From Flavobacteriales bacterium (GTDB lineage: Bacteria; Bacteroidota; Bacteroidia; NS11-12g; UBA955): a stretch of 64,000 nt of DNA. The stretch's first letter is position 1; every line of letters starts with the position of its first letter. The position numbers and the translations under genes were made by a program. The stretch covers positions 134,756-198,755 of the forward strand of contig CANMCY010000001.1 in NCBI GenBank assembly GCA_947496375.1, read 5' to 3'. The notes under the pieces were generated by a model. The model had not been told where the DNA came from. It did no database searches and was given only the letters and a program-made list of their open reading frames with translations. Below are positions 1 through 64,000 of this stretch, one piece after another.

Positions 1-2
1 AG

Positions 3-497
3 GATACTGCTGCCCGATGGATTGTGATTGACGGTGATACCATCGATAATAAAACCCTCGATCCGGTGCTGGTAAGTGCCGGCATGGATGCTGAGGGTCG
101 CAAGGCCTATCAGCGTCTGAAGAAACGGGTGAAAAAGGTGATGCCTTATGCCAAAATGGCTGCCTACAAAATGCGGGTGATGGAGGATAACCTCACCATG
201 AAAAAAAATAAAAAAGAGCGTAAACGGTACATTAAAGAGTGTGAAGAAAGTTTAAAGCAGATGTACATGGGTCAGTTGAAAAATTTAAGCATTGATGACG
301 GGAAAATCCTGATGAAGCTGATACATCGCGAAACCGGTAAAACCACCTGGGAAATTATGAAAAACTACAGGGGCGGGGCTGAAGCGTTTTTCTGGCAGGC
401 GTTTGGCACTGTATACGGCCACGACATGAAAGTGGAATTTGACCCTGTTGCGGATTTTCAGATTGAAAATATCATCCGGATAGAAAAGCTGGAGTAA
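3..497 (+). CDS. DUF4294 family protein (5' end outside window)
   Basis: The reading frame is open to the left edge, so the start lies outside the window. The first methionine-capable codon inside (GTG at 24) falls within the conserved core reading WIVIDGDT and is unlikely to be the start. The product resembles the Bacteroidota DUF4294 family: an early DGDT motif, a basic helical middle (many Lys/Arg, about residues 35-85) and a C-terminal region with HRETGKTTWE. The function of the family is unknown. It ends one base before the convergent permease gene. The family assignment comes from motif memory only. Confidence 0.75.
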   Translation, partial: DTAARWIVIDGDTIDNKTLDPVLVSAGMDAEGRKAYQRLKKRVKKVMPYAKMAAYKMRVMEDNLTMKKNKKERKRYIKECEESLKQMYMGQLKNLSIDDGKILMKLIHRETGKTTWEIMKNYRGGAEAFFWQAFGTVYGHDMKVEFDPVADFQIENIIRIEKLE

Positions 498-498
498 C

Positions 499-1443
499 TT
501 ATCCTTTGCGCAGAATAATCCATAGTAATGCCGGTGCCCCGATGATTGCGCAGATGGCATTGGTGGGCAAGGTCATGTGGCTAATTAAATGATGCGCCAA
601 TAAATCGGCGAGCAGACATAAAGCCATTCCACAAAGTAGGGTGGGAATCCATAAAATCGCATGATTGTTGCTTTTCATCAGGCCCCGGGCAAAATGTGGG
701 GCAATCATTCCCACAAAACCTATGGGTCCGCAAAATCCGGTGATGGTACCGGCTGCCAGTCCGGCCAGAATTACGGTTTTTCTCCGAAAAAGAGACACAT
801 TTACACCTGCTGAGGTAGCATAGGCATCTCCGGGCAGGTATGCATCCATGGAGAACCGGGCAAACCACAGCAATACAGACGAAACAGTAACCACTCCCAA
901 TAAAATGGGTATGTCTTCCGGCTGCACGCGATCGAAACTTCCAAGACCCCACATCACAAAGCTTTTTATCTGCTCTGCCTGTGCAAGCCCTTGCAGTATT
1001 TCAGTTCCTGCGCCCAGAAGATAGCCCAGGAGCACCCCTGAAAGGAGCAAGGTAAAGGCGTGGCCATGCCTTCGCTGAATGAAAAGCTGTAACAATAATA
1101 CCAGCAGACTTCCTGCTATACCGACCACGGCTATACCGGCACTTTGGAGCCAGCTGCCTGCAAACCCTACCGGAAATGCCATTAAAAAAACAGCTACGGC
1201 AAAGGATGCGCCGGGTGTGGCACCCGTAAGAAATGGCCCTGCCAGTGGATTTCTGAACAACGTTTGCATGGCAAGCCCGCTGATGGCAAGACCAACGCCT
1301 GCAATGGCTGCTGAAATCACCCTGGGAAGCCGAAAGGTATAGAACACCGGATTGTTCAAGGGCATTTCTCCCGCTGTCAGGTCAAGCCAAAGCAATAGAA
1401 TGCACAATGCTGACAAGGATAGTATGATGCCAATGTTTCTCAA
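499..1443 (-). CDS. FecCD/BtuC-type ABC transporter permease
   Basis: This 314-residue, very hydrophobic protein has about nine or ten predicted membrane helices and the family's typical GPIGFVGMIAPH motif near residue 240. FecCD permeases import iron-siderophore, haem or cobalamin with a binding protein and an ATPase. The start is TTG at 1443 and overlaps the stop of the upstream binding-protein gene in a TTGA arrangement, implying translational coupling. No ATPase gene follows: the next gene converges one base away. The ATPase must be encoded elsewhere, and the substrate cannot be told from this sequence. Confidence 0.9.
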   Translation of the reverse strand: MRNIGIILSLSALCILLLWLDLTAGEMPLNNPVFYTFRLPRVISAAIAGVGLAISGLAMQTLFRNPLAGPFLTGATPGASFAVAVFLMAFPVGFAGSWLQSAGIAVVGIAGSLLVLLLQLFIQRRHGHAFTLLLSGVLLGYLLGAGTEILQGLAQAEQIKSFVMWGLGSFDRVQPEDIPILLGVVTVSSVLLWFARFSMDAYLPGDAYATSAGVNVSLFRRKTVILAGLAAGTITGFCGPIGFVGMIAPHFARGLMKSNNHAILWIPTLLCGMALCLLADLLAHHLISHMTLPTNAICAIIGAPALLWIILRKG

Positions 1444-2582
1444 TCTTTTAATGCCTCAAAGAAAATGGTTTCCTGCTGTTCAGGCACCAGGTCAGGATGA
1501 AAAATTTGGATAAGATCACGCAATGCCAGATCCGGACGCACAACAGCATAGTCCCACCACGCATTGCCCCCTTGCGGGTTTTGGGTTTTGGTGGCATTGA
1601 AAATACCCCCGGTTTTTCCTGCATCAAACAGTCCGAGACGCCTGTCTATTTGGGTAAGGCAGTCTTTTGTTCTGCAACTGCCCGGGTTAATCCAGAAGTC
1701 TGCATTCCGGGCTTTTTGATAAACTTTTTCTATGTCCAGCGTGATTTTACCTGCACCCTTTACATCCTTCCATAGGTAGTTTGCCCCTGCATCCGCAAAC
1801 ATGGCAGCCATGTAGCTTTCACCTGCCGGTACATCCCAGTTTCCGCTGTAGGGAGCATTGCAGAATACGGTCGGTTTTTCAGGGTTTGATTCTTTAATAT
1901 TGGCCGCCAGACTTTCGTAATGCTCTCTCACCATACTGAAAAAAGTTTCCGCTTCATCCGGTTTGCCTAAAAGCCACCCGAAGACTTTCAGCCATTCAGC
2001 CCGTGCCAGCGGGTGGGTTTCCAGATAATTCTGTAAAAAAATGACAGGAATGCCGTTGCGGTTCACCCCATTCCATTCTTCCCTGCCTTTGTTGTCGATA
2101 TAGTAGGTTAGAACCAAATCAGGATTGCTTTTTAACAGTGTTTCCATGTCGATTGAGACCCCTTTGCCTGCTTCAGTTACTTTGCTTTTGGAAAACCATT
2201 TTTGGCATTTAGGACCGGTATGGAACTTTGTATTATCTGTGCAGCAAATCAGGGTTTCAGTTTGCAATACCTCCATCATGCCTGAAAAAACGGCTGTCAT
2301 GCAGGCGATTCGGTTGCGTTTCTGAACCGAAATGCAATTTTTCGGTGTCGTATTACTGCCCCAGTGAATAATTTGTAGCCACTGTGAGGTATCGGATGGA
2401 TTTTTCAATGCGATGAATGAGTCTTTTCCATTCACCCCAAATAAAAACATTCGACTATACTGTGGTGTTTGCCATTGAACGCCGTCCGGCAGGCCATTGT
2501 CTGCTTGTTCACTGCACGCAGTAACCAGCAGAATGAGCAGAAATAAGGAATAGGGTTTTAATGGCAATCTCACGGATTGCAA
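1440..2582 (-). CDS. ABC transporter substrate-binding lipoprotein (BtuF/FecB-like)
   Basis: The protein has 380 residues. A lipoprotein signal ends in LLVTAC, with the lipidated Cys at residue 23, so it should sit in the periplasm tethered to a membrane. The mid-region (SIDMETLLKSNPDLVLTYY) and the tail match the helical-backbone periplasmic binding fold (BtuF/FecB/TroA class) that feeds FecCD permeases, and the permease gene overlaps its 3' end. Its own start overlaps the 3' end of the upstream esterase gene by 13 nt. It has more cysteines than usual, including an ICC pair and a CRTKDC stretch. The ligand is probably a metal chelate or cobalamin, but this is undetermined. Confidence 0.85.
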   Translation of the reverse strand: MQSVRLPLKPYSLFLLILLVTACSEQADNGLPDGVQWQTPQYSRMFLFGVNGKDSFIALKNPSDTSQWLQIIHWGSNTTPKNCISVQKRNRIACMTAVFSGMMEVLQTETLICCTDNTKFHTGPKCQKWFSKSKVTEAGKGVSIDMETLLKSNPDLVLTYYIDNKGREEWNGVNRNGIPVIFLQNYLETHPLARAEWLKVFGWLLGKPDEAETFFSMVREHYESLAANIKESNPEKPTVFCNAPYSGNWDVPAGESYMAAMFADAGANYLWKDVKGAGKITLDIEKVYQKARNADFWINPGSCRTKDCLTQIDRRLGLFDAGKTGGIFNATKTQNPQGGNAWWDYAVVRPDLALRDLIQIFHPDLVPEQQETIFFEALKD

Positions 2583-3793
2583 AGAAACGAACCTTCACCG
2601 GAATTTGTGCGATAGCGAATCACGCAGGGCGTGCGAAAAATTTCGGTATGCTGCCCCTCTTGTAAATTGATGCGCTGAAAACTGCGACCTGCCATGTCGT
2701 AAAATTCCCATGATCCGGTTTGCAGGGTTACGAGATAGGTTTTATTTCCATCCCTTTGCAGGGCGTAGGGTTTGGGTTGCTTCACCGGTGCAATCCCGGT
2801 ATTGGGGCTGCAAATGATAGCGGAAGCCCAATTGGCGGTCATGGTATCCATCAGGGCGGGATTGTCCACATCGTGTACATTGCCACTGATGATGCGGTTT
2901 CGCAGCATTAATCCGGTGTATCCCAGTGCTTTGAGTCTGCGACTGATGATGGTGCTTCCATACAACATTGGCCAGTTATCTGAAATGCCCAGACCAATTC
3001 CATAATATGGTTTATTGATTCCGGCGGAAACCACCGGGTCGCCCAACTGGTGGTAGTTGAATACGGCGGGTCGGGCAGTTTCCAAAACGGCGGTATCAGC
3101 CACAGCTCCAAAATAATTGAGCACGCCGCGCACAGAAGTATTATATCCGTTTAGGTTAATCGTGCCTTCTACATTGCCCAGAGAGGGTCTTTTATAATTG
3201 ATACCCTGATAAACTACGCTGTTGATAGAATCGCAGGAAGCAGGTCGGAACTTGTTGTCGTTCACAAATGCCACATTGAGACTGGTGATGGCCCCGGCGC
3301 TGTACCCACCGATAAAAAAGTTCATAATATCAGAACTATCGGTTTTATTGCGCCCTTTCATATACCTCACTGCGCCTTTAATGTCCTGCATTGCCCTGTA
3401 GGCAGCTCTTTCCGGCTCTGCTTTATCCAGTGCGTAGGGGTAATTGTCCGGAAAAACCGGCCTGAAAAATCCGAGTCTGTAGGATGCTGTTGCGGCAACA
3501 TATCCGCGCTGGGCAAAGGATTTGGCCTGATTGGTTACATCCTTATAATTACCTCCGCTGAAACCGCCCCCATGGATGAACAAAATCATGGGCCTTAGGG
3601 TGTTTTTGTCGCCCAGGGGTTTGTAAATATCAATGTATAGCGTGTCAGTTCTGTTGCCAAAAGCTTTTACCACACCATATATGGTATTCAATTCCTGCTG
3701 TATGGCATATTTTTTAGTGGTATAATCGCATGGCTGAGCATGAATGAGGTTGCATCCGGCAATGCAAAGTAGGGTAGCGAAAAAATTGCGCAT
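2570..3793 (-). CDS. secreted alpha/beta-hydrolase (esterase/lipase) with T9SS-like C-terminus
   Basis: A signal peptide (residues 1-20, ending HAQ) is followed by an alpha/beta-hydrolase core. The oxyanion-hole motif HGGGFSGG lies near residue 95 and the nucleophile elbow GYSAGA near residue 165, typical of the BD-FAE/carboxylesterase group. A conserved NVHDVDNP stretch probably supplies the catalytic His. The last 65 or so residues, with WEFYDMAGR and a short beta-rich tail, look like a T9SS type A sorting domain, so the protein is probably exported to the surface. It is first in the operon with the ABC importer genes; the overlap suggests co-expression, not necessarily a shared role. Confidence 0.8.
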   Translation of the reverse strand: MRNFFATLLCIAGCNLIHAQPCDYTTKKYAIQQELNTIYGVVKAFGNRTDTLYIDIYKPLGDKNTLRPMILFIHGGGFSGGNYKDVTNQAKSFAQRGYVAATASYRLGFFRPVFPDNYPYALDKAEPERAAYRAMQDIKGAVRYMKGRNKTDSSDIMNFFIGGYSAGAITSLNVAFVNDNKFRPASCDSINSVVYQGINYKRPSLGNVEGTINLNGYNTSVRGVLNYFGAVADTAVLETARPAVFNYHQLGDPVVSAGINKPYYGIGLGISDNWPMLYGSTIISRRLKALGYTGLMLRNRIISGNVHDVDNPALMDTMTANWASAIICSPNTGIAPVKQPKPYALQRDGNKTYLVTLQTGSWEFYDMAGRSFQRINLQEGQHTEIFRTPCVIRYRTNSGEGSFLCNP

Positions 3794-3831
3794 ATTGCGA
3801 ATATATAAAAAAATTGGACATGATAATAAGT

Positions 3832-3866
3832 TTTGGTTTTAGGGTCGGTTGCTCTGATTATCTTTG
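3832..3866 (+). promoter_or_regulatory. promoter of divIC
   Basis: TTTG at 3832-3835 and TATCTTTG at 3859-3866 match the Bacteroidota -33 and -7 (TAnnTTTG) elements with 23 nt between them. The ATG at 3873 is only 6 nt downstream. Confidence 0.6.
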
Positions 3867-3872
3867 TGCTGT

Positions 3873-4175
3873 ATGCTGTTGAAACTATTCAAATATCGCT
3901 ACATACTGCTTTTTGCATTCTTCGGGCTATGGATGTTGTTTTTTGACAGCAACAATGTGTTTTACCGCTTCTCCATTGCATCTGAAGTTTCTGAGCTGGA
4001 GGAATCCAGGGATATCTATAAGAAGCAGATAGCAGATTTGAACAGACAGCGCACAGAGTTGTTCGGAAACCAGATTAATCTTGAAAAGTTTGCCAGAGAA
4101 AAGTATATGATGAAGAAAGACAACGAAGATCTTTTCGTCGTTATACAGGATACGATTGAAAAAAATGATCAATGA
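3873..4175 (+). CDS. septum formation initiator family protein (FtsB/DivIC)
   Basis: This is a 100-residue bitopic membrane protein: a short basic N-terminus, one membrane helix (about residues 9-25), then a periplasmic coiled coil (about 35-70) and a conserved LEKFAREKYMMKKDNED segment typical of FtsB/DivIC. It would act in the divisome with FtsL/FtsQ-type partners. ATG at 3873 is preferred over a TTG three codons upstream because it sits just behind a good -7 element and gives a standard N-terminus. It lies 96 nt upstream of dnaN. Confidence 0.9.
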   Translation: MLLKLFKYRYILLFAFFGLWMLFFDSNNVFYRFSIASEVSELEESRDIYKKQIADLNRQRTELFGNQINLEKFAREKYMMKKDNEDLFVVIQDTIEKNDQ

Positions 4176-4235
4176 GCAGCCGACTTTTGTTTATAAAACC
4201 CAAAAATTTGTGCATTTCTATTCACGTATCTTAAA

Positions 4236-4243
4236 TAGGTTTG
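4236..4243 (+). promoter_or_regulatory. -7 element of the dnaN promoter
   Basis: TAGGTTTG is a perfect TAnnTTTG. A TTTG at 4207-4210 could be the -33 element, with a long 25-nt spacing. The dnaN ATG is 28 nt downstream, so dnaN probably has its own promoter. Confidence 0.6.
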
Positions 4244-4271
4244 TACTCAACATCAGAAAGAATACACTTTT

Positions 4272-5393
4272 ATGAAGTTTATAGCACCCAGCAACGAACT
4301 CCTTCAGCATTTGCTGACTGTAAATGGAGCCATTATTTCCAAGCCCATTATACCCATTCTGGAAAATTTCCTCTTTGATATCAAAGGAAATACCCTCACT
4401 ATTTTCAGTACCGACCTGGATACCAGCATGACTACCAGTATGCAGGTAGAATCCAAAGAGGATGTGCGTGTGGCGGTGCCCAGTAAAATGGTAATCGATA
4501 TTTTGCGTTCGCTTCCCGATCAGCCGGTTACCTTCAGCATTGAAGAATCCAGCTACGGAATTGAGGTGGTGAACAACAACGGGCGTTACAAAATGGCCGG
4601 TCTGAATGGATCTGATTTTCCGGCATTGCCCGAAAAATCAGGCGATGGCAGCTTTACCGTTCCTTCCAATATTCTGCTTCGTGCCATCAGCAAAACCCTG
4701 TTTGCCACCGGCAATGATGAACTGCGATTGAATCTGACGGGTCTATTTGTGGAAATGAAGGAAGACAGCGTGAACTTTGTAGCTACCGATGCCAATAAAC
4801 TGGTTCGCTTTACACGCAAAGACCTCAAAACCGGCTCTGACCAGAATTTCATCATTCCCAAAAAGCCGTTGAATCTGCTAAAAACAGCGTTACCGAATGA
4901 TGATACCCCTGTGATGGTAGACTATAACCGCAGCAATGTGTTCTTTACCTTCGGTTCAACACAGCTAATCGCACGTCTGCTGGATGAAAAATACCCTGAT
5001 TACAATGCGGTTATTCCTACAGAAAACCCGAATTCACTGACCATTTCGCGCAGTGATTTTCTGAGTTCCATCAATCGTATCAGCATATTTGCCAGCAAAA
5101 CTACCCATCAGATTCGTCTGAAAATTACCGGCAGTGAACTGCAGATCAGTGCTGAAGATCTGGAGATGGCAAACGAAGCTCAGGAAAAAATCAACTGCGA
5201 ATACGATGGTGAAGATATGGAAATCGGCTTCAATGCCCGCTTCCTGAAAGATATGCTTGCCACCATTGATGGTGAGCAGGTGGTATTGAAACTGTCGGCG
5301 CCTAATCGGGCAGGCTTGCTGGTTCCAACGGAAAATGAGAAAGATGAAGACATCACCATGCTCATTATGCCGATGATGCTCAATAACTACTAA
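4272..5393 (+). CDS. dnaN: DNA polymerase III subunit beta (sliding clamp)
   Basis: At 373 residues this is full length. It has the three-fold clamp-domain pattern, starting MKFIAPSNELLQHL, with a conserved LNLTGLFVE stretch in the second domain and a C-terminus ending in IMPMMLNNY, equivalent to the usual MPMRL end. The clamp encircles DNA and tethers the replicative polymerase, repair polymerases and MutS/MutL. The gene stands alone, not beside dnaA. The gene downstream is convergent. Confidence 0.98.
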   Translation: MKFIAPSNELLQHLLTVNGAIISKPIIPILENFLFDIKGNTLTIFSTDLDTSMTTSMQVESKEDVRVAVPSKMVIDILRSLPDQPVTFSIEESSYGIEVVNNNGRYKMAGLNGSDFPALPEKSGDGSFTVPSNILLRAISKTLFATGNDELRLNLTGLFVEMKEDSVNFVATDANKLVRFTRKDLKTGSDQNFIIPKKPLNLLKTALPNDDTPVMVDYNRSNVFFTFGSTQLIARLLDEKYPDYNAVIPTENPNSLTISRSDFLSSINRISIFASKTTHQIRLKITGSELQISAEDLEMANEAQEKINCEYDGEDMEIGFNARFLKDMLATIDGEQVVLKLSAPNRAGLLVPTENEKDEDITMLIMPMMLNNY

Positions 5394-5435
5394 TAGTCGC
5401 CCTTAAACAGCGGCTGCTTCCATTATCCGCAGCAG

Positions 5436-6902
5436 CTATGCATTCCTTCTTCCCTTGCGGGTGTGTGTGTTCAGTATCCTGGCATTTTCAATTTTAGTTT
5501 CCTGAGATTTGCGCATTCCCCAAATCTTTTCCCTGTGTTCTTTGGGGATTCCCTCTGTGCTGCATATGGGAAGGGGGTAATCCACACCCGGGGTAAATCC
5601 AAACTCTGATTGCTCCAAGGCATTGGTCTCCCAGGGTTTATGCTTCAGATGAACCGGTAAATGTGCCAGTTCAGGACACCATTTTGCAATGAATAATCCG
5701 TCCGGATCGTGGTCCATACTTTGCTTTACCGGATTGTACATGCGTACGGTATTGATACCCGTGGTTCCTGCCTGCATTTGAAACTGCGGGTAGTGGATAC
5801 CCGGCTCGTAGTCCAGAAAAATTTGTGCAATGTGCGCTTTCCCCTTGCGCCAATCGGCTCCCAGGTGGTGGCATAGAAACGAAACCAGCATGGCGCGCAT
5901 TCTGAAATTAATCCAGCCGGTCTGTTGCAGGCACCGCATATTGGCATCCACCATCGGAAAGCCGGTTTTACCCTCTTTCCATGCCGTTATAGCTTGCTCA
6001 TCGTTGTTCCATTGCAGTGAGTCGTAGCCACGGTTAATGTGCTCATACTCATAACGGCATTCCTGCTCAAATTTTTGGATAAAATGGCAATGCCAGCGAA
6101 GTCTTTCCCGAAAAGAGGAAAATGCGCGTTTATGGATTTTGGCATTTTCGGAGGCGTACGCAACCTGATAGGCCTGACGAATGCTCATGTTGCCCCAGGC
6201 AAGATAAGGCGAAAGCCGACTGCACGATTGCCGGCTTTCAGCCGGTTTGGAAATGTGGCGGTTGTAATTTTGGCCGCGTTCCGAAATGAAACTTTGCAGG
6301 TATTGCCAGGCATTTTTTTCTCCCCCCGGCTGCATTGATTTGTTCCAGGGCGATGGCAGATGTAGTGTTTCAGGCAGGGTAGGAAATGGTAAAGCTTCAT
6401 TCACAGCGAGCTGCGGAGAGAATTGATTGTGTATGAGGGGCGCATGCATGTGCCCAAACCATTGCTTATCCCATCCATCGCGGTTTTGAATGCCTCTCAG
6501 AATTCCATCCCGCTGAAATTCCTGCCATTCGATGTGATGTTCTTTCAACAATTGCCCAACGGATTTATCTCGCTGCCAGGTTTGTAAAACGCCGCTTTCT
6601 CTGTAGCTGAAAACGCTGTGAATGTTATATTTTTCTATGAGAAACTGAAATACCACGGTGGCTTCTGAACAGGCACTATGTACCTGCATGTTGGCCCTTG
6701 ACAGTTTGCCATTCATGTCTTCCAGGGATTGAAGCTGAAACTGTATATGACGCCCGCTGCAATCCGGACGTGCCATGAGGGATGGCTCAAATAGATACAG
6801 CATCAGGTAAGGAATACCGGCTATTTCTGCAGCGTGCATAGGTGCATGATCCGTAGTTCGAAGATCGCGTTTCAGCCACACTACATTGATGGATGGCTTC
6901 AT
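5436..6902 (-). CDS. cryptochrome/photolyase family protein (class I-like)
   Basis: The 488-residue protein has an N-terminal Rossmann antenna domain ([15 protein letters not shown], residues 8-22) and a helical FAD domain with [11 protein letters not shown] (about 229-239), [11 protein letters not shown] and WRKG motifs. This places it in the photolyase/cryptochrome superfamily, which repairs UV photoproducts or senses blue light. At the FAD N5 site, where CPD photolyases carry an Asn-rich NNGG stretch, it has [12 protein letters not shown]. It may therefore be a divergent repair enzyme or a cryptochrome. Its ATG overlaps the stop of the upstream photolyase-like gene by 4 nt. Confidence 0.88.
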
Positions 6903-8374
6903 AGGTCCAGACGCTGAAGGTAAATTTCAGACTCACTGAAATGTTGATTCCGCTTATCGGGATCCATGCGGTCCAGGGTTTTTAGCAGCATTCCGATTCG
7001 AGGGTTTTGTCCAAAAAAATCTCGGTGCCTGTGCATGAATGACCAGAACAGGCCGTCCCAGATTTTCTCCCACCGCCCATCGCCTTTGTAGTCGGACATT
7101 TTAAGCAGGTAGTTGCTTCCACTGATGTAGGGTTTGGAGCACATTCTCCCACCGTCAGCAAACTGGCTCATACCGTATACATTGGGTACCATTACCCAAT
7201 CATACGCATCAATGTACATTTCCATGAACCAGCGGTACACTTCGTCGGGATCAAATTCGCATAGCAGCATAAAGTTGCCCAGCACCATCAGTCTTTCAAT
7301 ATGATGATTGTAGCCGGTTTTTAGTAGTTTTTGGATGCAGTCATCAATCGGGGCTATACCGGTGGTACCGTTGTAGAAGGAGGGTGGGATTTTTCTTGAA
7401 AAACCCCAGAAGTTGGTGGTGCGTTGCCGGGTTCCGAGTTGCAGGTAAAAAAGCCGTACAAATTCCCGCCATCCCACAATCTGTCTGATGAAACCTTCCA
7501 GCGAAGCCAACGGAACCGGATGTTTGTCAGAAAACAGGATGGCCGCATCAATGATCTGTTGAGGTGTGAGGAGCCCAATATTCAACATGGGCGTGAGCAC
7601 AGAATGATGCAGCCAGTGTTCAGACTGTACGATGGCATCCTCATAAGGCCCAAAATCCTGAAAGCGTTGTATCAGAAATTGCTGCAGCCAGCGTTCGGCT
7701 TCTTCATGGGTAGACGGGTAATTGATTCCGTTGTTCAGTTCGCCGGGGTGGTTGGGGAAATGCTTGAAGACGAATTGCCTTGCTTCTTCCGTAAATTGAT
7801 TTTCCTCAGGAAATACAAGTGCCGGCGGTTTTTTGCCGGTGGGGTAGCGTTTGCGGTTATCCGTATCGTAGGTCCATTGGCCCCCCACAGGTTTATTATT
7901 ATCCATGAGCAAATTCCGCTGTTTGCGCTGCGCCACATAAAAGTCGGTTTGCACCATGCTTCCGTCTTTGCGGGTAGGTAAGGGCGTATTGCGGCCGTTC
8001 ATATAACCCGGACTTTCATGAATATGCAGTTCTATGCCCATTTTTCGACATTGTTTTGTCAAACGTTGTTCGAGCCAGGTATCTGCAGGGTCGTAACAGT
8101 GAATTTCTGTTATTTTTTGGGTCAAAGGGGAAGTCAGCAGTTTCCGGACATCAGATTCCGGCTGAAGGCAGTCAATATAGGTGCAGTGGATTTGGTTTTG
8201 GGTAAGATACTGATGATAGTACTGCATACTGCTGCGATGCAATGCGAGTTTTTGCTTGTGAAACGCGAATTGACGGAAGAAAAGGTGTTCTTCAATCAGG
8301 TAAACTTCCCCTACATTCTTAAGGTGTTCAATGTCTTTGAATAGTTGATGGGGAAATATCAGGAAGGCATTCAC
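6899..8374 (-). CDS. PhrB/FeS-BCP-like (6-4) photolyase family protein, apparently lacking the Fe-S cysteines
   Basis: The 491-residue protein matches the prokaryotic (6-4) photolyase group: the N-terminus reads FLIFPHQLF, and the C-terminal catalytic domain has GWREFVR (301-307), [11 protein letters not shown] (357-367), [21 protein letters not shown] (389-409) and MSDY (426-429). In the family as I know it, MSDY continues with a Cys-x-x-Cys that binds a [4Fe-4S] cluster, plus another Cys before LYW. Here the sequence is [19 protein letters not shown], with no Cys. It is first in a two-gene operon with the second photolyase. Confidence 0.88.
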
Positions 8375-8384
8375 CCCAAGTAAA

Positions 8385-8392
8385 CAAATATG
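8385..8392 (-). promoter_or_regulatory. -7-like element of the photolyase operon
   Basis: On the minus strand the sequence is CATATTTG, one mismatch from TAnnTTTG, and lies 10 nt before the ATG at 8374. Confidence 0.4.
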
Positions 8393-8483
8393 AGAGGGAA
8401 GGGTTTCGCATAAAGGGAATCTGTTTAGCGGATTAAATTTTTATTAACGTTGATAAAAGTCTAACAAAATACAAAAAGTAGAT

Positions 8484-8491
8484 TATATTTG
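8484..8491 (+). promoter_or_regulatory. -7 element of the small gene at 8512
   Basis: TATATTTG matches TAnnTTTG exactly, 20 nt before the ATG at 8512. It supports real expression of this small gene. The 138-nt divergent region 8375-8511 is AT-rich and otherwise shows nothing. Confidence 0.5.
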
Positions 8492-8511
8492 TAATTATAA
8501 AACCAATAAAA

Positions 8512-8799
8512 ATGATAAATCAACAGGAACTTGAAGCCCTCAAAGCCAACTCGCTGAGTTTGGAAAACGCCAGGGTTATTGCGGATCAAATTGAAAAGGA
8601 CCCCACTGTAGGCGGCATATTTCCAAATGGCAATACGGCAGACTTTACGCATCCTGACATTGAAAAATTTAAGACCAAATGGTGCCCGATTTGGCCCTAT
8701 GTGAGGGTGTTGTTGAATATTGCCAAAATATTTACCAATGACAGGGTTGATAAGGTCATTGATGCCTTATTGGCGCTGGGGGATGAAGTTTGTGTGTAA
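8512..8799 (+). CDS. small protein of unknown function
   Basis: This 95-residue protein is not recognised. It starts MINQQELEALKANS and has an N-terminal helical region, a GGIFPNGNTADF segment (about 34-45), a KWCPIWPYVR stretch (about 56-65) and a C-terminal amphipathic helix. There is no signal peptide and no membrane helix. The upstream -7 element and ATG make it a credible gene. It lies between divergent photolyase and convergent yggS genes, so the context gives no role. Confidence 0.6.
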   Translation: MINQQELEALKANSLSLENARVIADQIEKDPTVGGIFPNGNTADFTHPDIEKFKTKWCPIWPYVRVLLNIAKIFTNDRVDKVIDALLALGDEVCV

Positions 8800-8824
8800 C
8801 TAAGTGTGTGTATTTTAAAAGCCT

Positions 8825-9487
8825 TCAACCCTCAAATACCTTACTTCCCACCCGCACCATGGTGCTGCCGCAAGCAACCGCTATGGGGTAATCACTGCTC
8901 ATGCCAATGCTGAGCTCTTTAAAAGCGTCGTTTTGCTTCATCAGGCCTTGTTTGAGTTCTTTAAACAGGTCAGCCACGATGGTGAATTCATGGCTAATTT
9001 GCTGTTGATCGGGGGTGTTGCTTGCCATGGCCATGAGACCTACCACTCGAATATGCCTAAGTTGCTGAAAATCGTAACTGGCCAATAAAGAGTTTACCTC
9101 ATCCGGAGCCAAACCAAACTTGGTGTCTTCCCGGGCAACAAACACTTGCAGCAGCACATCCTGCACTTTATTGATTTTCGCGGCTTGTTTGTCTATTTCT
9201 TGCAGTAACTTCAGACTGTCTGCACTGTGAATCAATTTCACAAAAGGAACGATGTATTTAACTTTATTGGTTTGCAAATGTCCGATCAGATGCCATTCAA
9301 TGTCTTTAGGCAGTGCATCGTAACGCTCCAGCAATGCCTGCACCCTGTTCTCTGCAAACGCGCGTTGACCGGCTGCATATACGGCTTCAATATCATCGAT
9401 ACTGCGGTATTTGCTCACCACCAGAAGTCGGGTTTTTGCACCCAGTTCATTTTTTATATCCTGCAACCGTGTGGCTATCGTGTTCAT
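8825..9487 (-). CDS. yggS: YggS/PROSC family PLP-binding protein
   Basis: The 220-residue protein is the usual family length. The PLP-binding Lys lies in LLVVSKYR (Lys26), followed by AFAENRVQ, WHLIGHLQTNK, and the phosphate-binding end GMSSDYPIAVACGSTMVRVG. YggS proteins bind pyridoxal phosphate and maintain vitamin B6 and amino-acid homeostasis without known catalysis. The gene starts 21 nt from the divergent DUF4296 gene. Confidence 0.95.
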   Translation of the reverse strand: MNTIATRLQDIKNELGAKTRLLVVSKYRSIDDIEAVYAAGQRAFAENRVQALLERYDALPKDIEWHLIGHLQTNKVKYIVPFVKLIHSADSLKLLQEIDKQAAKINKVQDVLLQVFVAREDTKFGLAPDEVNSLLASYDFQQLRHIRVVGLMAMASNTPDQQQISHEFTIVADLFKELKQGLMKQNDAFKELSIGMSSDYPIAVACGSTMVRVGSKVFEG

Positions 9488-9492
9488 TTTCG

Positions 9493-9500
9493 TAATTTTG
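9493..9500 (+). promoter_or_regulatory. -7 element of the DUF4296-mutS2 operon
   Basis: TAATTTTG matches TAnnTTTG and ends 8 nt before the GTG at 9509. This favours that start over longer in-frame alternatives that run back into yggS. Confidence 0.55.
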
Positions 9501-9508
9501 TGGTATCT

Positions 9509-9844
9509 GTGCTACTTCGCAAAATTACCATAGCATGCCTTTTATTGGTTGCCGCCTGTGCAAAAAAAGCACCTCTTCCAAAGGAAAAAATGGTGGATGT
9601 GATGACCGATGTAATGTTGATGGAGTCTGCCAACGCCATCAATTACAATCATGGTCTATTGCCCGATAGTTTATGGGAGAAAGAATATGCAGTGATTTTT
9701 AGTAAGCATCACATTGCCAAAGAGCAGTTCAAGACGGCCATTGCATACTACCAGGCACATCCCGAGCAGTTTTCCGCGATTATGGAAAAGGTAATCACAA
9801 GATTGCAAAAAATGCAATTCACAAAACAAAAAGAGCGACCTTGA
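9509..9844 (+). CDS. DUF4296 family lipoprotein
   Basis: The 111-residue product has a lipoprotein signal (VLLRKITIACLLLVAAC, Cys at residue 17). A short helical domain follows, with VDVMTDVMLMESA and a YQAHPEQFSAIMEKV segment, as expected for the Bacteroidota DUF4296 family of unknown function. The start chosen is GTG at 9509: the frame is open further upstream, but only this start puts the signal peptide at the N-terminus and follows the -7 element. Its stop overlaps the mutS2 start (TTGA). Confidence 0.8.
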   Translation: MLLRKITIACLLLVAACAKKAPLPKEKMVDVMTDVMLMESANAINYNHGLLPDSLWEKEYAVIFSKHHIAKEQFKTAIAYYQAHPEQFSAIMEKVITRLQKMQFTKQKERP

Positions 9845-12207
9845 TTTATCCTTCGGAATTTGAGACCATCATTGGTTTTGACCGTATTCGGGAAGCCCTG
9901 AAGAGCAGATGTCGTTTTGCTACATCATCACAGAGGTTTTCCGGTATGCAGATGCTCACAGATGTATCCGAAATTCAGTTGCATTTCGATCAGACAGACC
10001 AATGGCGGCTTTTTTCGGAAAAACACCCTTCGGCTTTGCCTTTTGAGGGCAGTGAGGATTTGGTACAGGGTCTTTCGGTGCTGGGAGTTGAGAATGCGTT
10101 TTTCACCGAGGAAGAACTATTTTCCCTTAGCCGCACTGTGCACAATTACCTCCGTTTTTCGGCTGTGCTTAGAAAATTCAGTTCGGATTATCCTTTGTTA
10201 TATGCCCTGGCAATAGAAGATGAGGGTTTGCAAACGGTAACCCGTCACATTGATGCGGTCATCAATGATAAGGGACAAATGAAACCCAATGCCTCTGTGG
10301 CTTTTTCGAAGCTGACCACGGATATTGAGCGGATTGAAAAGGAAGTCAGAAATCAGGTAAAACAGATTTTTAAACAATGGCGTGATGCTGGGTATACCGC
10401 CGATGCAGAATTGACGGTTCGCGAGGAGCGAATTGTGATTCCGGTGAAAGCAGAGTACAAGCGGAAGGTTGATGGATTTGTGAAGGATGTAAGTGCTACC
10501 GGGCAGGTGTTGTTTGTGGAGCCGGTGCAGAGTCTGGAGCTTAACAACCGGTTGAAGGAGCTTTACGCCGAGCGCCGGAGAGAGCGTGAACGGATTTTAC
10601 TGAAAACAACCGATACCCTCAGGCCATACCGTGATGCGGTAGATGCGGCCATGCATTCGCTGGTCAGTATGGATATTTTGTCGGCCAAAATGGCCTATTT
10701 CGGTAGCATCGTTGCACAGCGGCCTGTTCTTACGCAGCATCCGGTTATTTCACTAAAAAGGGCCATTAATCCATTATTGAAAAGCCGAAACCCTGTGCCG
10801 CTGGATTTACAGCTTACCCTGGAAAATCGTTTTCTCATAATTTCAGGTCCCAATGCCGGTGGAAAAAGTGTTGCCCTGAAAACTGCATTCCTGCTGCAAT
10901 ACATGGTACAGCATGGTTTGTTTATACCGGCATCGCCCGATACTGAATGTGGGGTTTTTGAGGGAATGATGATTGATTGTGGCGATGGACAAAGTATGGA
11001 AGCCGGTCTCAGCACATTCAGTGCCCACCTGGCCCACCTGAAAGCCATGACGGCGGCTGCAAAGCCCGGAGTTTTGCTGGGAGTGGATGAGATAGGGGAT
11101 GGCACCGATCCACGGTTTGGTGGCCCCATTGCACGGGTTATATTGGAACAGCTTTTGAAAAAAGGTGCCAGTGCGATTGTTACCACCCACTTTAGCAGCG
11201 TTAAGGAATGGGCCGGACAAACACCGGGTGTGCTGAATGCAGGGATGGCCTACGATTTGCAGCATCTGCAGCCGTTGTATAGGATGGTACCCGGCAAACC
11301 GGGAAGTTCTTTTGCCCTGCAGCTTTTGAAGAAAACAGGATTTTCTGACCATGTTATCAAAGAAATCGAGGGACTGGGCGGAGAAGAAAGCCGCAAGACG
11401 GAACACTTACTGATAGAGCTGGAACAACAACAGGCAAAATTGCAACACCTGCTGGCTGAAAATGAGCAGAAAGAAAAGCATTTGCAAATGCTTTTGGAGG
11501 AATATCATTCCCTCAAGCAAAAAATTGAAACCCGCCGCAGGGAAATGCTTGATCAGGCCAAAATAAAGGCAGGCAGGATGCTGGATGAAGCCAATAAGCA
11601 GATTGAAATGACCATTCGGGTTATTCGGGAGCACAAAGCCGATAAAGTCAAGACACAAGAGGTTCGGGGTAAATTCAACCAGTTTAGGGAGAAGATGAAA
11701 ACCGAACCGGAGAAGGAGGTAAAGTCCGAAAAGCTTGAAAAGCCCGCATTGACAATCAAATGGATACCCGGGATGCCGGTGAAAAGTTTGCAGAATGGTG
11801 CGGTGGGCGAGGTGCTTGAAGTGAAAAAGGACAAATTGAAAGTGGCGCTGGGACTCGTACAGGTATGGCTGCCGCTGACCGAGGTAGAACCCGCTCAGCA
11901 GCTGAAAAACGCAAAGTCAACTGTAACTACCAAAGGATTTAATTGGGTGGAAAGGAATGCCACCTTCAATCCCCGCCTGGATTTGCGCGGTGAAAGGGAA
12001 GAAGATGCATTGAAAAAAGTGGCCTTGTGGATGGATGAGGCCTATGCTTTGGGGCAGTTTAATCTGAAAATTATACATGGCAGGGGCGATGGCATTTTGA
12101 GAAAATCTCTGCGGCAGTACCTGAAAACGTTGAATTATGTAAGAAGCTATCACAGCGAGCAGGAAGAACAAGGTGGAGACGGCTGTACGGTAATTACGCT
12201 CATGTAA
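9841..12207 (+). CDS. mutS2: MutS2 ATPase/endonuclease
   Basis: At 788 residues this is full length. It has a MutS-like helical region, Walker A GPNAGGKS (336-343), a Walker B region VDEIGDGTDP, a long coiled coil (about 510-620), a KOW-like stretch near 650 and a C-terminal Smr nuclease domain (about 711-788) with LDLRGER (713-719) and HGRGDG (746-751). MutS2 limits recombination and/or rescues collided ribosomes. Translation starts at TTG 9841, overlapping the upstream stop as TTGA. The family is common beside short lipoprotein genes in this phylum. Confidence 0.96.
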   Translation: MIYPSEFETIIGFDRIREALKSRCRFATSSQRFSGMQMLTDVSEIQLHFDQTDQWRLFSEKHPSALPFEGSEDLVQGLSVLGVENAFFTEEELFSLSRTVHNYLRFSAVLRKFSSDYPLLYALAIEDEGLQTVTRHIDAVINDKGQMKPNASVAFSKLTTDIERIEKEVRNQVKQIFKQWRDAGYTADAELTVREERIVIPVKAEYKRKVDGFVKDVSATGQVLFVEPVQSLELNNRLKELYAERRRERERILLKTTDTLRPYRDAVDAAMHSLVSMDILSAKMAYFGSIVAQRPVLTQHPVISLKRAINPLLKSRNPVPLDLQLTLENRFLIISGPNAGGKSVALKTAFLLQYMVQHGLFIPASPDTECGVFEGMMIDCGDGQSMEAGLSTFSAHLAHLKAMTAAAKPGVLLGVDEIGDGTDPRFGGPIARVILEQLLKKGASAIVTTHFSSVKEWAGQTPGVLNAGMAYDLQHLQPLYRMVPGKPGSSFALQLLKKTGFSDHVIKEIEGLGGEESRKTEHLLIELEQQQAKLQHLLAENEQKEKHLQMLLEEYHSLKQKIETRRREMLDQAKIKAGRMLDEANKQIEMTIRVIREHKADKVKTQEVRGKFNQFREKMKTEPEKEVKSEKLEKPALTIKWIPGMPVKSLQNGAVGEVLEVKKDKLKVALGLVQVWLPLTEVEPAQQLKNAKSTVTTKGFNWVERNATFNPRLDLRGEREEDALKKVALWMDEAYALGQFNLKIIHGRGDGILRKSLRQYLKTLNYVRSYHSEQEEQGGDGCTVITLM

Positions 12208-12229
12208 TCGGGGATTTGCATTCAGACAT

Positions 12230-12237
12230 TATCTTTG
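12230..12237 (+). promoter_or_regulatory. -7 element of the folD promoter
   Basis: TATCTTTG matches TAnnTTTG. The folD ATG at 12245 is 7 nt downstream, so the transcript would have almost no leader. Confidence 0.55.
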
Positions 12238-12244
12238 CCATGCT

Positions 12245-13138
12245 ATGGCAACAATTATTGATGGAAGGGTAGTTTCCGCGAGTATTCGCGAAACCCTCTC
12301 CGGAGAAGTACAGGCCCTTATCGCTCAGGGATTAAGGCCTCCGCATCTGGTGGCAATTCTGGTCGGTAACGATGGTGGAAGTCAAACCTATGTTGGCGCT
12401 AAGGAAAAGGCCTGTCACGAAGTAGGTTTTCTGGGAACCGTAATCCGATTTCCTGAAACAGTTACAGAGGCAGCGTTATTGGCCAAGGTGAATGAAATTA
12501 ACCAGGATGATCAGATTGATGGCCTGATTGTACAGTTGCCGCTCCCGAAACATATCAACGAAAACCGCGTTACCCTTGCTATTGCTCCAGAGAAGGATGT
12601 GGATGGTTTTCATGATGTGAACATGGGGCGCTTGACCAAGGGAGCCGACGGTATAAAACCTGCAACACCCTATGGCATAACCCTGATGCTGAAACATTAT
12701 GGAATACCCACTGAAGGTAAACATGTGGTGGTGATTGGTCGTAGCAACATAGTGGGCAGGCCTATGAGTATTTTACTTTCTAATCCCGGTGAAACAGGCA
12801 ATGCTACCGTAACCGTATGCCACAGCCGCACGCCCAATCTATCATGGTTTACCCAACATGCTGACATCATCGTGGCGGCCCTGGGGAAGCCCGGTTTTCT
12901 AACCGGAGACATGGTGAAAGAAGGCTGTGTGGTAATCGATGTGGGAACAACCCGGGTGGACGATCCCTCCAAGAAAGCCGGGTGGAGACTTTGCGGGGAT
13001 GTGGATTTTGCCTCGGTTGAGCCCAAGGCATCTGCCATTACCCCGGTTCCGGGCGGTGTAGGTCCCATGACCATTGCCGGATTATTAGTGAATACGTTAA
13101 AAGCCAGGAAAGCAGGACTTGCAGCCCAAACCGCCTGA
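12245..13138 (+). CDS. folD: methylenetetrahydrofolate dehydrogenase/cyclohydrolase
   Basis: The 297-residue protein has the catalytic YVGAKEKAC motif (Lys53), DGLIVQLPLP, the NADP-binding VVIGRSNIVGRP and the terminal TPVPGGVGPMTIAGL. It interconverts 5,10-methylene-, methenyl- and 10-formyl-tetrahydrofolate in the cytosol. Its 3' end overlaps queE by 20 nt. FtcD in this window also feeds methenyl-THF, the FolD intermediate. Confidence 0.98.
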   Translation: MATIIDGRVVSASIRETLSGEVQALIAQGLRPPHLVAILVGNDGGSQTYVGAKEKACHEVGFLGTVIRFPETVTEAALLAKVNEINQDDQIDGLIVQLPLPKHINENRVTLAIAPEKDVDGFHDVNMGRLTKGADGIKPATPYGITLMLKHYGIPTEGKHVVVIGRSNIVGRPMSILLSNPGETGNATVTVCHSRTPNLSWFTQHADIIVAALGKPGFLTGDMVKEGCVVIDVGTTRVDDPSKKAGWRLCGDVDFASVEPKASAITPVPGGVGPMTIAGLLVNTLKARKAGLAAQTA

Positions 13139-13742
13139 TAATATTGACACGCTGCCCGTAATGGAGCAGTTTTATACCATTCAGGGCGAAGGGCATTTTG
13201 CCGGCACTGCGGCTTATTTTATTCGTCTTGGCGGATGTGATGTGGGCTGTGTTTGGTGCGATGTTAAAGAATCCTGGGATGCGGAAATTCATCTCAAAAT
13301 CAGCGTTGTTGAGTTGTCTGAAACTGCAGCTGCTTCCGGGGCGCCATGCTGTGTTATTACCGGTGGTGAGCCCGCCATGTATGATTTAACGGCATTAACA
13401 GGGGCTCTTAAAGAAAAGGGTATGCGCGTGCACATTGAAACATCAGCGGCTCATCCTCTGCGCGGTTACTTCGATTGGGTGTGTATTTCTCCCAAAAAGT
13501 TTAAGTTTCCTTTGGAGTCAGAGATGAAAAAAGCCGATGAACTCAAAATTGTAGTGTTTAATAAAAGTGATTTCGAGTGGGCAGAACAATGGGCCGGGCA
13601 AGTGAAATCAGAGTGTATTTGTTTGCTACAGCCGGAATGGGATAAAAGAGATACGGTAGCCCCTATAATGGTGGAGTATGTTAAATCCCACCCGGGTTGG
13701 AAAATTTCTTTGCAAACCCACAAATATCTCGGGGTGCCCTAA
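13119..13742 (+). CDS. queE: 7-carboxy-7-deazaguanine synthase (radical SAM)
   Basis: The 207-residue protein has FYTIQGEG, the radical SAM cluster motif CX3CX2C (Cys40, 44, 47 in GGCDVGCVWCD) and ITGGEP. QueE converts 6-carboxytetrahydropterin to CDG on the way to preQ0 and queuosine. The start is TTG at 13119, overlapping folD by 20 nt. ATG at 13161 is an alternative but would cut off the LPV residues that usually precede MEQFYTIQGEG. Partner genes PTPS/QueD (53571) and tgt (35055) lie in the same window. Confidence 0.95.
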   Translation: MQPKPPDNIDTLPVMEQFYTIQGEGHFAGTAAYFIRLGGCDVGCVWCDVKESWDAEIHLKISVVELSETAAASGAPCCVITGGEPAMYDLTALTGALKEKGMRVHIETSAAHPLRGYFDWVCISPKKFKFPLESEMKKADELKIVVFNKSDFEWAEQWAGQVKSECICLLQPEWDKRDTVAPIMVEYVKSHPGWKISLQTHKYLGVP

Positions 13743-13812
13743 CGTTTTCCATTTTACAGGCCAAATGTGTTCATTGTGTGAAAATTGGCCTTCATGACAA
13801 TTACAGCAGTAT

Positions 13813-13820
13813 TAAATTTG
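13813..13820 (+). promoter_or_regulatory. -7 element upstream of the serine hydrolase
   Basis: TAAATTTG matches TAnnTTTG. It lies only 4 nt before the ATG at 13825 and 28 nt before the in-frame ATG at 13849, so it bears on the start choice. The gap 13743-13812 holds nothing else visible. Confidence 0.5.
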
Positions 13821-13824
13821 TGAT

Positions 13825-14934
13825 ATGCGATTTAGGGGATGGATTCGAATGGTGCTGGGTTACCTTGTGCTAACCGCTTTTTCAGTGCCCGGACCGGGTC
13901 CCATTCCATCAAGGTACTACGATTTATCCCGCTATACCCGTTTTTCAGACAGCACAGAGAAGAAGATTACCTCATTTTTTCAGTATCACCATAAAACCGG
14001 TATTTTCAATGGTACGTACTTTTTCTTCCGCAATGACAGCATCATTCAGGGTGCACATGGCTATGCCAACTTCGGGAAACCGGATACCCTGATTAACGAT
14101 GATCTTTTTCAGCTGGCTTCGGTGAGCAAAACCATCACCGGAATTTCTGTAATGATGTTGCAACAGGATGGACTGCTCCTGATTGATGACAGCGTACACT
14201 GGTATATTCCTGAACTTACCCGCCGTAATCTCACCATCCGTAATTTATTGTGTCACATGAGTGGCTTGCCGGATTATTTCTATTTTTCATCATACCTGTG
14301 GCCAAATCAGTCAGCGCACATGAAGAATTCTGATGTGGTTATTCAGCTGAATCAGCAGCCGGAACGAAATTTTGGAGAACCTAGTACCTACCATTCCTAT
14401 AGTAATTCCAATTATGCACTATTGGCTCATATTGTAGAACGCTTGAGTGGTATGGATTTCCGAACCTATGCCCGAAGAAATATTTTCGAGCCCTGTGGTA
14501 TGAAGTACACGCACATCTGTAATCATGATTCAGTGCCGCTGTTTAATTACCCCGTGCAGGGTTATGACAAGAGACGGGTTTTTTCAGATATTCCGCACAA
14601 CGGCACCACCGGTGATAAAGGGGTTTATTCCAATGGAGTAGAGATGTTTTTTCTGGATCGCGCTTTGAGGGGAAATTATCTGCTCAACCAAAACAGCAAG
14701 GATTTGATGTGGACGCCACAGGTGCAGGTTTCGGCAGATGGGGCCGGTTATGCGCTGGGTTGGAGGATTAAGGTGTTAAACGGTCAAAAGTGGGTGTTCC
14801 ACAATGGCTGGTGGAAGGGATTCAGAACCTATTTCTGGCGATGTCTTGATGAGGATAAATGTTTTGTGGTGCTCACCAACAACGTATATGGCCCATTTTT
14901 GCGAACGGCAGAAATGGTAGATTTGTTGCGTTGA
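13825..14934 (+). CDS. secreted serine hydrolase (beta-lactamase class C / PBP-like)
   Basis: The 369-residue protein has the class C serine hydrolase triad motifs: SxxK as SVSK (Ser99, Lys102), YSN in HSYSNSNYALL (about 191-201) and a late HNGWWKG in place of KTG. An N-terminal signal sequence indicates periplasmic or extracellular location. Substrate is unknown; such proteins are esterases, peptidases or beta-lactamase-like. ATG at 13825 leaves almost no leader after the -7 element, while ATG at 13849 gives a tidier signal peptide (MVLGYLVLTAFS). Both remain possible. Confidence 0.88.
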   Translation: MRFRGWIRMVLGYLVLTAFSVPGPGPIPSRYYDLSRYTRFSDSTEKKITSFFQYHHKTGIFNGTYFFFRNDSIIQGAHGYANFGKPDTLINDDLFQLASVSKTITGISVMMLQQDGLLLIDDSVHWYIPELTRRNLTIRNLLCHMSGLPDYFYFSSYLWPNQSAHMKNSDVVIQLNQQPERNFGEPSTYHSYSNSNYALLAHIVERLSGMDFRTYARRNIFEPCGMKYTHICNHDSVPLFNYPVQGYDKRRVFSDIPHNGTTGDKGVYSNGVEMFFLDRALRGNYLLNQNSKDLMWTPQVQVSADGAGYALGWRIKVLNGQKWVFHNGWWKGFRTYFWRCLDEDKCFVVLTNNVYGPFLRTAEMVDLLR

Positions 14935-14941
14935 TTGTTAA

Positions 14942-15319
14942 TCAGTTGAAGAAATCCAATAGCGAAGCCATATAGGTGTCTTCCCACCCTGTGCTTATGT
15001 CTTCCCATGCCTCTTCAGGTATGTTGGTGTGTCGCACTTCCAAGCTGCATCCCTGCTTGTGCTCATGTAATTTCATGGTTACAATACTGGGTGGTTCAAT
15101 ATCGCCAAAATCCCACTGCTGAACCAGTTTTTTATTGGGTTCAAATTCCAGGTTAATTCCTGAAATGCTATCATCAAACAAGCTGAAAGAACTGTTGGGT
15201 TCTGTTCCCATAACGGCGTTTTCTCCCGCCCAAAGGCAAAGACTTGGTGGGTAGGTGAGTGCCATATATACCTCTGCAGGGGGCGCAGAGATAATAAAAT
15301 ATTTTTTGTAATCGGGCAT
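14942..15319 (-). CDS. SRPBCC (START-like/AHSA1) domain protein
   Basis: The 125-residue protein has the helix-grip pattern: YKKYFIISAPPAEVYMALTYP at the start, a central FEPNKKLVQQWDF strand pair, HTNIPEE, and a C-terminal helix. These small proteins bind hydrophobic ligands or act as co-chaperone-like modules; the ligand is unknown. Its ATG shares one base with the stop of the T9SS-secreted gene upstream, so it is last in the ftcD operon. Confidence 0.8.
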   Translation of the reverse strand: MPDYKKYFIISAPPAEVYMALTYPPSLCLWAGENAVMGTEPNSSFSLFDDSISGINLEFEPNKKLVQQWDFGDIEPPSIVTMKLHEHKQGCSLEVRHTNIPEEAWEDISTGWEDTYMASLLDFFN

Positions 15320-16293
15320 TATCGTATTATTTCTATGATGTGAGTGAATGTCTTTCCCTGTATGTCAAAAACAAGGCAATACATACCGGTATGTTGGTCA
15401 ATTTCAAGGGAGTTTTGACCTTTTTGTATAGTCCATGATACAATTTTAGCGCCTGATAAACTATACAATGTAGCGGTCGTGTGTTCTTCTGAATAAACAT
15501 TAATCTGCTTATTGTGTATTGGATTGGGCCCTATTTTAATAGACGGTTTGGTTGTATGATTGTTTTTTGGAGTAGACAGTTTTGCATGAATCACCCCTAC
15601 TGCATCCAGATCAAAACCACCCGAGGAGAACCGGGTAGGCCAGGGATCGTTGATGGTATTTCCTTTGCTGTCTTTTCGGGCAAATGGATTTTGAATACTG
15701 CCGACCACATCGATAATTCTGATGTGGGTAATACGGGTCACATCAATATTTGCAGAATCCTTCAATTCGTTTAAATCAAAAGGTGTTCCGAAGCCCAGAC
15801 GGTATTTTCCCGCCAGGTTATGAATTTTTTCAGGATAGGTATAATCGAAAGCCCCGGTTTGTTTGACGGTATTGCTAAGACTGACGGCAGGGAAGCGCAC
15901 GAAACGTTTCCCGTCGCTGCTCACTTCTACAAACGCCAGTTCCAGGAAAGTGTCCAAAAAGCTATTTTCAAATACCGCAAAATCCCAGCCCGGCCCATTG
16001 GTGATGGGTGCATCAAACGTAAGTGTGGCTATGCCGCCGTCTCCCAGACTCAGGATTCCGTTTTGTATGGCCGGGCCCAAAGTCGACTGTGGGGTGCCGG
16101 CGTCGGCAATGCCGCTGTCGGGCAGGGAAATGTCGCGGTAACCGCGCACGACCTCACAACCTGTTGCCCAGCCAATAAAGCAACTGCTATCGTGCCGGAT
16201 GGCCGTGCTGCCGGGCTTGCCTGCCGCCGGAGCAAATTGAGCCAATGTTGGTAAGCCAAATAAAGATAAAGTTAACAGCAGAATAAATCGCAC
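15319..16293 (-). CDS. T9SS-secreted cell-surface protein
   Basis: The 324-residue protein has a signal peptide (ending LAQ, about residue 19). A beta-rich domain with GWDFAVFENSF, LAFVEVSSDGKRF and FDLDAVGVIHA motifs spans about residues 60-235. A C-terminal T9SS type A sorting domain starts at KIGPNPI and includes YSLSGAKI (last 85 residues). I have seen this core annotated only as cell surface protein; in related genomes it can lie near cobalamin-uptake genes, but nothing here shows that. The start is GTG at 16293, 4 nt after ftcD. Confidence 0.75.
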   Translation of the reverse strand: MRFILLLTLSLFGLPTLAQFAPAAGKPGSTAIRHDSSCFIGWATGCEVVRGYRDISLPDSGIADAGTPQSTLGPAIQNGILSLGDGGIATLTFDAPITNGPGWDFAVFENSFLDTFLELAFVEVSSDGKRFVRFPAVSLSNTVKQTGAFDYTYPEKIHNLAGKYRLGFGTPFDLNELKDSANIDVTRITHIRIIDVVGSIQNPFARKDSKGNTINDPWPTRFSSGGFDLDAVGVIHAKLSTPKNNHTTKPSIKIGPNPIHNKQINVYSEEHTTATLYSLSGAKIVSWTIQKGQNSLEIDQHTGMYCLVFDIQGKTFTHIIEIIR

Positions 16294-16297
16294 GACA

Positions 16298-17989
16298 TTA
16301 CCCTCTCAGACGTTTTTCAACCTCTGCCATCATAGCATTGCAGGCGGAACGACCTTCCTGTATGAGTTGTTCTGCTCGTTGGGTAATGTCTGTTGCCCAG
16401 GCCTTGTCTTCCAGTCCCTGTGCGTTAATCAACACATTCATCCAGGCACCTTGCATGGCGGTAAGCAGGCAGGCAGCACCCACACCGGCATCGCTCAGTG
16501 AATTGGGGTTGCCTTTTTCAATCATTGCCTGAATCAGGGGGATGGACTCTACCGCAACCTGTAATGTGCGGAATGGAACCTCTGTGGCGTATTGGCTGGC
16601 TTCCTGTATGGCAGTTTTTCGTGCAGATTTTTGTTCATCGGTATCTTTGGGAAGCCCAAATGCAGCCATGATGGCATTGAAGGCGCGGGTGTCTTCATCC
16701 ACCAGGGCCAGTAATCGGTCTTTTAATAGTTGTCCTTTTTCGGCCCAGGAACTGAATTCTGCGGTGCGGGTTTCCCAGCCCCTTTTGGAAGCTGACAGAT
16801 TGGCCACCATGGTTCCCAATGCCACACCAAATGCCCCGGCTGCTGCCGCTACCGAGCCGCCTCCGGGGGCAGGGCTATCTGCTGCTGTTTCGTTGGCAAA
16901 TGCTTTAACCGACATAGAAATCAGTTTCTCATCGGCTTCATTTTTTAATAAGTATTCAATGATTTTCTTCTGAGGGTCAAACGGTCCCAATTCATCCAGC
17001 CCCATGCTTTTTACGGCACTCCATATAAGGTGTTCTTCACTTACTCCCGTGCTAAGGCCCTGTTTTTCCAGGAAATAACGGCCTGCCTGCAGCATGGGTT
17101 CCAGCGGAATTAAACCAACCAACTCACTGCCGGTAACCCTGGCACCGCGCTCATCGGCACTTTTGCGGCATTCCTCAAAGACGGTGTGAAGTGGTGTTTC
17201 TTTATATTGGGTGAGGTTGATGCTGATTTGTGCCATTTCATATTCCTCAATATACCAGCCAATGGCTTTTACATGCTTCAGTTTGCCCGGAATGCGCACG
17301 GGTTCGCCGTTTTCATCGGTTTTTATTTTGCCGGTGAAGGGGTTTCCTTCCCGAACTACCCTACCTGCCTCGCGCACATCAAAAGCGATGCGGTTGGCAA
17401 TGCGGGTGCTTTTGCTGTTGAGGTTGACATTGTAGGCAATCAGAAAATCACGTGCACCAATGACCGTTGCCCCCGCGTGGGCTGGAAATTCTGCCGGCCC
17501 GAAATCGGGCTTCCATTCCGGTAATTTTATTTTGTCAAAAAAACCTTCATACTCACCAGCGCGGATGATGCTAAGGTTGCTGCGTTTTTTGTCGGGTTGC
17601 GCGTATTCATATAAATAAGCAGGAATATTCAGGGTTTCACCCACTCGTTTGGCCAGTTTTACAGCATAAGCGGCTGTTTCTTCCATGCTGATACCCGAAA
17701 TGGGCACCAGTGGGCAAACGTCGGTAGCACCCATGCGAGGGTGTTCGCCCGTGTGCTTACTCATATCAATGAGTTCAGCGGCTTTCTGCATGCCGCGGAA
17801 CGCACCTTCTATCACGGCTTCGGGTTCTCCCACAAAAGTAACCACGGTACGGTTGGTGGCTTTGCCGGGGTCTACATCCAGCAACCGAACGCCTTCTGCC
17901 GATTCAATGGCATCTGTAATTTGTTTAATAATGCCCATATCGCGCCCTTCACTGAAGTTGGGTACGCACTCAATCAGTTGCTTTTGCAT
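16298..17989 (-). CDS. ftcD: bifunctional glutamate formimidoyltransferase / formimido-THF cyclodeaminase
   Basis: The 563-residue protein fuses two enzymes of histidine degradation. The transferase domain (about 1-330) begins with IECVPNFSEG and carries GEHPRMGATD with the catalytic His83. The cyclodeaminase domain (about 350-563) has DSPAPGGGSVAAAAG (371-385 region). It passes the formimino group from formiminoglutamate to THF and releases ammonia, giving 5,10-methenyl-THF. No hut genes are adjacent. A -7 element lies 4 nt before its ATG. Confidence 0.97.
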   Translation of the reverse strand: MQKQLIECVPNFSEGRDMGIIKQITDAIESAEGVRLLDVDPGKATNRTVVTFVGEPEAVIEGAFRGMQKAAELIDMSKHTGEHPRMGATDVCPLVPISGISMEETAAYAVKLAKRVGETLNIPAYLYEYAQPDKKRSNLSIIRAGEYEGFFDKIKLPEWKPDFGPAEFPAHAGATVIGARDFLIAYNVNLNSKSTRIANRIAFDVREAGRVVREGNPFTGKIKTDENGEPVRIPGKLKHVKAIGWYIEEYEMAQISINLTQYKETPLHTVFEECRKSADERGARVTGSELVGLIPLEPMLQAGRYFLEKQGLSTGVSEEHLIWSAVKSMGLDELGPFDPQKKIIEYLLKNEADEKLISMSVKAFANETAADSPAPGGGSVAAAAGAFGVALGTMVANLSASKRGWETRTAEFSSWAEKGQLLKDRLLALVDEDTRAFNAIMAAFGLPKDTDEQKSARKTAIQEASQYATEVPFRTLQVAVESIPLIQAMIEKGNPNSLSDAGVGAACLLTAMQGAWMNVLINAQGLEDKAWATDITQRAEQLIQEGRSACNAMMAEVEKRLRG

Positions 17990-17993
17990 GGTA

Positions 17994-18001
17994 CAAAGGT
18001 A
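17994..18001 (-). promoter_or_regulatory. -7 element of the ftcD operon
   Basis: The minus strand reads TACCTTTG, a match to TAnnTTTG, followed by 4 nt and the ATG at 17989. It overlaps the convergent-tail side of the upstream SatD-like gene by only intergenic bases. Confidence 0.55.
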
Positions 18002-18682
18002 TTAAGGTTTTGTGATTTGAAGGGACGCTGCGCTTCGATCAAGATTTTCAGATAGCAATCTACCCGATAACAGTATTTCTCTGACGTTAAAGTAAGCGGC
18101 CATCTGTAGACTTCGAAATTTTCTCCAGGTCTGCGGACGGGCAATGTTGAGGGCATCTGCCGCATATTTATAGTCGTTGCCTTGAAGGTATAGCGCAAGA
18201 ATTTCCCGATCGCGTTTGAGATTCCATCCCTGCATAAGATGATTCCAAACAGATAGGCCCTGTAAGAGGAAAAAGTCGTCTTCACGGTCATCGAGGCGTA
18301 TGAAAAAACGTTTTTTGATTTTTTCTTTTTCCAGCAATTGCCTGAACAGCTGTAATTCCTTACCGCCAATAACAGGGTTGTTTTTTTCATCTTTCATGAT
18401 GGAGAATGTACCCCTGCAGATGCTCCAGTGCATAACGGGTCCAAGCCCGGATTGGATGAGCTCTTCTTCCAGGTAAACCAAAGCTGCGACCGCATCGGAT
18501 GGGGTTCGAAACAAGCCGCTTATCTCACTGCCGTAATTAATTTGAAAAGGAAGCAGGGGGCGCTTTTTTATGCGTTTGTTCACGGTTAGTATACTATTCA
18601 ACAGTGTGGAGCCGGCTTTTCCTGTGCTTTTTTCCGGCTTTATGAATCGTCCGAAGATAATATAACTATAATTCGATGACAT
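18002..18682 (-). CDS. SatD-like protein with C-terminal helix-turn-helix
   Basis: The 226-residue protein begins with a strand (YSYIIFGRFI) and has a FQINYGSEISGLFRTPSDA region resembling the SatD family core. The C-terminal part, about residues 165-210, reads KYAADALNIARPQTWRKFRS and looks like a DNA-binding helix-turn-helix. SatD-type proteins are found in many Bacteroidota but their role is unclear; a regulatory role is an inference. It has its own -7 element and lies just upstream of ftcD, which has another. Confidence 0.55.
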   Translation of the reverse strand: MSSNYSYIIFGRFIKPEKSTGKAGSTLLNSILTVNKRIKKRPLLPFQINYGSEISGLFRTPSDAVAALVYLEEELIQSGLGPVMHWSICRGTFSIMKDEKNNPVIGGKELQLFRQLLEKEKIKKRFFIRLDDREDDFFLLQGLSVWNHLMQGWNLKRDREILALYLQGNDYKYAADALNIARPQTWRKFRSLQMAAYFNVREILLSGRLLSENLDRSAASLQITKP

Positions 18683-18686
18683 TATG

Positions 18687-18694
18687 CAAAATTA
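18687..18694 (-). promoter_or_regulatory. -7 element of the SatD-like gene
   Basis: The minus strand reads TAATTTTG, 4 nt before the ATG at 18682. The rest of 18683-18807 is strongly AT-rich, with no other feature recognised. Confidence 0.55.
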
Positions 18695-18807
18695 CTATAA
18701 ATAAGCAATAAAATTAAAAATAACTAAATAATAGTTATAATATGGAAATTCATATACTTTCTTTGGGTTATACGCCTTACATTGGTTCAATTGACATTGA
18801 AATCCGT

Positions 18808-18815
18808 TAATTTTG
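18808..18815 (+). promoter_or_regulatory. -7 element of the glmM promoter
   Basis: TAATTTTG lies 11 nt before the ATG at 18827, with TTG at 18782-18784 as a possible -33 element (23-nt spacing). It supports the ATG at 18827 over an in-frame start at 18782. Confidence 0.6.
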
Positions 18816-18826
18816 CACCCCCATTT

Positions 18827-20203
18827 ATGACGTTGATTAAGTCTATTTCCGGTATCCGTGGCACCATTGGTGGAATTCCCGGTCAAAACCTTACCCCTAT
18901 TGATGTTGTAAAATTTGCTTCGGCATTTGGCACCTGGATTCTTAGTAAAGATCAGGGCAAAAAAGTGGTGATGGGTAGGGATGCCAGATTGAGTGGGCCC
19001 ATGGTACACGGTCTAATTAGTCAAACCCTTGCAGGTCTGGGTATTGATGTGGTTGACCTGGGTCTTGCTACAACGCCTACTGTGGAAGTAGCGGTTACAG
19101 CATTGAATGCAGCGGGTGGTATTATTATCACGGCTAGCCACAATCCCAAACAGTGGAATGCACTGAAACTACTCAACGCACAAGGAGAATTTATCAGCGA
19201 CGATGACGGCAAAGAAGTGCTGTCATTGGCAGAAAACAACGACTTTTCTTTTGCAGGTGTGGATGAGTTGGGCCCGGTTGAACACCTTGATTTCCTGGAC
19301 AAACACATCGAAATGATCCTTGCCCTCGACCTGGTAGATGTGGAAGCGATCGCAGCAAAAAAATATAAAATAGCAGTAGACGCTGTCAACAGCGTAGGCG
19401 GGATAGCGGTGCCCCGCTTGCTAAGAGCGTTGGGTGTGGAGGAGATTTTTGAACTGAACTGTGAACCCACAGGTCGTTTCGCTCACAATCCCGAACCCCT
19501 GCCCGAGCATTTGGGCGAAATATCATCGCTGGTAAAAAGTAAGAAATGCAACCTTGGCATCGTGGTGGATCCGGATGTGGACCGACTGGCATTGGTTTGT
19601 GAAGACGGAGAAATGTTCGGCGAAGAATACACCCTGGTGGCTGTGGCTGATTATATTTTGAAAAATACACCGGGTCCCACTGTCAGCAATCTCAGCAGCA
19701 CCCGTGCATTAAAAGAAATAACTGAAAAAACAGGGCGGGCCTATCATTCCAGTGCGGTTGGTGAAGTGAACGTAGTACAAAAAATGAAAGAAACCGGTGC
19801 GGTAATTGGTGGGGAAGGGAACGGAGGAATCATATACCCAGAGCTGCATTACGGCCGTGATGCCCTAGTAGGTATTGCATTGTTTTTGACTCACCTTGCG
19901 AAAAGTGGAATGAAAGCGGGTGCTTTGCGTGCATCTTATCCATCTTATGTTATCAGCAAGAACAAGGCAGAGCTTCAACCGGGCATGGATGTAGATGCAG
20001 TACTGGAAGCCCTTAAACAGAAATATAAAAAACATCCCATAAACACCATCGACGGAGTAAAAATAGAGTTTGACGGTGATTGGGTACACCTGCGCAAATC
20101 CAACACAGAGCCCATTATTCGCATATACGCTGAAAGCAATACCCAAAATACCGCCGATGCCCTTGCCAGAAAAGTGATACAGGATATTGGGGACTTGATA
20201 TAA
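18827..20203 (+). CDS. glmM: phosphoglucosamine mutase
   Basis: The 458-residue alpha-D-phosphohexomutase begins LIKSISGIRGTIGG. It has the catalytic phosphoserine loop ITASHNPKQWNALK, the metal-binding DPDVDRLAL, the sugar-binding GGEGNGG and the phosphate-binding RKSNTEPIIRIYAE. It converts glucosamine-6-phosphate to glucosamine-1-phosphate for peptidoglycan and lipid A precursors. Distinction from phosphomannomutase rests on overall resemblance to Bacteroidota GlmM. Confidence 0.9.
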   Translation: MTLIKSISGIRGTIGGIPGQNLTPIDVVKFASAFGTWILSKDQGKKVVMGRDARLSGPMVHGLISQTLAGLGIDVVDLGLATTPTVEVAVTALNAAGGIIITASHNPKQWNALKLLNAQGEFISDDDGKEVLSLAENNDFSFAGVDELGPVEHLDFLDKHIEMILALDLVDVEAIAAKKYKIAVDAVNSVGGIAVPRLLRALGVEEIFELNCEPTGRFAHNPEPLPEHLGEISSLVKSKKCNLGIVVDPDVDRLALVCEDGEMFGEEYTLVAVADYILKNTPGPTVSNLSSTRALKEITEKTGRAYHSSAVGEVNVVQKMKETGAVIGGEGNGGIIYPELHYGRDALVGIALFLTHLAKSGMKAGALRASYPSYVISKNKAELQPGMDVDAVLEALKQKYKKHPINTIDGVKIEFDGDWVHLRKSNTEPIIRIYAESNTQNTADALARKVIQDIGDLI

Positions 20204-20207
20204 TTCA

Positions 20208-20276
20208 GTTGAAAGTTTACAGTTGACAGTCTACAGTTCAAAATACTTGAAAGTTTATAGTTGATAGTCTACAGTT
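20208..20276. repeat. two tandem 31-nt repeats (left flank of four-helix-bundle gene)
   Basis: Copy A (20208-20238) and copy B (20246-20276) are 28/31 identical, each built from AGTTGA/TAGTTGATAG and CTACAGTT units. A related segment in inverted orientation lies at 20724-20754 on the other side of the four-helix-bundle gene. Confidence 0.8.
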
Positions 20277-20300
20277 ATAATGCAATAAATAAATTGGTGA

Positions 20301-20696
20301 ATGAGCAATAGACATGATAGCGTAGTACTAAAGAAATCATTTGAATTTGCTGTTAAAATTGTTAAGTTCACCAGTCAGCTGAATCATGAAAAACATTTTA
20401 TTTTGAGTCGGCAATTACTCAGAAGTGGGACATCCATTGGCGCCAATATAAATGAGGCGTTGGCGGCCTACAGCAAGAAAGATTTTATATACAAAATGAT
20501 GCTTGCCCTCAAAGAAGCACAAGAAACAGAATATTGGTTAAAATTAATTGCGGCCTCTGAAATTATTGAAAACTTTACATTATCTGATTATTCAAGTGAG
20601 ATCATTGAATTACAAAAAATGCTTACTTCAATTATTAAAACATCAAAAAGTAAATTAAATGAGGGAAAGCATGATTTACCAAACAACAAAATATAA
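20301..20696 (+). CDS. four helix bundle protein (23S rRNA intervening-sequence protein family)
   Basis: The 131-residue all-helical protein has SKDFIYKMMLALKEAQETEYW and RQLLRSGTSIGANINEA, hallmarks of the small four-helix-bundle family first seen in 23S rRNA intervening sequences. Function is unknown. It is more AT-rich than its neighbours glmM and ychF and sits between inverted repeats, suggesting an inserted unit rather than an operon member. Confidence 0.9.
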   Translation: MSNRHDSVVLKKSFEFAVKIVKFTSQLNHEKHFILSRQLLRSGTSIGANINEALAAYSKKDFIYKMMLALKEAQETEYWLKLIAASEIIENFTLSDYSSEIIELQKMLTSIIKTSKSKLNEGKHDLPNNKI

Positions 20697-20723
20697 AGAA
20701 ATAAATTACCATAGATCACCAAA

Positions 20724-20754
20724 ACTGTCGCCTATCAACTATTAACTGTCAACT
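20724..20754. repeat. inverted partner repeat (right flank of four-helix-bundle gene)
   Basis: Read on the minus strand, this segment contains AGTTGACAG, TAGTTGATAG and ACAGT in the same order as the left-hand repeats, so the four-helix-bundle gene lies between inverted copies. It ends 6 nt before the ychF start. Confidence 0.7.
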
Positions 20755-20760
20755 AAAAAC

Positions 20761-21858
20761 ATGAGTTTACAATGCGGAATCGTCGGGCTGCCCAATGTAG
20801 GCAAATCGACTCTCTTTAATGCAGTAAGCAGTGCCAAGGCACAGGCTGCCAATTTCCCTTTTTGCACCATAGAACCCAATGTGGGAACCATTACCGTTCC
20901 GGATGAAAGACTGACAGTGCTTACGGAGCTTGTGAATCCTCAGAATGTAGTGCCCACCACCATTGAGATTGTGGATATAGCCGGTTTGGTAAAGGGCGCC
21001 AGCCAGGGAGAGGGTCTGGGTAATCAGTTTTTAGGCAACATCAGAAATACCCATGCTATACTGCATGTGCTGCGCTGTTTTGACGATCCCAATGTGATAC
21101 ATGTTGATGGCAAAATAGATCCTGTGGCAGATAAGGAAATTATTGATACCGAGCTTCAGCTGAAGGACCTTGAATCCATTGATAAAAGCATTGCAAAGAT
21201 CCATAAACAGGCCAAGGCAGGTGACAAAGAAGCTGCTCGACTTTTGGAAGTACTTGAGGCATTTAAATCGCACCTGGAACAGGGTAAAAACTGTCGGACA
21301 CTGTCGCTGGATATTGAGAAGCGTGCCTTGGTGAAAGATCTTAACCTGCTGACTGATAAACCCGTATTGTATGTGTGTAATGTGGATCCTGACAGTGTGA
21401 ACAGCGGCAATGCACATGTGGACAGGGTGAGACAGGCCATTGCAGATGAAAATGCAGGTGTACTGATTATTTCGGCTGCCATTGAAGCGGAGATTGCGGA
21501 ACTGGAGAGTTTTGAAGATCGAAAAATGTTTCTGGAAGAAATGGGTCTGCAAGAAAGCGGGGTTGAAAAACTAATTAAAGCTGCCTACAAACTGCTCAAT
21601 TATATTACCTATTTCACGGTAGGTGTAAAGGAGGTGCGTGCATGGACCATCACAGAGGGCACCAAAGCACCTCAGGCCGCCGGAGAAATTCATTCCGATT
21701 TTGAAAAAGGATTTATTCGTGCAGAGGTAATTGCCTACCAGGATTATGTGACCTTAAAAACGGAGGCCGCCTGCCGGGCTGCCGGAAAACTACGTGTGGA
21801 AGGCAAGGAGTATGTGGTAAAAGACGGAGACTGCATGCACTTCCTGTTCAACGTGTAA
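20761..21858 (+). CDS. ychF: redox-regulated ATPase YchF (Obg-related)
   Basis: The 365-residue protein has the P-loop GLPNVGKST (8-16), switch region NFPFCTIEPNVG, DIAGLVKGAS, a coiled-coil insertion and the C-terminal TGS domain (FTVGVKEVRAWTI to the end VKDGDCMHFLFNV). The G4 motif is non-canonical (NVDP), consistent with ATP preference. It is associated with ribosomes and stress responses. Confidence 0.97.
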   Translation: MSLQCGIVGLPNVGKSTLFNAVSSAKAQAANFPFCTIEPNVGTITVPDERLTVLTELVNPQNVVPTTIEIVDIAGLVKGASQGEGLGNQFLGNIRNTHAILHVLRCFDDPNVIHVDGKIDPVADKEIIDTELQLKDLESIDKSIAKIHKQAKAGDKEAARLLEVLEAFKSHLEQGKNCRTLSLDIEKRALVKDLNLLTDKPVLYVCNVDPDSVNSGNAHVDRVRQAIADENAGVLIISAAIEAEIAELESFEDRKMFLEEMGLQESGVEKLIKAAYKLLNYITYFTVGVKEVRAWTITEGTKAPQAAGEIHSDFEKGFIRAEVIAYQDYVTLKTEAACRAAGKLRVEGKEYVVKDGDCMHFLFNV

Positions 21859-21924
21859 CAGGGTTTCTCAGCGGCAGGTCAGTTTTTTTATTTTCAAACG
21901 CAATATCAGTTTGCGATACCGACA

Positions 21925-23406
21925 TCACATTTTATCACATGATTGTGCCCGTTTGATTTTTTCTTTCTCTTCTTTATCACTGCCCAAACGATCAATCCAG
22001 GCACCGGGAATATCACCGAAGCTAATTCCGATAAAATAATCAAGGTCTTTTACATTGCGGGTTCTTATGGCAGGTAGCAGGCTGTTTGTTCCGATGTAAA
22101 TGGGGCCAATGCGCATGCTGGCTGCAGGTCTTAAACTTCGGTAGTCATATTCCAACATCACAGGAAGGGTAAACGCAAAAAGGTCAGACTCGTAACGCGG
22201 ACCAATCATCATATAGGATTGATGCCTGATGGCATTGCCATATTTCCCGCGCATGGATTGCACCCACTGACCCTGTATGAACCAATGGCGCTTAAATTGG
22301 TAATCGGCGCTCCAGGCCATTCGGGTAGGTAAACCAATCCGCAAATCCTGGGTAAAGGATTCTTTCCCGGGTAGATTGCTTAGTACGGCCTGCACATTTT
22401 TTACGTCGGGTACGGGCTGGTAAACACTCGTTGCCCCCGCAGTATTCCACGTAACCGGTGCTTGATTGATGAACGTAGTGGCAGCCACATCCCGATACAA
22501 AATGCTGCCAATATCCATAAAAGACAATCCCAGATGGACCATGTAATCCGGGTGTTTGAATTTGTAGTCTCCGGGTTGCAGATGTTCTTTTTTGCGAACG
22601 GTGTAGGCAAATCCCAGGTCAAAACCTGTGCCCCGGCCACTTTCGTAACTCGCCGTCTGTATTCGGGTTTGGTCAAGACTATACACCCCTTGTGAAATTC
22701 GGGTGGCGAGTATTTCATCGCTTTGCACGTAGCTGCCGCCCAACCCACGAATGCTTTTCAGCGTAGCTCCCACGTGCAAATCCCGTTTCCATTTCAGGGG
22801 AATGCTGTATGCTCCCGTTATGCCAATGCTGGACCATTGGTTCTGTGCCGCAGTAAAAGCCGCAATTCGGTCTGTCTGGCCATTGGAATTCAGTTCAAAT
22901 GAGGAAAATGCGCCCCTAGATGAGTCCATGCGGTTAAAGACAGCCCTGGAAAGGTTGGAACTCATTCCGTCAATTCGAATATGGCTGTTGATATCGGTCA
23001 GTAAACCCACCTTGAATTTGCCAATGCGCATCATGAATGAAGGGCCATAGAGCATAGAACTCAATGCGGCAGACTGATCTTTACCATCCCAGGTGCCTTT
23101 AAACCAACTTTGTTGAAGCCGGGTTTTATTTTCACTGCGGAAATATTCATCGGCAAAACGACTTCTGGCCGGTTTATTTCCATTGTAAGGCGGTGTAAAA
23201 CTATAAGCAGATGCATTGCCGTTAATCCATCCCCCAACTAAGTTAACATGCCAAAGGTATTTGGTGTTGGCCATCAGGGCAGGATTGATGCGTGCAGCGT
23301 GTATGCCGGCATATCGGCCCATGCCAATCTGGGAAAAGTGCTGAGCCGAAAGGGAAGAGGCAAAGCTTGCGAAAATTAGGAGGCAATAGTTTTTCAAAGC
23401 GTTCAA
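21925..23406 (-). CDS. DUF5723 family outer-membrane protein
   Basis: The 493-residue protein has a signal peptide (ending LSAQ) and an early GMGRYAGIHAARINPA stretch. Alternating aromatic/polar strands typical of an outer-membrane beta-barrel run to about residue 465. This is the pattern of the Bacteroidota DUF5723 family; its role is unknown. Translation starts at TTG 23406, 22 nt after the DinB gene, so it is the third gene of the E1 operon. The tail after the barrel is short and charged (DKEEKEKIKRAQ). Confidence 0.8.
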   Translation of the reverse strand: MNALKNYCLLIFASFASSLSAQHFSQIGMGRYAGIHAARINPALMANTKYLWHVNLVGGWINGNASAYSFTPPYNGNKPARSRFADEYFRSENKTRLQQSWFKGTWDGKDQSAALSSMLYGPSFMMRIGKFKVGLLTDINSHIRIDGMSSNLSRAVFNRMDSSRGAFSSFELNSNGQTDRIAAFTAAQNQWSSIGITGAYSIPLKWKRDLHVGATLKSIRGLGGSYVQSDEILATRISQGVYSLDQTRIQTASYESGRGTGFDLGFAYTVRKKEHLQPGDYKFKHPDYMVHLGLSFMDIGSILYRDVAATTFINQAPVTWNTAGATSVYQPVPDVKNVQAVLSNLPGKESFTQDLRIGLPTRMAWSADYQFKRHWFIQGQWVQSMRGKYGNAIRHQSYMMIGPRYESDLFAFTLPVMLEYDYRSLRPAASMRIGPIYIGTNSLLPAIRTRNVKDLDYFIGISFGDIPGAWIDRLGSDKEEKEKIKRAQSCDKM

Positions 23407-23427
23407 TAAAAGTGCAATTTCGGAAAA

Positions 23428-23904
23428 TTATAATTTATTCCACTCCCAGACGCCCCATTTTAATGTGTCGGGGATTTTTATTCCGCATTCTTTCATGGTT
23501 AACAGCGCATGTCCGCGGTGGTGGGCTTCGTGTGAAATATAGTATCCGATCAAGGGGATGATACCGGCTGCAAAAGAGGGCGCTTTTCCGTCATTTTCAA
23601 GCGAATTTTCAATAACCTGCTCCATGATTTGTCCGGAAACGGTGAATGCGTCGAGCAGCTCTTCTCGATTCGGTACGTGGTTTTTGGGGAATTCATTGAA
23701 GCTCAGGTTGTGTTTTTTAATGAATGCCTCCAATCTGAAGTACCTGACCGAAATACAATGAGCCAGTTGCACTGCAATATTGCGGCCCCCGCGTTTACTC
23801 AGCGAACAATTTAATGCTTCTTCAGGCAAATGGTCAATCAAATACAGCATTGTGCGATTGTGAATCGCCCAGGTTTGGGTGATTTGGGCATTTAAATACG
23901 ACAT
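23428..23904 (-). CDS. DinB family protein
   Basis: The 158-residue four-helix protein has the DinB metal-site pattern: His in AVQLAHCIS (about residue 49) and the paired HEAHHRGH (about 131-138), which usually bind a divalent metal. DinB-like proteins include thiol transferases and hydrolases, often unassigned. It lies 18 nt after the E1 fusion gene. Confidence 0.88.
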   Translation of the reverse strand: MSYLNAQITQTWAIHNRTMLYLIDHLPEEALNCSLSKRGGRNIAVQLAHCISVRYFRLEAFIKKHNLSFNEFPKNHVPNREELLDAFTVSGQIMEQVIENSLENDGKAPSFAAGIIPLIGYYISHEAHHRGHALLTMKECGIKIPDTLKWGVWEWNKL

Positions 23905-23922
23905 GGTTTGCTGGTTGCTTAA

Positions 23923-25896
23923 TTAATAACTTCGCAGTTCCTCAAGGGCCTCTTTTAACCTGCTCCAGGGAAGAAACTGGTCTTCCAGCGTTTTAGCCAG
24001 CGGAACCGGCGTGTCCATACTGCCCAGTCTTTTTACGGGTGCATCCAGCCACTGGAAACAGTTTTCCATGATCCACGCCGAAATGTCTGATGCGATGCTG
24101 CCGGTTAGCGTATCCTCTGTCAATACCATCACTTTTCCCGTCGCTTTTACCTGTTCGTATACCGTCTCCTTGTCCCATGGCATTAGTGTGCGCAGGTCTA
24201 CCACCCTTGCCTTAATTTGATTTTCAGTCACATATTTCAATGCCTGATGTACACCCCATCCGTAGGTGATAATGCAAATGTCATCGCCGTGGTTGTGAAC
24301 AGCGGCTTGGCCTTCCGGCAGGGTGTAGTATGCATCCGGAACCATCCCATTTACGCTGCGATACAAAAATTTGTGTTCAAAAAACAGCACCGGATTGGGG
24401 TCGTTGATGGCAGTTGCCAGCAATCCCTTGGCATCAAAAGGATTTGAAGGATAGTAGATTTTTAATCCGGGTACGTGGTAAAACCATGCTTCATTGCTTT
24501 GGCTGTGGAATGGTCCCGCCTGTACACCCGCGCCGGTAGGCATTCTCACCACCACATCGGCCGGCTGGGCCCATCGATAATGGCTTTTGGCCAGGTTATT
24601 TACAATCTGATTGAATCCACAGGTAACAAAATCAGCGAATTGCATTTCTACCACGGCTTTGTGGCCGTTGATGGCAAGTCCATAACCCGCTCCCAGGATA
24701 CTGCTCTCCGTGATAGGGGTGTTTCTTACCCTTTCTTTGCCAAATTCCTGATAAAAATTATCGGTGATTTTAAATACTCCCCCGTATTCTGCCACATCCT
24801 GCCCCATAATGATGAGGTTGGAATGTTTTTGCATGCTTTGTCTGAGCCCGTCACTGATGGCATCCACCAGTCGTTTTTCGGTTTGGGCACCTGAAGGTGG
24901 TACCTGCTCAAATTTGACCTCGGCAAACATGTCCTTCATTTCCTCTTCAGCGTCTGCCACAATTTCCTCTTCGGCAAAAACTTCTTCGAGTCCTGCTTCT
25001 ATCTCTGCCAAAAATTCTTTACGGATCTTTGCGTCATCACCGGGATTGAGTATGCCCTCGTTTAGCAACCATGCCTCATAATTGTCTATCGGATCTTTCG
25101 TTTTCCATTCCTCGAACAGGTGAGGCGGAACATATTTGGTACCGCTGGCTTCCTCATGGCCGCGCATGCGGAAAGTGATGCACTCCAATAAAACAGGTCT
25201 GGGATTTCGGCGGATATCTTCAGCCAGTGTGCTGATGGTGTTGTACACTTCCAGAATGTTGTTTCCGTCAATCTGCACGGCTTCCATACCGTAACCAATG
25301 CCTTTATCTATAAACTGTTTACATCGAAACTGTTCGTTACCGGGTGTACTGAGGCCATAGCCATTGTTTTCGATGAGGAAAATAACCGGAAGTTGCCACA
25401 CTGCTGCTACATTAAGCGCTTCGTGAAAATCGCCTTCGCTGGTGCCGCCGTCACCGCTGAAAACTACCGAAATTTTACCCTCTTTGTTGAGTTTGTGTGC
25501 AAGGGAGATGCCGTTGGCTACGCCCAGCATGGCTCCCAGGTGACTGATCATGCCCACAATGTGGTATTCGTTGGTGCCAAAGTGAAAACTTCTTTCGCGT
25601 CCTTTGGTAAACCCTGATTTTTTACCCTGCCATTGTGCAAACAGCTTACGGAAAGGGATGTTCCGGGTGGTGAATACCCCCAGATTGCGGTGCAGGGGTA
25701 AAATATATTCATCCTCATGCAGTGCAAGGGTAGTTCCAACAGAGATGGCTTCCTGCCCCATGCCGCTGAACCACTTGCCTACCTTCCCCTGTCGGAGTAG
25801 TATCAGCATTTTTTCTTCAATTACGCGGGGTTTTACCAGATTTCGGTAAATGTTGATCAGTTCGTTGTTGCTAAGATTTTGGCGGTCAAAATACAT
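23923..25896 (-). CDS. 2-oxoacid dehydrogenase E1, alpha-beta fusion
   Basis: The 657-residue protein joins both E1 subunits. The alpha part (1 to about 330) carries the thiamine-diphosphate motif GDGGTSEGDFHEALNVA ending in ENNGYGLST. The beta part (about 340-657) has MGQDVAEYGGVFKIT and the conserved GLLATAINDPNPV. Such fusions are annotated as branched-chain or alpha-ketoacid dehydrogenase E1 and need E2 and E3 partners, absent here. Substrate is probably branched-chain 2-oxoacids; pyruvate cannot be excluded. A -7 element lies 7 nt before the ATG. Confidence 0.93.
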   Translation of the reverse strand: MYFDRQNLSNNELINIYRNLVKPRVIEEKMLILLRQGKVGKWFSGMGQEAISVGTTLALHEDEYILPLHRNLGVFTTRNIPFRKLFAQWQGKKSGFTKGRERSFHFGTNEYHIVGMISHLGAMLGVANGISLAHKLNKEGKISVVFSGDGGTSEGDFHEALNVAAVWQLPVIFLIENNGYGLSTPGNEQFRCKQFIDKGIGYGMEAVQIDGNNILEVYNTISTLAEDIRRNPRPVLLECITFRMRGHEEASGTKYVPPHLFEEWKTKDPIDNYEAWLLNEGILNPGDDAKIRKEFLAEIEAGLEEVFAEEEIVADAEEEMKDMFAEVKFEQVPPSGAQTEKRLVDAISDGLRQSMQKHSNLIIMGQDVAEYGGVFKITDNFYQEFGKERVRNTPITESSILGAGYGLAINGHKAVVEMQFADFVTCGFNQIVNNLAKSHYRWAQPADVVVRMPTGAGVQAGPFHSQSNEAWFYHVPGLKIYYPSNPFDAKGLLATAINDPNPVLFFEHKFLYRSVNGMVPDAYYTLPEGQAAVHNHGDDICIITYGWGVHQALKYVTENQIKARVVDLRTLMPWDKETVYEQVKATGKVMVLTEDTLTGSIASDISAWIMENCFQWLDAPVKRLGSMDTPVPLAKTLEDQFLPWSRLKEALEELRSY

Positions 25897-25903
25897 GACA
25901 GCG

Positions 25904-25911
25904 CAAAGGTA
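25904..25911 (-). promoter_or_regulatory. -7 element of the E1 operon
   Basis: The minus strand reads TACCTTTG, 7 nt before the ATG at 25896. It stands between the stop of the upstream barrel gene and E1, so E1 probably has its own promoter. Confidence 0.55.
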
Positions 25912-25943
25912 AGTAACAGAAAACGGATTGAAGGGGTTTGCAT

Positions 25944-26999
25944 TCAGAATGCTTCACCAAAGGCGAAGTAAAACCCGGATTGGCCCTTCAAACCGATGGC
26001 ATAATCAATGCGCATGTTGATATTGGCCTTTCTGTCTGCGAGAAATCTAATACCTGCATTGGCCGTCGGTTTAAACGGGTTTTTGTAAATGTCTGCGGGT
26101 TGGGTAAAAACCGTTCCGGAAGCGGCTCCCAGCGCAAATCCCCAGCGCCTGTAGAGTTTTGCACGGAACTCACTGTTGAAAACCAGCATCCCCCTGTCTC
26201 TGAACCTTCCCAGGTAATAACCCCTCAGGTTTTTGTCGCCACCCAGCATGGCCATGTCGAAAAAGTGGGTAGGGGCAGATAGGTGCGAAAATGCCATTCG
26301 GCCTGCAATAATGGAGTTTTCACCGGTCTTGAAATACGTTCTGCCATCCACCATCAATCGGATGCCGTTACCGACAGTCCCCGCCATGTTGCGGATCAAT
26401 TGTACATCCATGTAACTGCCTTTTTGCGGATTGAGTAGGTTGTTTCGACTATCGTGCAGGCATTGTAACCCCACTGCCGTTACTTTCAGCAAATTTTCTG
26501 ACGGGGATTGTTCAAACGCAATGTGGCTTCGTTGCTGATGTCGCAATACGGGCCCTGCAAACCAGTTGTTTCTCACCCGTTTTAGCGTGGCTATTTCAAA
26601 CCAGCTTCTTCGGCTGTTGTAAGACTCCCGATTGCTTTCAGGGGTGTTAATCCCGGTGCCCCACCAAAAATCGGGGAAACGGCTGTGGTGGGCTGTAAAA
26701 GTAATGAGCCATTTTTCGCCCGGTGAAAATACCGTTCCGGAAATTTCAGCAATGGATTGATTTTTCTGTGTGTATTGCAGCTCTGTTTTGACGGATGACA
26801 ACCTGGTGTTTAGGTGGGTTTTGAATGCCAGTTGACAAACAGCACCTGCGTACCCCCGTGTTTCAGGGGCATAGCCCAGGGTTGGTACCGCTAAAACACT
26901 AATTTTACCTGAATCTTTTGGGCTTGAGTGAAATGTGTTTTTAGCATGTAAAACAAGCGGTAACAGCGAAAAAGCGATTTTCAACAGGACAACTTTCAA
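25944..26999 (-). CDS. BamA/TamA-type (Omp85) outer-membrane barrel without POTRA domains
   Basis: The 351-residue protein has a signal peptide (to about residue 20). A barrel domain follows directly, with AVPTLGYAPETRGYAGA near the start and the late GGDKNLRGYYLGRFRDRGM and EFRAKLYRRWGFALGA strands typical of the Omp85 C-terminal barrel. It ends with an aromatic-rich strand (GFYFAFGEAF). It lacks POTRA repeats, so it is a stand-alone surface-antigen type barrel; function unknown. The start is TTG at 26999, 7 nt from a -7 element. The nearby ATG (27002-27004) is out of frame. Confidence 0.82.
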   Translation of the reverse strand: MKVVLLKIAFSLLPLVLHAKNTFHSSPKDSGKISVLAVPTLGYAPETRGYAGAVCQLAFKTHLNTRLSSVKTELQYTQKNQSIAEISGTVFSPGEKWLITFTAHHSRFPDFWWGTGINTPESNRESYNSRRSWFEIATLKRVRNNWFAGPVLRHQQRSHIAFEQSPSENLLKVTAVGLQCLHDSRNNLLNPQKGSYMDVQLIRNMAGTVGNGIRLMVDGRTYFKTGENSIIAGRMAFSHLSAPTHFFDMAMLGGDKNLRGYYLGRFRDRGMLVFNSEFRAKLYRRWGFALGAASGTVFTQPADIYKNPFKPTANAGIRFLADRKANINMRIDYAIGLKGQSGFYFAFGEAF

Positions 27000-27006
27000 A
27001 CCATGG

Positions 27007-27014
27007 CAAAAATA
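27007..27014 (-). promoter_or_regulatory. -7 element of the Omp85-type gene
   Basis: The minus strand reads TATTTTTG, a TAnnTTTG match 7 nt before the TTG start at 26999. It supports that non-ATG start. Confidence 0.5.
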
Positions 27015-27135
27015 CGACGGCTGTGGTTCGATTGATTTGGAAATGTGGTCAAAAATGCGTATATTTATACTTTCTATTTGAGGGCATCTGCTTTGCTGTT
27101 AAATTCACGGCAAATTTGCAGAAATACGCTTTTTT

Positions 27136-27161
27136 TGCAACCATTCGCCCATTGCTGCGTC
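27136..27161 (+). promoter_or_regulatory. possible ECF sigma-type promoter (TGCAACC - 15 nt - CGTC)
   Basis: TGCAACC at 27136-27142 and CGTC at 27158-27161 are spaced like ECF -35 (AAC core) and -10 (CGTC) elements, and lie 17 nt before the sigma-factor start. No TAnnTTTG is found here, so autoregulation of the sigma gene is plausible. This is an inference from motif shape alone. Confidence 0.4.
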
Positions 27162-27178
27162 ATTAATATTGAAACTAC

Positions 27179-27727
27179 TTGTTAACGGATGAGGACATCA
27201 TACAAGGTTGCAAAAAAGGAGACCGTCGTGCACAGGAAGCATTGTTTCTGCGCTACGGTAAAAAAATGTACGGCTACTGCCTGCGTTACTCCGGCAATCC
27301 TGCCGATGCCAACGATCTGCTTCAGGATGGTTTTGTAAAGGTCTTTGAGTTTATCGGCACCTTCAAGGGAGACAGTGCCATAGAAGCATGGATGACGCGG
27401 CTGTTTATCAACCTGGCCATTTCACGCTTCCGCAAAAGGAGTTCCGGACCCCAGTTTGTGGAAGTTGATTCCATACCGCTTGCCGAACAGGCGGATGAAA
27501 AGGAAGAAGTTCAGGAAACCTTGCGTGAATCTGTGGATGAAGTACTGTCTGCCCTTGCTGCCCTGCCGGAAAAGTACCGACTGGTGATTAACCTGTACGC
27601 CATAGACAAAATGAGCCACAGGGAAATTGCAGAGCAGCTGGGAATTTCCGAAGGTGGCAGTAAAAGTCTGCTCAGCAGGGGGCGCGTGATGCTTAAAGAA
27701 CTTTTGGCTAATAAAAAGAAACGTTGA
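27179..27727 (+). CDS. ECF-type RNA polymerase sigma factor
   Basis: The 182-residue protein has region 2 (LFLRYGKKMYGYCLRYSGNP, DLLQDGFVKVF) and region 4 (LPEKYRLVINLYAIDKMSHREIAEQL, ending SRGRVMLKELL). A stop codon lies directly upstream, so TTG at 27179 is the start. The target regulon is unknown. Its stop overlaps the TTG start of the next gene (TTGA), so translation is coupled to a membrane protein that is the obvious anti-sigma candidate. Confidence 0.95.
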   Translation: MLTDEDIIQGCKKGDRRAQEALFLRYGKKMYGYCLRYSGNPADANDLLQDGFVKVFEFIGTFKGDSAIEAWMTRLFINLAISRFRKRSSGPQFVEVDSIPLAEQADEKEEVQETLRESVDEVLSALAALPEKYRLVINLYAIDKMSHREIAEQLGISEGGSKSLLSRGRVMLKELLANKKKR

Positions 27728-29016
27728 AAAACGAAGATATCCATACCGACCAGCAGCTTCAGGGATTATTCCAGTCCTTCGAGCCGCCGCTGCCCAAAGG
27801 CGCCTGGGAAGGTATTGAGGATAGCATGAACCGCAAGCATCGTCGTCGTGTTGCCCTCTGGTGGATAGCCGCCGCAGCCGCTTTGGTCGGTTGCATTAGC
27901 GGCTTGTGGTTCGTTTTGTCTGATACCCAATACACACAAAAATCAGTTAAAAAACAGGAAATGACTGTCAACACCCCTTCAGACAGTCAAATCAAACCCT
28001 CTAAAAACGCTGAAACCATCAGCACACAGGATAATTTTGGCAAAAAGGATATTCAGACAGGTCGGGTTAAAGTAAATCAGATTCAAAATGAGCCAATTTC
28101 AAACAATCTGGCAATACCTGAAAATTATGAACCCAATCGGGTTGGCTTAGAGCCCGTGTGGGAATCCAAACCCGGGCAGGTTGCATTACCTGATCCGTTT
28201 GGACTGCGCTTGACTCCGCAGCAGTGGCCTGCAGTTAATGATGTCAGGGCGGTTAAAATTGCCGTAAAAGAGGCGCAAAAAGTGGCAGATTCGCTGAAAG
28301 CAAACATGGGTAAGTGGACACTGTCCGCAGCGTTATATCAAATGCAGACAGGCAATGGCTATGCCGTTAATCCCGAGTACAGCCGGTATGTACACAAGAA
28401 TTATCTCAGCAGGATGAAAGAAGGAGAGCTCAACATGGGCGGCACAGGTTTCGCCATTCATTTGGGTTACCAGATGAATCAAAAATACGCCATTACAGGC
28501 GGCGTGCAGTTCAGGCAGCTCAATATCAGGCAACAGTTCAATTTTACTGACGAAGTGCCTGTTACCCTAATGCCGGGAAATACCCCTGATGAATTTGGCA
28601 ATTATCCCATCATCGGATACTTTGGAAATGCCGGAAGTGTAACATACAGCGGTTTTCAAAGAAATACCATTGTGGAGATACCTCTGGGCATGAATGCAGA
28701 TTTTAGGGTTACGCCCAAATGGTCTGTGAAACCGGCCATTTCCGTCAATACAGGGTTTGTTGGCGGTATCAATGGTTTCACGCTGGATTACCAGCAATTG
28801 CAGTTAACAGCACAGCGTTCAGAATGGTTCAGGAAAGTTCAGATGTCAGGATCACTTTCTTTGGGAGCTTTCCGGCAGATTAACCGTAAACTGCAATGGG
28901 GTGCTACCATTGGCGGCACTCGCATGCTTACACCGGCATATATTCCCAATGCCAGCGTCAGACCCCGCAATCATTCACTGGGTATAGGTACACAATTAAA
29001 CTGGAGGATTGACTAA
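27724..29016 (+). CDS. inner-membrane-anchored protein with C-terminal outer-membrane-barrel-like domain (candidate anti-sigma)
   Basis: The 430-residue protein has a 40-residue cytoplasmic N-terminus (LQGLFQSFEPPLPKGAWEGIED) and one membrane helix (about 43-66, ALWWIAAAAALVGC). A low-complexity polar linker (about 67-195) follows, then a beta-strand-rich domain (about 196-430) with GGTGFAIHLGYQMNQKYAIT and alternating strands to the end, as in porin-like barrels. No classic zinc anti-sigma motif is visible. Coupling to the ECF gene suggests signal transfer from envelope to sigma factor; this is inference. Confidence 0.75.
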   Translation: MKNEDIHTDQQLQGLFQSFEPPLPKGAWEGIEDSMNRKHRRRVALWWIAAAAALVGCISGLWFVLSDTQYTQKSVKKQEMTVNTPSDSQIKPSKNAETISTQDNFGKKDIQTGRVKVNQIQNEPISNNLAIPENYEPNRVGLEPVWESKPGQVALPDPFGLRLTPQQWPAVNDVRAVKIAVKEAQKVADSLKANMGKWTLSAALYQMQTGNGYAVNPEYSRYVHKNYLSRMKEGELNMGGTGFAIHLGYQMNQKYAITGGVQFRQLNIRQQFNFTDEVPVTLMPGNTPDEFGNYPIIGYFGNAGSVTYSGFQRNTIVEIPLGMNADFRVTPKWSVKPAISVNTGFVGGINGFTLDYQQLQLTAQRSEWFRKVQMSGSLSLGAFRQINRKLQWGATIGGTRMLTPAYIPNASVRPRNHSLGIGTQLNWRID

Positions 29017-31482
29017 ATGATGACAGTAAAATTCCACTTTTTACCTAAATTGCAGTTTGTGAGAATCCTGTTTACACTTCTTGCCATGCATTGCATGTTT
29101 GCCAAGGCACAGGTGCTGGAGCCCCTGGGTAACGGCCTTCCAAGCAAGGTGGTGGCCGCTTATGCATCAGGGCAGGATTATCTGGCTTTGTTCAGCGACG
29201 AAACTACCCAGGATACATCAGATTTTATAGTGGCGCGTTGGAATGGTGCTTACTGGTCTTATTTCCCGGGGCTTTACAAGCCTGATGCCGTAAAAACAAT
29301 TGATGCCGGATATGTATTTAACAGCGTGGTCATATACAGAGATACGCTCTATGTGGGTGCCTATATTTCCGGAGCCCAAAAAGATGTGGATGTCCCTGTG
29401 AGCCATTTGTACAAATGGAACGGTGAGCGCTGGGTGACTGATAACAGTGTGATAAAAAGCAAAAATGATGGCATTGTAGCCATGACCGTTTTCGATGACA
29501 AACTGGTGGTCGCGGGTAAATTCCTCGATGTAATCAACGGCAATCTGGTCAATAATATCGCCATTTATGACGGAATAAAAGGGCAGTGGGGATTTTTGGG
29601 CAGCTCAAACACCAATCAGGGCTCTGATGGTGCCATCAAAGCGCTGCAGGTGCTGGGCAACAGACTCTATATTGCAGGGGATTTCCAAAACTTTGCAGGG
29701 ACGTTTACCGGCAATATTGCTTATTACACAGCCACAAACCAAACATGGGGTGGCATTGGCAGTCCTTTCAATCAGAAAGTTGATCAATTGGCAGCATACG
29801 GTGATAAACTGGCAGCTTTAGGTTATGTATCGGGCAAACAGGAAATCAGAGAATTTGATGGTAACTGGAGTTCAGCATTGTCATTCAGTTCTTTTAGCAA
29901 GGCAGATTTTACCACCATTGCAGGCTCAGCCAACACACTGTTGATAGGAGGAGACTTTCTCATTGGTGGAAATGGTAGTTCCATCCTTCGGTATGAAAAT
30001 GGATTGCTCAAAACCACTGGCAACCGAATCAGTGGGATGTTTTATTTGGGACAGCGGGGTTCAGAAGCGTTTATCTGGGGCGATTTTACCGAACAAAATA
30101 CCGGACTCAGGCGCATTTGTAAGATAGAAAGCAATGCCGGTGATATGGCAGGAGAGGTTTTTTATGATAAAAACCAGAATTGCATTAATGATGCATCTGA
30201 TGTACCCATGAATATGGTTACTGTGCGTTTTAGCAGCATTAAATCAGGGAAGATGTGGTTTGCTGTTACAGACTCCAGGGGACGGTTTGCAGCCGCATTG
30301 CCAGAAGATGACTACAGCATTCAAGTATTTGCCGGTAGACACTGGATGAATTCATGTCCCGGCAACTTTGCCAGTGCCATAAAAAAAGGTGAGTACAGCA
30401 TGGTTTCACTGTCTCAATACATGCCACCCAATGTGAGTGATGTTGAAATCAATACGGATATGATTACTCCGGGAAATGTCAGGCCGGGCGAAGAGGTAAA
30501 AGCGGTTATTACGCTTAAAAATGCAGGTAACACTGTTATTAACGGTCCCACATTCCATTTGATTCATGATGCCAGATTATCTGATTTTACTGCCGACAGT
30601 CTGCCCGATAACTATGCCGGTAATGAAGCCACCTGGAGTATTACCCGATTTGAACCGGGTTCGGTGCGCAGCATACCATTTTCGTTTCGCTTACCGGCCA
30701 ACGCGCAGACCACAGATCGTTTTCCGGTATACCTGAAAACGGGTACCACCTTCACCGCCGGAGATGCTTTCAAAGGCGATAATGCAGATACGCTTCAGTT
30801 GAAATTGATGGATAATACTGTGAGTGCGGTAACCAAAGTGAGTTTGAAAGGGGATGATGTTGATTTTAGGGTGAAAGATTTAACCTACCATGTTAACTTC
30901 ACCAATACCGGCAAAAGTTTTGTCAAAAGACTGGTGATGCTGGATACCGTTGACGCAAACCTGCCCATGAGCCGTGTGGTTATCACAAACCTTTATCCGA
31001 CCGATGCTGTGGTTCGCACAGAAAAAGGCAATATACTGGTGGTGGAATTCCCCAATGCCAATCTTGCGGCCTTGGAGTCTAATCCGGCTGCTGCCAGTGG
31101 GTTCATCACCTACAAAATAGAATTAACCGCAGACCTGAAATCAGGTCAGAATTTTTATAACCGCGCAAACGGTGACTTTGACAGCCGATGGAAAGCCAGC
31201 AGTAATATGGTGGTGGTAATGGCCAAAAACCCCTCAGCTTCTCTGAAAACACTAGGTGCAGGTGATGCCAGAATGTGGCCTAATCCTGCCAAAGATGAGC
31301 TTAATATTCATTGGGCTGCGTCCATCAATGGACCAGTTTACATTACAGATAACGCGGGCAGAATGGCAATGACCGTTCCTGTATCCGGGAAAAGTATTAC
31401 AATTCAACTCAGCAAACTGAAGCCGGGTCTGTACTTTTTGAAATCACCGGTCGGTGTAAGTGCTTTCCAGGTTATTCGCTAA
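29017..31482 (+). CDS. large T9SS-secreted surface protein
   Basis: The 821-residue protein has a signal peptide (to about residue 31, ending AKA). Propeller-like repeats follow (about 40-370) with recurring YKWNGERW/LYIAGDFQNF units. Next come an SdrD-B-like segment (GEVFYDKNQNCINDASD, about 385-400), a DUF11/CARDB-like region (about 470-740) and a T9SS type A sorting domain (MWPNPAKDELNIHW near 752 to the end GLYFLKSP...FQVIR). It would be exported and anchored or released at the cell surface. It begins directly after the barrel gene's stop. Its 3' end overlaps the convergent reductase gene by 11 nt. Confidence 0.85.
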   Translation: MMTVKFHFLPKLQFVRILFTLLAMHCMFAKAQVLEPLGNGLPSKVVAAYASGQDYLALFSDETTQDTSDFIVARWNGAYWSYFPGLYKPDAVKTIDAGYVFNSVVIYRDTLYVGAYISGAQKDVDVPVSHLYKWNGERWVTDNSVIKSKNDGIVAMTVFDDKLVVAGKFLDVINGNLVNNIAIYDGIKGQWGFLGSSNTNQGSDGAIKALQVLGNRLYIAGDFQNFAGTFTGNIAYYTATNQTWGGIGSPFNQKVDQLAAYGDKLAALGYVSGKQEIREFDGNWSSALSFSSFSKADFTTIAGSANTLLIGGDFLIGGNGSSILRYENGLLKTTGNRISGMFYLGQRGSEAFIWGDFTEQNTGLRRICKIESNAGDMAGEVFYDKNQNCINDASDVPMNMVTVRFSSIKSGKMWFAVTDSRGRFAAALPEDDYSIQVFAGRHWMNSCPGNFASAIKKGEYSMVSLSQYMPPNVSDVEINTDMITPGNVRPGEEVKAVITLKNAGNTVINGPTFHLIHDARLSDFTADSLPDNYAGNEATWSITRFEPGSVRSIPFSFRLPANAQTTDRFPVYLKTGTTFTAGDAFKGDNADTLQLKLMDNTVSAVTKVSLKGDDVDFRVKDLTYHVNFTNTGKSFVKRLVMLDTVDANLPMSRVVITNLYPTDAVVRTEKGNILVVEFPNANLAALESNPAAASGFITYKIELTADLKSGQNFYNRANGDFDSRWKASSNMVVVMAKNPSASLKTLGAGDARMWPNPAKDELNIHWAASINGPVYITDNAGRMAMTVPVSGKSITIQLSKLKPGLYFLKSPVGVSAFQVIR

Positions 31483-32065
31483 GCAATGCATCCGCATTGC
31501 GCATTAAACGGAGGTTGTAGTTCACGAAATTTTCCAGGCCTGAATCGTATTCAGCGTTTCCCAAACTTTCTCCTTGTAAGTCAAGGGCTTTAGGGGTAAA
31601 CTGACTTTCAAAACTCTTGGCTGAAACAATGCTGTTACAATTCATAAAGTTGATGAGCTTATTAAGCATGTAACCCATCTGAATGGCAGGAATACGGCCG
31701 CCCCTGCCGCTGCTGACCCCGCAAGTAGCAAAAATCTTTCCTTCCCAGCAATCCAAAAAATCTTTTTTGCCAAACTGGTTAATCAGATTGATGATCTCAG
31801 GGGTAGGAAACCAATTGTATTCAGGGGATAGTATAAAGATGAGTTTGCTTTTGGATAAGCTCTCATAAGCCGCCCGGCTGAATGGGGACAGTTGTCCCGG
31901 AGTGAGCATACCTCCATTGCTGAAGGGAATATCGTATTGCTCGAAATTGGGGATTCTGATTTGGTTTGATTCAATGCCCCCGGACTCCAGTATTCGCTGT
32001 ATGGCAAGACCCACTCGTCGGGTATTGCTGTGGGTTCTCGACGAACCACAAAGAATTCCAATCAT
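31472..32065 (-). CDS. NADPH-dependent FMN reductase family protein
   Basis: The 197-residue flavodoxin-fold protein has the phosphate-binding loop CGSSRTHSNTRRVG (about 5-18) and SPEYNWFPTPEIINLINQF. This fits the NADPH-dependent FMN reductase/ArsH-like group, which reduces flavins or quinones in the cytosol. The start overlaps meaB's stop by 4 nt, making it the third gene of the engB-meaB operon. Confidence 0.88.
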   Translation of the reverse strand: MIGILCGSSRTHSNTRRVGLAIQRILESGGIESNQIRIPNFEQYDIPFSNGGMLTPGQLSPFSRAAYESLSKSKLIFILSPEYNWFPTPEIINLINQFGKKDFLDCWEGKIFATCGVSSGRGGRIPAIQMGYMLNKLINFMNCNSIVSAKSFESQFTPKALDLQGESLGNAEYDSGLENFVNYNLRLMRNADALLSE

Positions 32066-32964
32066 GAATTTACGTTAAATTGATTTGCATATACATACAA
32101 ATTGAAACCCGGTTTGTTTGCTTCCTCCTGAAGAATCCGTGCCTGTTGTTCTGTATTGAAATCCTGCATTCTGCTTTTGGCTACAATCCGACTAAGTTTT
32201 TCAGCCATCAGCAGGTATTTTCTGGGGTTTTGAGACAAGGAGCGATAATGGCTTGAAATGGCCTCGCTCAGCAGGTCAATGCCTTTGCCGGTTGTGGCGA
32301 TGGTTTCTATTACCTGAGTTTCATGCGTCATATTTTCGCGTGCCCTTTCCCGAAGATGACCGGCAAATCGAGCAGCGCCTTCTCGGTCAGATTTATTGAC
32401 CACAAATACATCGGCAATTTCCATCACCCCGCTTTTCAGGGTTTGCACCTCATCGCCACTTTCAGGCACGGTAACTACGATGGTAGTATCTGCCACGCCG
32501 GCAATCTCCACTTCACTTTGTCCTACGCCAACAGTTTCAACAATGATTCGGTCAAATCCGGCGTGTTTGAAAATATCGATGGTTTCCAGAATCCCCGTGG
32601 ATAAGCCACCCAGACTACCACGGCTACTCAAACTGCGAATAAACAGACCGGGGTGCGTAAACAAACCGGCCATCCGGAGTCGGTCACCCAGCAATGCCCC
32701 AAAATTAAACGGGGAAGAGGGGTCTACTGCAATAACCGCCACTTTTAGATTCTGCCCCAGCCAGAATTGGGCCAACTCATTTACGATACTGCTTTTTCCT
32801 GCGCCGGGTGGACCAGTGATACCTACAACTGGTATGGGATGCAACTGCAGACTTTCAAGCAGTTGGCTGCAGCCGCTGATGTTGTTTTCTACCAGACTGA
32901 TGGCCCTGGCAATTGCGGCAGTTTCGCCGGATTTTACCTGTTGGGATAACAACTGCCAGTCCAT
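32062..32964 (-). CDS. meaB: MeaB/ArgK-type GTPase (methylmalonyl-CoA mutase chaperone)
   Basis: The 300-residue protein has the P-loop GITGPPGAGKSSIVNEL (about 49-65), VDPSSPF, the switch ETVGVGQSEVEI and NKSDREGA. MeaB proteins protect and load adenosylcobalamin into methylmalonyl-CoA mutase. It is slightly shorter than usual. No mutase genes lie near. It begins 14 nt after engB. Confidence 0.92.
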   Translation of the reverse strand: MDWQLLSQQVKSGETAAIARAISLVENNISGCSQLLESLQLHPIPVVGITGPPGAGKSSIVNELAQFWLGQNLKVAVIAVDPSSPFNFGALLGDRLRMAGLFTHPGLFIRSLSSRGSLGGLSTGILETIDIFKHAGFDRIIVETVGVGQSEVEIAGVADTTIVVTVPESGDEVQTLKSGVMEIADVFVVNKSDREGAARFAGHLRERARENMTHETQVIETIATTGKGIDLLSEAISSHYRSLSQNPRKYLLMAEKLSRIVAKSRMQDFNTEQQARILQEEANKPGFNLYVYANQFNVNS

Positions 32965-32978
32965 AGGGCGAAGATAAC

Positions 32979-33590
32979 TCAGATTGAGGGTTTAAATGCC
33001 TTGCAGGCCTCGAAAATAAAGTTCCATATATCTTCTTTGCCTGTTTTGTCTTCGCTGCTGCTGATGATAAAAGGAGGCAGGTTTTCCCAGGTTTTGTGCA
33101 TCTCATCCCGGATGGCCTGCATGCTTTTTTCAAGTGCTTCTTTGCCCAGCTTATCGGCCTTGGTACCAATCAAAGCCATGGGAATTCCGGCCTCGCCCAT
33201 GTCGTTGATAAAGTCCATATCCAGCGCCTGTGGCGGAATGCGCAAATCCAGCAATACGAACAGACACATTAAATTGGGTCTTTCCAGCAAGTAATGCCGG
33301 ATCATTCGGGCAAATTTTTCACGCTGGGTTTTGCTGACCTTGGCATAGCCATATCCGGGCAAATCGCATAATTGGAGTTTTTTGTCTATCAAAAACAAAT
33401 TAAGGGTTTGGGTTTTGCCGGGATTAGACGATATCCGCGCCATGTTTTTTCGACTGCAAAGCATATTGATGAGACTGCTTTTACCCACATTGCTTCGTCC
33501 TATAAAGGCAAATTCAGGCAAGCCCTTGTGGGGCATGGCATCCTGTCGCTCCCAACTGCCCAAAAAATCGGCAAGTTTAATTTCTGTCAT
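32979..33590 (-). CDS. engB: ribosome biogenesis GTPase EngB/YihA
   Basis: The 203-residue protein has G1 GRSNVGKSSLIN (about 31-42), DLPGYGYAKVS (G3) and GTKADKL (G4). EngB assists assembly of the 50S subunit. It is first of the engB-meaB-reductase operon and is divergent from ubiE. Confidence 0.97.
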   Translation of the reverse strand: MTEIKLADFLGSWERQDAMPHKGLPEFAFIGRSNVGKSSLINMLCSRKNMARISSNPGKTQTLNLFLIDKKLQLCDLPGYGYAKVSKTQREKFARMIRHYLLERPNLMCLFVLLDLRIPPQALDMDFINDMGEAGIPMALIGTKADKLGKEALEKSMQAIRDEMHKTWENLPPFIISSSEDKTGKEDIWNFIFEACKAFKPSI

Positions 33591-33625
33591 GTTTTATCTG
33601 TGGCGAAGGCCCATAGGGTAATGCT

Positions 33626-33633
33626 TATATTTG
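33626..33633 (+). promoter_or_regulatory. -7 element of the ubiE operon
   Basis: TATATTTG matches TAnnTTTG, 19 nt before the GTG start at 33653. It would drive the long operon reaching to 40713. Confidence 0.55.
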
Positions 33634-33652
33634 CACCTTTATTTTTCTTCTT

Positions 33653-34375
33653 GTGCAAGTAAAACCCAATCAGGATTCCGCGCTTTCAAAAAAACAACAA
33701 GTTGCTCAAATGTTTGACGACATTTCCGGGCGGTATGATTTTTTAAACAGATTATTGTCGCTGGGTATAGACAGAGGGTGGCGCAAGAAAGTCAGGAAAG
33801 CCCTGTCTGCAGAGCATCACAGCCGTATTTTGGATGTGGCAACGGGTACCGCAGACCTGGCTATTGAATTGTCAAAAATACAGGGGTCTGACATAACCGG
33901 TATCGATATAAGTGCCGGAATGTTGAAAAAGGGGGACGAGAAAATCGCCCGTGCAGGTCTAAATCATCAAATTCGGCTGCAGCTGGCCGATTCCGAAAAT
34001 CTGCCTTTCGGTGACGCTCATTTCGATGCGGTAACAGTTGCCTTCGGTGTTCGAAATTTTGAAAATTTACAGTCCGGAATAAAAGAAATGCTGAGGGTTA
34101 CCCGACCGGGCGGACATTTGTATATCCTGGAGTTCAGCAAGCCCAAAAACCGATTTTTTAGCGGCCTGTACTGGTTTTATTTTAAAAAGGTTTTGCCGGG
34201 CGTGGGAAAACTTGTCAGTTCCAGCGTGAATGCATACAGTTACCTGCCCCGCAGTGTGGAAGCGTTTCCTGAAGGTTCTGAGTTGGCTGCCATTGTGAAA
34301 GATTGCGGCGCAAAATCCGTTATAATTAAACCCCTTACCTTTGGTGTGAGTTCGCTTTATATATGCGAAAAGTAA
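33653..34375 (+). CDS. ubiE: demethylmenaquinone methyltransferase
   Basis: The 240-residue protein has SAM-binding LDVATGTADLAIELS and the family signatures FDDISGRYDFLNRLLSLGID and RVTRPGGHLYILEFSKP. It methylates demethylmenaquinone to menaquinone, the respiratory quinone of this phylum. The start is GTG at 33653. Its end overlaps the start of the porT-like gene by 13 nt. Confidence 0.96.
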   Translation: MQVKPNQDSALSKKQQVAQMFDDISGRYDFLNRLLSLGIDRGWRKKVRKALSAEHHSRILDVATGTADLAIELSKIQGSDITGIDISAGMLKKGDEKIARAGLNHQIRLQLADSENLPFGDAHFDAVTVAFGVRNFENLQSGIKEMLRVTRPGGHLYILEFSKPKNRFFSGLYWFYFKKVLPGVGKLVSSSVNAYSYLPRSVEAFPEGSELAAIVKDCGAKSVIIKPLTFGVSSLYICEK

Positions 34376-35052
34376 TTGCCATAGCCATTTGCTCCATTTG
34401 CCTGATTTTACAGGCGCAAACTGATCCCAACCGGATCTACAGAAAGCATTTTTTCTGGGGTATTGCATTTACGGGAACGTATGCCAAAATGAAAATGAAC
34501 CTAGATCCTGTATTCTGGCAGAGACAGGATTCTATTGCCGCTATATTGCCCGGCGGGCAGGCGGGCGGCGGGTTTGGAGGAACCGTAGCTTATCGGTTTG
34601 GTAAACACTGGGAGTTGAAAACGCTTACCATGCTGCAGTTACACCAAAGAGACCTGAAATATAAATGGCGCAACACACCCGGTCCGGATATTAAGATGGA
34701 GACCATCTCTTTTGATTTACCCGTAACCCTGAAGTACAGAAGTAAGATGCACGGCAATAAAAGATTTTATGTACTTGGCGGAATGCGCTGGAGTCATGAT
34801 TTTCAGAGCAACGAAGATGTCGTGATTGGCGTGAACAAACCGCTGGTGGCACTCAAGAAAAATACGTTTTACTATGAGTATGGCGCGGGTTGGGAGTTTC
34901 AGCTCGATTTTGTGGATTTAAGTGTGGAACTCAAAATGAGTAACGGCCTTAATAATGGTCTGGCGAATCGCGTCCCCAACAGCTATTACAGCGGTTCTAT
35001 CCAAAGTATTTTCCCTCGTTTGTTTAGTCTTTCTCTGATGGCCCAAAACTGA
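34363..35052 (+). CDS. porT: PorT-like outer-membrane barrel protein (type IX secretion)
   Basis: The 229-residue protein has a signal peptide (ending LQAQ, about residue 19) and an eight-strand-type barrel with LPVTLKYRSKMHGNKRFYVLGG and YEYGAGWEFQL, ending in a strand (RLFSLSLMAQN). The family in Bacteroidota is the T9SS component PorT/SprT, typically encoded directly after ubiE, as here. The call rests on this neighbourhood plus the barrel pattern. At least three T9SS-type substrates are encoded in the window. Confidence 0.72.
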   Translation: MRKVIAIAICSICLILQAQTDPNRIYRKHFFWGIAFTGTYAKMKMNLDPVFWQRQDSIAAILPGGQAGGGFGGTVAYRFGKHWELKTLTMLQLHQRDLKYKWRNTPGPDIKMETISFDLPVTLKYRSKMHGNKRFYVLGGMRWSHDFQSNEDVVIGVNKPLVALKKNTFYYEYGAGWEFQLDFVDLSVELKMSNGLNNGLANRVPNSYYSGSIQSIFPRLFSLSLMAQN

Positions 35053-35054
35053 TT

Positions 35055-36170
35055 TTGAAATTTACCCTTCAACATACCGATGCGGCAAGCAAAGCAAGAG
35101 CCGGCCTGGTTCAGACAGATCACGGCAGTTTTGAGACCCCTGTTTTTATGCCGGTTGGCACTGCCGGGACCGTAAAATCCTTGCACCGAGATTTTTTATT
35201 GGATGACATACAGGCAGGCATTATCCTGGGAAATACCTATCATCTGTACCTAAGACCGGGTCTGGAAGTGTTGCAACAGGCCGGGGGACTCCACGCCTTT
35301 AGCAACTGGCCGCGCGCTATCCTCACAGACTCCGGAGGTTACCAGGTATACAGTCTCAGCGGCACCCGCAAAATGAAAGAAGAGGGTGTTACCTTCCAAA
35401 GCCATATTGATGGCAGCCGACATTTGTTCTCTCCGGAGAGGGTCATGGACATTCAGCGAAGCATCGGTGCCGACATTATCATGGCATTTGATGAATGTAC
35501 TCCCTATCCCTGCGAATATGATTACGCCAAGAAGAGCATGGAAATGACCCACCGCTGGCTGGATCGATGCTTTAATCAGTTTGGACAGACCCGTCCTCTA
35601 TATGGGTATGAACAATCGTTGATGCCCATCGTGCAGGGGAGTGTGTATGACGATCTGCGCCGGAAAAGTGCCGAGTATGTGCTGAATCACGATGCTCCAG
35701 GTTATGCCATTGGTGGCCTCAGCGTGGGTGAGCCTCATGAAGACATGTACAGGATAACCGGCCTGGTTACCGATATACTGCCGCAAAATAAGGCCCGTTA
35801 TCTGATGGGAGTTGGCACACCTGAAAACCTGCTGGAATGCATTGAGCGGGGAATAGACATGTTTGACTGCGTGATGCCAACCCGCAACGGACGGAATGGT
35901 ACGATTTTTACCACGCAGGGAATTATAAACATAAGAAATAAACGCTGGGCCAATGACTTTGACCCTCTGGATGAGCTCACCCCCGAATATTCAAAGGCAT
36001 ACGTCCGTCACCTTTTCGCTGCAGATGAGATGCTGGGGCCTGTAGTGGCGAGTTTGCAAAACCTCCGGTTTTATCGTTGGCTGATGCTAAATGCCCGAAA
36101 ACATATTCTAGATGGAGATTTTATTGCATGGAAAACAGCAATAATGCCAATAATTACCAAAAAATGGTAA
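35055..36170 (+). CDS. tgt: tRNA-guanine(34) transglycosylase
   Basis: The 371-residue protein has FMPVGTAGTVK, the catalytic region LTDSGGYQVYSL, GLSVGEP and CVMPTRNGRNG. It swaps guanine for preQ1 at position 34 of queuosine tRNAs. The CxCxxC zinc motif of proteobacterial Tgt is absent; the segment RWANDFDPLDELTPEYSKAY stands in its place. I believe this is usual for Bacteroidota. The start is TTG at 35055, 2 nt after porT. Confidence 0.96.
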   Translation: MKFTLQHTDAASKARAGLVQTDHGSFETPVFMPVGTAGTVKSLHRDFLLDDIQAGIILGNTYHLYLRPGLEVLQQAGGLHAFSNWPRAILTDSGGYQVYSLSGTRKMKEEGVTFQSHIDGSRHLFSPERVMDIQRSIGADIIMAFDECTPYPCEYDYAKKSMEMTHRWLDRCFNQFGQTRPLYGYEQSLMPIVQGSVYDDLRRKSAEYVLNHDAPGYAIGGLSVGEPHEDMYRITGLVTDILPQNKARYLMGVGTPENLLECIERGIDMFDCVMPTRNGRNGTIFTTQGIINIRNKRWANDFDPLDELTPEYSKAYVRHLFAADEMLGPVVASLQNLRFYRWLMLNARKHILDGDFIAWKTAIMPIITKKW

Positions 36171-36173
36171 TAA

Positions 36174-37256
36174 ATGATGAAAAAACTGGATATTTATATC
36201 GCTAAAAAGTTTCTTACCACATTTGTGGTGACCATCCTGCTGTTTACCATCATCATCATCGTTTTTGACATTGCCGAAAAGCTGGATGACTTTCTGGAAC
36301 ACAAAACCCCCATTCAAAGCATTATTTTCACCTATTACGTTGCGTTTATTCCGCACCTCATCAACACATTTAGCCCGATTTTTATATTTATTTCCGTATT
36401 GTATTTCACCAGCCGATTGGCGTCGCGTTCTGAATTTATCAGCATGCTGGCCGGGGGTATGTCATTGAAGCGAATCCTGAAACCCTATATGGTGGTGGCA
36501 GCCATCCTGACTTTTGGCAGTTACCTTCTCAATGCCTGGGTGATACCGGTTACAGACAAGGCCCGGGTACGTTTTGAAAATATGTACCTGCGTGATTACT
36601 GGAGTCAGGCCAAATCCACTATTTATCGGCAGATACGGCCTGGTGAAATACTCTACATGGAGTATTTTAATAACAACGACAGCACCGCTATTGGCGTTAA
36701 TATAGAAACCTATCAGGGTAAAGAACTCAAAAGCAATTTGTTTTCGCGTTTCATGCGCTGGAACAGGGCTTCCGGCAAATGGCGAATGGAAATGGTCTGG
36801 CAAAGAGAATTTTTACCCAACGGTAATCAGAAAATTGCTTACAAGGCCTTTATGGATACGGCACTTCAGTTCGATGCCCGCGATTTTTTCTTTAGGATTG
36901 ATGATGTGCAAAGCTTAAATCAGAATGAGCTCCGTTCTTTTATTGCCAAGGAAAAAGTGCGTGGTTCAGAAAATATAAAATTGCTTGAAACTGAATTGCA
37001 CCGAAGATATGCATCACCATTCAGTACGTTTATTTTGGTAGCCATCGGTGTTTTTGTGGCCGGTAGAAAAACCCGGGGCGGTTTGGGATATTCTCTGGCA
37101 ATCGGTATATTCGTTATTATTTTCTTTTTGTTTTTTAGTAAGTATTTCATCAGCATGGGGCAAACCGGTGTTTTGCCTTCCTGGGTCTCAGTCTGGGCCC
37201 TGAATATTCTTTTTGTGCCTGTGGCCTGGCTGTTTTATCGATTTGCCCAGAAATGA
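36174..37256 (+). CDS. lptG: LptF/LptG family permease
   Basis: The 360-residue protein has six predicted membrane helices: three N-terminal (about 10-120), a periplasmic beta-jellyroll middle (about 130-270) and three C-terminal. Motifs include KKLDIYIAKKFL and LAGGMSLKRIL. LptF/LptG form the inner-membrane part of the LPS exporter with LptB. One member per operon is common in this phylum. It starts 3 nt after tgt and overlaps the next gene by 4 nt. Confidence 0.9.
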   Translation: MMKKLDIYIAKKFLTTFVVTILLFTIIIIVFDIAEKLDDFLEHKTPIQSIIFTYYVAFIPHLINTFSPIFIFISVLYFTSRLASRSEFISMLAGGMSLKRILKPYMVVAAILTFGSYLLNAWVIPVTDKARVRFENMYLRDYWSQAKSTIYRQIRPGEILYMEYFNNNDSTAIGVNIETYQGKELKSNLFSRFMRWNRASGKWRMEMVWQREFLPNGNQKIAYKAFMDTALQFDARDFFFRIDDVQSLNQNELRSFIAKEKVRGSENIKLLETELHRRYASPFSTFILVAIGVFVAGRKTRGGLGYSLAIGIFVIIFFLFFSKYFISMGQTGVLPSWVSVWALNILFVPVAWLFYRFAQK

Positions 37257-37930
37257 TTCGCATGCTGCTCATATCGCTATTGCTGTGTATGAGTGTTATC
37301 ATTTCTTGTAAAAAATCAACCGAAGACTATAAAGCCAAAGGTCCGGAATATTTTCCGCTCAGGGTAGGTGCAGAGAGACAGTATATTTATGATTCTATTC
37401 ACTATTCAAGATTGCTGAACAATACCCGTAGTTTTCGCTTCTGGATTAAAGAATTTGTTAAAGACAGTTTTATAGATCAGACCGGTAATCTTACCTATCG
37501 CTTTGAACAGTTTATCAGCAAGGATTCAGGCAAATCTTACATTTTTTATGACCTTTACACAGCCGCAGTTACATCTTCCGGTGTTCAAAGGGTGGAAGAA
37601 AACCGCCGCAATACGGTCATGAGTTTTCCGGTCAGGAACCTGAAACTGTGGTATCCCTACGACTTTTGGAATGACAGTTTCAGTACCTACATCAAGTATC
37701 AGTACACTGCGGTGGATCAACCTTTTGATAACGGTTACATCAGCAACCCGGAGTCCGTTTTTATCAAACAGCAATACGACAGCAGCTTTATTTTTTTAAG
37801 GGAATCCCGCGAAGTGTATGGGAAAAACCAGGGTATGCTGTACCGTAAAAAGAAAGATATCGATTTTCAGGATTTGCAGAAACCCGATGGGTATGAACTT
37901 ACCTGGCAGTTAATCCGTTATTTTCCATGA
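37253..37930 (+). CDS. lipoprotein of unknown function (paralogue of the next gene)
   Basis: The 225-residue lipoprotein has the lipobox SVIISC (Cys at residue 19). Its body includes FPLRVGAERQYIYDS and shares GVQRVEENRR...SFPV and REVYGKNQGMLYRKKKDI with the next protein. This marks a tandem duplication. Function unknown. ATGA overlaps at both ends place it firmly in the tgt-lptG operon. Confidence 0.8.
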   Translation: MIRMLLISLLLCMSVIISCKKSTEDYKAKGPEYFPLRVGAERQYIYDSIHYSRLLNNTRSFRFWIKEFVKDSFIDQTGNLTYRFEQFISKDSGKSYIFYDLYTAAVTSSGVQRVEENRRNTVMSFPVRNLKLWYPYDFWNDSFSTYIKYQYTAVDQPFDNGYISNPESVFIKQQYDSSFIFLRESREVYGKNQGMLYRKKKDIDFQDLQKPDGYELTWQLIRYFP

Positions 37931-38589
37931 GAATTTATCTGCTTGTTGTTATCCTTCTTGCTGCTTTTTGGGGATGTAAAAAAGATGAGGTGAGTAAAGG
38001 CGGACAGGAATCCCTATCGGCATGGCTGAATCTAAAACAGGGCAATCGCAGGATATACAGGGTAGACTCCCTGGCATTTCGCCGTGATAAATCCTACCCT
38101 GACACGTTCTCTTTTGAATTGATGGAAACGGTGGATACCGTGTTTGAGGATAATGTGAATGAACCCGCTGCCAGAATTAAAATTGTGACCCGCAAAGACA
38201 GTCTGGATTTCTGGAAGTTTAGAAGAATGTACTATGCCAAAGTTACTGACGATTATTACGAAAGGGTTGAGGAAAATATCAGGTATCTGAAAGTGAGTTT
38301 TCCGCCGGCGGAAGAGGCCTTATGGAACATGAACAGTAGAAATAACCTGCCTGCAACCTGGTTGTTTTATGAGAATTTAAACAAGCCATACAGGGAAGGA
38401 TTCATTCCTGCAGACAGCGCACTGACTGTCGTTGCCGGAGAAATTGATAACAACATCGAAAAGTATCGCTACCGGGAAGTATACGGTAAAGGCATTGGAT
38501 TGCTGTTTAAAGAGAATGTAGAAATGCTGAAGCAGGGCAATAACTGGGATGGTTATAAACGAACGCAAAAACTTGTTTATGCGGATTAA
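37927..38589 (+). CDS. lipoprotein of unknown function (paralogue of the previous gene)
   Basis: The 220-residue lipoprotein has lipobox AAFWGC (Cys at residue 17). It shares YYERVEENIRYLKVSFP and REVYGKGIGLLFKENVEM with the preceding protein, in the same order, and ends GYKRTQKLVYAD, as the other ends GYELTWQLIRYFP. Divergence is large, so the duplication is old. Its 3' end overlaps the subtilase gene by 11 nt. Confidence 0.8.
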   Translation: MRIYLLVVILLAAFWGCKKDEVSKGGQESLSAWLNLKQGNRRIYRVDSLAFRRDKSYPDTFSFELMETVDTVFEDNVNEPAARIKIVTRKDSLDFWKFRRMYYAKVTDDYYERVEENIRYLKVSFPPAEEALWNMNSRNNLPATWLFYENLNKPYREGFIPADSALTVVAGEIDNNIEKYRYREVYGKGIGLLFKENVEMLKQGNNWDGYKRTQKLVYAD

Positions 38590-40234
38590 ATTTATTATAT
38601 TAGTGTGTTTATTCCCCCTGTTTTCAGAAGCAGATACTACCGATTTCTACTATTGGGTTTCCTTTAAGGATAAGGCGGGCAGCGAGGCGTATTTAAAACA
38701 ACCTGAATTCTTTCTCAGTCAGCGTTCCATTCTGAAAAAATATGCTGCCGGTATCGGAATTACCACCGAAGATTTGCCCGTTTCAGGCAAATATATCGAA
38801 GATTTAAGATCAAAGGGATTTTCCGTTCAGTTTGGCAGCCGCTGGCTGAATGCTGCGTTGGTGGTAACTCCGGATTCGTTTGCTGTAAAGAAATTATCGG
38901 TTCTTGATTTTGTGAAATCGGTTGTGCCGCTGGGATATAAAACCTGGGGTAGGACAGGGCTATCTGACATACCTGAGACGGGTGTTATGGAAGAAAAAAC
39001 CATACCGGTAAAAACAGATCCGGTAGCCATGAATCACTATGGGGCGGCTCGGGATCAAATCACACAAATGGGTATAGAAGCAATACACCAAAAAGGATTT
39101 AATGGAAAGGGGATAACTGTGGCTGTGCTGGATGCCGGTTTTTACAAGGCCAACCGTATGCAGTTGTTTGACAGCATTTTTCTGCAGGAAAGTATTGTGC
39201 GAACCTTTGATTACGTAGATCATGAATTTGATGTGTACGATGACGATGACCATGGTATGCAGGTCCTCAGTTGCATGGCGGCCAACAAACCTGGGGTGAT
39301 GGTGGGCTCTGCTCCCGGCGCCAGTTTTATGCTGTTTCGTACAGAGGATGCGGCAATTGAAATGCCCTATGAAGAGGCGTTTTGGGTTCAGGCGGCAGAG
39401 GAGGCCGATAAATGGGGCGCGGATATCATTGCATCATCCTTGGGATATACCACCTTTGATGATGAACGGTATGATCACAAACTTTCTGATTTGGATGGAA
39501 AGACTACCCTCATTAGCCGAGCTGCAGAAATGGCGGCTTCACGCGGTATTCTGGTGGTGAGCAGTGCCGGTAACGAAGGAGACGGCTCCTGGAGGAAACT
39601 GGCCGCACCGGCCGATGCAGCGCATGTGATTGCCGTTGCAGCGGCTGACAAGGATGGTGAAATTGCGGGATTCAGCAGCCGTGGCCCCACAGCAGATGGC
39701 CGCATAAAACCCGATGTGGCCGCCATGGGCAAACGTACCGCCGTGGCTTCAGGCAGCGGATATATTGTTAAATCTAACGGTACCAGTTACAGTGCACCAT
39801 TGTTGGCCGGTGCCCTCGCCTCGGCCATGCAATACACAGGCATGAATGCGGTTGAGATTAGGCAAACGCTGTTATCAGGTAAGCTTCCGGATACCCTCTC
39901 TGGATACGGCATTCCCGATTTTTCTTCGCCAAAATGGAAACCCGCACCCGCTCCCAAAAGTCATGAAGCGGCCGATCCCCGTTTTATACAGTGGGTTCCC
40001 GGTGATACTTTGAACCTTCCCTTTGTGATTGGTACCCGGTTTTCGCCCGAAAAAGAGTGGACCTATAAACTAAGCTGCGACTGCGGTAAAGTATGGCAGC
40101 AAGCACCATTACAGCGCATGACGGCTAATTGGTATGGCACAATCATTGCACCAATAGTATCAGGTATGCACTTTCTGGAAGTAACCGATGGAAAAACGGT
40201 ATTCAAAGAGAGTTTTTATTATCATAAACCATGA
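38579..40234 (+). CDS. secreted S8 family serine peptidase (subtilase)
   Basis: The 551-residue protein has a signal peptide (to about residue 18, LFSEA) and a propeptide-like region (about 25-150). The subtilase core has catalytic Asp in TVAVLDAGF, His in DDDHGMQVLS and Ser in SNGTSYSAPLLAGA. A C-terminal beta-rich domain of about 100 residues ends GKTVFKESFYYHKP. No clear T9SS sorting domain is seen. The ATG at 38579 is preferred to an upstream in-frame ATG because it puts the signal peptide first. It overlaps the preceding lipoprotein gene. Confidence 0.92.
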   Translation: MRIKFIILVCLFPLFSEADTTDFYYWVSFKDKAGSEAYLKQPEFFLSQRSILKKYAAGIGITTEDLPVSGKYIEDLRSKGFSVQFGSRWLNAALVVTPDSFAVKKLSVLDFVKSVVPLGYKTWGRTGLSDIPETGVMEEKTIPVKTDPVAMNHYGAARDQITQMGIEAIHQKGFNGKGITVAVLDAGFYKANRMQLFDSIFLQESIVRTFDYVDHEFDVYDDDDHGMQVLSCMAANKPGVMVGSAPGASFMLFRTEDAAIEMPYEEAFWVQAAEEADKWGADIIASSLGYTTFDDERYDHKLSDLDGKTTLISRAAEMAASRGILVVSSAGNEGDGSWRKLAAPADAAHVIAVAAADKDGEIAGFSSRGPTADGRIKPDVAAMGKRTAVASGSGYIVKSNGTSYSAPLLAGALASAMQYTGMNAVEIRQTLLSGKLPDTLSGYGIPDFSSPKWKPAPAPKSHEAADPRFIQWVPGDTLNLPFVIGTRFSPEKEWTYKLSCDCGKVWQQAPLQRMTANWYGTIIAPIVSGMHFLEVTDGKTVFKESFYYHKP

Positions 40235-40713
40235 ATAAATTTAAAAAAATAACCTTGATACTTTGTCTGTTGCCGCTGTCGCTCATGGCTCAGAAAGTAG
40301 TAACCAAATCCCGACACATGCGCATCACCCATGCTGAGGTTACTGTTAGCTATCCGGGTGTTCAGGGCGCACCCATTTTTCGGCAATATAAGATAACTGT
40401 GGTTTTGAGAAAAGCTATGAAAACCTTGCCTGATACGATGTATGCGGATGGTTTTGCCGAACAGCTGAAGCTCACACCCATCGATGCCGGTAATGGATTT
40501 TACAAAAAAGGGTCCAGCATTACGTTTATGGCAACCGTTACAGTAAATACCGCAGAAAATGCGGAGAATATGGATGCGTTTTCGAAGAAATCATCCCTGG
40601 CAGGAGATGGAGTTTGCATTATTCGTTACTATGTGACCAAAAAGTCGAAACAGCAACCCATATATCTTCGTGCCAAAACCTTGCATAAAGGGGCTGAAGT
40701 ATTTATGCCGTAG
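40231..40713 (+). CDS. secreted protein of unknown function
   Basis: The 160-residue protein has a signal peptide (to about residue 20, LSLMAQ) and a beta-rich body with RITHAEVTVSYPGVQG and a conserved-looking SLAGDGVCIIRYYV. It is not recognised. It overlaps the subtilase gene by 4 nt and is last in the operon; the next gene converges 3 nt away, with no terminator hairpin visible. Confidence 0.7.
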   Translation: MNKFKKITLILCLLPLSLMAQKVVTKSRHMRITHAEVTVSYPGVQGAPIFRQYKITVVLRKAMKTLPDTMYADGFAEQLKLTPIDAGNGFYKKGSSITFMATVTVNTAENAENMDAFSKKSSLAGDGVCIIRYYVTKKSKQQPIYLRAKTLHKGAEVFMP

Positions 40714-40716
40714 TGC

Positions 40717-41271
40717 TTACTTTTTAACGAACTGCGTTAGAATCACAATGAGCTGCCCATCTATTTTACCTTCAATCTGATTGTTGTTATCAGCAACCAG
40801 TCGGATGTTTTTTACTTTCGTGCCTCTTTTTGCAGTAAAGCCACCGCCTTTAACGTCCAGATCTTTGATTAGAATAACATCGTCCCCGTCCAGTAACAGC
40901 TGTCCGTTCGAATCCTTGTGAATTTCCCCCACATTGTTGATTTCCTCCAGCCATTGTTCTTCTTCGGGCTCCAACCAAATTTGGTCTGCAAGATCACGAC
41001 TCCAGTCGGTATTGGTTTTTTTTAGCAGATGCATACATAAAACTTTCACAGACGACAAGTTACTCCAGATGGATTTACTCATGCATCGCCAGTAATTGAC
41101 ATCAACGGTGTCAAAGTTTTGTATATTTTCATAACACAAATCACACAGCAGAGCACATTCACCTGGCTCTAGTCCTTTTTTAGGCGGTATTGTATAGGAG
41201 AAAAATGCCTGGCCGGTGGAATCACAGATTTCGCAGGTATTATTACTGCGGGTTTTAAGTAGTGTTATCAT
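40717..41271 (-). CDS. PhnA family zinc-ribbon protein
   Basis: The 184-residue protein has an N-terminal zinc-ribbon-like pair (CEICDSTG at 14-21 and CDLCYENI about 45-52). Its C-terminal PhnA domain has LLLDGDDVILIKDLDVKG and KRGTKVKNIRLV. Despite the name, PhnA family members are not shown to act on phosphonoacetate in general. It begins 3 nt after the RlmI-like gene's stop, so both are likely co-transcribed. Confidence 0.88.
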   Translation of the reverse strand: MITLLKTRSNNTCEICDSTGQAFFSYTIPPKKGLEPGECALLCDLCYENIQNFDTVDVNYWRCMSKSIWSNLSSVKVLCMHLLKKTNTDWSRDLADQIWLEPEEEQWLEEINNVGEIHKDSNGQLLLDGDDVILIKDLDVKGGGFTAKRGTKVKNIRLVADNNNQIEGKIDGQLIVILTQFVKK

Positions 41272-41274
41272 TTT

Positions 41275-42480
41275 TTATTCAATGTAAAGTACCAACCCTT
41301 TAAGGTAATGGCCTTCGGGATGAAATAAATTCACAGGGTGGTCTGGTCCTTGGCCCAGTCTGTGCAGGATTCTGGCACTGCGACCGGCTTCAATTCCTGC
41401 AGCGGTTACGGTATTGGCAAATAATGCATCATCGATAACCTGACTGCAGGAGAAGGTAAAAAGCAATCCCCCCGGTTTTACCGTTTGTATCCCCAGTTGA
41501 TTAAGCCGTTTGTATCCCATCACTGCCTGATGCTTTTTGGATAAGCTTTTGGCAAATGCCGGCGGATCCAGCACCACTATGTCGTAGGATTCTTTATTGT
41601 CTTTCAGGTATTGAGGTACGTCTGCTGCAACGGTGTGGTGATTCTGGGTTACCCCGTTCAATGCCGCGTTTTCTGCAGCCAGCTGCACCGCTTTTTCGGA
41701 AATGTCCACACTGCAAACCTCCGCAGCACCAGCCTTTAGCGCATATACTGAAAATCCGCCTGTGTAACAAAAAGTATTCAATACGGTTTTGTCATGGCTG
41801 TATTCTGCCAACAATTGCCGGTTGTCTCGCTGATCCAGAAAAAAGCCCGTTTTTTGGCCGGCTACCCAATTAACTTTGAATTGAATTTGGTTTTCAATGG
41901 CCACCGTTTCAGGGGTTTCTCCTTTGAGGAAAAGATCGTCTGCACCGGGGTCGTGCATGGAGGCACGGCTCTTCGCAAATATGGTTTTTAATGAGCCGTT
42001 GTAAACCTCATCCAGGGCCTCAGCAATTTCTTTTTGGTTGTGATACATGCCGTGGCTGTGCGACTGGATTACGGCGCAATCATCATAAATATCAATGATG
42101 AGTCCGGGTAGACCGTCGCCTTCTCCATGAACCAGGCGATATGCATTGGTTTTTGAAAAATCTCCCAATAGTTTTTGCCTCAGCAGAAAACATGATTGTA
42201 GTCTGTTTTTCCAGAAAGTATGATTGGGGATTTCCTGGGTTCGACTGAGAATTCTGACTAAAATGGAGCCATTTCCCACATGTCCGGATGCCAGGTATTC
42301 TCCTTTAAAATCGAACACTTCGGCCCAATCACCGGGCTTAACGTCGTCGGCCTGATGCACGGCTCCGCTAAAAATCCATGGATGACCCCGAAGAACCGAA
42401 TGTTCTTTACCCCGCTTCAGTATAATCTTTTTTGTTTTCAGTGCTGCAAAGTTCAGGTAATTCGCGGAACTTTGAAGCAT
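41275..42480 (-). CDS. class I rRNA methyltransferase, RlmI-like (PUA plus SAM domain)
   Basis: The 401-residue protein has an N-terminal PUA domain with GHPWIFSGAV (about 33-42), the SAM-binding region LNTFCYTGGFSVYALKAGA, and the catalytic VVLDPPAFAKS. RlmI methylates C1962 of 23S rRNA in E. coli; the target here is inferred. The ATG at 42480 gives a 17-residue N-terminal extension not usual for the family, and a -7-like element lies inside that extension. No ATG, GTG or TTG is found closer to the core. Confidence 0.87.
   Translation of the reverse strand: MLQSSANYLNFAALKTKKIILKRGKEHSVLRGHPWIFSGAVHQADDVKPGDWAEVFDFKGEYLASGHVGNGSILVRILSRTQEIPNHTFWKNRLQSCFLLRQKLLGDFSKTNAYRLVHGEGDGLPGLIIDIYDDCAVIQSHSHGMYHNQKEIAEALDEVYNGSLKTIFAKSRASMHDPGADDLFLKGETPETVAIENQIQFKVNWVAGQKTGFFLDQRDNRQLLAEYSHDKTVLNTFCYTGGFSVYALKAGAAEVCSVDISEKAVQLAAENAALNGVTQNHHTVAADVPQYLKDNKESYDIVVLDPPAFAKSLSKKHQAVMGYKRLNQLGIQTVKPGGLLFTFSCSQVIDDALFANTVTAAGIEAGRSARILHRLGQGPDHPVNLFHPEGHYLKGLVLYIE
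42447..42474. promoter_or_regulatory. perfect inverted repeat between rlmI-like and Nif3 genes, carrying outward -7-like elements
   Basis: CAAAGTTC at 42447-42454 and GAACTTTG at 42467-42474 are exact reverse complements 12 nt apart. Each reads GAACTTTG outward, one mismatch from TAnnTTTG. The right one lies 8 nt before the Nif3 ATG. It may be a divergent promoter pair or an operator. Confidence 0.45.
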
Positions 42481-42482
42481 TC

Positions 42483-43580
42483 ATGAAATTGTTTGAAATA
42501 ATTGAGGCCATTGAAAAGGTGGCACCACCTTCCTTGCAGGAAGATTACGATAACAGCGGATTGCTTGTGGGTTCGCCGCAGTCTGAGGTGAAAAAAGCCC
42601 TGTTGACGCTCGATACCACTGAAGCAGTGGTGCAGGAAGCCATCGCTGAGGGATGTGATCTTATTATTACCCATCACCCCATTGTATTTCGGGGATTAAA
42701 GCGGCTCAACGGCAGCAATTATGTAGAAAGGGTGGTGATGGCCGCCATTAAAAACAACATTGCCATTTATGCCTGCCATACCAATCTTGACAATGTGTTG
42801 AAGCAAGGCGTGAACAGTAAAATAGCGGCCAAACTGGGCTTGTCGGATGTGCAGATTCTGAAACCCATGCAGCAGGCATTAATGAAACTTACCGTTTTTA
42901 CGCCACATACCCATGCAGACGCAGTCCGTGAGGCACTGTTTGCAGGAGGGGCCGGACATGTGGGCAACTATGATGAGTGCAGTTTTAATATCCATGGTCA
43001 AGGTACCTTCCGCGGTGGGGAAAATACAAACCCCGTCATTGGGAAAAAGGGGGAAAGAACATCGCTGGAAGAACAGAGAATTGAGGTTTTATTGCCCAAA
43101 AATCGGTTTTCTCAGGTGATGAAATCACTGAGAATAGCCCATCCATACGAGGAAATCGCCTACTATTCCGTTGATCTTAATAATGCATGGCAGGATGCAG
43201 GCAGCGGATTGATAGGTATACTGGAAAATCCCGTTCGGGGTGATCTATTTCCGGCTTTTATCAAGGAATCGCTGAATGCAGAGGTGGTAAGGTTTACAGC
43301 GCCTGTGGCATGGGTTAAAAAGGTAGCGGTTTGTGGCGGAAGTGGTGCTTTTCTGATTAAAAACGCTTTGCAATCAGGAGCTGATGCCTACATCACCGGT
43401 GATGTTAAATACCACGAATTTTTTGATGCCGAAAACCGCATGATGATTTGCGATCCGGGGCATTATGAAACGGAACAATTTACCATAGAACTTTTTGCTG
43501 AGATTTTATCAGAAAAATTCCCTAATTTCGCAACCCGTTTTTCGCATACATACACCAACCCCATACAATACCACTATTAA
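42483..43580 (+). CDS. Nif3-like dinuclear metal centre protein
   Basis: The 365-residue protein begins MKLFEIIEAIEKVAP, with metal-binding residues in CDLIITHHPIVF (HH pair), CHTNLDN and a C-terminal DVKYHEFFDAEN...PGHYETE. The middle third is the PII-like insertion of long Nif3 proteins. The family forms hexameric toroids and may be a GTP cyclohydrolase-like hydrolase; function is unsettled. The true ATG is at 42483, 2 nt from the divergent rlmI-like start. A zinc-ribbon partner gene follows after 3 nt. Confidence 0.93.
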   Translation: MKLFEIIEAIEKVAPPSLQEDYDNSGLLVGSPQSEVKKALLTLDTTEAVVQEAIAEGCDLIITHHPIVFRGLKRLNGSNYVERVVMAAIKNNIAIYACHTNLDNVLKQGVNSKIAAKLGLSDVQILKPMQQALMKLTVFTPHTHADAVREALFAGGAGHVGNYDECSFNIHGQGTFRGGENTNPVIGKKGERTSLEEQRIEVLLPKNRFSQVMKSLRIAHPYEEIAYYSVDLNNAWQDAGSGLIGILENPVRGDLFPAFIKESLNAEVVRFTAPVAWVKKVAVCGGSGAFLIKNALQSGADAYITGDVKYHEFFDAENRMMICDPGHYETEQFTIELFAEILSEKFPNFATRFSHTYTNPIQYHY

Positions 43581-43583
43581 CTC

Positions 43584-44384
43584 ATGGATATTAGCGTAGA
43601 AAAGAAACTCACCGATCTCTGGACCCTTCAAAAGATTGATTCTCGCCTGGACGGTCTTCGTTCCCTGTTGGGCGAACTTCCCATGGAAGTTGCCGACCTT
43701 GAAGACAGCATCGTAGGTCTTCAAACCCGTGTAAGCCACGTACAGGAAGAGATTGCCCAGGTTGAGGGTGAAATTTCGGATAAAAGAAACAGCATCAAGG
43801 ATTTTAACCGCAACATCGAAAAATATGATGAGCAGTTGAATAACATCAAAAACAGCCGCGAATTCGAAGCCATCGAAAAAGAAAAAGAGATTGCAGGACT
43901 GGAAATTCTTCAGGCAGAGAAAAAAATCCGTGAACTGGGAAGGTTGCTGGATATCAAGAAAGAATTGCTGGACAAAACCACTGAAGACCTGGATAACCGC
44001 AAAAAAGACCTGGAATTCAAACAGAGCGAACTTTCTGAAATTGAGAAAGAAAACCAGGAAGAAATAGAAAAAATACACACCGAGAGAGTGAAGGCAGAGT
44101 CGTCGCTCGATGACCGCTACAAAAGGGCCTACAACCGCATCCGTGAAAACATGCGCAACGGAATTGCAGTAGCTCCTATTCTCCGCGGAAGTTGCGGAGG
44201 ATGTTTCTCTAAAATTCCCCCACAGAGACACAGTGACATCCGTGCTCACTTCCGTATTATCGATTGTGAACATTGCGGCAGAATTCTCGTAGATCAGACC
44301 GTTACCGGACTTGAGTCAGTAGCAGAGGTGAAAGAAGAAAAAGCCACACGCCGCAAGATTCGTCTGACTGCAAAAGCGGAATAA
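43584..44384 (+). CDS. coiled-coil zinc-ribbon protein (CdsZ-like)
   Basis: The 266-residue protein is a long charged coiled coil (about 5-190, including NIKNSREFEAIEKEKEIAGLE), then a C4 zinc ribbon with GSCGGCFSKIPPQ and CEHCGRILVD. This is the layout of the CdsZ family. Pairing with a Nif3 gene is widespread. A role in RNA or translation is an inference. A terminator hairpin follows at 44407. Confidence 0.9.
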   Translation: MDISVEKKLTDLWTLQKIDSRLDGLRSLLGELPMEVADLEDSIVGLQTRVSHVQEEIAQVEGEISDKRNSIKDFNRNIEKYDEQLNNIKNSREFEAIEKEKEIAGLEILQAEKKIRELGRLLDIKKELLDKTTEDLDNRKKDLEFKQSELSEIEKENQEEIEKIHTERVKAESSLDDRYKRAYNRIRENMRNGIAVAPILRGSCGGCFSKIPPQRHSDIRAHFRIIDCEHCGRILVDQTVTGLESVAEVKEEKATRRKIRLTAKAE

Positions 44385-44406
44385 GAATTATCAAAAAATA
44401 ACAATG

Positions 44407-44437
44407 AAAGCCGGTCTCATCGCCGGCTTTTATTTTT
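44407..44437. terminator. rho-independent terminator (bidirectional)
   Basis: An 8-bp stem (AAAGCCGG/CCGGCTTT) with an 8-nt loop is followed by TATTTTTTAT on the plus strand. It ends the Nif3-CdsZ transcript and overlaps the last codon of the convergent lipoprotein gene. Confidence 0.85.
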
Positions 44438-45125
44438 TATCCAGTACAAATGTAAGGTCCGGCATCACCTGTACAATCTGTTCGCGGCTAAGGCCGGTAA
44501 CATTCAGGAAGTATATCTTTTGGGTTTGAATGTTGCATTGTCCTCCTATCCACGATACATCAACAATATCGCTACCCTGCGCATTCTTTCGGTAGCTGCG
44601 CACCGGCATCAGGCAATACCACGCGGAGGCAAAGCCCTGATCATCGGTTGCAGGGGCAATTTTTTGAATGGGTCCTGCCAGAATTTTATCGTATTGCGGT
44701 CGGTCTTCATCACTCAACTTCATTCTTTCAATGTAGGCCTGTTTGCTTTTATAGAATTGAATGATGGTATTTGGAGTAAATGAGGCCAGTTCTGTATAAT
44801 CTTTGGCTTGTTCGGCCCTGCAAAGGCGGTTGGCGGACAGCTGAAACAAACGGGCGAATTTGATGCTGTCTTTGCCGGTTTCATCCCGTCCTGCGGTGTC
44901 TTTCAAGCCCGGAACCGGAATGGAATCCAGTTTTTTGAGCGCGACAGGGTTGTTTTGAACTTCGGGAAGCAGAGCCCCGTTTTTATCCTGTATGGTATTG
45001 TTGCTTACGGTATCAGCAGATGATGAATCCTGATTACCGGACTGGCATGAAAAAAGGAGAATTGTGCACAAAGCAAAAGTGCAGGATAGTTTCATATTAG
45101 CTGTAAAACGAAAAAGTAACCCCAT
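44430..45125 (-). CDS. lipoprotein of unknown function
   Basis: The product has lipobox TILLFSC (Cys at residue 27 of the long form). A Ser/Asp-rich tether follows (NQDSSSADTVSN), then a domain of about 160 residues with LCRAEQAKDYTELASFTPN and VDVSWIGGQCN. Family is not recognised. The start at 45125 gives 231 residues; an internal ATG (45095) gives a tidier lipoprotein signal, MKLSCTFALC. The sequence TATCTTCG at 45132-45139 on the minus strand may be a weak -7 element favouring 45125. Confidence 0.65.
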   Translation of the reverse strand: MGLLFRFTANMKLSCTFALCTILLFSCQSGNQDSSSADTVSNNTIQDKNGALLPEVQNNPVALKKLDSIPVPGLKDTAGRDETGKDSIKFARLFQLSANRLCRAEQAKDYTELASFTPNTIIQFYKSKQAYIERMKLSDEDRPQYDKILAGPIQKIAPATDDQGFASAWYCLMPVRSYRKNAQGSDIVDVSWIGGQCNIQTQKIYFLNVTGLSREQIVQVMPDLTFVLDKK

Positions 45126-45249
45126 CGATTGCGAAGATAAGTTACAGAATGTTGAGGTACGATGTTGTTTTTACCAAGAACTAACACATCTCTGCCGCTA
45201 GGTATTTTAAAATCGATGATAGGATATGTGGCGCCAAAGGGTTGAGTCT

Positions 45250-45257
45250 TATATTTG
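45250..45257 (+). promoter_or_regulatory. -7 element of the gene at 45275
   Basis: TATATTTG matches TAnnTTTG and lies 17 nt before the ATG at 45275. It argues against an upstream in-frame start at 45242, which precedes the element. Confidence 0.55.
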
Positions 45258-45274
45258 TCCATCAGTCCTATACT

Positions 45275-46474
45275 ATGTTTGATGGTGTTGTAATATATTA
45301 TTTCCCTTTCTTTTCTTCAGAGGATTTATCTTCAGATGCCAATATTGAAGATATAAAAGGTATTAAATCCTGGCAGTTCGTTGATTCTTCATTCAACGAC
45401 TATTTTATTAATATTTTCACCCAAACCTCCAGAATGTTTAGGTTGGGAGAGGGAATAGTATCATCCAAAATATTTGATTACGATGATGAATTGAGCAATT
45501 GCATTTTTACTACGGATACCGGTTTGGGCTTTAGGGATTATCGATACCTGAATGTGATGAAATGTGGTTTTCGGTTTAAAAATCTTAGTGCTGACGAAGT
45601 TCAGGCCCATGTGAAAAGCCATTCACAGCAATTGTATAATGCAGTATTATCATTCGAAATACCTGAATTTGCGTCAAAGGCGGAGGTGATAAAGCAGCAG
45701 TTATTTCATCAAAAGTTAAAAATACAAATGGTTCTGATTGACCATGCCAATTTATCTTTCGAACAGCGGAAATATTGCTTGCTGGATTTGGCACTGGATA
45801 AGAAATCAGGCACTGCCAATGCAACTTACAGTCAATCAGCCAAGCAGTTTAAGGCACATTCATTTTCGTACCTTGAGGCCTTAATGTCGGAATCACTGGT
45901 AGATCAGTATCAGGAGTGGTCCGGATTCATTACGCCCAAGAAATTTATTGCAATTTATGAATGTGACGCTGCGGAGGCCGAGGGTAATTATAGAAATAAC
46001 AGTGTACAATTCGGACTAATTTACATCCAAAAAATCATCTTGTCAGAGTTTATCAACTTATTAAACCTATGGATTAATGAGAACAAGTTTGAAAATAACC
46101 TGTCTCTTTCAAAATATTACCTGCGATTTGCCAGAAATTTTGATTTTCAGACAGTATCCACCAAGTATCTCTACAACAATTATTCAGAGCGTTTGGATAA
46201 GATTTTGAACATTGCAACGGAAAGGCAGTGGGTTTTGGATAAAATAAAAGAAATTGAGGGTGTACTGGAAAAAGAAAAAAATCAAATTACCAATTTGCTT
46301 TTATTTTTAATTGCCCTGTTGCAGTTAGCAGCAGTTTTTTTGGATGATATAAGACATTTTCTGGTGGGTGTGTTCAGTGTTTCAGAGGAGGCTGCCAAAA
46401 ACAGCATGTCAGCCATGGTAATGCTTATTTGTTTGTTTATAGGTGTTGTTTTTTTTCTGAAAAGACGGATATAA
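45275..46474 (+). CDS. AT-rich membrane protein of unknown function with two C-terminal helices
   Basis: The 399-residue protein starts [13 protein letters not shown]. It has a soluble N-terminal part of about 305 residues, a charged coiled-coil stretch (about 320-345, [16 protein letters not shown]), and two membrane helices (about 347-362 and 376-392) separated by a short loop, ending in KRRI. Topology recalls CorA-like proteins, but no GMN motif is present. Base composition is visibly more AT-rich than the neighbours. I do not recognise the family. It stands alone between a lipoprotein gene and dnaK. Confidence 0.65.
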
Positions 46475-46478
46475 ACCA

Positions 46479-46508
46479 CAAAAAAAGAGGCACTTTTCAG
46501 TGCCTCTT
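46479..46508 (-). terminator. rho-independent terminator of dnaK
   Basis: A 10-bp stem (AAGAGGCACT/AGTGCCTCTT) has a 4-nt loop. On the minus strand it is followed by a run of eight T, just after the dnaK stop. Confidence 0.9.
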
Positions 46509-46529
46509 CTCATCATTTACCATATGGAA

Positions 46530-48428
46530 TTATTTCACTTCTTCGAAGTCCACATCTTCTACTTTACCATCATTGTCTGACTTTCCTGCACCTTCGGTAC
46601 CGGTGGTTTGCTCTGCCTGGTTAGCTGCGTTGTACATGTCCTGGCTTGCCGCTTCCCATGCTTTGCTGAGTTCGGCTGTTGCAGTTTCAATGGCGGGCAA
46701 ATCCTTGGCTTCATGCGCTTTTTTAAGCGTATCCAGCGCAGATTCAATGGCGGTTTTCTTTTCGGCAGGTATTTTATCGCCGTATTCTTTCAGCTGTTTT
46801 TCAGTGCTGAAAATCAGTGAATCGGCTGCATTCAGTTTATCCACTTCTTCACGACGCTTGTTGTCGGCTTCTGCATTTTCCTGTGCCTCCTGCTTCATTT
46901 TCTCGATATCTTCCTTGCTTAATCCGCTGCTGGCTTCAATGCGTATCTTCTGCTCTTTGCCGGTGGCCTTATCTTTTGCACTCACGCTCAGAATACCATT
47001 TGCGTCGATGTCAAAAGTTACCTCAATCTGAGGTACGCCGCGGGGTGCAGGCGGAACTCCGTCCAGAATGAATTTGCCTATGGTTTTGTTGTCGCGAGCC
47101 ATGGGTCTTTCACCTTGAAGAATATGAATTTCAACTTGTGGCTGATTATCAGCAGCTGTGCTGAAAACTTCGGTTTTCTTGGTGGGGATGGTGGTGTTAG
47201 ACTCAATCATTTTAGTAAACACGCTGCCCATGGTTTCAATACCCAGACTTAGTGGGGTAACATCCAGCAGCAGTATGTCTTTTACTTCACCGGTAAGAAC
47301 ACCGCCCTGCAATGCTGCACCTATGGCAACTACCTCATCGGGGTTTACACCTTTGCTGGGGGCTTTGCCGAAGAAATCTTCCACCAGCTTTTGTATCGCC
47401 GGTATGCGGGTAGAGCCACCCACGAGAATCACTTCATCGATTTCGGAAGGATTCATGCCTGCATCGGAAAGGGCCTTTTTACAGGGCTCCAGGGTGCGCT
47501 GAATCAGGGTAGCGGCCAGTTGTTCAAACTTGCTGCGGGTTAGCTTGCGAACCAAGTGAGCGGGCACACCGTCTATAGCGGTTATATAGGGCAGGTTGAT
47601 ATCTGTTTCAGTGCTGCTTGACAGTTCGATTTTCGCTTTTTCTGCAGCTTCTTTCAACCGTTGCAGAGCCATGGGATCTTTACGCAGATCCATGTTTTGC
47701 TCGGCTTTGAATTCCTCGGCCAGCCAGTCTATTACTACTTGGTCGAAGTCGTCGCCGCCAAGGTGGGTGTCACCATTGGTACTTTTTACTTCAAATACAC
47801 CGTCGCCAAGTTCCAGCACGCTGATATCAAACGTACCACCACCGAGGTCATAGACTGCTATTTTCATATCCTGTCCTTTTTTGTCCATGCCATAGGCAAG
47901 GGCAGCGGCTGTGGGCTCATTAATGATGCGTTCTACCTTGAGTCCTGCAATTTCGCCGGCTTCTTTGGTGGCTTGTCTTTGGGCATCGTCAAAATAGGCG
48001 GGAACGGTTACCACGGCGCGGGTAACTTCATGTCCCAGGAAATCTTCAGCTGTTTTCTTCATCTTCTGAAGTACCATAGCGCTGATTTCCTGCGGTGTGT
48101 AGGTGCGGTCTCCGATTTGCACACGGGGTGTGTCATTGTCGCCTTTCACAACTTCATAGCTCACACGGCCGGTTTCAGTCTGTACGTTGGAGAATTTTTC
48201 TCCCATAAAACGCTTGATGGATGAAATGGTGTGCTTAGGGTTGGTGATGGCCTGACGTTTGGCGGGATCCCCCACTTTTCTTTCTCCGTTGCCGCCATCC
48301 AGAAAGGCAACAATGGAGGGGGTAGTGCGACGTCCTTCGCTGTTAGCAATCACAACGGGCTCGTTTCCTTCCAGTACGGCAACACAGCTGTTGGTGGTGC
48401 CCAGATCAATACCTATAATTTTACTCAT
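46530..48428 (-). CDS. dnaK: molecular chaperone DnaK (Hsp70)
   Basis: The 632-residue protein begins [16 protein letters not shown] and has the nucleotide-binding signatures [12 protein letters not shown] and [15 protein letters not shown]. The substrate-binding domain (about 390-600) follows, with a Gly-rich tail and an acidic end ([10 protein letters not shown]). The ATG at 48428 is chosen over an in-frame upstream ATG because it matches the universal DnaK N-terminus. It folds proteins with DnaJ and GrpE, which are not encoded here. It is a single-gene transcript with its own terminator. Confidence 0.99.
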
Positions 48429-48489
48429 GATTTCAGTATAGCCATCTTGAAACAACAAAAATGCCAAGCAGCAAAATACGGGCTGCGTA

Positions 48490-48502
48490 TGACGAAATGG
48501 CA
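48490..48502. promoter_or_regulatory. imperfect palindrome upstream of dnaK
   Basis: TGACGAAATGGCA is an imperfect palindrome (TGnC...GnCA arms), 61 nt upstream of the dnaK ATG. It could be a heat-shock operator, but the evidence is its shape and position alone. Confidence 0.25.
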
Positions 48503-48514
48503 GTAAGACTGATT

Positions 48515-49522
48515 TTATGGCAGAATGTTTAGCGCCTTGGTTTCTGCGTTGTTCCTCATGAAAAGGATTGAGCCACTGTCAAATTTCACCTTGTCGATTT
48601 TTTGTATACACCGACTGGCAAAAAGTCCGATTCCGCCCTGAATATTGCTGAATTCTGCCTGTTTTTGCACAATGCCTATAGAAGGTTCATTCACTGAAAT
48701 GTAATCTGATAAAAGCTGGTTACCTCCGTAAACCCGGATGCCGGCATACCTCATTCTGTGATACAGCCCGGGATCTGCTGTGATGGTATTGCGCAAAAAT
48801 TGCAATAATGCCAGCCGGGGGATTTTATAAAGCATATTGCTGTTACCTATGGCAGATGCATTGGTAAGTACGCTCCAAGTGGCAACCTTGGTGGTTTTCT
48901 TAAATGTATCATTAACGGGAAACTCATCGTAGGTGATGTCCATTTTTACATCATAGGCAAAGCTGTTTGTTCCGGCCTTCATACTGATGGTGAGGTATTC
49001 AGGGGTTACGGCAAAGTTGCTGCTGGAGTCTCGGAAGGGGGAAAGTATATTGGCAAGCCCCACCAGATTGGTTTCTGCGCGAACCATGTTGCCGGTTTTG
49101 GGACTGTAGACCTCCAGTATGTATCGCTTCCCTGCATCCAGTGATGATGTTCCGGAGGTTTTTAAACGGTACAGCGGATTTTTATCATTGGCAAACAATC
49201 CCGAGTCTTTGGCAATATTCCAGACCCGTGTGAGCTTACCGTTAAATACGTTGTCCGATGACCTGAGTGAAACCATGGCCGAATCCAGATAGAGTGAATC
49301 ACTGATTTTTGCCACCTGAAGTGCACCGCTGTTTTGATTGAGAAATGCCTTTGCCACACGCACATATTGCACACTGTCATTGACATTGAGCATCCCGTAA
49401 ACTACAATGGTCTCTTTCCAGTCCGCATTGATGTCCAGATCGTTTTTACAGGAAAATAAAGAAATAATAACCGCACAAAATGCGGAGATTAATAAACGGT
49501 ATGCAGTTGACAGTTTTTTCAC
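48515..49522 (-). CDS. DUF4249 family lipoprotein
   Basis: The 335-residue protein has a lipoprotein signal (IISLFSC, Cys at residue 25). It is followed by [28 protein letters not shown], the start of the Bacteroidota DUF4249 fold, and a long beta-rich body. Members are usually next to a TonB-dependent receptor gene; none is here. A periplasmic or surface lipoprotein role is inferred. It is divergent from the coiled-coil protein gene. Confidence 0.85.
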
Positions 49523-49549
49523 AACGATGCTGAAGTCAGCTTTTTGGTC

Positions 49550-49557
49550 TAACTTTG
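49550..49557 (+). promoter_or_regulatory. -7 element of the coiled-coil/panB operon
   Basis: TAACTTTG matches TAnnTTTG, 17 nt before the ATG at 49575. It supports that start over longer in-frame starts overlapping the divergent DUF4249 gene. Confidence 0.55.
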
Positions 49558-49574
49558 CCTTTACTCCTGCAAAG

Positions 49575-50876
49575 ATGAGGAAAATTATCGGCCTTTGTTT
49601 TCTGTTATGCTTTTTTTACCCGGCGCAAACACAGCAGGTTACCAAAGATTTTATGAAGCTGGTATGGGAAGACAATTTTCAAAAACTGGAAAATGTGTGG
49701 GCGCAGCAATCCACGGCAGATAATTTTTTCATCGGATCTTCTGAAGGTTTTGAGGTATGGCGAAAGAGCAAAAACAACGGCTACTTCATTTTCCCGCAAA
49801 AGGTGCAGGAATTCCGCGTGTTTGAGGTTTCGCTGCAGTTTGTTTTCGATGGGAAAGGGGCCGCTGAAAATGCAGCAGGATTGTTGTTACAGGCCCAACC
49901 CGACGGCTCGGGGGCGGTGATTGTGGAGGTAAACCGAAAAAAGCAATTCCGCATTCGCAGGGCATCCTCCAATAGATTAATTCCGGTAAATGAGCCCAAT
50001 AAGGGCTGGCGAAAGCCCGAAACTAAAATTAGAGGAGAAGGCATCACCTTGACCGTGAAAACAAACGACAAGGTGTATGACGTTTACATCAATAATATTT
50101 ACGCTTATTCCTTCACAGAAATAGAGTTTTCAAAAGGATGGATAGGTTTGTATGTGGGGCCTGAAACCCGGGTAATATACAAGAAGCTCACCGTGAAAAT
50201 AGACGATGAATCATCTTCATTGCCAACAGCATTAACCAATTTCCCCGACGATAGAAAATCCCTGCATCTGCAGCTGGCAAGATTGAAGGAGGTTATCCAA
50301 AAGAAGGATTTTCGCATAGCGGAACTCGAAGGGCAGTTAAAGGATCAGACAGGGCTCAATTACAAGGCCGACAGTGTTTTGTTGAAGCAATCTCAGGAAG
50401 CGGTAGCACGGGTGGATGAGCTGGAAATAGAGTTGGAAAAAGTGAATGAGGATAAGCTGAAACTGGAAAAAGAATTACTGAAACTGCAGCAGTTTAAAAA
50501 TGCCGCATCAGGCGCTGTGGATGTCAATGTGACAGATAATCTCATTAACATCAATGAAGAACTGCGCATTGAATTGCAAAAATCTAAAAAGACCATAGAA
50601 GATCTGGAGGCGGCCTTGCTGAAGCAGCAATCCCAGGTAGATGGATGGATCAAAAAGCTCAACCAGATGGAGAACGCTACGGAAGATTTTAAAAATAATG
50701 TCCGGTTTCAGCGGGGATTGCTTATTCAAAAAGACAGCATCATTCGCGAACAGCAAAAATCCATCGATCAGCTGGAGAAGTCAGCCAGAGAGGCGGAAAA
50801 GGACAAGAAAAAAACAACGCTTCCGTCAAAAAAAGAAAAAGAAATAAAAAAGGAAAACCTGTTTGATGAAAACTAA
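49575..50876 (+). CDS. secreted protein with lectin-like domain and long coiled coil
   Basis: The 433-residue protein has a signal peptide (to about residue 20, PAQTQ). A jelly-roll-like domain of about 200 residues (concanavalin-like: VFEVSLQFVF, VIVEVNRKKQFRIRR, GWIGLYVGPETRVIYKKLTVKI) is followed by a highly charged coiled coil from about residue 230 to 420 and a Lys-rich tail. This resembles envelope proteins of Bacteroidota with carbohydrate-binding-like heads. The role is unknown. PanB begins 3 nt downstream. Confidence 0.7.
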   Translation: MRKIIGLCFLLCFFYPAQTQQVTKDFMKLVWEDNFQKLENVWAQQSTADNFFIGSSEGFEVWRKSKNNGYFIFPQKVQEFRVFEVSLQFVFDGKGAAENAAGLLLQAQPDGSGAVIVEVNRKKQFRIRRASSNRLIPVNEPNKGWRKPETKIRGEGITLTVKTNDKVYDVYINNIYAYSFTEIEFSKGWIGLYVGPETRVIYKKLTVKIDDESSSLPTALTNFPDDRKSLHLQLARLKEVIQKKDFRIAELEGQLKDQTGLNYKADSVLLKQSQEAVARVDELEIELEKVNEDKLKLEKELLKLQQFKNAASGAVDVNVTDNLININEELRIELQKSKKTIEDLEAALLKQQSQVDGWIKKLNQMENATEDFKNNVRFQRGLLIQKDSIIREQQKSIDQLEKSAREAEKDKKKTTLPSKKEKEIKKENLFDEN

Positions 50877-50879
50877 ACC

Positions 50880-51698
50880 ATGAGTATTCAGAAAAAAGAA
50901 TTTAAAAAAATAACCACCCACGTTTTGCTTGAGATGAAGCAAAAAGGGGAAAAAATTTCGATGCTAACTGCATACGATTTTTCCATGGCCAAGCTGGTTG
51001 ACCAGGCAGGGATTGATGTGATACTGGTGGGTGACAGCGCCAGTAACGTAATGGCCGGACATGAAACCACGCTGCCCATAACCCTCGATCAGATGATATA
51101 CCACGCATCGTCCGTGGTGCGTGGCATTGACAGGGCACTGGTGGTAGTAGATTTGCCTTTTGGCAGTTACCAGGGAAACAGCAAGGAAGCGTTGGCCAGT
51201 ACCATCCGCATAATGAAGGAAAGCGGCGCGCATGCCGTGAAAATGGAAGGAGGGGAAGAGATTATTGAAAGTATTAAGCGAATCCTTACTGCCGGAGTAC
51301 CTGTGATGGGGCACCTGGGCCTCACACCCCAGAGCATATATAAATTCGGAACCTACGCCGTGCGTGCTACGGAAGAAGAAGAAGCCGAAAAACTGATACA
51401 CGACAGTAAATTGCTGGAGGCAGCCGGTTGCTTTGCACTGGTGCTTGAAAAAATACCCAGTAAGCTGGCCAAGAGGGTAGCTGAAAATTTAACCATTCCT
51501 GTAATAGGCATTGGTGCCGGACCTGACGTAGACGGACAGGTGCTTGTTTTACACGATATGCTGGGGATTAATACAGAATTTAAGCCTCGTTTTTTACGCA
51601 AGTACGCCGACTTGCACGGTATCATCACCGGTGCAGTGCAGCATTATGTATCGGACGTGAAAAACCGCGATTTCCCTAACGAAAAGGAACAATACTAA
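50880..51698 (+). CDS. panB: 3-methyl-2-oxobutanoate hydroxymethyltransferase
   Basis: The 272-residue protein has [19 protein letters not shown], the metal site [18 protein letters not shown], and [11 protein letters not shown]. It makes ketopantoate from 2-oxoisovalerate and 5,10-methylene-THF, the first step of pantothenate synthesis, using a folate made by FolD. No other pan genes are adjacent. Confidence 0.97.
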
Positions 51699-51700
51699 GT

Positions 51701-52357
51701 TTAGCCGTTGGCTTTTTTGTGGTCGGCCAGGAACTGAGCCAGGCCAATATCGGTGAGGGGATGCTTGAAAAGTCCCATAATGGCGCTGAGCGGGCAGGTT
51801 ACCACATCGGCACCGGCTTGGGCGCTTTTCACAATGTGTAAAGGATTGCGAATGCTGGCAGCCAGAATCTGGGTTTCATAACCCTGTATGGAATAAATTT
51901 CTGCAATTTGCTGAATCAGATCTATGCCGTCCCAGCTGCTGTCATCGAGGCGACCTATAAATGGCGACAGGTAGGTGGCGCCGGCTTTGGCTGCGAGAAT
52001 GGCTTGCCCCGAACTGAATACCAAAGTACAGTTAGTGCGGATGCCTTTTTTGGTAAAGTGGGAAATGGCTTTTACCCCGTCTACGATCATGGGTACTTTC
52101 ACCACAATGTTAGGATGAAGTCCGGCCAAACGCTCACCTTCATCAACCATGCCTTTGAAATCGGTAGAAATCACTTCGGCACTCACATCGCCGTTTACAA
52201 TGTTGCAAATGGCTTTGTAGTGATTGAGTACATTGTCATGTCCGGTAATACCCTCTTTGGCCATTAAAGATGGATTGGTGGTTACACCGTCAAGAATGCC
52301 GAGTTCATTGGCTTCGCGTATCTGTTCGAGGTTGGCTGTGTCGATGAAGAATTTCAT
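51701..52357 (-). CDS. fsa: fructose-6-phosphate aldolase / transaldolase-like protein
   Basis: The 218-residue protein begins MKFFIDTANLEQIREANELGILDGVTTNPSL. It has the Schiff-base Lys in VVKVPMIVDGVKA (Lys residue of VKVP) and SPFIGRLDDSSWDG. Short proteins of this type are annotated as fructose-6-phosphate aldolase or class-4 transaldolase. The distinction cannot be made without alignment. A -7 element lies 7 nt before its ATG, and it is convergent with panB. Confidence 0.93.
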   Translation of the reverse strand: MKFFIDTANLEQIREANELGILDGVTTNPSLMAKEGITGHDNVLNHYKAICNIVNGDVSAEVISTDFKGMVDEGERLAGLHPNIVVKVPMIVDGVKAISHFTKKGIRTNCTLVFSSGQAILAAKAGATYLSPFIGRLDDSSWDGIDLIQQIAEIYSIQGYETQILAASIRNPLHIVKSAQAGADVVTCPLSAIMGLFKHPLTDIGLAQFLADHKKANG

Positions 52358-52364
52358 GTTGTGG

Positions 52365-52372
52365 CAAAATTA
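52365..52372 (-). promoter_or_regulatory. -7 element of fsa
   Basis: The minus strand reads TAATTTTG, 7 nt before the ATG at 52357. Confidence 0.55.
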
Positions 52373-52414
52373 GCACCTTTCTCGTGGACCTAATTTGTGG
52401 ACAACCGGAATTTA

Positions 52415-53053
52415 TCACCAACTTTTCACCCGATAAAAAATGTGGAGGCCCCCAAATGCCTGACTCAGTCCGTAATCATAACCGGTGCGATTGGTGCTGT
52501 TCAGGCGCAGGCCGGCTTCTGCTTTCAGGTGAATCGGAATTTTGAGCGGGGTATAGTGAAAGGAGAGTCCAAACTGCGGCATGTAGCGGCTTTGAGGCCA
52601 TTGCCGCTCTGTGATAATTCCATTGCTGAAAACTTCCGAACCGCTTTCCTTAAATATGCCCTGAAGCCCAAACCAAATGGCCGGATTGAAGCGGGGTTTG
52701 TCATTGAATTTTAGTTCACCTACAGCGTTTACTGTCCACAAGCGCAAATTTGCCTGATACAAAATGCTGTTGCCTGAGCGTATGTCGGGGCGGTAGTTAA
52801 CTTCGCCAAAACCCATTGAAATGTTGGCATTGAACAAATGGGACAATGAACTTTGAACCGATAAACCCGCCGAGTAGGCATTGTTAATTCTGTCTGAATA
52901 ATAGTTGCCCAACTCTTCATTGGCATAGTAACGGTAGAAATTTGTTTCCCCTCTGCCATAAATTCCGACACTGATATCCTCGGGGATGGAATTAATCTGG
53001 GCTTCTGCCCGCATGGCAATCAGCAGGGTTAGCAATAGCAAAATTTGCTTCAT
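52415..53053 (-). CDS. outer-membrane barrel protein of unknown function
   Basis: The 212-residue protein has a signal peptide (to residue 18, RAEAQ). A strand-rich body with alternating aromatics (LRLWTVNAVGELKFNDKPRF, AIWFGLQGIF) follows, ending LHIFYRVKSW, whose terminal aromatic suits outer-membrane insertion. Its ATG overlaps the stop of the SRPBCC gene upstream by 4 nt. Confidence 0.7.
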   Translation of the reverse strand: MKQILLLLTLLIAMRAEAQINSIPEDISVGIYGRGETNFYRYYANEELGNYYSDRINNAYSAGLSVQSSLSHLFNANISMGFGEVNYRPDIRSGNSILYQANLRLWTVNAVGELKFNDKPRFNPAIWFGLQGIFKESGSEVFSNGIITERQWPQSRYMPQFGLSFHYTPLKIPIHLKAEAGLRLNSTNRTGYDYGLSQAFGGLHIFYRVKSW

Positions 53054-53493
53054 GGTTGTTCAAAATAGTTTCGATACCGGGGCTTTCTTATGGCAAGCAT
53101 AAACCAGATGGCCGGAACCCAAAAGGTTGTAAAAAAACAATTTTTTCCCGAGAAATACACCCTGTCATAAATCAAGGTTTGGTTATTTTTTTTCACCACA
53201 GCATGTATGTGACGCCAGTTTTTCAATCCTGTTGGCAAAGAATGGCCCTCATCGGTGAAGCACCATAAGCGCTTCTTACTGCAAACCCGGGTTATGGCAC
53301 CTGTCCAAAGGGTGGAACTCAAAAGTGATTCTACCCTCATTTTCATTCCGGCCCCCACAAAAATCCCATCGAATTGTTCAATCTTTACAGAAATTCCCGG
53401 TGGATTCAGGGTTTCCAGTAGTTTTTGATCAAAACCATCCCTTACTTTCTTAAAAGAACATTTTACAGCGGTTTTTAGGGTGATTCTAATCAT
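53050..53493 (-). CDS. SRPBCC family protein with C-terminal membrane-like segment
   Basis: The 147-residue protein starts MIRITLKTAVKCSFKKVRDGF. It has the LLETLNPPGISVKIEQFDG and WRHIHAVVKKNNQTLIYDRV pattern of Bacteroidota SRPBCC proteins, and ends with a hydrophobic stretch (TFWVPAIWFMLAIRKPRYR). The ATG at 53493 is preferred to one 37 codons upstream, which would overlap the divergent PTPS gene and add an unrelated N-terminus. Ligand is unknown. Confidence 0.75.
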   Translation of the reverse strand: MIRITLKTAVKCSFKKVRDGFDQKLLETLNPPGISVKIEQFDGIFVGAGMKMRVESLLSSTLWTGAITRVCSKKRLWCFTDEGHSLPTGLKNWRHIHAVVKKNNQTLIYDRVYFSGKNCFFTTFWVPAIWFMLAIRKPRYRNYFEQP

Positions 53494-53570
53494 TTGTGTA
53501 CTGCCAATAAAACTTTTTTCAGCCGATTTGGTTTTTATAGTACGGTTTTTGCACTGAAACATTAAACAAA

Positions 53571-53993
53571 ATGGCAAATTGGGTATCGGTAACACGCACA
53601 GCACACTTTAATGCAGCACACAGATTGCATGTGGCGGAGTGGACATCGGAAAAAAACCGCGAGTTTTTTGGTTTGTGCAACAATCCCAATTACCACGGAC
53701 ACAATTACGAACTGCATGTTACAGTTTCAGGACCGCTGGATTCAGTATCCGGATACTTGCTGGATATGAAAACCTTAAAAGACTGGATTGAGGAAGATGT
53801 AGAACGTGCTTTCGATCACCGAAACCTGAATCTGGATACCGAAGAGTTTAGAAATCTCAATCCCACCGCAGAAAATATGGCAGTGGTTATCTGGGAAAAA
53901 CTGAAAAAGCGGTTGCAGCCGGACATGAAACTGAAAATAAAATTATTCGAAACCCCCCGTAACTTTGTAGAATTTGATGGAACACAATCATAA
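53571..53993 (+). CDS. queD: 6-pyruvoyl-tetrahydropterin / 6-carboxytetrahydropterin synthase
   Basis: The 140-residue protein has zinc-binding HFNAAHRL (His12, His17) and HGH (His42, His44) with the catalytic Cys36. The spacing is CX5HGH, as in eukaryotic-type PTPS, whereas E. coli QueD has CX3HGH. It converts dihydroneopterin triphosphate, made by the adjacent folE, to 6-pyruvoyl- or 6-carboxy-tetrahydropterin. With queE and tgt in the window, a queuosine role is likely. It overlaps folE by 17 nt. Confidence 0.93.
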   Translation: MANWVSVTRTAHFNAAHRLHVAEWTSEKNREFFGLCNNPNYHGHNYELHVTVSGPLDSVSGYLLDMKTLKDWIEEDVERAFDHRNLNLDTEEFRNLNPTAENMAVVIWEKLKKRLQPDMKLKIKLFETPRNFVEFDGTQS

Positions 53994-54651
53994 ACATAAT
54001 CACGATATGCTGGGCGATGACCACGTGGGTACCAATATGGAAACCCCACTGAGACCCGATGCATTCCAAATGGATAACGAGCTGAAGATAGAGCTCATAG
54101 CCAAACATTTTACCGAAATCATGCACATTCTGGGGCTGGATTTAAGCGATGAAAGTCTTAAGGGCACACCGCTTCGTGTAGCCAAAATGTTTGTAAATGA
54201 GCAGTTCAAAGGACTGAATCCCGATAATCGTCCGCATCCTACCTTGTTTGAAAACGGTTTCAAGTACAAGGAAATGCTGGTGGAAAAGGATATTCATTTT
54301 TTCAGCACCTGCGAACATCACTTTGTGCCTATTATGGGCAAGGCGCACCTTGCCTATGTAAGCAGCGGTAAAGTAATCGGATTGAGCAAGCTCAATCGCA
54401 TTGTAGATTATTACGCCAAAAGGCCTCAGGTGCAGGAGCGCATGACCGTTCAGATTGCCAATGAATTGATGGAAGTGCTGGAAACCCAGGATGTGGCTGT
54501 GATTATTGATGCAAGGCATCTTTGTGTGGCCAGCCGTGGCATTAAGGACATCAGCAGTGCTACTGTCACTTCAAGCTATCATGGCAAATTCAACGATCCT
54601 CAGGTTCGTGCTGAATTATTAAAATACATCGAGATGAACGGCTCTGAATAA
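53977..54651 (+). CDS. folE: GTP cyclohydrolase I
   Basis: The 224-residue protein has zinc ligands in STCEHHFVPIMGKAHLAYV and the second Cys in ARHLCVASRG, plus KVIGLSKLNRIVDYYAKRPQVQERMT. It converts GTP to dihydroneopterin triphosphate, precursor for folate and queuosine. The ATG at 53977 is used; the reading frame starts just behind a TTG. The N-terminus is His-rich (MEHNHKHNHD), which may bind metal. A strong terminator follows. Confidence 0.97.
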   Translation: MEHNHKHNHDMLGDDHVGTNMETPLRPDAFQMDNELKIELIAKHFTEIMHILGLDLSDESLKGTPLRVAKMFVNEQFKGLNPDNRPHPTLFENGFKYKEMLVEKDIHFFSTCEHHFVPIMGKAHLAYVSSGKVIGLSKLNRIVDYYAKRPQVQERMTVQIANELMEVLETQDVAVIIDARHLCVASRGIKDISSATVTSSYHGKFNDPQVRAELLKYIEMNGSE

Positions 54652-54682
54652 GGGTTGTTTTTCCTATAGTGTTGTTTGTGTA

Positions 54683-54708
54683 ATAAAGGCGCCTCAGGGC
54701 GCCTTTAT
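54683..54708. terminator. rho-independent terminator (bidirectional)
   Basis: An 11-bp stem (ATAAAGGCGCC/GGCGCCTTTAT) with a 4-nt loop TCAG ends the folE transcript and faces the convergent nuclease gene. Confidence 0.9.
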
Positions 54709-54762
54709 TTATGTTGTAGCCAATCTGGGATGAGGATTGAAAAAAATCCGGCAGGGTGAACG

Positions 54763-55650
54763 TTAGATGCCAGTTAAATTTACATTCATGGTTTTACAGA
54801 TTCTTTTCCATACCGTTCCCACATTTGCGTTACTTTTTTGGCTGTCATAAGCGTAAACACCCTTGAATTTATAGCTTGTGAGGCCTAAAACGTCTTTATG
54901 GTGAAAAAACACAATGCGTTTTTGACCTGTATTGAGATGGGCCTTATAGTGATGCGCTTTTTTTGTTGCATCGGCATGTGTTTCTGTTATTTCCTCTTCA
55001 TCCGTGCTGATTTGGTTTTGCCAGCCTTGTCTTGCTTTATCCGATGGCCACCATAATAAATACTCATGATTTTTGGGGTGGGGCAGTCCGCCCAGTCTTA
55101 AAAATCCGCGTTTTGTTTTGTTAAATTCAGCGTCAAACAAGGTACAGATGGCTTCGATATTGGGCAGTGAGATTTCATCCGTCGTACTAATGGTTTGCTT
55201 TAATTTCCAAAACTCCGGATCCCTTTCTGCATCAGGTTGCCATGGTTTGAATGTGCCGTTTTTTTGCTGTGCTTCAAGAGCCCGGGTAATAATGGATACA
55301 ATGTTATCAATCTGATTGTGAATCTCTTTAAGTTCCTTCTGACAATCAATCACATACAGCTTGTGTCCGGTATTACTTTCAATTTCCTTTTTTCGCAGCG
55401 CATCGGATTCTATTCTCTCTGCAGAACTGTAATGGGCCGGCTCATTAACTTCAACATGGATGTTGAACTGAGGGAAATAAACGTCGGTCAATGCGTATTT
55501 GTCGCTGTGTCGATTTACGTATTGCTGTGGAACGATTTTTATTTCATCATTGTCCAGTTTATGCCATAGTCTTGTCAGGCAATAGTGTTCAATGGCCTTG
55601 CTGCTTGTTTTCTGAAATAAACGGGTGATAAATTCTACCTTGTAACTCAT
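54763..55650 (-). CDS. probable AbaSI-type modification-dependent restriction endonuclease
   Basis: The 295-residue protein has an N-terminal nuclease-like domain (about 1-120): YCLTRLWHKLDNDEIKIVPQ, ALTDVYFPQFNIHVEVNEPAHY with acidic residues in a PD-(D/E)xK-like pattern (D of TDVYFP and E of EVNE), and TGHKLYVIDCQKE. A C-terminal domain (about 180-295) has KRIVFFHHKDVLGLTSYKFKGVYAYD, resembling the SRA-like reader of AbaSI/PvuRts1I enzymes that cleave glucosylated or hydroxymethylated cytosine DNA. No methyltransferase is adjacent, as expected for a type IV-like enzyme. It starts 9 nt after the outer-membrane protein gene. Confidence 0.65.
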   Translation of the reverse strand: MSYKVEFITRLFQKTSSKAIEHYCLTRLWHKLDNDEIKIVPQQYVNRHSDKYALTDVYFPQFNIHVEVNEPAHYSSAERIESDALRKKEIESNTGHKLYVIDCQKELKEIHNQIDNIVSIITRALEAQQKNGTFKPWQPDAERDPEFWKLKQTISTTDEISLPNIEAICTLFDAEFNKTKRGFLRLGGLPHPKNHEYLLWWPSDKARQGWQNQISTDEEEITETHADATKKAHHYKAHLNTGQKRIVFFHHKDVLGLTSYKFKGVYAYDSQKSNANVGTVWKRICKTMNVNLTGI

Positions 55651-55659
55651 TTTTCGGAG

Positions 55660-56319
55660 TTAAAACCCAAATCCCAGACTCATGCCTACTTTGGGTAATA
55701 ATCCGTTGTGGTAGATAAAGTATGCACCGGGACTTTGCTTGTAATCAAAACCATCATCGCTTGATTGTATCTTACTTTCTGAAACCCGCATTCCGGCGCC
55801 TGCATACACATCCAAATAGAAAGATTCTCCCAGCGACTTTTGAAAGCCGATAACAAAACCAGGATATACAGCCGTTGTTAATACTTTTCCGGTTTTTTCT
55901 TCGCTGTTGTAGGGTGGATTGGTTGAGTATACATAGTGACGTGATTTCTCATCATAATACCCAAATTGCCCGAATACCCCGACGTAATAACCACTGGCTG
56001 TTTGTTTTCCGGTGATGGATTTTTCAACATGAAACCTGCTTAAATAGTATTTATACATATACTCTGCGGTGAATCCCGCGCCCTTGATAACGCCGCTGTA
56101 ATTATCCGTTGGCTGACGATACATGGCTTCCAGGCCTATCTGGTGGGCTTTGCGCTTATCATTATTTAAAAATTCTCCAGACATCCACAAACCACCCCGA
56201 ATCAAGTGCTGTGGACTGAATTTTAGGATGGTGCTTGGAATTAACATATCGGTTTTGGTTTGGGCAAATGCTGATGAACCGATGACCAGGAATGATACAA
56301 TAATGATGGCTTTTTTCAT
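55660..56319 (-). CDS. outer-membrane protein of unknown function
   Basis: The 219-residue protein has a signal peptide (residues 1-20, SSAFAQ) and a beta-rich body with GGLWMSGEFLN, GFTAEYMYKYYLSRF and GLLPKVGMSLGFGF at the end, a pattern of small outer-membrane barrels. The ATG at 56319 is chosen over a longer frame because it begins a clean signal peptide. Its -7 element is 16 nt upstream and it is first in a two-gene transcript with the nuclease. Confidence 0.75.
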   Translation of the reverse strand: MKKAIIIVSFLVIGSSAFAQTKTDMLIPSTILKFSPQHLIRGGLWMSGEFLNNDKRKAHQIGLEAMYRQPTDNYSGVIKGAGFTAEYMYKYYLSRFHVEKSITGKQTASGYYVGVFGQFGYYDEKSRHYVYSTNPPYNSEEKTGKVLTTAVYPGFVIGFQKSLGESFYLDVYAGAGMRVSESKIQSSDDGFDYKQSPGAYFIYHNGLLPKVGMSLGFGF

Positions 56320-56335
56320 GATAATAAACGATAAA

Positions 56336-56343
56336 CAAATATA
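56336..56343 (-). promoter_or_regulatory. -7 element of the outer-membrane protein/nuclease operon
   Basis: The minus strand reads TATATTTG, a TAnnTTTG match 16 nt before the ATG at 56319. Confidence 0.5.
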
Positions 56344-56388
56344 CAGGCATATTTTTAAATACCCCCAAAACGTCAACCTTGATAAAAC

Positions 56389-56415
56389 AAAAAGCGGCTC
56401 AAAAGGCCGCTTTTT
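56389..56415 (-). terminator. rho-independent terminator of tRNA-His
   Basis: A 10-bp stem (AAAAAGCGGC/GCCGCTTTTT) with a 7-nt loop lies 18 nt beyond the tRNA 3' end. It is followed on the minus strand by TTTTTGTTTTATC. Confidence 0.85.
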
Positions 56416-56433
56416 GGAGTTGAAATTACCTTG

Positions 56434-56508
56434 GGCGAATAACCGGGTTCGAACCGGCGACCCCCAGTGCCACAAACTGGTGCTCTAACCAACTGAGCTA
56501 TATCCGCC
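56434..56508 (-). tRNA. tRNA-His (anticodon GTG)
   Basis: The minus strand folds into a full cloverleaf: acceptor stem with encoded G-1 pairing with C73, D arm AGCTCAGTTGGTTAGAGC, anticodon stem CCAGT/ACTGG with loop TTGTGGC (GTG, His), and T arm with TTCGAAC. CCA is not encoded. Confidence 0.95.
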
Positions 56509-56519
56509 GTAAAGGGGTG

Positions 56520-56550
56520 CAAATTTAAGCAACATTCCTCATTTTCTCAA
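56520..56550 (-). promoter_or_regulatory. promoter of tRNA-His
   Basis: On the minus strand TTG (56550-56548) lies 20 nt before TAAATTTG (56527-56520), a good -33/-7 pair; the tRNA starts 11 nt further on. Confidence 0.7.
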
Positions 56551-56571
56551 CAGGAATTCAATACGTTTTAT

Positions 56572-56579
56572 CATCTTTG
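56572..56579 (+). promoter_or_regulatory. -7-like element of the glycosyltransferase operon
   Basis: CATCTTTG is one mismatch from TAnnTTTG. It lies 5 nt before an ATT codon that is the best start candidate of the glycosyltransferase. Confidence 0.35.
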
Positions 56580-56584
56580 CACCT

Positions 56585-57724
56585 ATTCAAGCGCACAATT
56601 CCAAACATATCCTATTTTACTGCAGCTGGTATCCTACTCCGGAAAGCCCGCTAAATGGCATATTTTGCCGTGAACTGGCCGGTCTGACATCTTCTCGAAA
56701 CAAGGTTTCGGTTGTGTATGTGCGCTATCATACCAACGGTGGAAGACCAGAAATTACGAAACTATCGCAGCCGGATTTTGATGAATACGCCCTTAGTATT
56801 CCACGTAAATCCGGTCTTTTCGCATTTTTTTACCATCAGTTCCATGTGCAAAAGCTGCTCAAGAAATTTTTCGAGATGTATCCGGATGTTAGTCTTGTGC
56901 ATGTGCAGGTGGGCTGGAAGGCGGCCTGGGATATGATGTTATTTCTTAAGAGGAAACGTATTCCTTGGGTGGTCACAGAGCACAACACGGACTGGCTGCC
57001 GCAGGACAGGCAATACCCGCGCTGGAAAAGAACACTTACCGCATGGGCCATGCGTAGGGCAACCGCTGTAACTGCAGTTTCCGATAATCTTGCAGAAGTT
57101 GTTTCTTCGGCTATTGCCAGATCTGTGGAGGTAATTCCCAATCCGGTCGCCCTTGAGTTTACAACCGCAGACATCATAACGCCCGAAAATGCAGGGCCTG
57201 TTTTTCTGCATATCTCCAATTTTAACCTAAGGCAAAAGCAAACCGATAAATTAATTCAGGTGTTTTCGGAGTATGTGCAGGAAAATCCGCTTGCCATACT
57301 GCAATTGAATGTGCCTGAATCAGCGTTTTTGCTGTATAAAGCGGCAAATCCTCAATGTTGCTGGGAAAATATAGAATGGTTGTCGCCCGTGGCAGAAAAA
57401 AAGTTGCTGCTGCAACGCATGCAAAATGCCGATTTTGTGCTAAGCTATAGTCGGTTTGAAACCTTTGGACTGGTGATTGCAGAGGCACTTTGTCTGGGTA
57501 TTCCTGTTATTTACACGCCCTGTAAAGGTGCAGATATTCATATTAATGAACGAATGGGAATTGCTTGTGATGCCGATAGGGAGGAATCATTGCTTAATGC
57601 CATGCGTGCCTCCTCGGGTTTTTCGGCAGACAGAGAGTATATTGGCAGCAGAGCCAGAGCGGTTTTTCAATCGGATGCCGTGCTTGATGCGTATGAAGCG
57701 TTGTACCGTAAAATGATAAAGTAA
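56585..57724 (+). CDS. glycosyltransferase family 4-like protein with no canonical start codon
   Basis: The C-terminal GT-B domain has the retaining-GT motif YSRFETFGLVIAEALCLGIPVI (about 275-296 from the GTG-start form) and a nucleotide-sugar-binding region VIPNPVALEF. The GTG at 56714 would remove the N-terminal beta-strand. The same frame upstream encodes HILFYCSWYPTPESPLNGIF, the conserved GT4 N-terminus, back to a stop at 56510, without any ATG, GTG or TTG. ATT at 56585, behind a -7-like element, is the likeliest start (379 residues); GTG 56714 gives 336. The sugar is unknown. It is followed after 2 nt by asnB-like. Confidence 0.8.
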   Translation: MQAHNSKHILFYCSWYPTPESPLNGIFCRELAGLTSSRNKVSVVYVRYHTNGGRPEITKLSQPDFDEYALSIPRKSGLFAFFYHQFHVQKLLKKFFEMYPDVSLVHVQVGWKAAWDMMLFLKRKRIPWVVTEHNTDWLPQDRQYPRWKRTLTAWAMRRATAVTAVSDNLAEVVSSAIARSVEVIPNPVALEFTTADIITPENAGPVFLHISNFNLRQKQTDKLIQVFSEYVQENPLAILQLNVPESAFLLYKAANPQCCWENIEWLSPVAEKKLLLQRMQNADFVLSYSRFETFGLVIAEALCLGIPVIYTPCKGADIHINERMGIACDADREESLLNAMRASSGFSADREYIGSRARAVFQSDAVLDAYEALYRKMIK

Positions 57725-57726
57725 TT

Positions 57727-59574
57727 ATGTGTGGAATTGCAGGAATATTCAGTCTAAAGTCAATCCCGGCGGGGGAAATGGCTAGGATTTGTGTGCAATT
57801 TTCCGAAAATCTGGCGCACCGGGGGCCGGACGATGAGGGCTACGTACTGATTGATACCGAATGGAGGGCTCATGCCTATGGTGGAAATTCTTCTTTGCCG
57901 GCGCTACAATTGCCACATATAAGTACCGCTACCGGGGAATATTTGGGCGCATTTGTACACAGAAGGTTGAGTATTATTCGCCCGGGACTGCCAGGACATC
58001 AACCATTGTATGACGAAAATCATGCTCTTAGTTACAATGGTGAGACATTCAATTTTCAAGAACTGGATAAAGCGCTGGGTGTCGAAAACTGCAGCCATAC
58101 TGATACGGAGACTGTTTTTAATCTGCTGAAAATTGAGGGTCCTTTGGCCGTTCATTTGTTGGACGGTTTTTATGCGCTGGGATTTGTGGATCTTGAAAAT
58201 CGCCTCCTACACCTTCGACGCGATACTGCCGGTGTGAAACCACTGTTTACTGCCCAAACGGATACGATTTTTGCATTTGCTTCCGAAACCCGCGCCTTGC
58301 GAAATTTGCTTAACACGGTCAGTGTCAATCCGCAAGCGGTTTTTCATCATTTGTGTGAGGGGTTGTTGTTGCCGGAACGGGGTTTCTACAATGAAATATC
58401 AACAATACAGGAGGGCTTGGATGTGGATTTACGCAACCTGGAAACAAACCCGGTTTATTACCCTGAAAACGATGAAAAGCCCGGTCCTGACCTGCAATTG
58501 CAACTGGAAAGCAGTGTGAGAAAGCGACTGATGTCTGATGTACCTCTGGGATTTGCCGTGAGCGGGGGGCTGGACAGCGCCGCTGTGATTGGCCTTGCCA
58601 GAAAATCCCTGGGTGCAGAAGCTCCTATTTTGCTGTTTTCCATAATTTCTTCGGATCCAACATCGGATGAACGTATTTGGCAGCAGCAGGTGGCTGAATA
58701 TAACGATGCCCAATGGCATTCTTTTAGCATGGATAATGCGGGTTCGCATTTGCTTGAGGAAGTAGCACGCGCAACGGATTTGCCTCCTATTGCATGGAAT
58801 AACCTGGCGCATTTTGAACTGTGCCGACTGGCAAAATCACAGGGGGTTACGGTCTTTTTTAACGGACAGGGTGCTGATGAGCTATTTGGGGGATACCCTG
58901 ACTATCTTATCCGTGATTTTTGGAAATTACAGGGGTGTTTTTTATCGAAAAATCATCTGCCGGTTTCCTATGGAGACGCTCTTAAAGAAAACCTAAAGCT
59001 GCAGGCAAAAATATTTCTGCCGTTTTTATCGGTTATAGCCGCAAAGAAGCAAGCCGGTGCGCTTCTAAACGCTGATTTATGGCGCAATGACCTGTATTTA
59101 CACCGACTATCCCATCTAGGAGCGGATAACAAAATGCAGGCTGATTTTTACGGACAAAAGCTACGGCAGATGCTTGCCTGGGAAGACCTTAACAGCATGG
59201 CACACGGACTGGAAAGTCGCAATCCATTTGCAGATGATATGCAGCTGGCGCAATGGCTGAATGTTCCGTTGAAAGACAAAATAAAAAATGGTTATACCAA
59301 AGGAGTTTTGCGCGAGGCGCTCAGGAACGTCATGCCTGAAAGCATACGCTTGCGGGTAGATAAAAAAGGATTTACAGTGCCGGATTCTGCTCTCACATGG
59401 AAAAATCGAAATGCCTGGAGCGGATATTTCATGTCGGATGTGCTGGATCCATGGTCGCCGAGGGCTCAAAGAGAGCGTTTAATGCAAAATTTGCAGCAAG
59501 GCGATGAGAGCGCCCTGAAGTGGATGTTTCGACTTTCTGCAATGTCAGTATTTTTACAACAGTCTAAATCATGA
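57727..59574 (+). CDS. asnB: asparagine synthase (glutamine-hydrolysing), envelope-cluster type
   Basis: The 615-residue protein starts with MCGIAGIFS, so Cys2 is the glutaminase nucleophile, with HRGPDDEGYV and SYNGETFNFQEL. The synthetase domain has the PP-loop AVSGGLDSAAVIGLA and NGQGADELFGGYPDY. Enzymes of this type in O-antigen or exopolysaccharide loci amidate sugars or lipids, not always free aspartate. It lies between a glycosyltransferase and a flippase and overlaps the latter by 4 nt. Confidence 0.9.
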   Translation: MCGIAGIFSLKSIPAGEMARICVQFSENLAHRGPDDEGYVLIDTEWRAHAYGGNSSLPALQLPHISTATGEYLGAFVHRRLSIIRPGLPGHQPLYDENHALSYNGETFNFQELDKALGVENCSHTDTETVFNLLKIEGPLAVHLLDGFYALGFVDLENRLLHLRRDTAGVKPLFTAQTDTIFAFASETRALRNLLNTVSVNPQAVFHHLCEGLLLPERGFYNEISTIQEGLDVDLRNLETNPVYYPENDEKPGPDLQLQLESSVRKRLMSDVPLGFAVSGGLDSAAVIGLARKSLGAEAPILLFSIISSDPTSDERIWQQQVAEYNDAQWHSFSMDNAGSHLLEEVARATDLPPIAWNNLAHFELCRLAKSQGVTVFFNGQGADELFGGYPDYLIRDFWKLQGCFLSKNHLPVSYGDALKENLKLQAKIFLPFLSVIAAKKQAGALLNADLWRNDLYLHRLSHLGADNKMQADFYGQKLRQMLAWEDLNSMAHGLESRNPFADDMQLAQWLNVPLKDKIKNGYTKGVLREALRNVMPESIRLRVDKKGFTVPDSALTWKNRNAWSGYFMSDVLDPWSPRAQRERLMQNLQQGDESALKWMFRLSAMSVFLQQSKS

Positions 59575-60848
59575 GCAAAAGCAGTGCCCTCAGTACCTTT
59601 ATCAGTCAGTTGCTTCGAACTATTCTTGCAGCCATATTTGTGGTACTCTGCTCGCGCTGGATGGGGCCGGAGGGCAGGGGAGAACTGGGTTTGGTATTGT
59701 TTTGGAGTGGATTGATGATGGTTGCGAGCGACTATGTTGGCGGAAGCAATCTTGCCAATGCAATCCAGCGTTTTGGGCTGCATAAATTGCTGCCAATTGC
59801 AGTCTGCTGGGGGATTTTCTCTGTATTGTGCGGCTGTGTATGCTTATTTGTTTCGGGTGCCGAATTAAAAATGGTTTTGATGTCGGCGGCTATTTCATTT
59901 CCCTTGGTTTTGCTAACCATTCAGTACAATATGCAGCAAGGTCTGGCAAAGATTCAGCTTAGGAACCGCTTGCAGTTGCTAATTGAAATTCTGAAACTGG
60001 TATTTCTTTACTATTTTGTTCAATTTAGGGAACCAGGCACAATGGGTGTGGGAAGTGCAATTGCTTCTATTTTTTGGGCAATGATGATCGCCTTGCTAAT
60101 AAGCAGCTGGAGCATGAGGGAAGAAATTAAAGACGCTTTTGCTCATGCTCTAAAGCCCCCCAAAGCCCTGTTTACCGATGGTTTCTGGAGCCAAAACGGC
60201 CATCTGGCTCAGTTCCTGGCCTATCGTTTAAGTTTATATACCCTGACCTACCTGCTGGGTTCAACGGTTGCTGCGGGCGTTTATTCCAATGCGCTTTTGA
60301 TTGCCGATGCAGTTTGGATTTTTGCCAACAGTTTTGGTACCATCGCCCACGTAAGGATATTGCGCAGTAATAATGAAAATTTCAAGGCAGATATTACCCT
60401 GCGTTATGCGTTTTTTGTCTTTGTCGGCACTGTCCTCGCATGTTTGTTACTTGCAATATTGCCGTCAGGGATTTTTGTGTGGGTGTTTGGCAATGGTTTT
60501 GAAACCCTAAAAGATACGTCATTACTTTTTATTCCGGCCATATTGGCTGTGGCGGCTTCAAGTTTATTTAGCCATTATTTACATGCGGTAAACAGATTTA
60601 AAGCACTATTTTTTGCCAATGTGTTCGGACTAATCCTTCAGACAGCCATGGGTTTCTGGCTGATTCCTCGCTGGGGCGTTTATGGTGCTTGCCTGGCAGC
60701 CGATGTGGGTTTTATCCTTACGTTTTTATTAGTCTACGGTTTTTTCAAATCCCAGAATCCCCATGCACGCTTAAAAGGTAAAATTCGTTTCAGACTCTTG
60801 TTGAAAGTATTTATGCGAATTGTAAAGGGACGTTCTGCCAGTCTATAG
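59571..60848 (+). CDS. oligosaccharide flippase family protein (Wzx/MATE-like)
   Basis: The 425-residue protein is almost wholly membrane-spanning, with about 12-14 helices and a short Lys/Arg-rich C-terminus. It starts SKSSALSTFISQLLRTILAAI and has LCSRWMGPEGRGELG, a common opening for polysaccharide flippases. It likely moves lipid-linked glycans across the inner membrane. It is last in the GT-AsnB operon, and its 3' end overlaps the convergent phosphopantetheinyl transferase by 6 nt. Confidence 0.88.
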   Translation: MSKSSALSTFISQLLRTILAAIFVVLCSRWMGPEGRGELGLVLFWSGLMMVASDYVGGSNLANAIQRFGLHKLLPIAVCWGIFSVLCGCVCLFVSGAELKMVLMSAAISFPLVLLTIQYNMQQGLAKIQLRNRLQLLIEILKLVFLYYFVQFREPGTMGVGSAIASIFWAMMIALLISSWSMREEIKDAFAHALKPPKALFTDGFWSQNGHLAQFLAYRLSLYTLTYLLGSTVAAGVYSNALLIADAVWIFANSFGTIAHVRILRSNNENFKADITLRYAFFVFVGTVLACLLLAILPSGIFVWVFGNGFETLKDTSLLFIPAILAVAASSLFSHYLHAVNRFKALFFANVFGLILQTAMGFWLIPRWGVYGACLAADVGFILTFLLVYGFFKSQNPHARLKGKIRFRLLLKVFMRIVKGRSASL

Positions 60849-61475
60849 CAATTCGTGTATCCAAACGGCAACGTGCCCGTCAAAAACGGCATACTCCATG
60901 ATAAAATCCTGTTGTATGCCGGGCTTGTGGAAGGAAGCTGAAAACCTGCCGGAATCGCCCGTTTCAAATGGTCCAACCGTCATGTGTTTTTTAAAATCCA
61001 CTTCCTTTTTACCATACCATTTATACAAGCTTTCTTTGGCGCCCCAAATAATAAGCAGGCAGAGACTGTGGTGGGTTTTTCGAATGTTAGATTTGTCTTC
61101 AACATTGCAAAATTTATCTTCTATTCTGAGGATTTTGGGACCTTGCGTTTCAATGTCAATACCGGTAGGACCGTTTTCATCGATGACAGCAGCAGCATAG
61201 TTCCCGCTGTGGCTGATACTTAGGTGCGGTGTACCTCCTTCAAAATGAGGTTTTCCCACCTCATCTTTGGTTAGTTTTCCTTCGGGAACAAGCGTGCGAA
61301 GCAGCAACCTGCTGCTGAGATAATGCAATCTTTTGTTGGCATGTATTCCCTCTAAAAAAACAATCTCATCTGCTGTTGGGTCGTACATTTGTAAAAGCGT
61401 TTCTTCGTCTTCGGTAATTTGCCAAAACGCAATTTTTTTACCGGGCATAGGAAACATCAGACGATCCAAAGGCAT
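60843..61475 (-). CDS. 4'-phosphopantetheinyl transferase superfamily protein
   Basis: The 210-residue protein has the Sfp/AcpS-like signatures GIDIET (metal-binding Asp/Glu) and WGAKESLYKWYGKKEVDF. It transfers the phosphopantetheine arm to carrier proteins. ATG at 61475 shares CATG with the ATG of the divergent WD40 gene; a -7-like TAATTTCG lies 5 nt upstream at 61481-61488. Alternative starts at 61457 and 61448 exist. Confidence 0.88.
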   Translation of the reverse strand: MPLDRLMFPMPGKKIAFWQITEDEETLLQMYDPTADEIVFLEGIHANKRLHYLSSRLLLRTLVPEGKLTKDEVGKPHFEGGTPHLSISHSGNYAAAVIDENGPTGIDIETQGPKILRIEDKFCNVEDKSNIRKTHHSLCLLIIWGAKESLYKWYGKKEVDFKKHMTVGPFETGDSGRFSASFHKPGIQQDFIMEYAVFDGHVAVWIHELL

Positions 61476-62364
61476 GAGCGCGAAATTACAGGCAAAGCAC
61501 CTTAAATCCTTCACCGGACATCAATCGGCAGTATATGCGTTGTGCTCTGATGGGGACGGTGGATTTTTTTCTGCAGGTGGCGATGGAATGTTGGTGAGAT
61601 GGAATCTTGAAGAACAGGATGGTGTTTTGGTAGCCCGTATACCCGACAACGTGTACTGTCTTGCGTTTGATGAAACAAGGGGAACATTGCTGGCCGGAAC
61701 GCGTAAAGGCGAACTTTTTGTTATTACGGATATTTTGTCCGCCACACCCATTGTCAAAAGGTTTGAGGCCCATGTGAAAGGGTTATACAAATTAATGGTT
61801 ACCGATGACGGGTACGTTTCATCCGGGGGCGATGGCCATATTTTGTTTTGGGACAGGCAGTTTCAAATTGTTGGAAAAATTAATAATTCACCGGAAAGTA
61901 CGCGGGCACTTTGTTATGATCATGAGCACAATCTGTGGGCTGGTAGTAGTGATAAAGCCATTCGGATTTACAACAGGGATTTACAATTGCAGTCAATACA
62001 ATTTCAGCACACTAGCAGTATTTTTTCTATTTGCGCTTTGCCATCAGGCAGGATGATTAGTGGCGGACGGGATGCTACTTTGAGAGTTTGGGAGAATACG
62101 CAAAATCACGAAGGAAGCATAGCGGCTCATCTACTGCATATTCACGCCATTGAACTGCAGCCTTCTGCGAATTGGGTGGCCACTGCAAGCATGGATAAAA
62201 CGGTAAAAATCTGGGATGCCGGGACTCTGGATTTATTGAAGGTGCTGGATAAGGACAAGTTGCCATTTCATAAGGCATCTGTGAACACATTACTATGGTT
62301 GGATGAGAGTAAAATCCTCAGCGCAGGTGATGATAGATGTGTTTTTTTGACCGAAATAGAATAG
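61474..62364 (+). CDS. WD40 repeat protein
   Basis: The 296-residue protein consists of about seven WD40-like blades: FTGHQSAVYALCSDGDGGFFSAGGDGMLVRW, the GGDGHILFWDRQ blade, SSDKAIRIYNRDL, SGGRDATLRVWENT and ASMDKTVKIWDAG. It has no signal peptide, so it is likely cytosolic and acts as a scaffold. Its ATG overlaps the start of the divergent phosphopantetheinyl transferase by two bases. Confidence 0.88.
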   Translation: MSAKLQAKHLKSFTGHQSAVYALCSDGDGGFFSAGGDGMLVRWNLEEQDGVLVARIPDNVYCLAFDETRGTLLAGTRKGELFVITDILSATPIVKRFEAHVKGLYKLMVTDDGYVSSGGDGHILFWDRQFQIVGKINNSPESTRALCYDHEHNLWAGSSDKAIRIYNRDLQLQSIQFQHTSSIFSICALPSGRMISGGRDATLRVWENTQNHEGSIAAHLLHIHAIELQPSANWVATASMDKTVKIWDAGTLDLLKVLDKDKLPFHKASVNTLLWLDESKILSAGDDRCVFLTEIE

Positions 62365-62383
62365 TAAATATACGAAAAAAAAG

Positions 62384-63220
62384 TCACATTTCCAAGCGAA
62401 TACCGTTTGGGGTGATATCAATTTTACGCGCTTTATATAGGGTTCCCACGGCTTTTTTCCATGCTTTTTTGCTCATGCCGAATCGTTCGTAAATATCGTC
62501 TGGGCTGCTATTATCCGTGAGCCCGATATATCCGTTGTTTTCCCGCAGGGTCTGTAAAATTCGTTCGGCCATTTCATCCACGTGGGCCATGCCGCTTTTT
62601 TGCAATGCCAGGTCAGTCTTGCCATCCGGACGTATGTGTTTGATAAAACCGGTGATTTTATCGCCGGTTTTTAAGGGCTGAAAAACTTCGTTGGAATAAA
62701 TGATACCGCTATGTTCTTTTCCGATGATGGCATTGTAACCCAGGGGTGTTTTATTCCAGATGAGCAGTTCAACGGCATCGCCTTCCTCGAATGGCAATGG
62801 AGTTTTATTTAAATATTTGCTGATTTTGGCGGTTGCAGCAAGGCGTTCAGATACTTTATCAAAATAGACATAAACTACATATTGCTTCCCCCGAATCATG
62901 GGGACGTTTTGTTCGCGCACGGGCACCAGCAAGTCTTTTAGAAGGCCCCAGTCCATAAACGCGCCAAAGTGCGTGGTGGATTTACAAGTGAGGGCTGCAA
63001 ACTCGCCAAGCTGCGCAAAAGGTTTTTCGGTGGTGGCTACAATGCGGTCGTCTGAGTCATAGTAAACAAAAGCATCTACTAGATCATCAGGCGCTGCGTT
63101 GGGGGGCAGATATTTGCCGGGCATCAGAATTTCGCCTCCGTCTCCATCATCGAGAAAAGCACCAAAATCGACAAGGCGGTTAACTTTTAAGCGGTTGTAT
63201 TTGCCCGGAATGGCTTTCAT
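62384..63220 (-). CDS. S1-domain RNA-binding protein (CvfB family)
   Basis: The 278-residue protein has tandem S1-like domains (NRLVDFGAFLDDGDGGEILMP near residue 15; THFGAFMDWGLLKDLLVP near 84). A third S1-type region (DKITGFIKHIRPDGKTDLAL) and a C-terminal winged-helix part (SPDDIYERFGMSKKAWKKAVGTLYKARKI) follow. This is the CvfB/YitL layout. A role in RNA binding and gene control is known for the family. A -7 element lies 4 nt before its ATG. Confidence 0.9.
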   Translation of the reverse strand: MKAIPGKYNRLKVNRLVDFGAFLDDGDGGEILMPGKYLPPNAAPDDLVDAFVYYDSDDRIVATTEKPFAQLGEFAALTCKSTTHFGAFMDWGLLKDLLVPVREQNVPMIRGKQYVVYVYFDKVSERLAATAKISKYLNKTPLPFEEGDAVELLIWNKTPLGYNAIIGKEHSGIIYSNEVFQPLKTGDKITGFIKHIRPDGKTDLALQKSGMAHVDEMAERILQTLRENNGYIGLTDNSSPDDIYERFGMSKKAWKKAVGTLYKARKIDITPNGIRLEM

Positions 63221-63224
63221 GTTG

Positions 63225-63232
63225 CAAAGCTA
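63225..63232 (-). promoter_or_regulatory. -7 element of the CvfB gene
   Basis: The minus strand reads TAGCTTTG, 4 nt before the ATG at 63220. Confidence 0.55.
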
Positions 63233-63315
63233 CGGAGTATCGGCATAATTTGGGTATTTGTCCACAAAACACCCACCCTGATTATCCTACGGTTGTCATG
63301 GTATATTTTCGCTCC

Positions 63316-63852
63316 ATGATTTTGTCTGATAAGCGCATACTGGAAGAAATTGACAAGGGAACGATAAAAATAGAGCCTTACGACAGGCATTGTCTGGGTA
63401 GTAACAGCTACGATGTTCATTTGGGAAAATGGCTGGCAACCTACAAAGACCATATTCTGGATGCCAAGAAGCACAATGAAATCAAGTATTTCGAAATTCC
63501 TGAGGACGGGTTTGTGCTGTATCCCCATGTTTTTTATCTGGGCGTAACTGAAGAATATACGGAAACGCATGCGCATGTTCCGTTTTTGGAGGGAAAAAGC
63601 AGTACGGGCCGTTTGGGGATTGATATCCATGCAACAGCAGGCAAAGGGGATGTAGGTTTTTGCGGCAACTGGACATTGGAAATCAGCGTAAAGCAGCCGG
63701 TGAAGGTATACAGGGGCATGCCAATTGGTCAGCTGATTTATTTCCCTGTGGAGGGTGAAATCGAGGTAAAATACAATCAGAAGAAAAACGCTAAGTATTC
63801 CGGTCAGCCCGACAGGCCGATCGAGAGTATGATGTGGAAGAATACCTTTTAG
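63316..63852 (+). CDS. dcd: dCTP deaminase
   Basis: The 178-residue protein starts MILSDKRILEEIDKG. It has the core EGKSSTGRLGIDIHATAG with the catalytic Glu in NWTLEIS, and GMPIGQLIYFPVEGE. It deaminates dCTP to dUTP for thymidylate supply. The ATG at 63316 matches the family N-terminus; an upstream in-frame start would add 22 unrelated residues. Confidence 0.96.
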   Translation: MILSDKRILEEIDKGTIKIEPYDRHCLGSNSYDVHLGKWLATYKDHILDAKKHNEIKYFEIPEDGFVLYPHVFYLGVTEEYTETHAHVPFLEGKSSTGRLGIDIHATAGKGDVGFCGNWTLEISVKQPVKVYRGMPIGQLIYFPVEGEIEVKYNQKKNAKYSGQPDRPIESMMWKNTF

Positions 63853-63858
63853 GGTGTT

Positions 63859-64000
63859 TTAAGGCCGGTAGTAGTGCATCTGAAAGAAGTTGGATTTGCT
63901 GCCAATGACCGATTCAACAGAAACATTATTTAACCAAACAGGGGTAGGGCTTTCATAGTAGTATCGAAAAGAGCTCATGGGCCATGCCTCGATATCGTCG
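63859..64000 (-). CDS. 3' end of an unidentified gene
   Basis: On the minus strand an open frame enters from the right edge and ends at 63859 after 46 codons. It includes WPMSSFRYYYESPTPVW and ends NFFQMHYYRP. It is too short to identify. It is convergent with dcd, 6 nt away. Confidence 0.5.
   Translation of the reverse strand, partial: DDIEAWPMSSFRYYYESPTPVWLNNVSVESVIGSKSNFFQMHYYRP

Follow-up and report, generated by a model that had tools for sequence, protein, structure and literature searches.

A conserved ECF sigma factor operon encoding a Dma-like, predicted trans-envelope anti-sigma protein and a T9SS-secreted partner

Introduction

How can an ECF sigma factor receive information from the cell surface if its operon encodes neither a TonB-dependent receptor nor a separate anti-sigma factor? 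In cell-surface signaling of the FecR type, an event at an outer-membrane barrel controls the ECF sigma factor via an inner-membrane anti-sigma factor, an arrangement that depends on a TonB-dependent receptor and on FecR as a separate protein. The question is raised by a three-gene operon of a Flavobacteriales bacterium, located in the stretch of 64,000 nucleotides that was analyzed here and is referred to as the window (Table 1). The operon consists of an ECF sigma gene, a gene for a 430-residue protein, named bridge protein in the following, and a gene for a large T9SS-secreted protein. An earlier note on this DNA had read the bridge protein as a one-protein sensor that passes a signal from the envelope directly to the sigma factor, with the secreted protein as ligand or target.

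Results

Operon layout

The first gene product is assigned to the ECF superfamily by Pfam matches to Sigma70_r2 (E 1e-14) and Sigma70_r4_2 (E 1e-15) and by NCBIfam TIGR02937 (sigma70-ECF, E 2e-30), and the PDB chains that it matched are SigH/SigE/SigW. Its stop codon and the TTG start of the bridge gene have the letters TTGA in common (-4 overlap), and the secreted-protein gene begins at 29017 with no gap after the bridge-gene stop at 29016. The same -4 overlap and near-zero gap are kept in the closest related genomes, and since the gene order recurs in dozens of related genomes, the arrangement is more than chance. Judged from gene layout, Pfam and NCBIfam, the operon contains no separate anti-sigma factor, FecR or TonB-dependent receptor, and because the gene after the secreted-protein gene lies on the opposite strand (31472-32065, -), no such gene further on belongs to it. 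FecR/TonB surface signaling was therefore rejected as an explanation. These points had been claimed from the letters alone in the earlier note, and the overlap, the layout of the 430-residue protein and the gapless secreted gene are borne out by coordinates, domains and model, as is the lack of a separate anti-sigma factor or TonB receptor.

Table 1. Features of the operon and their positions in the window
Feature	Position	Strand	Basis
ECF-type promoter TTGCAACC-N14-GCGTC upstream of sigma gene	27135..27161	+	conserved boxes
ECF sigma factor, 182 aa, TTG start	27179..27727	+	Pfam, NCBIfam, PDB matches
Dma-like trans-envelope anti-sigma protein (predicted; bridge protein), 430 aa, TTG start	27724..29016	+	AlphaFold model, composition, profile match
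Cytoplasmic head, residues 1-42, presumed sigma-binding, motif P..(A/S)W..I	27724..27849	+	conservation
Single membrane helix, residues 43-66, N-terminus inside	27850..27921	+	hydropathy, model
Disordered periplasmic tether, residues 67-197	27922..28314	+	pLDDT, length in relatives
Predicted 8-stranded outer-membrane beta-barrel, residues 198-430	28315..29013	+	AlphaFold, Foldseek
T9SS-secreted surface protein (821 aa) with signal peptide, propeller at the N-terminus, Ig-like stack including DUF7619 and type A sorting domain	29017..31482	+	Pfam, AlphaFold

Conservation of the gene order

The bridge protein is present in 36 of the 58 closest genomes, and the neighborhoods of 39 loci were compared; the following counts refer to loci where the contig reaches far enough. 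In each of the 36 testable loci, the ECF sigma gene immediately precedes the bridge gene on the same strand. The earlier note had suggested looking for the three-gene order in other Bacteroidota, and in 35 of 37 testable related loci the gene directly downstream of the bridge gene indeed encodes a homologue of the secreted protein. A contig-level genome scan gave a similar picture with the secreted gene adjoining in 32 of 33 named loci, all of them from metagenome-assembled genomes that are nearly all labelled Bacteroidota, with one labelled Sphingomonadales. Across the class, the bridge profile matched in 130 of 198 genomes and the sigma gene stood beside the bridge gene in each of the 40 loci sampled. 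The fusion of head and barrel is kept across the order. Within the home order the secreted gene accompanies the sigma-bridge pair, as it does in a few other lineages (L131, L133; G134 by coordinates), and elsewhere in the class the third gene differs, as in the case of a PKD lipoprotein (L145, L152, L166), or is absent. A scan of viral contigs returned no match.

Architecture of the bridge protein

In an AlphaFold2 model built from an alignment of 34 relatives (A3), the bridge protein begins with a short helix (residues 9-17) within a stretch of moderate pLDDT (51-62 for residues 1-26), followed by a long helix (residues 27-67). The head ends in KHRRR directly before the membrane helix at about residues 43-66, which holds the best Kyte-Doolittle window (2.09), and past residue 75 no other segment exceeds 0.7. 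D9, L12 and W28 of the head are nearly invariant among relatives, and residues 1-42 are presumed to bind the adjacent sigma factor. No known anti-sigma domain was found above the curated cut-off in Pfam or NCBIfam. The NCBIfam anti-sigma model NF052375 gave a weak match (residues 14-77, E 0.0034), and we rejected this identity, as the matches above cut-off in the class survey fall in open frames of approximately 270-325 aa and the window genome has none at threshold. Likewise, an LVGC lipobox within the helix was dismissed as a chance motif, because the cysteine is not conserved in relatives.

Behind the helix, residues 67-179 are disordered in the model (pLDDT <50). Among 27 full-length family members including the window protein, the linker measures 107-208 residues (median 131), which corresponds to at least 38 nm when stretched; identity to the window protein amounts to 13% in the linker, 36% in the head and 38% in the barrel. 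That length is kept while the sequence drifts freely is as expected of a spanning tether.

For the C-terminal part, the structure prediction proposed in the earlier note gave eight long antiparallel strands (residues 198-430, pLDDT >90) arranged as an outer-membrane barrel. In a Foldseek search against the PDB, the 50 best matches of the bridge protein were all outer-membrane barrels (OmpA, Ail, FadL, OmpT, OmpX, OmpW, NspA), with OmpA, Ail and OmpX as the nearest folds, and most strands show the alternating polarity of amphipathic strands. Hence, the barrel is predicted to insert into the outer membrane. One could object that the window protein itself matches no Pfam barrel family, as would fit an ordinary inner-membrane anti-sigma factor with a soluble, strand-rich periplasmic sensor and no bridge at all. 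However, model and fold search contradict a soluble domain, a paralogue of the same layout matches OMP_b-brl (E 2e-4) and split relatives match OMP_b-brl_2 above cut-off, so that we rejected this reading as highly improbable. A PDB sequence search with the bridge profile gave chance matches only.

Split relatives and the question of cleavage

In four loci (L137, L142, L144, L147) the protein behind the sigma factor comprises head, helix and linker in 221-263 aa and ends after the linker, and the next gene encodes a barrel with a signal peptide that belongs to OMP_b-brl_2, three of these above the curated cut-off and one just below. Since the two halves are fused in one lineage and encoded by adjacent genes in another, the head part and the barrel very likely work together. 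These natural split relatives also offer a clean route to testing the need for a covalent tether.

The same loci bear on the idea that the bridge protein is cut in the periplasm, which would yield a barrel and an inner-membrane anti-sigma factor as two proteins from one gene. The occurrence of the halves as separate neighboring genes in several loci of the class implies that a split product can work, and a disordered tether is open to proteases. On the other hand, none of the 27 fused relatives has a linker below 107 residues, which is expected if length matters, the fusion is retained across the order and the linker has no conserved cleavage-like motif. We consider cleavage unlikely and favor an intact protein that spans the periplasm.

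The secreted propeller protein

The secreted protein carries a type A T9SS tail (Por_Secre_tail, E 9e-9; TIGR04183 above cut-off) and a signal peptide as judged from its sequence. Its AlphaFold model has a mean pLDDT of 83, and Foldseek places it nearest to integrin alpha chains, which combine a propeller with leg domains, with low TM-scores, so that the resemblance is one of construction rather than of descent. Its conservation exceeds that of the bridge protein (42-77% versus 25-57% identity in most relatives). The propeller half is strongly conserved and largely specific to these operons, and the C-terminal half is common among T9SS cargo.

These features also raise the question of whether the propeller is the signal itself: bound to the barrel from outside, it would keep the sigma factor off, and the system would sense the surface coat or the output of the T9SS. 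The tight linkage of bridge and secreted gene in the related loci together with the strong conservation of the propeller half speaks for such a ligand, and a precedent for cargo of the T9SS that acts upstream of an ECF sigma factor exists in PorA of P. gingivalis. However, co-transcription alone is explained by the secreted protein being a product, and in other lineages the sigma-bridge pair is followed by a different gene, such as that of the PKD lipoprotein, or by none. A ligand role of this kind is conceivable but somewhat on the unlikely side; it is compatible with the mechanism that we prefer (see Discussion).

Promoter and predicted regulon

Upstream of the sigma gene lies an ECF-type promoter whose TTTTTTTGCAACC and GCGTC boxes are invariant in 8 relatives of several genera with varying flanks, and its distance to the TTG start is nearly fixed (16-17 nt). 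The start coordinate given in the earlier note, 27136, falls on this conserved promoter. The exact pattern TTGCAACCN{11,15}GCGTC occurs a single time in the whole genome, at this position, at an expectation of 0.04 matches per shuffled window. A slightly looser pattern has two occurrences. The second one lies beyond the window and precedes, by 47 nt, the ATG start codon of a gene for a T9SS protein of 1366 aa that carries GEVED and Ig-like domains. Control patterns gave 0-3 matches per genome, i.e., about 1-2 such sites per genome are at chance level, and a single match therefore proves little; the weight lies on conservation. In this respect, the second site precedes the orthologue of the 1366-aa protein gene in 7/7 genomes of the genus with varying spacer sequence, and as the sites were found by the exact pattern, the invariance of the boxes is partly due to selection, but their recurrence before the same gene is not. 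A scan allowing one mismatch added matches at the level of the controls, and these were set aside.

The sigma factor probably autoregulates its own operon, and based on the identical boxes we infer that it also reads the second promoter; six other ECF-like sigma matches are present in the same genome. Judging from operon structure and shared promoter, the most likely role of the secreted protein is that of a product under the control of this sigma factor, which supports the part of the earlier note that saw it as a target.

Paralogues with a different outer end

The same genome contains a second sigma-plus-barrel pair (contig C37) and a third pair (contig C3), in which head, helix and linker are kept but the C-terminus is made up of a PKD domain and a type B sorting domain of the T9SS (CHU_C, E 4e-11; TIGR04131 just above cut-off). 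To find a type IX sorting domain on a protein that resembles an inner-membrane anti-sigma factor is unexpected and represents a lead of its own. The third pair is followed by a gene for an 1817-aa secreted protein, whose C-terminus resembles a type B sorting domain when judged by eye, and full-length relatives have an adjoining sigma gene in 20 of 23 loci.

As a tentative and rather doubtful generalization, head, helix and tether could form a platform whose outer end is swapped between an outer-membrane barrel and a T9SS sorting domain, each beside a matching T9SS-secreted protein, so that the barrel would pair with the type A propeller and the type B sorting domain with the type B giant. If so, the system would report directly on T9SS secretion or on the surface coat, and expression of the coat would be set by the cargo or by a stalled T9SS substrate that is tethered to the sigma factor.

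Discussion

Placement in the Dma family and proposed mechanism

Dma/Das is a family of dual membrane-spanning anti-sigma factors from Bacteroides thetaiotaomicron. In these proteins, an anti-sigma part at the N-terminus is followed by a helix, a long disordered tether and, at the C-terminus, a barrel; the genes adjoin an ECF21 sigma gene and are confined to the Bacteroidota (PMC13088901). The bridge protein likewise combines a cytoplasmic head and helix, a disordered tether, a predicted C-terminal barrel and an adjacent ECF sigma gene. Its family aligns with Dma-like proteins of NigD-bearing genomes (L170, L226, L227; hhalign probability 96.9%, E 1.7e-10) in a match that covers mainly the barrel and concerns proteins identified by layout and context rather than by name, and the whole-family bridge profile matches head and linker of one Dma-like protein (G223, E 3e-8). 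On the basis of this architecture and of the hhalign and profile matches, we place the window protein within the Dma kind, as probably sharing common descent with the Dma-like proteins.

Architecture, gene order and the shared promoter can be read directly from the sequence, and from them we infer sigma binding, outer-membrane insertion and regulation in the following scheme, which we hold to be probable. The head of the bridge protein would keep the sigma factor of the neighboring gene sequestered at the inner membrane, while the single helix and the disordered tether would cross the periplasm to the 8-stranded barrel in the outer membrane. An event at the surface or in the outer membrane would be relayed along the protein, whether by pulling, a conformational change or proteolysis, and would free the sigma factor, which would then transcribe its own operon including the T9SS propeller protein, and in addition the distant gene of the other large T9SS surface protein. 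It is possible that the secreted protein docks on the barrel as a feedback ligand.

The bridging idea of the earlier note is thus strengthened by the predicted barrel, the linker of at least 107 aa, the pairing with the ECF sigma factor and the Dma precedent. Its one-protein sensor is not new, since the Dma family has already been described; what is new is the T9SS partner and the regulon. Altogether, the system is real and well conserved, and its mechanism is clear in outline. It extends the Dma family, so far studied in gut Bacteroidales, to freshwater Bacteroidota and provides this kind of protein with a clear physical partner; the predicted regulon is small and consists of type IX-exported surface proteins. 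Since nearly every relative retains the partner gene next to the sensor and the promoter is searchable, the question of what Dma proteins sense becomes testable.

Comparison with known systems

A connection between ECF sigma factors and the T9SS as such has been described elsewhere. In Flavobacterium psychrophilum, T9SS genes are under an ECF-type promoter with a CGT box, and the PorXY-SigP system of Porphyromonas gingivalis, with PorA, connects an ECF sigma factor with surface cargo of the T9SS (PMC7712824). In contrast to the window operon, the latter uses a two-component signal route, SigP controls the T9SS machinery and not the cargo, and a barrel-tethered anti-sigma factor is not part of the system.

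Closer in architecture is the pair M0N98_03761/03760 of Phocaeicola vulgatus, which behaves as sigma and anti-sigma factor and responds to the envelope-damaging toxin BcpT; a related pair (EcfO) exists in B. fragilis (PMC9308784). As in the window protein, the large anti-sigma factor is predicted to cross the periplasm with a C-terminal outer-membrane barrel. The signal is envelope stress (PMC9308784), and the regulon includes O-antigen length and NigD genes and, unlike the window operon, has no T9SS partner. NigD is absent from the window genome.

In the literature searched, which excluded the founding PNAS 2024 paper, we found no description of a link between T9SS cargo and Dma systems. In B. 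thetaiotaomicron, Dma2 shows the four parts named above, and the effects of a dma2 deletion are mediated by its sigma factor das2 (PMC13088901). The third gene of the Dma2 locus encodes a DUF4943 protein (BT_1557), whereas the corresponding position in the window operon is taken by the T9SS-secreted propeller protein of about 800 residues. The predicted promoter set of the window sigma factor points to T9SS surface proteins rather than to vesicle or PUL genes.

Further copies of the ECF promoter and the operon surroundings

Besides the two-box site upstream of the window sigma gene, a second promoter copy precedes a T9SS gene whose 1366-aa product carries GEVED and Ig-like domains; this copy is kept in all seven genomes of the genus. 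A third exact copy, confined to genome G006, lies at least 30 nt ahead of a secreted protein gene. Near the operon, the PorT/SprT-like gene scores 99 bits against NF052311, under the cut-off of 125. The Omp85-family gene is oriented divergently to the sigma gene, and the nearest relatives carry a similar-sized gene on the equal strand at this position.

Features in the window and in compared loci
Feature	Location	Strand	Remark
PorT/SprT-like T9SS component	window 34363-35052	+	NF052311 match
Omp85-family barrel protein	window 25944-26999	-
Sigma + 416-aa Dma-like protein, own genome C37	L278:2835-4618	-
Sigma + anti-sigma-like pair, own genome C3	L277:6632-8236	-
C3 sigma	L277:7691-8236	-
C3 anti-sigma-like, 351 aa	L277:6632-7687	-
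C3 third gene, 1817-aa secreted protein	L277:1136-6589	-
Split head-helix-linker protein/barrel	L137:4940-6518
Split, same	L142:5128-6990
Split, same	L144:5193-6813
Split, same	L147:5057-6811
Second promoter copy + 1366-aa T9SS protein gene, own genome	L174:3765-7906		27 kb before window
Third promoter copy + secreted protein gene, G006	L233:1829-3409	-

Paralogues and split relatives

The own genome encodes a second barrel-type pair on contig C37, where the Dma-like protein has a weak OMP_b-brl match (E 2e-4) and a T9SS third gene is missing. In the four split loci, a signal-peptide barrel is encoded separately, its gene adjoining that of the head-helix-linker protein. The record of another compared locus (L069, VHBA01000002.1) says Sphingomonadales, yet its genes match Bacteroidota relatives and the label is probably wrong.

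On contig C3, the order is sigma, anti-sigma-like protein and secreted protein. The anti-sigma-like protein shares head, helix and linker with the window bridge protein, but where that protein has its barrel, this one ends in PKD and a sorting domain of T9SS type B (CHU_C); a sigma gene adjoins its family in 20 of 23 loci. If true, a type IX export signal on an inner-membrane sigma regulator would represent a T9SS sensor of a new kind.
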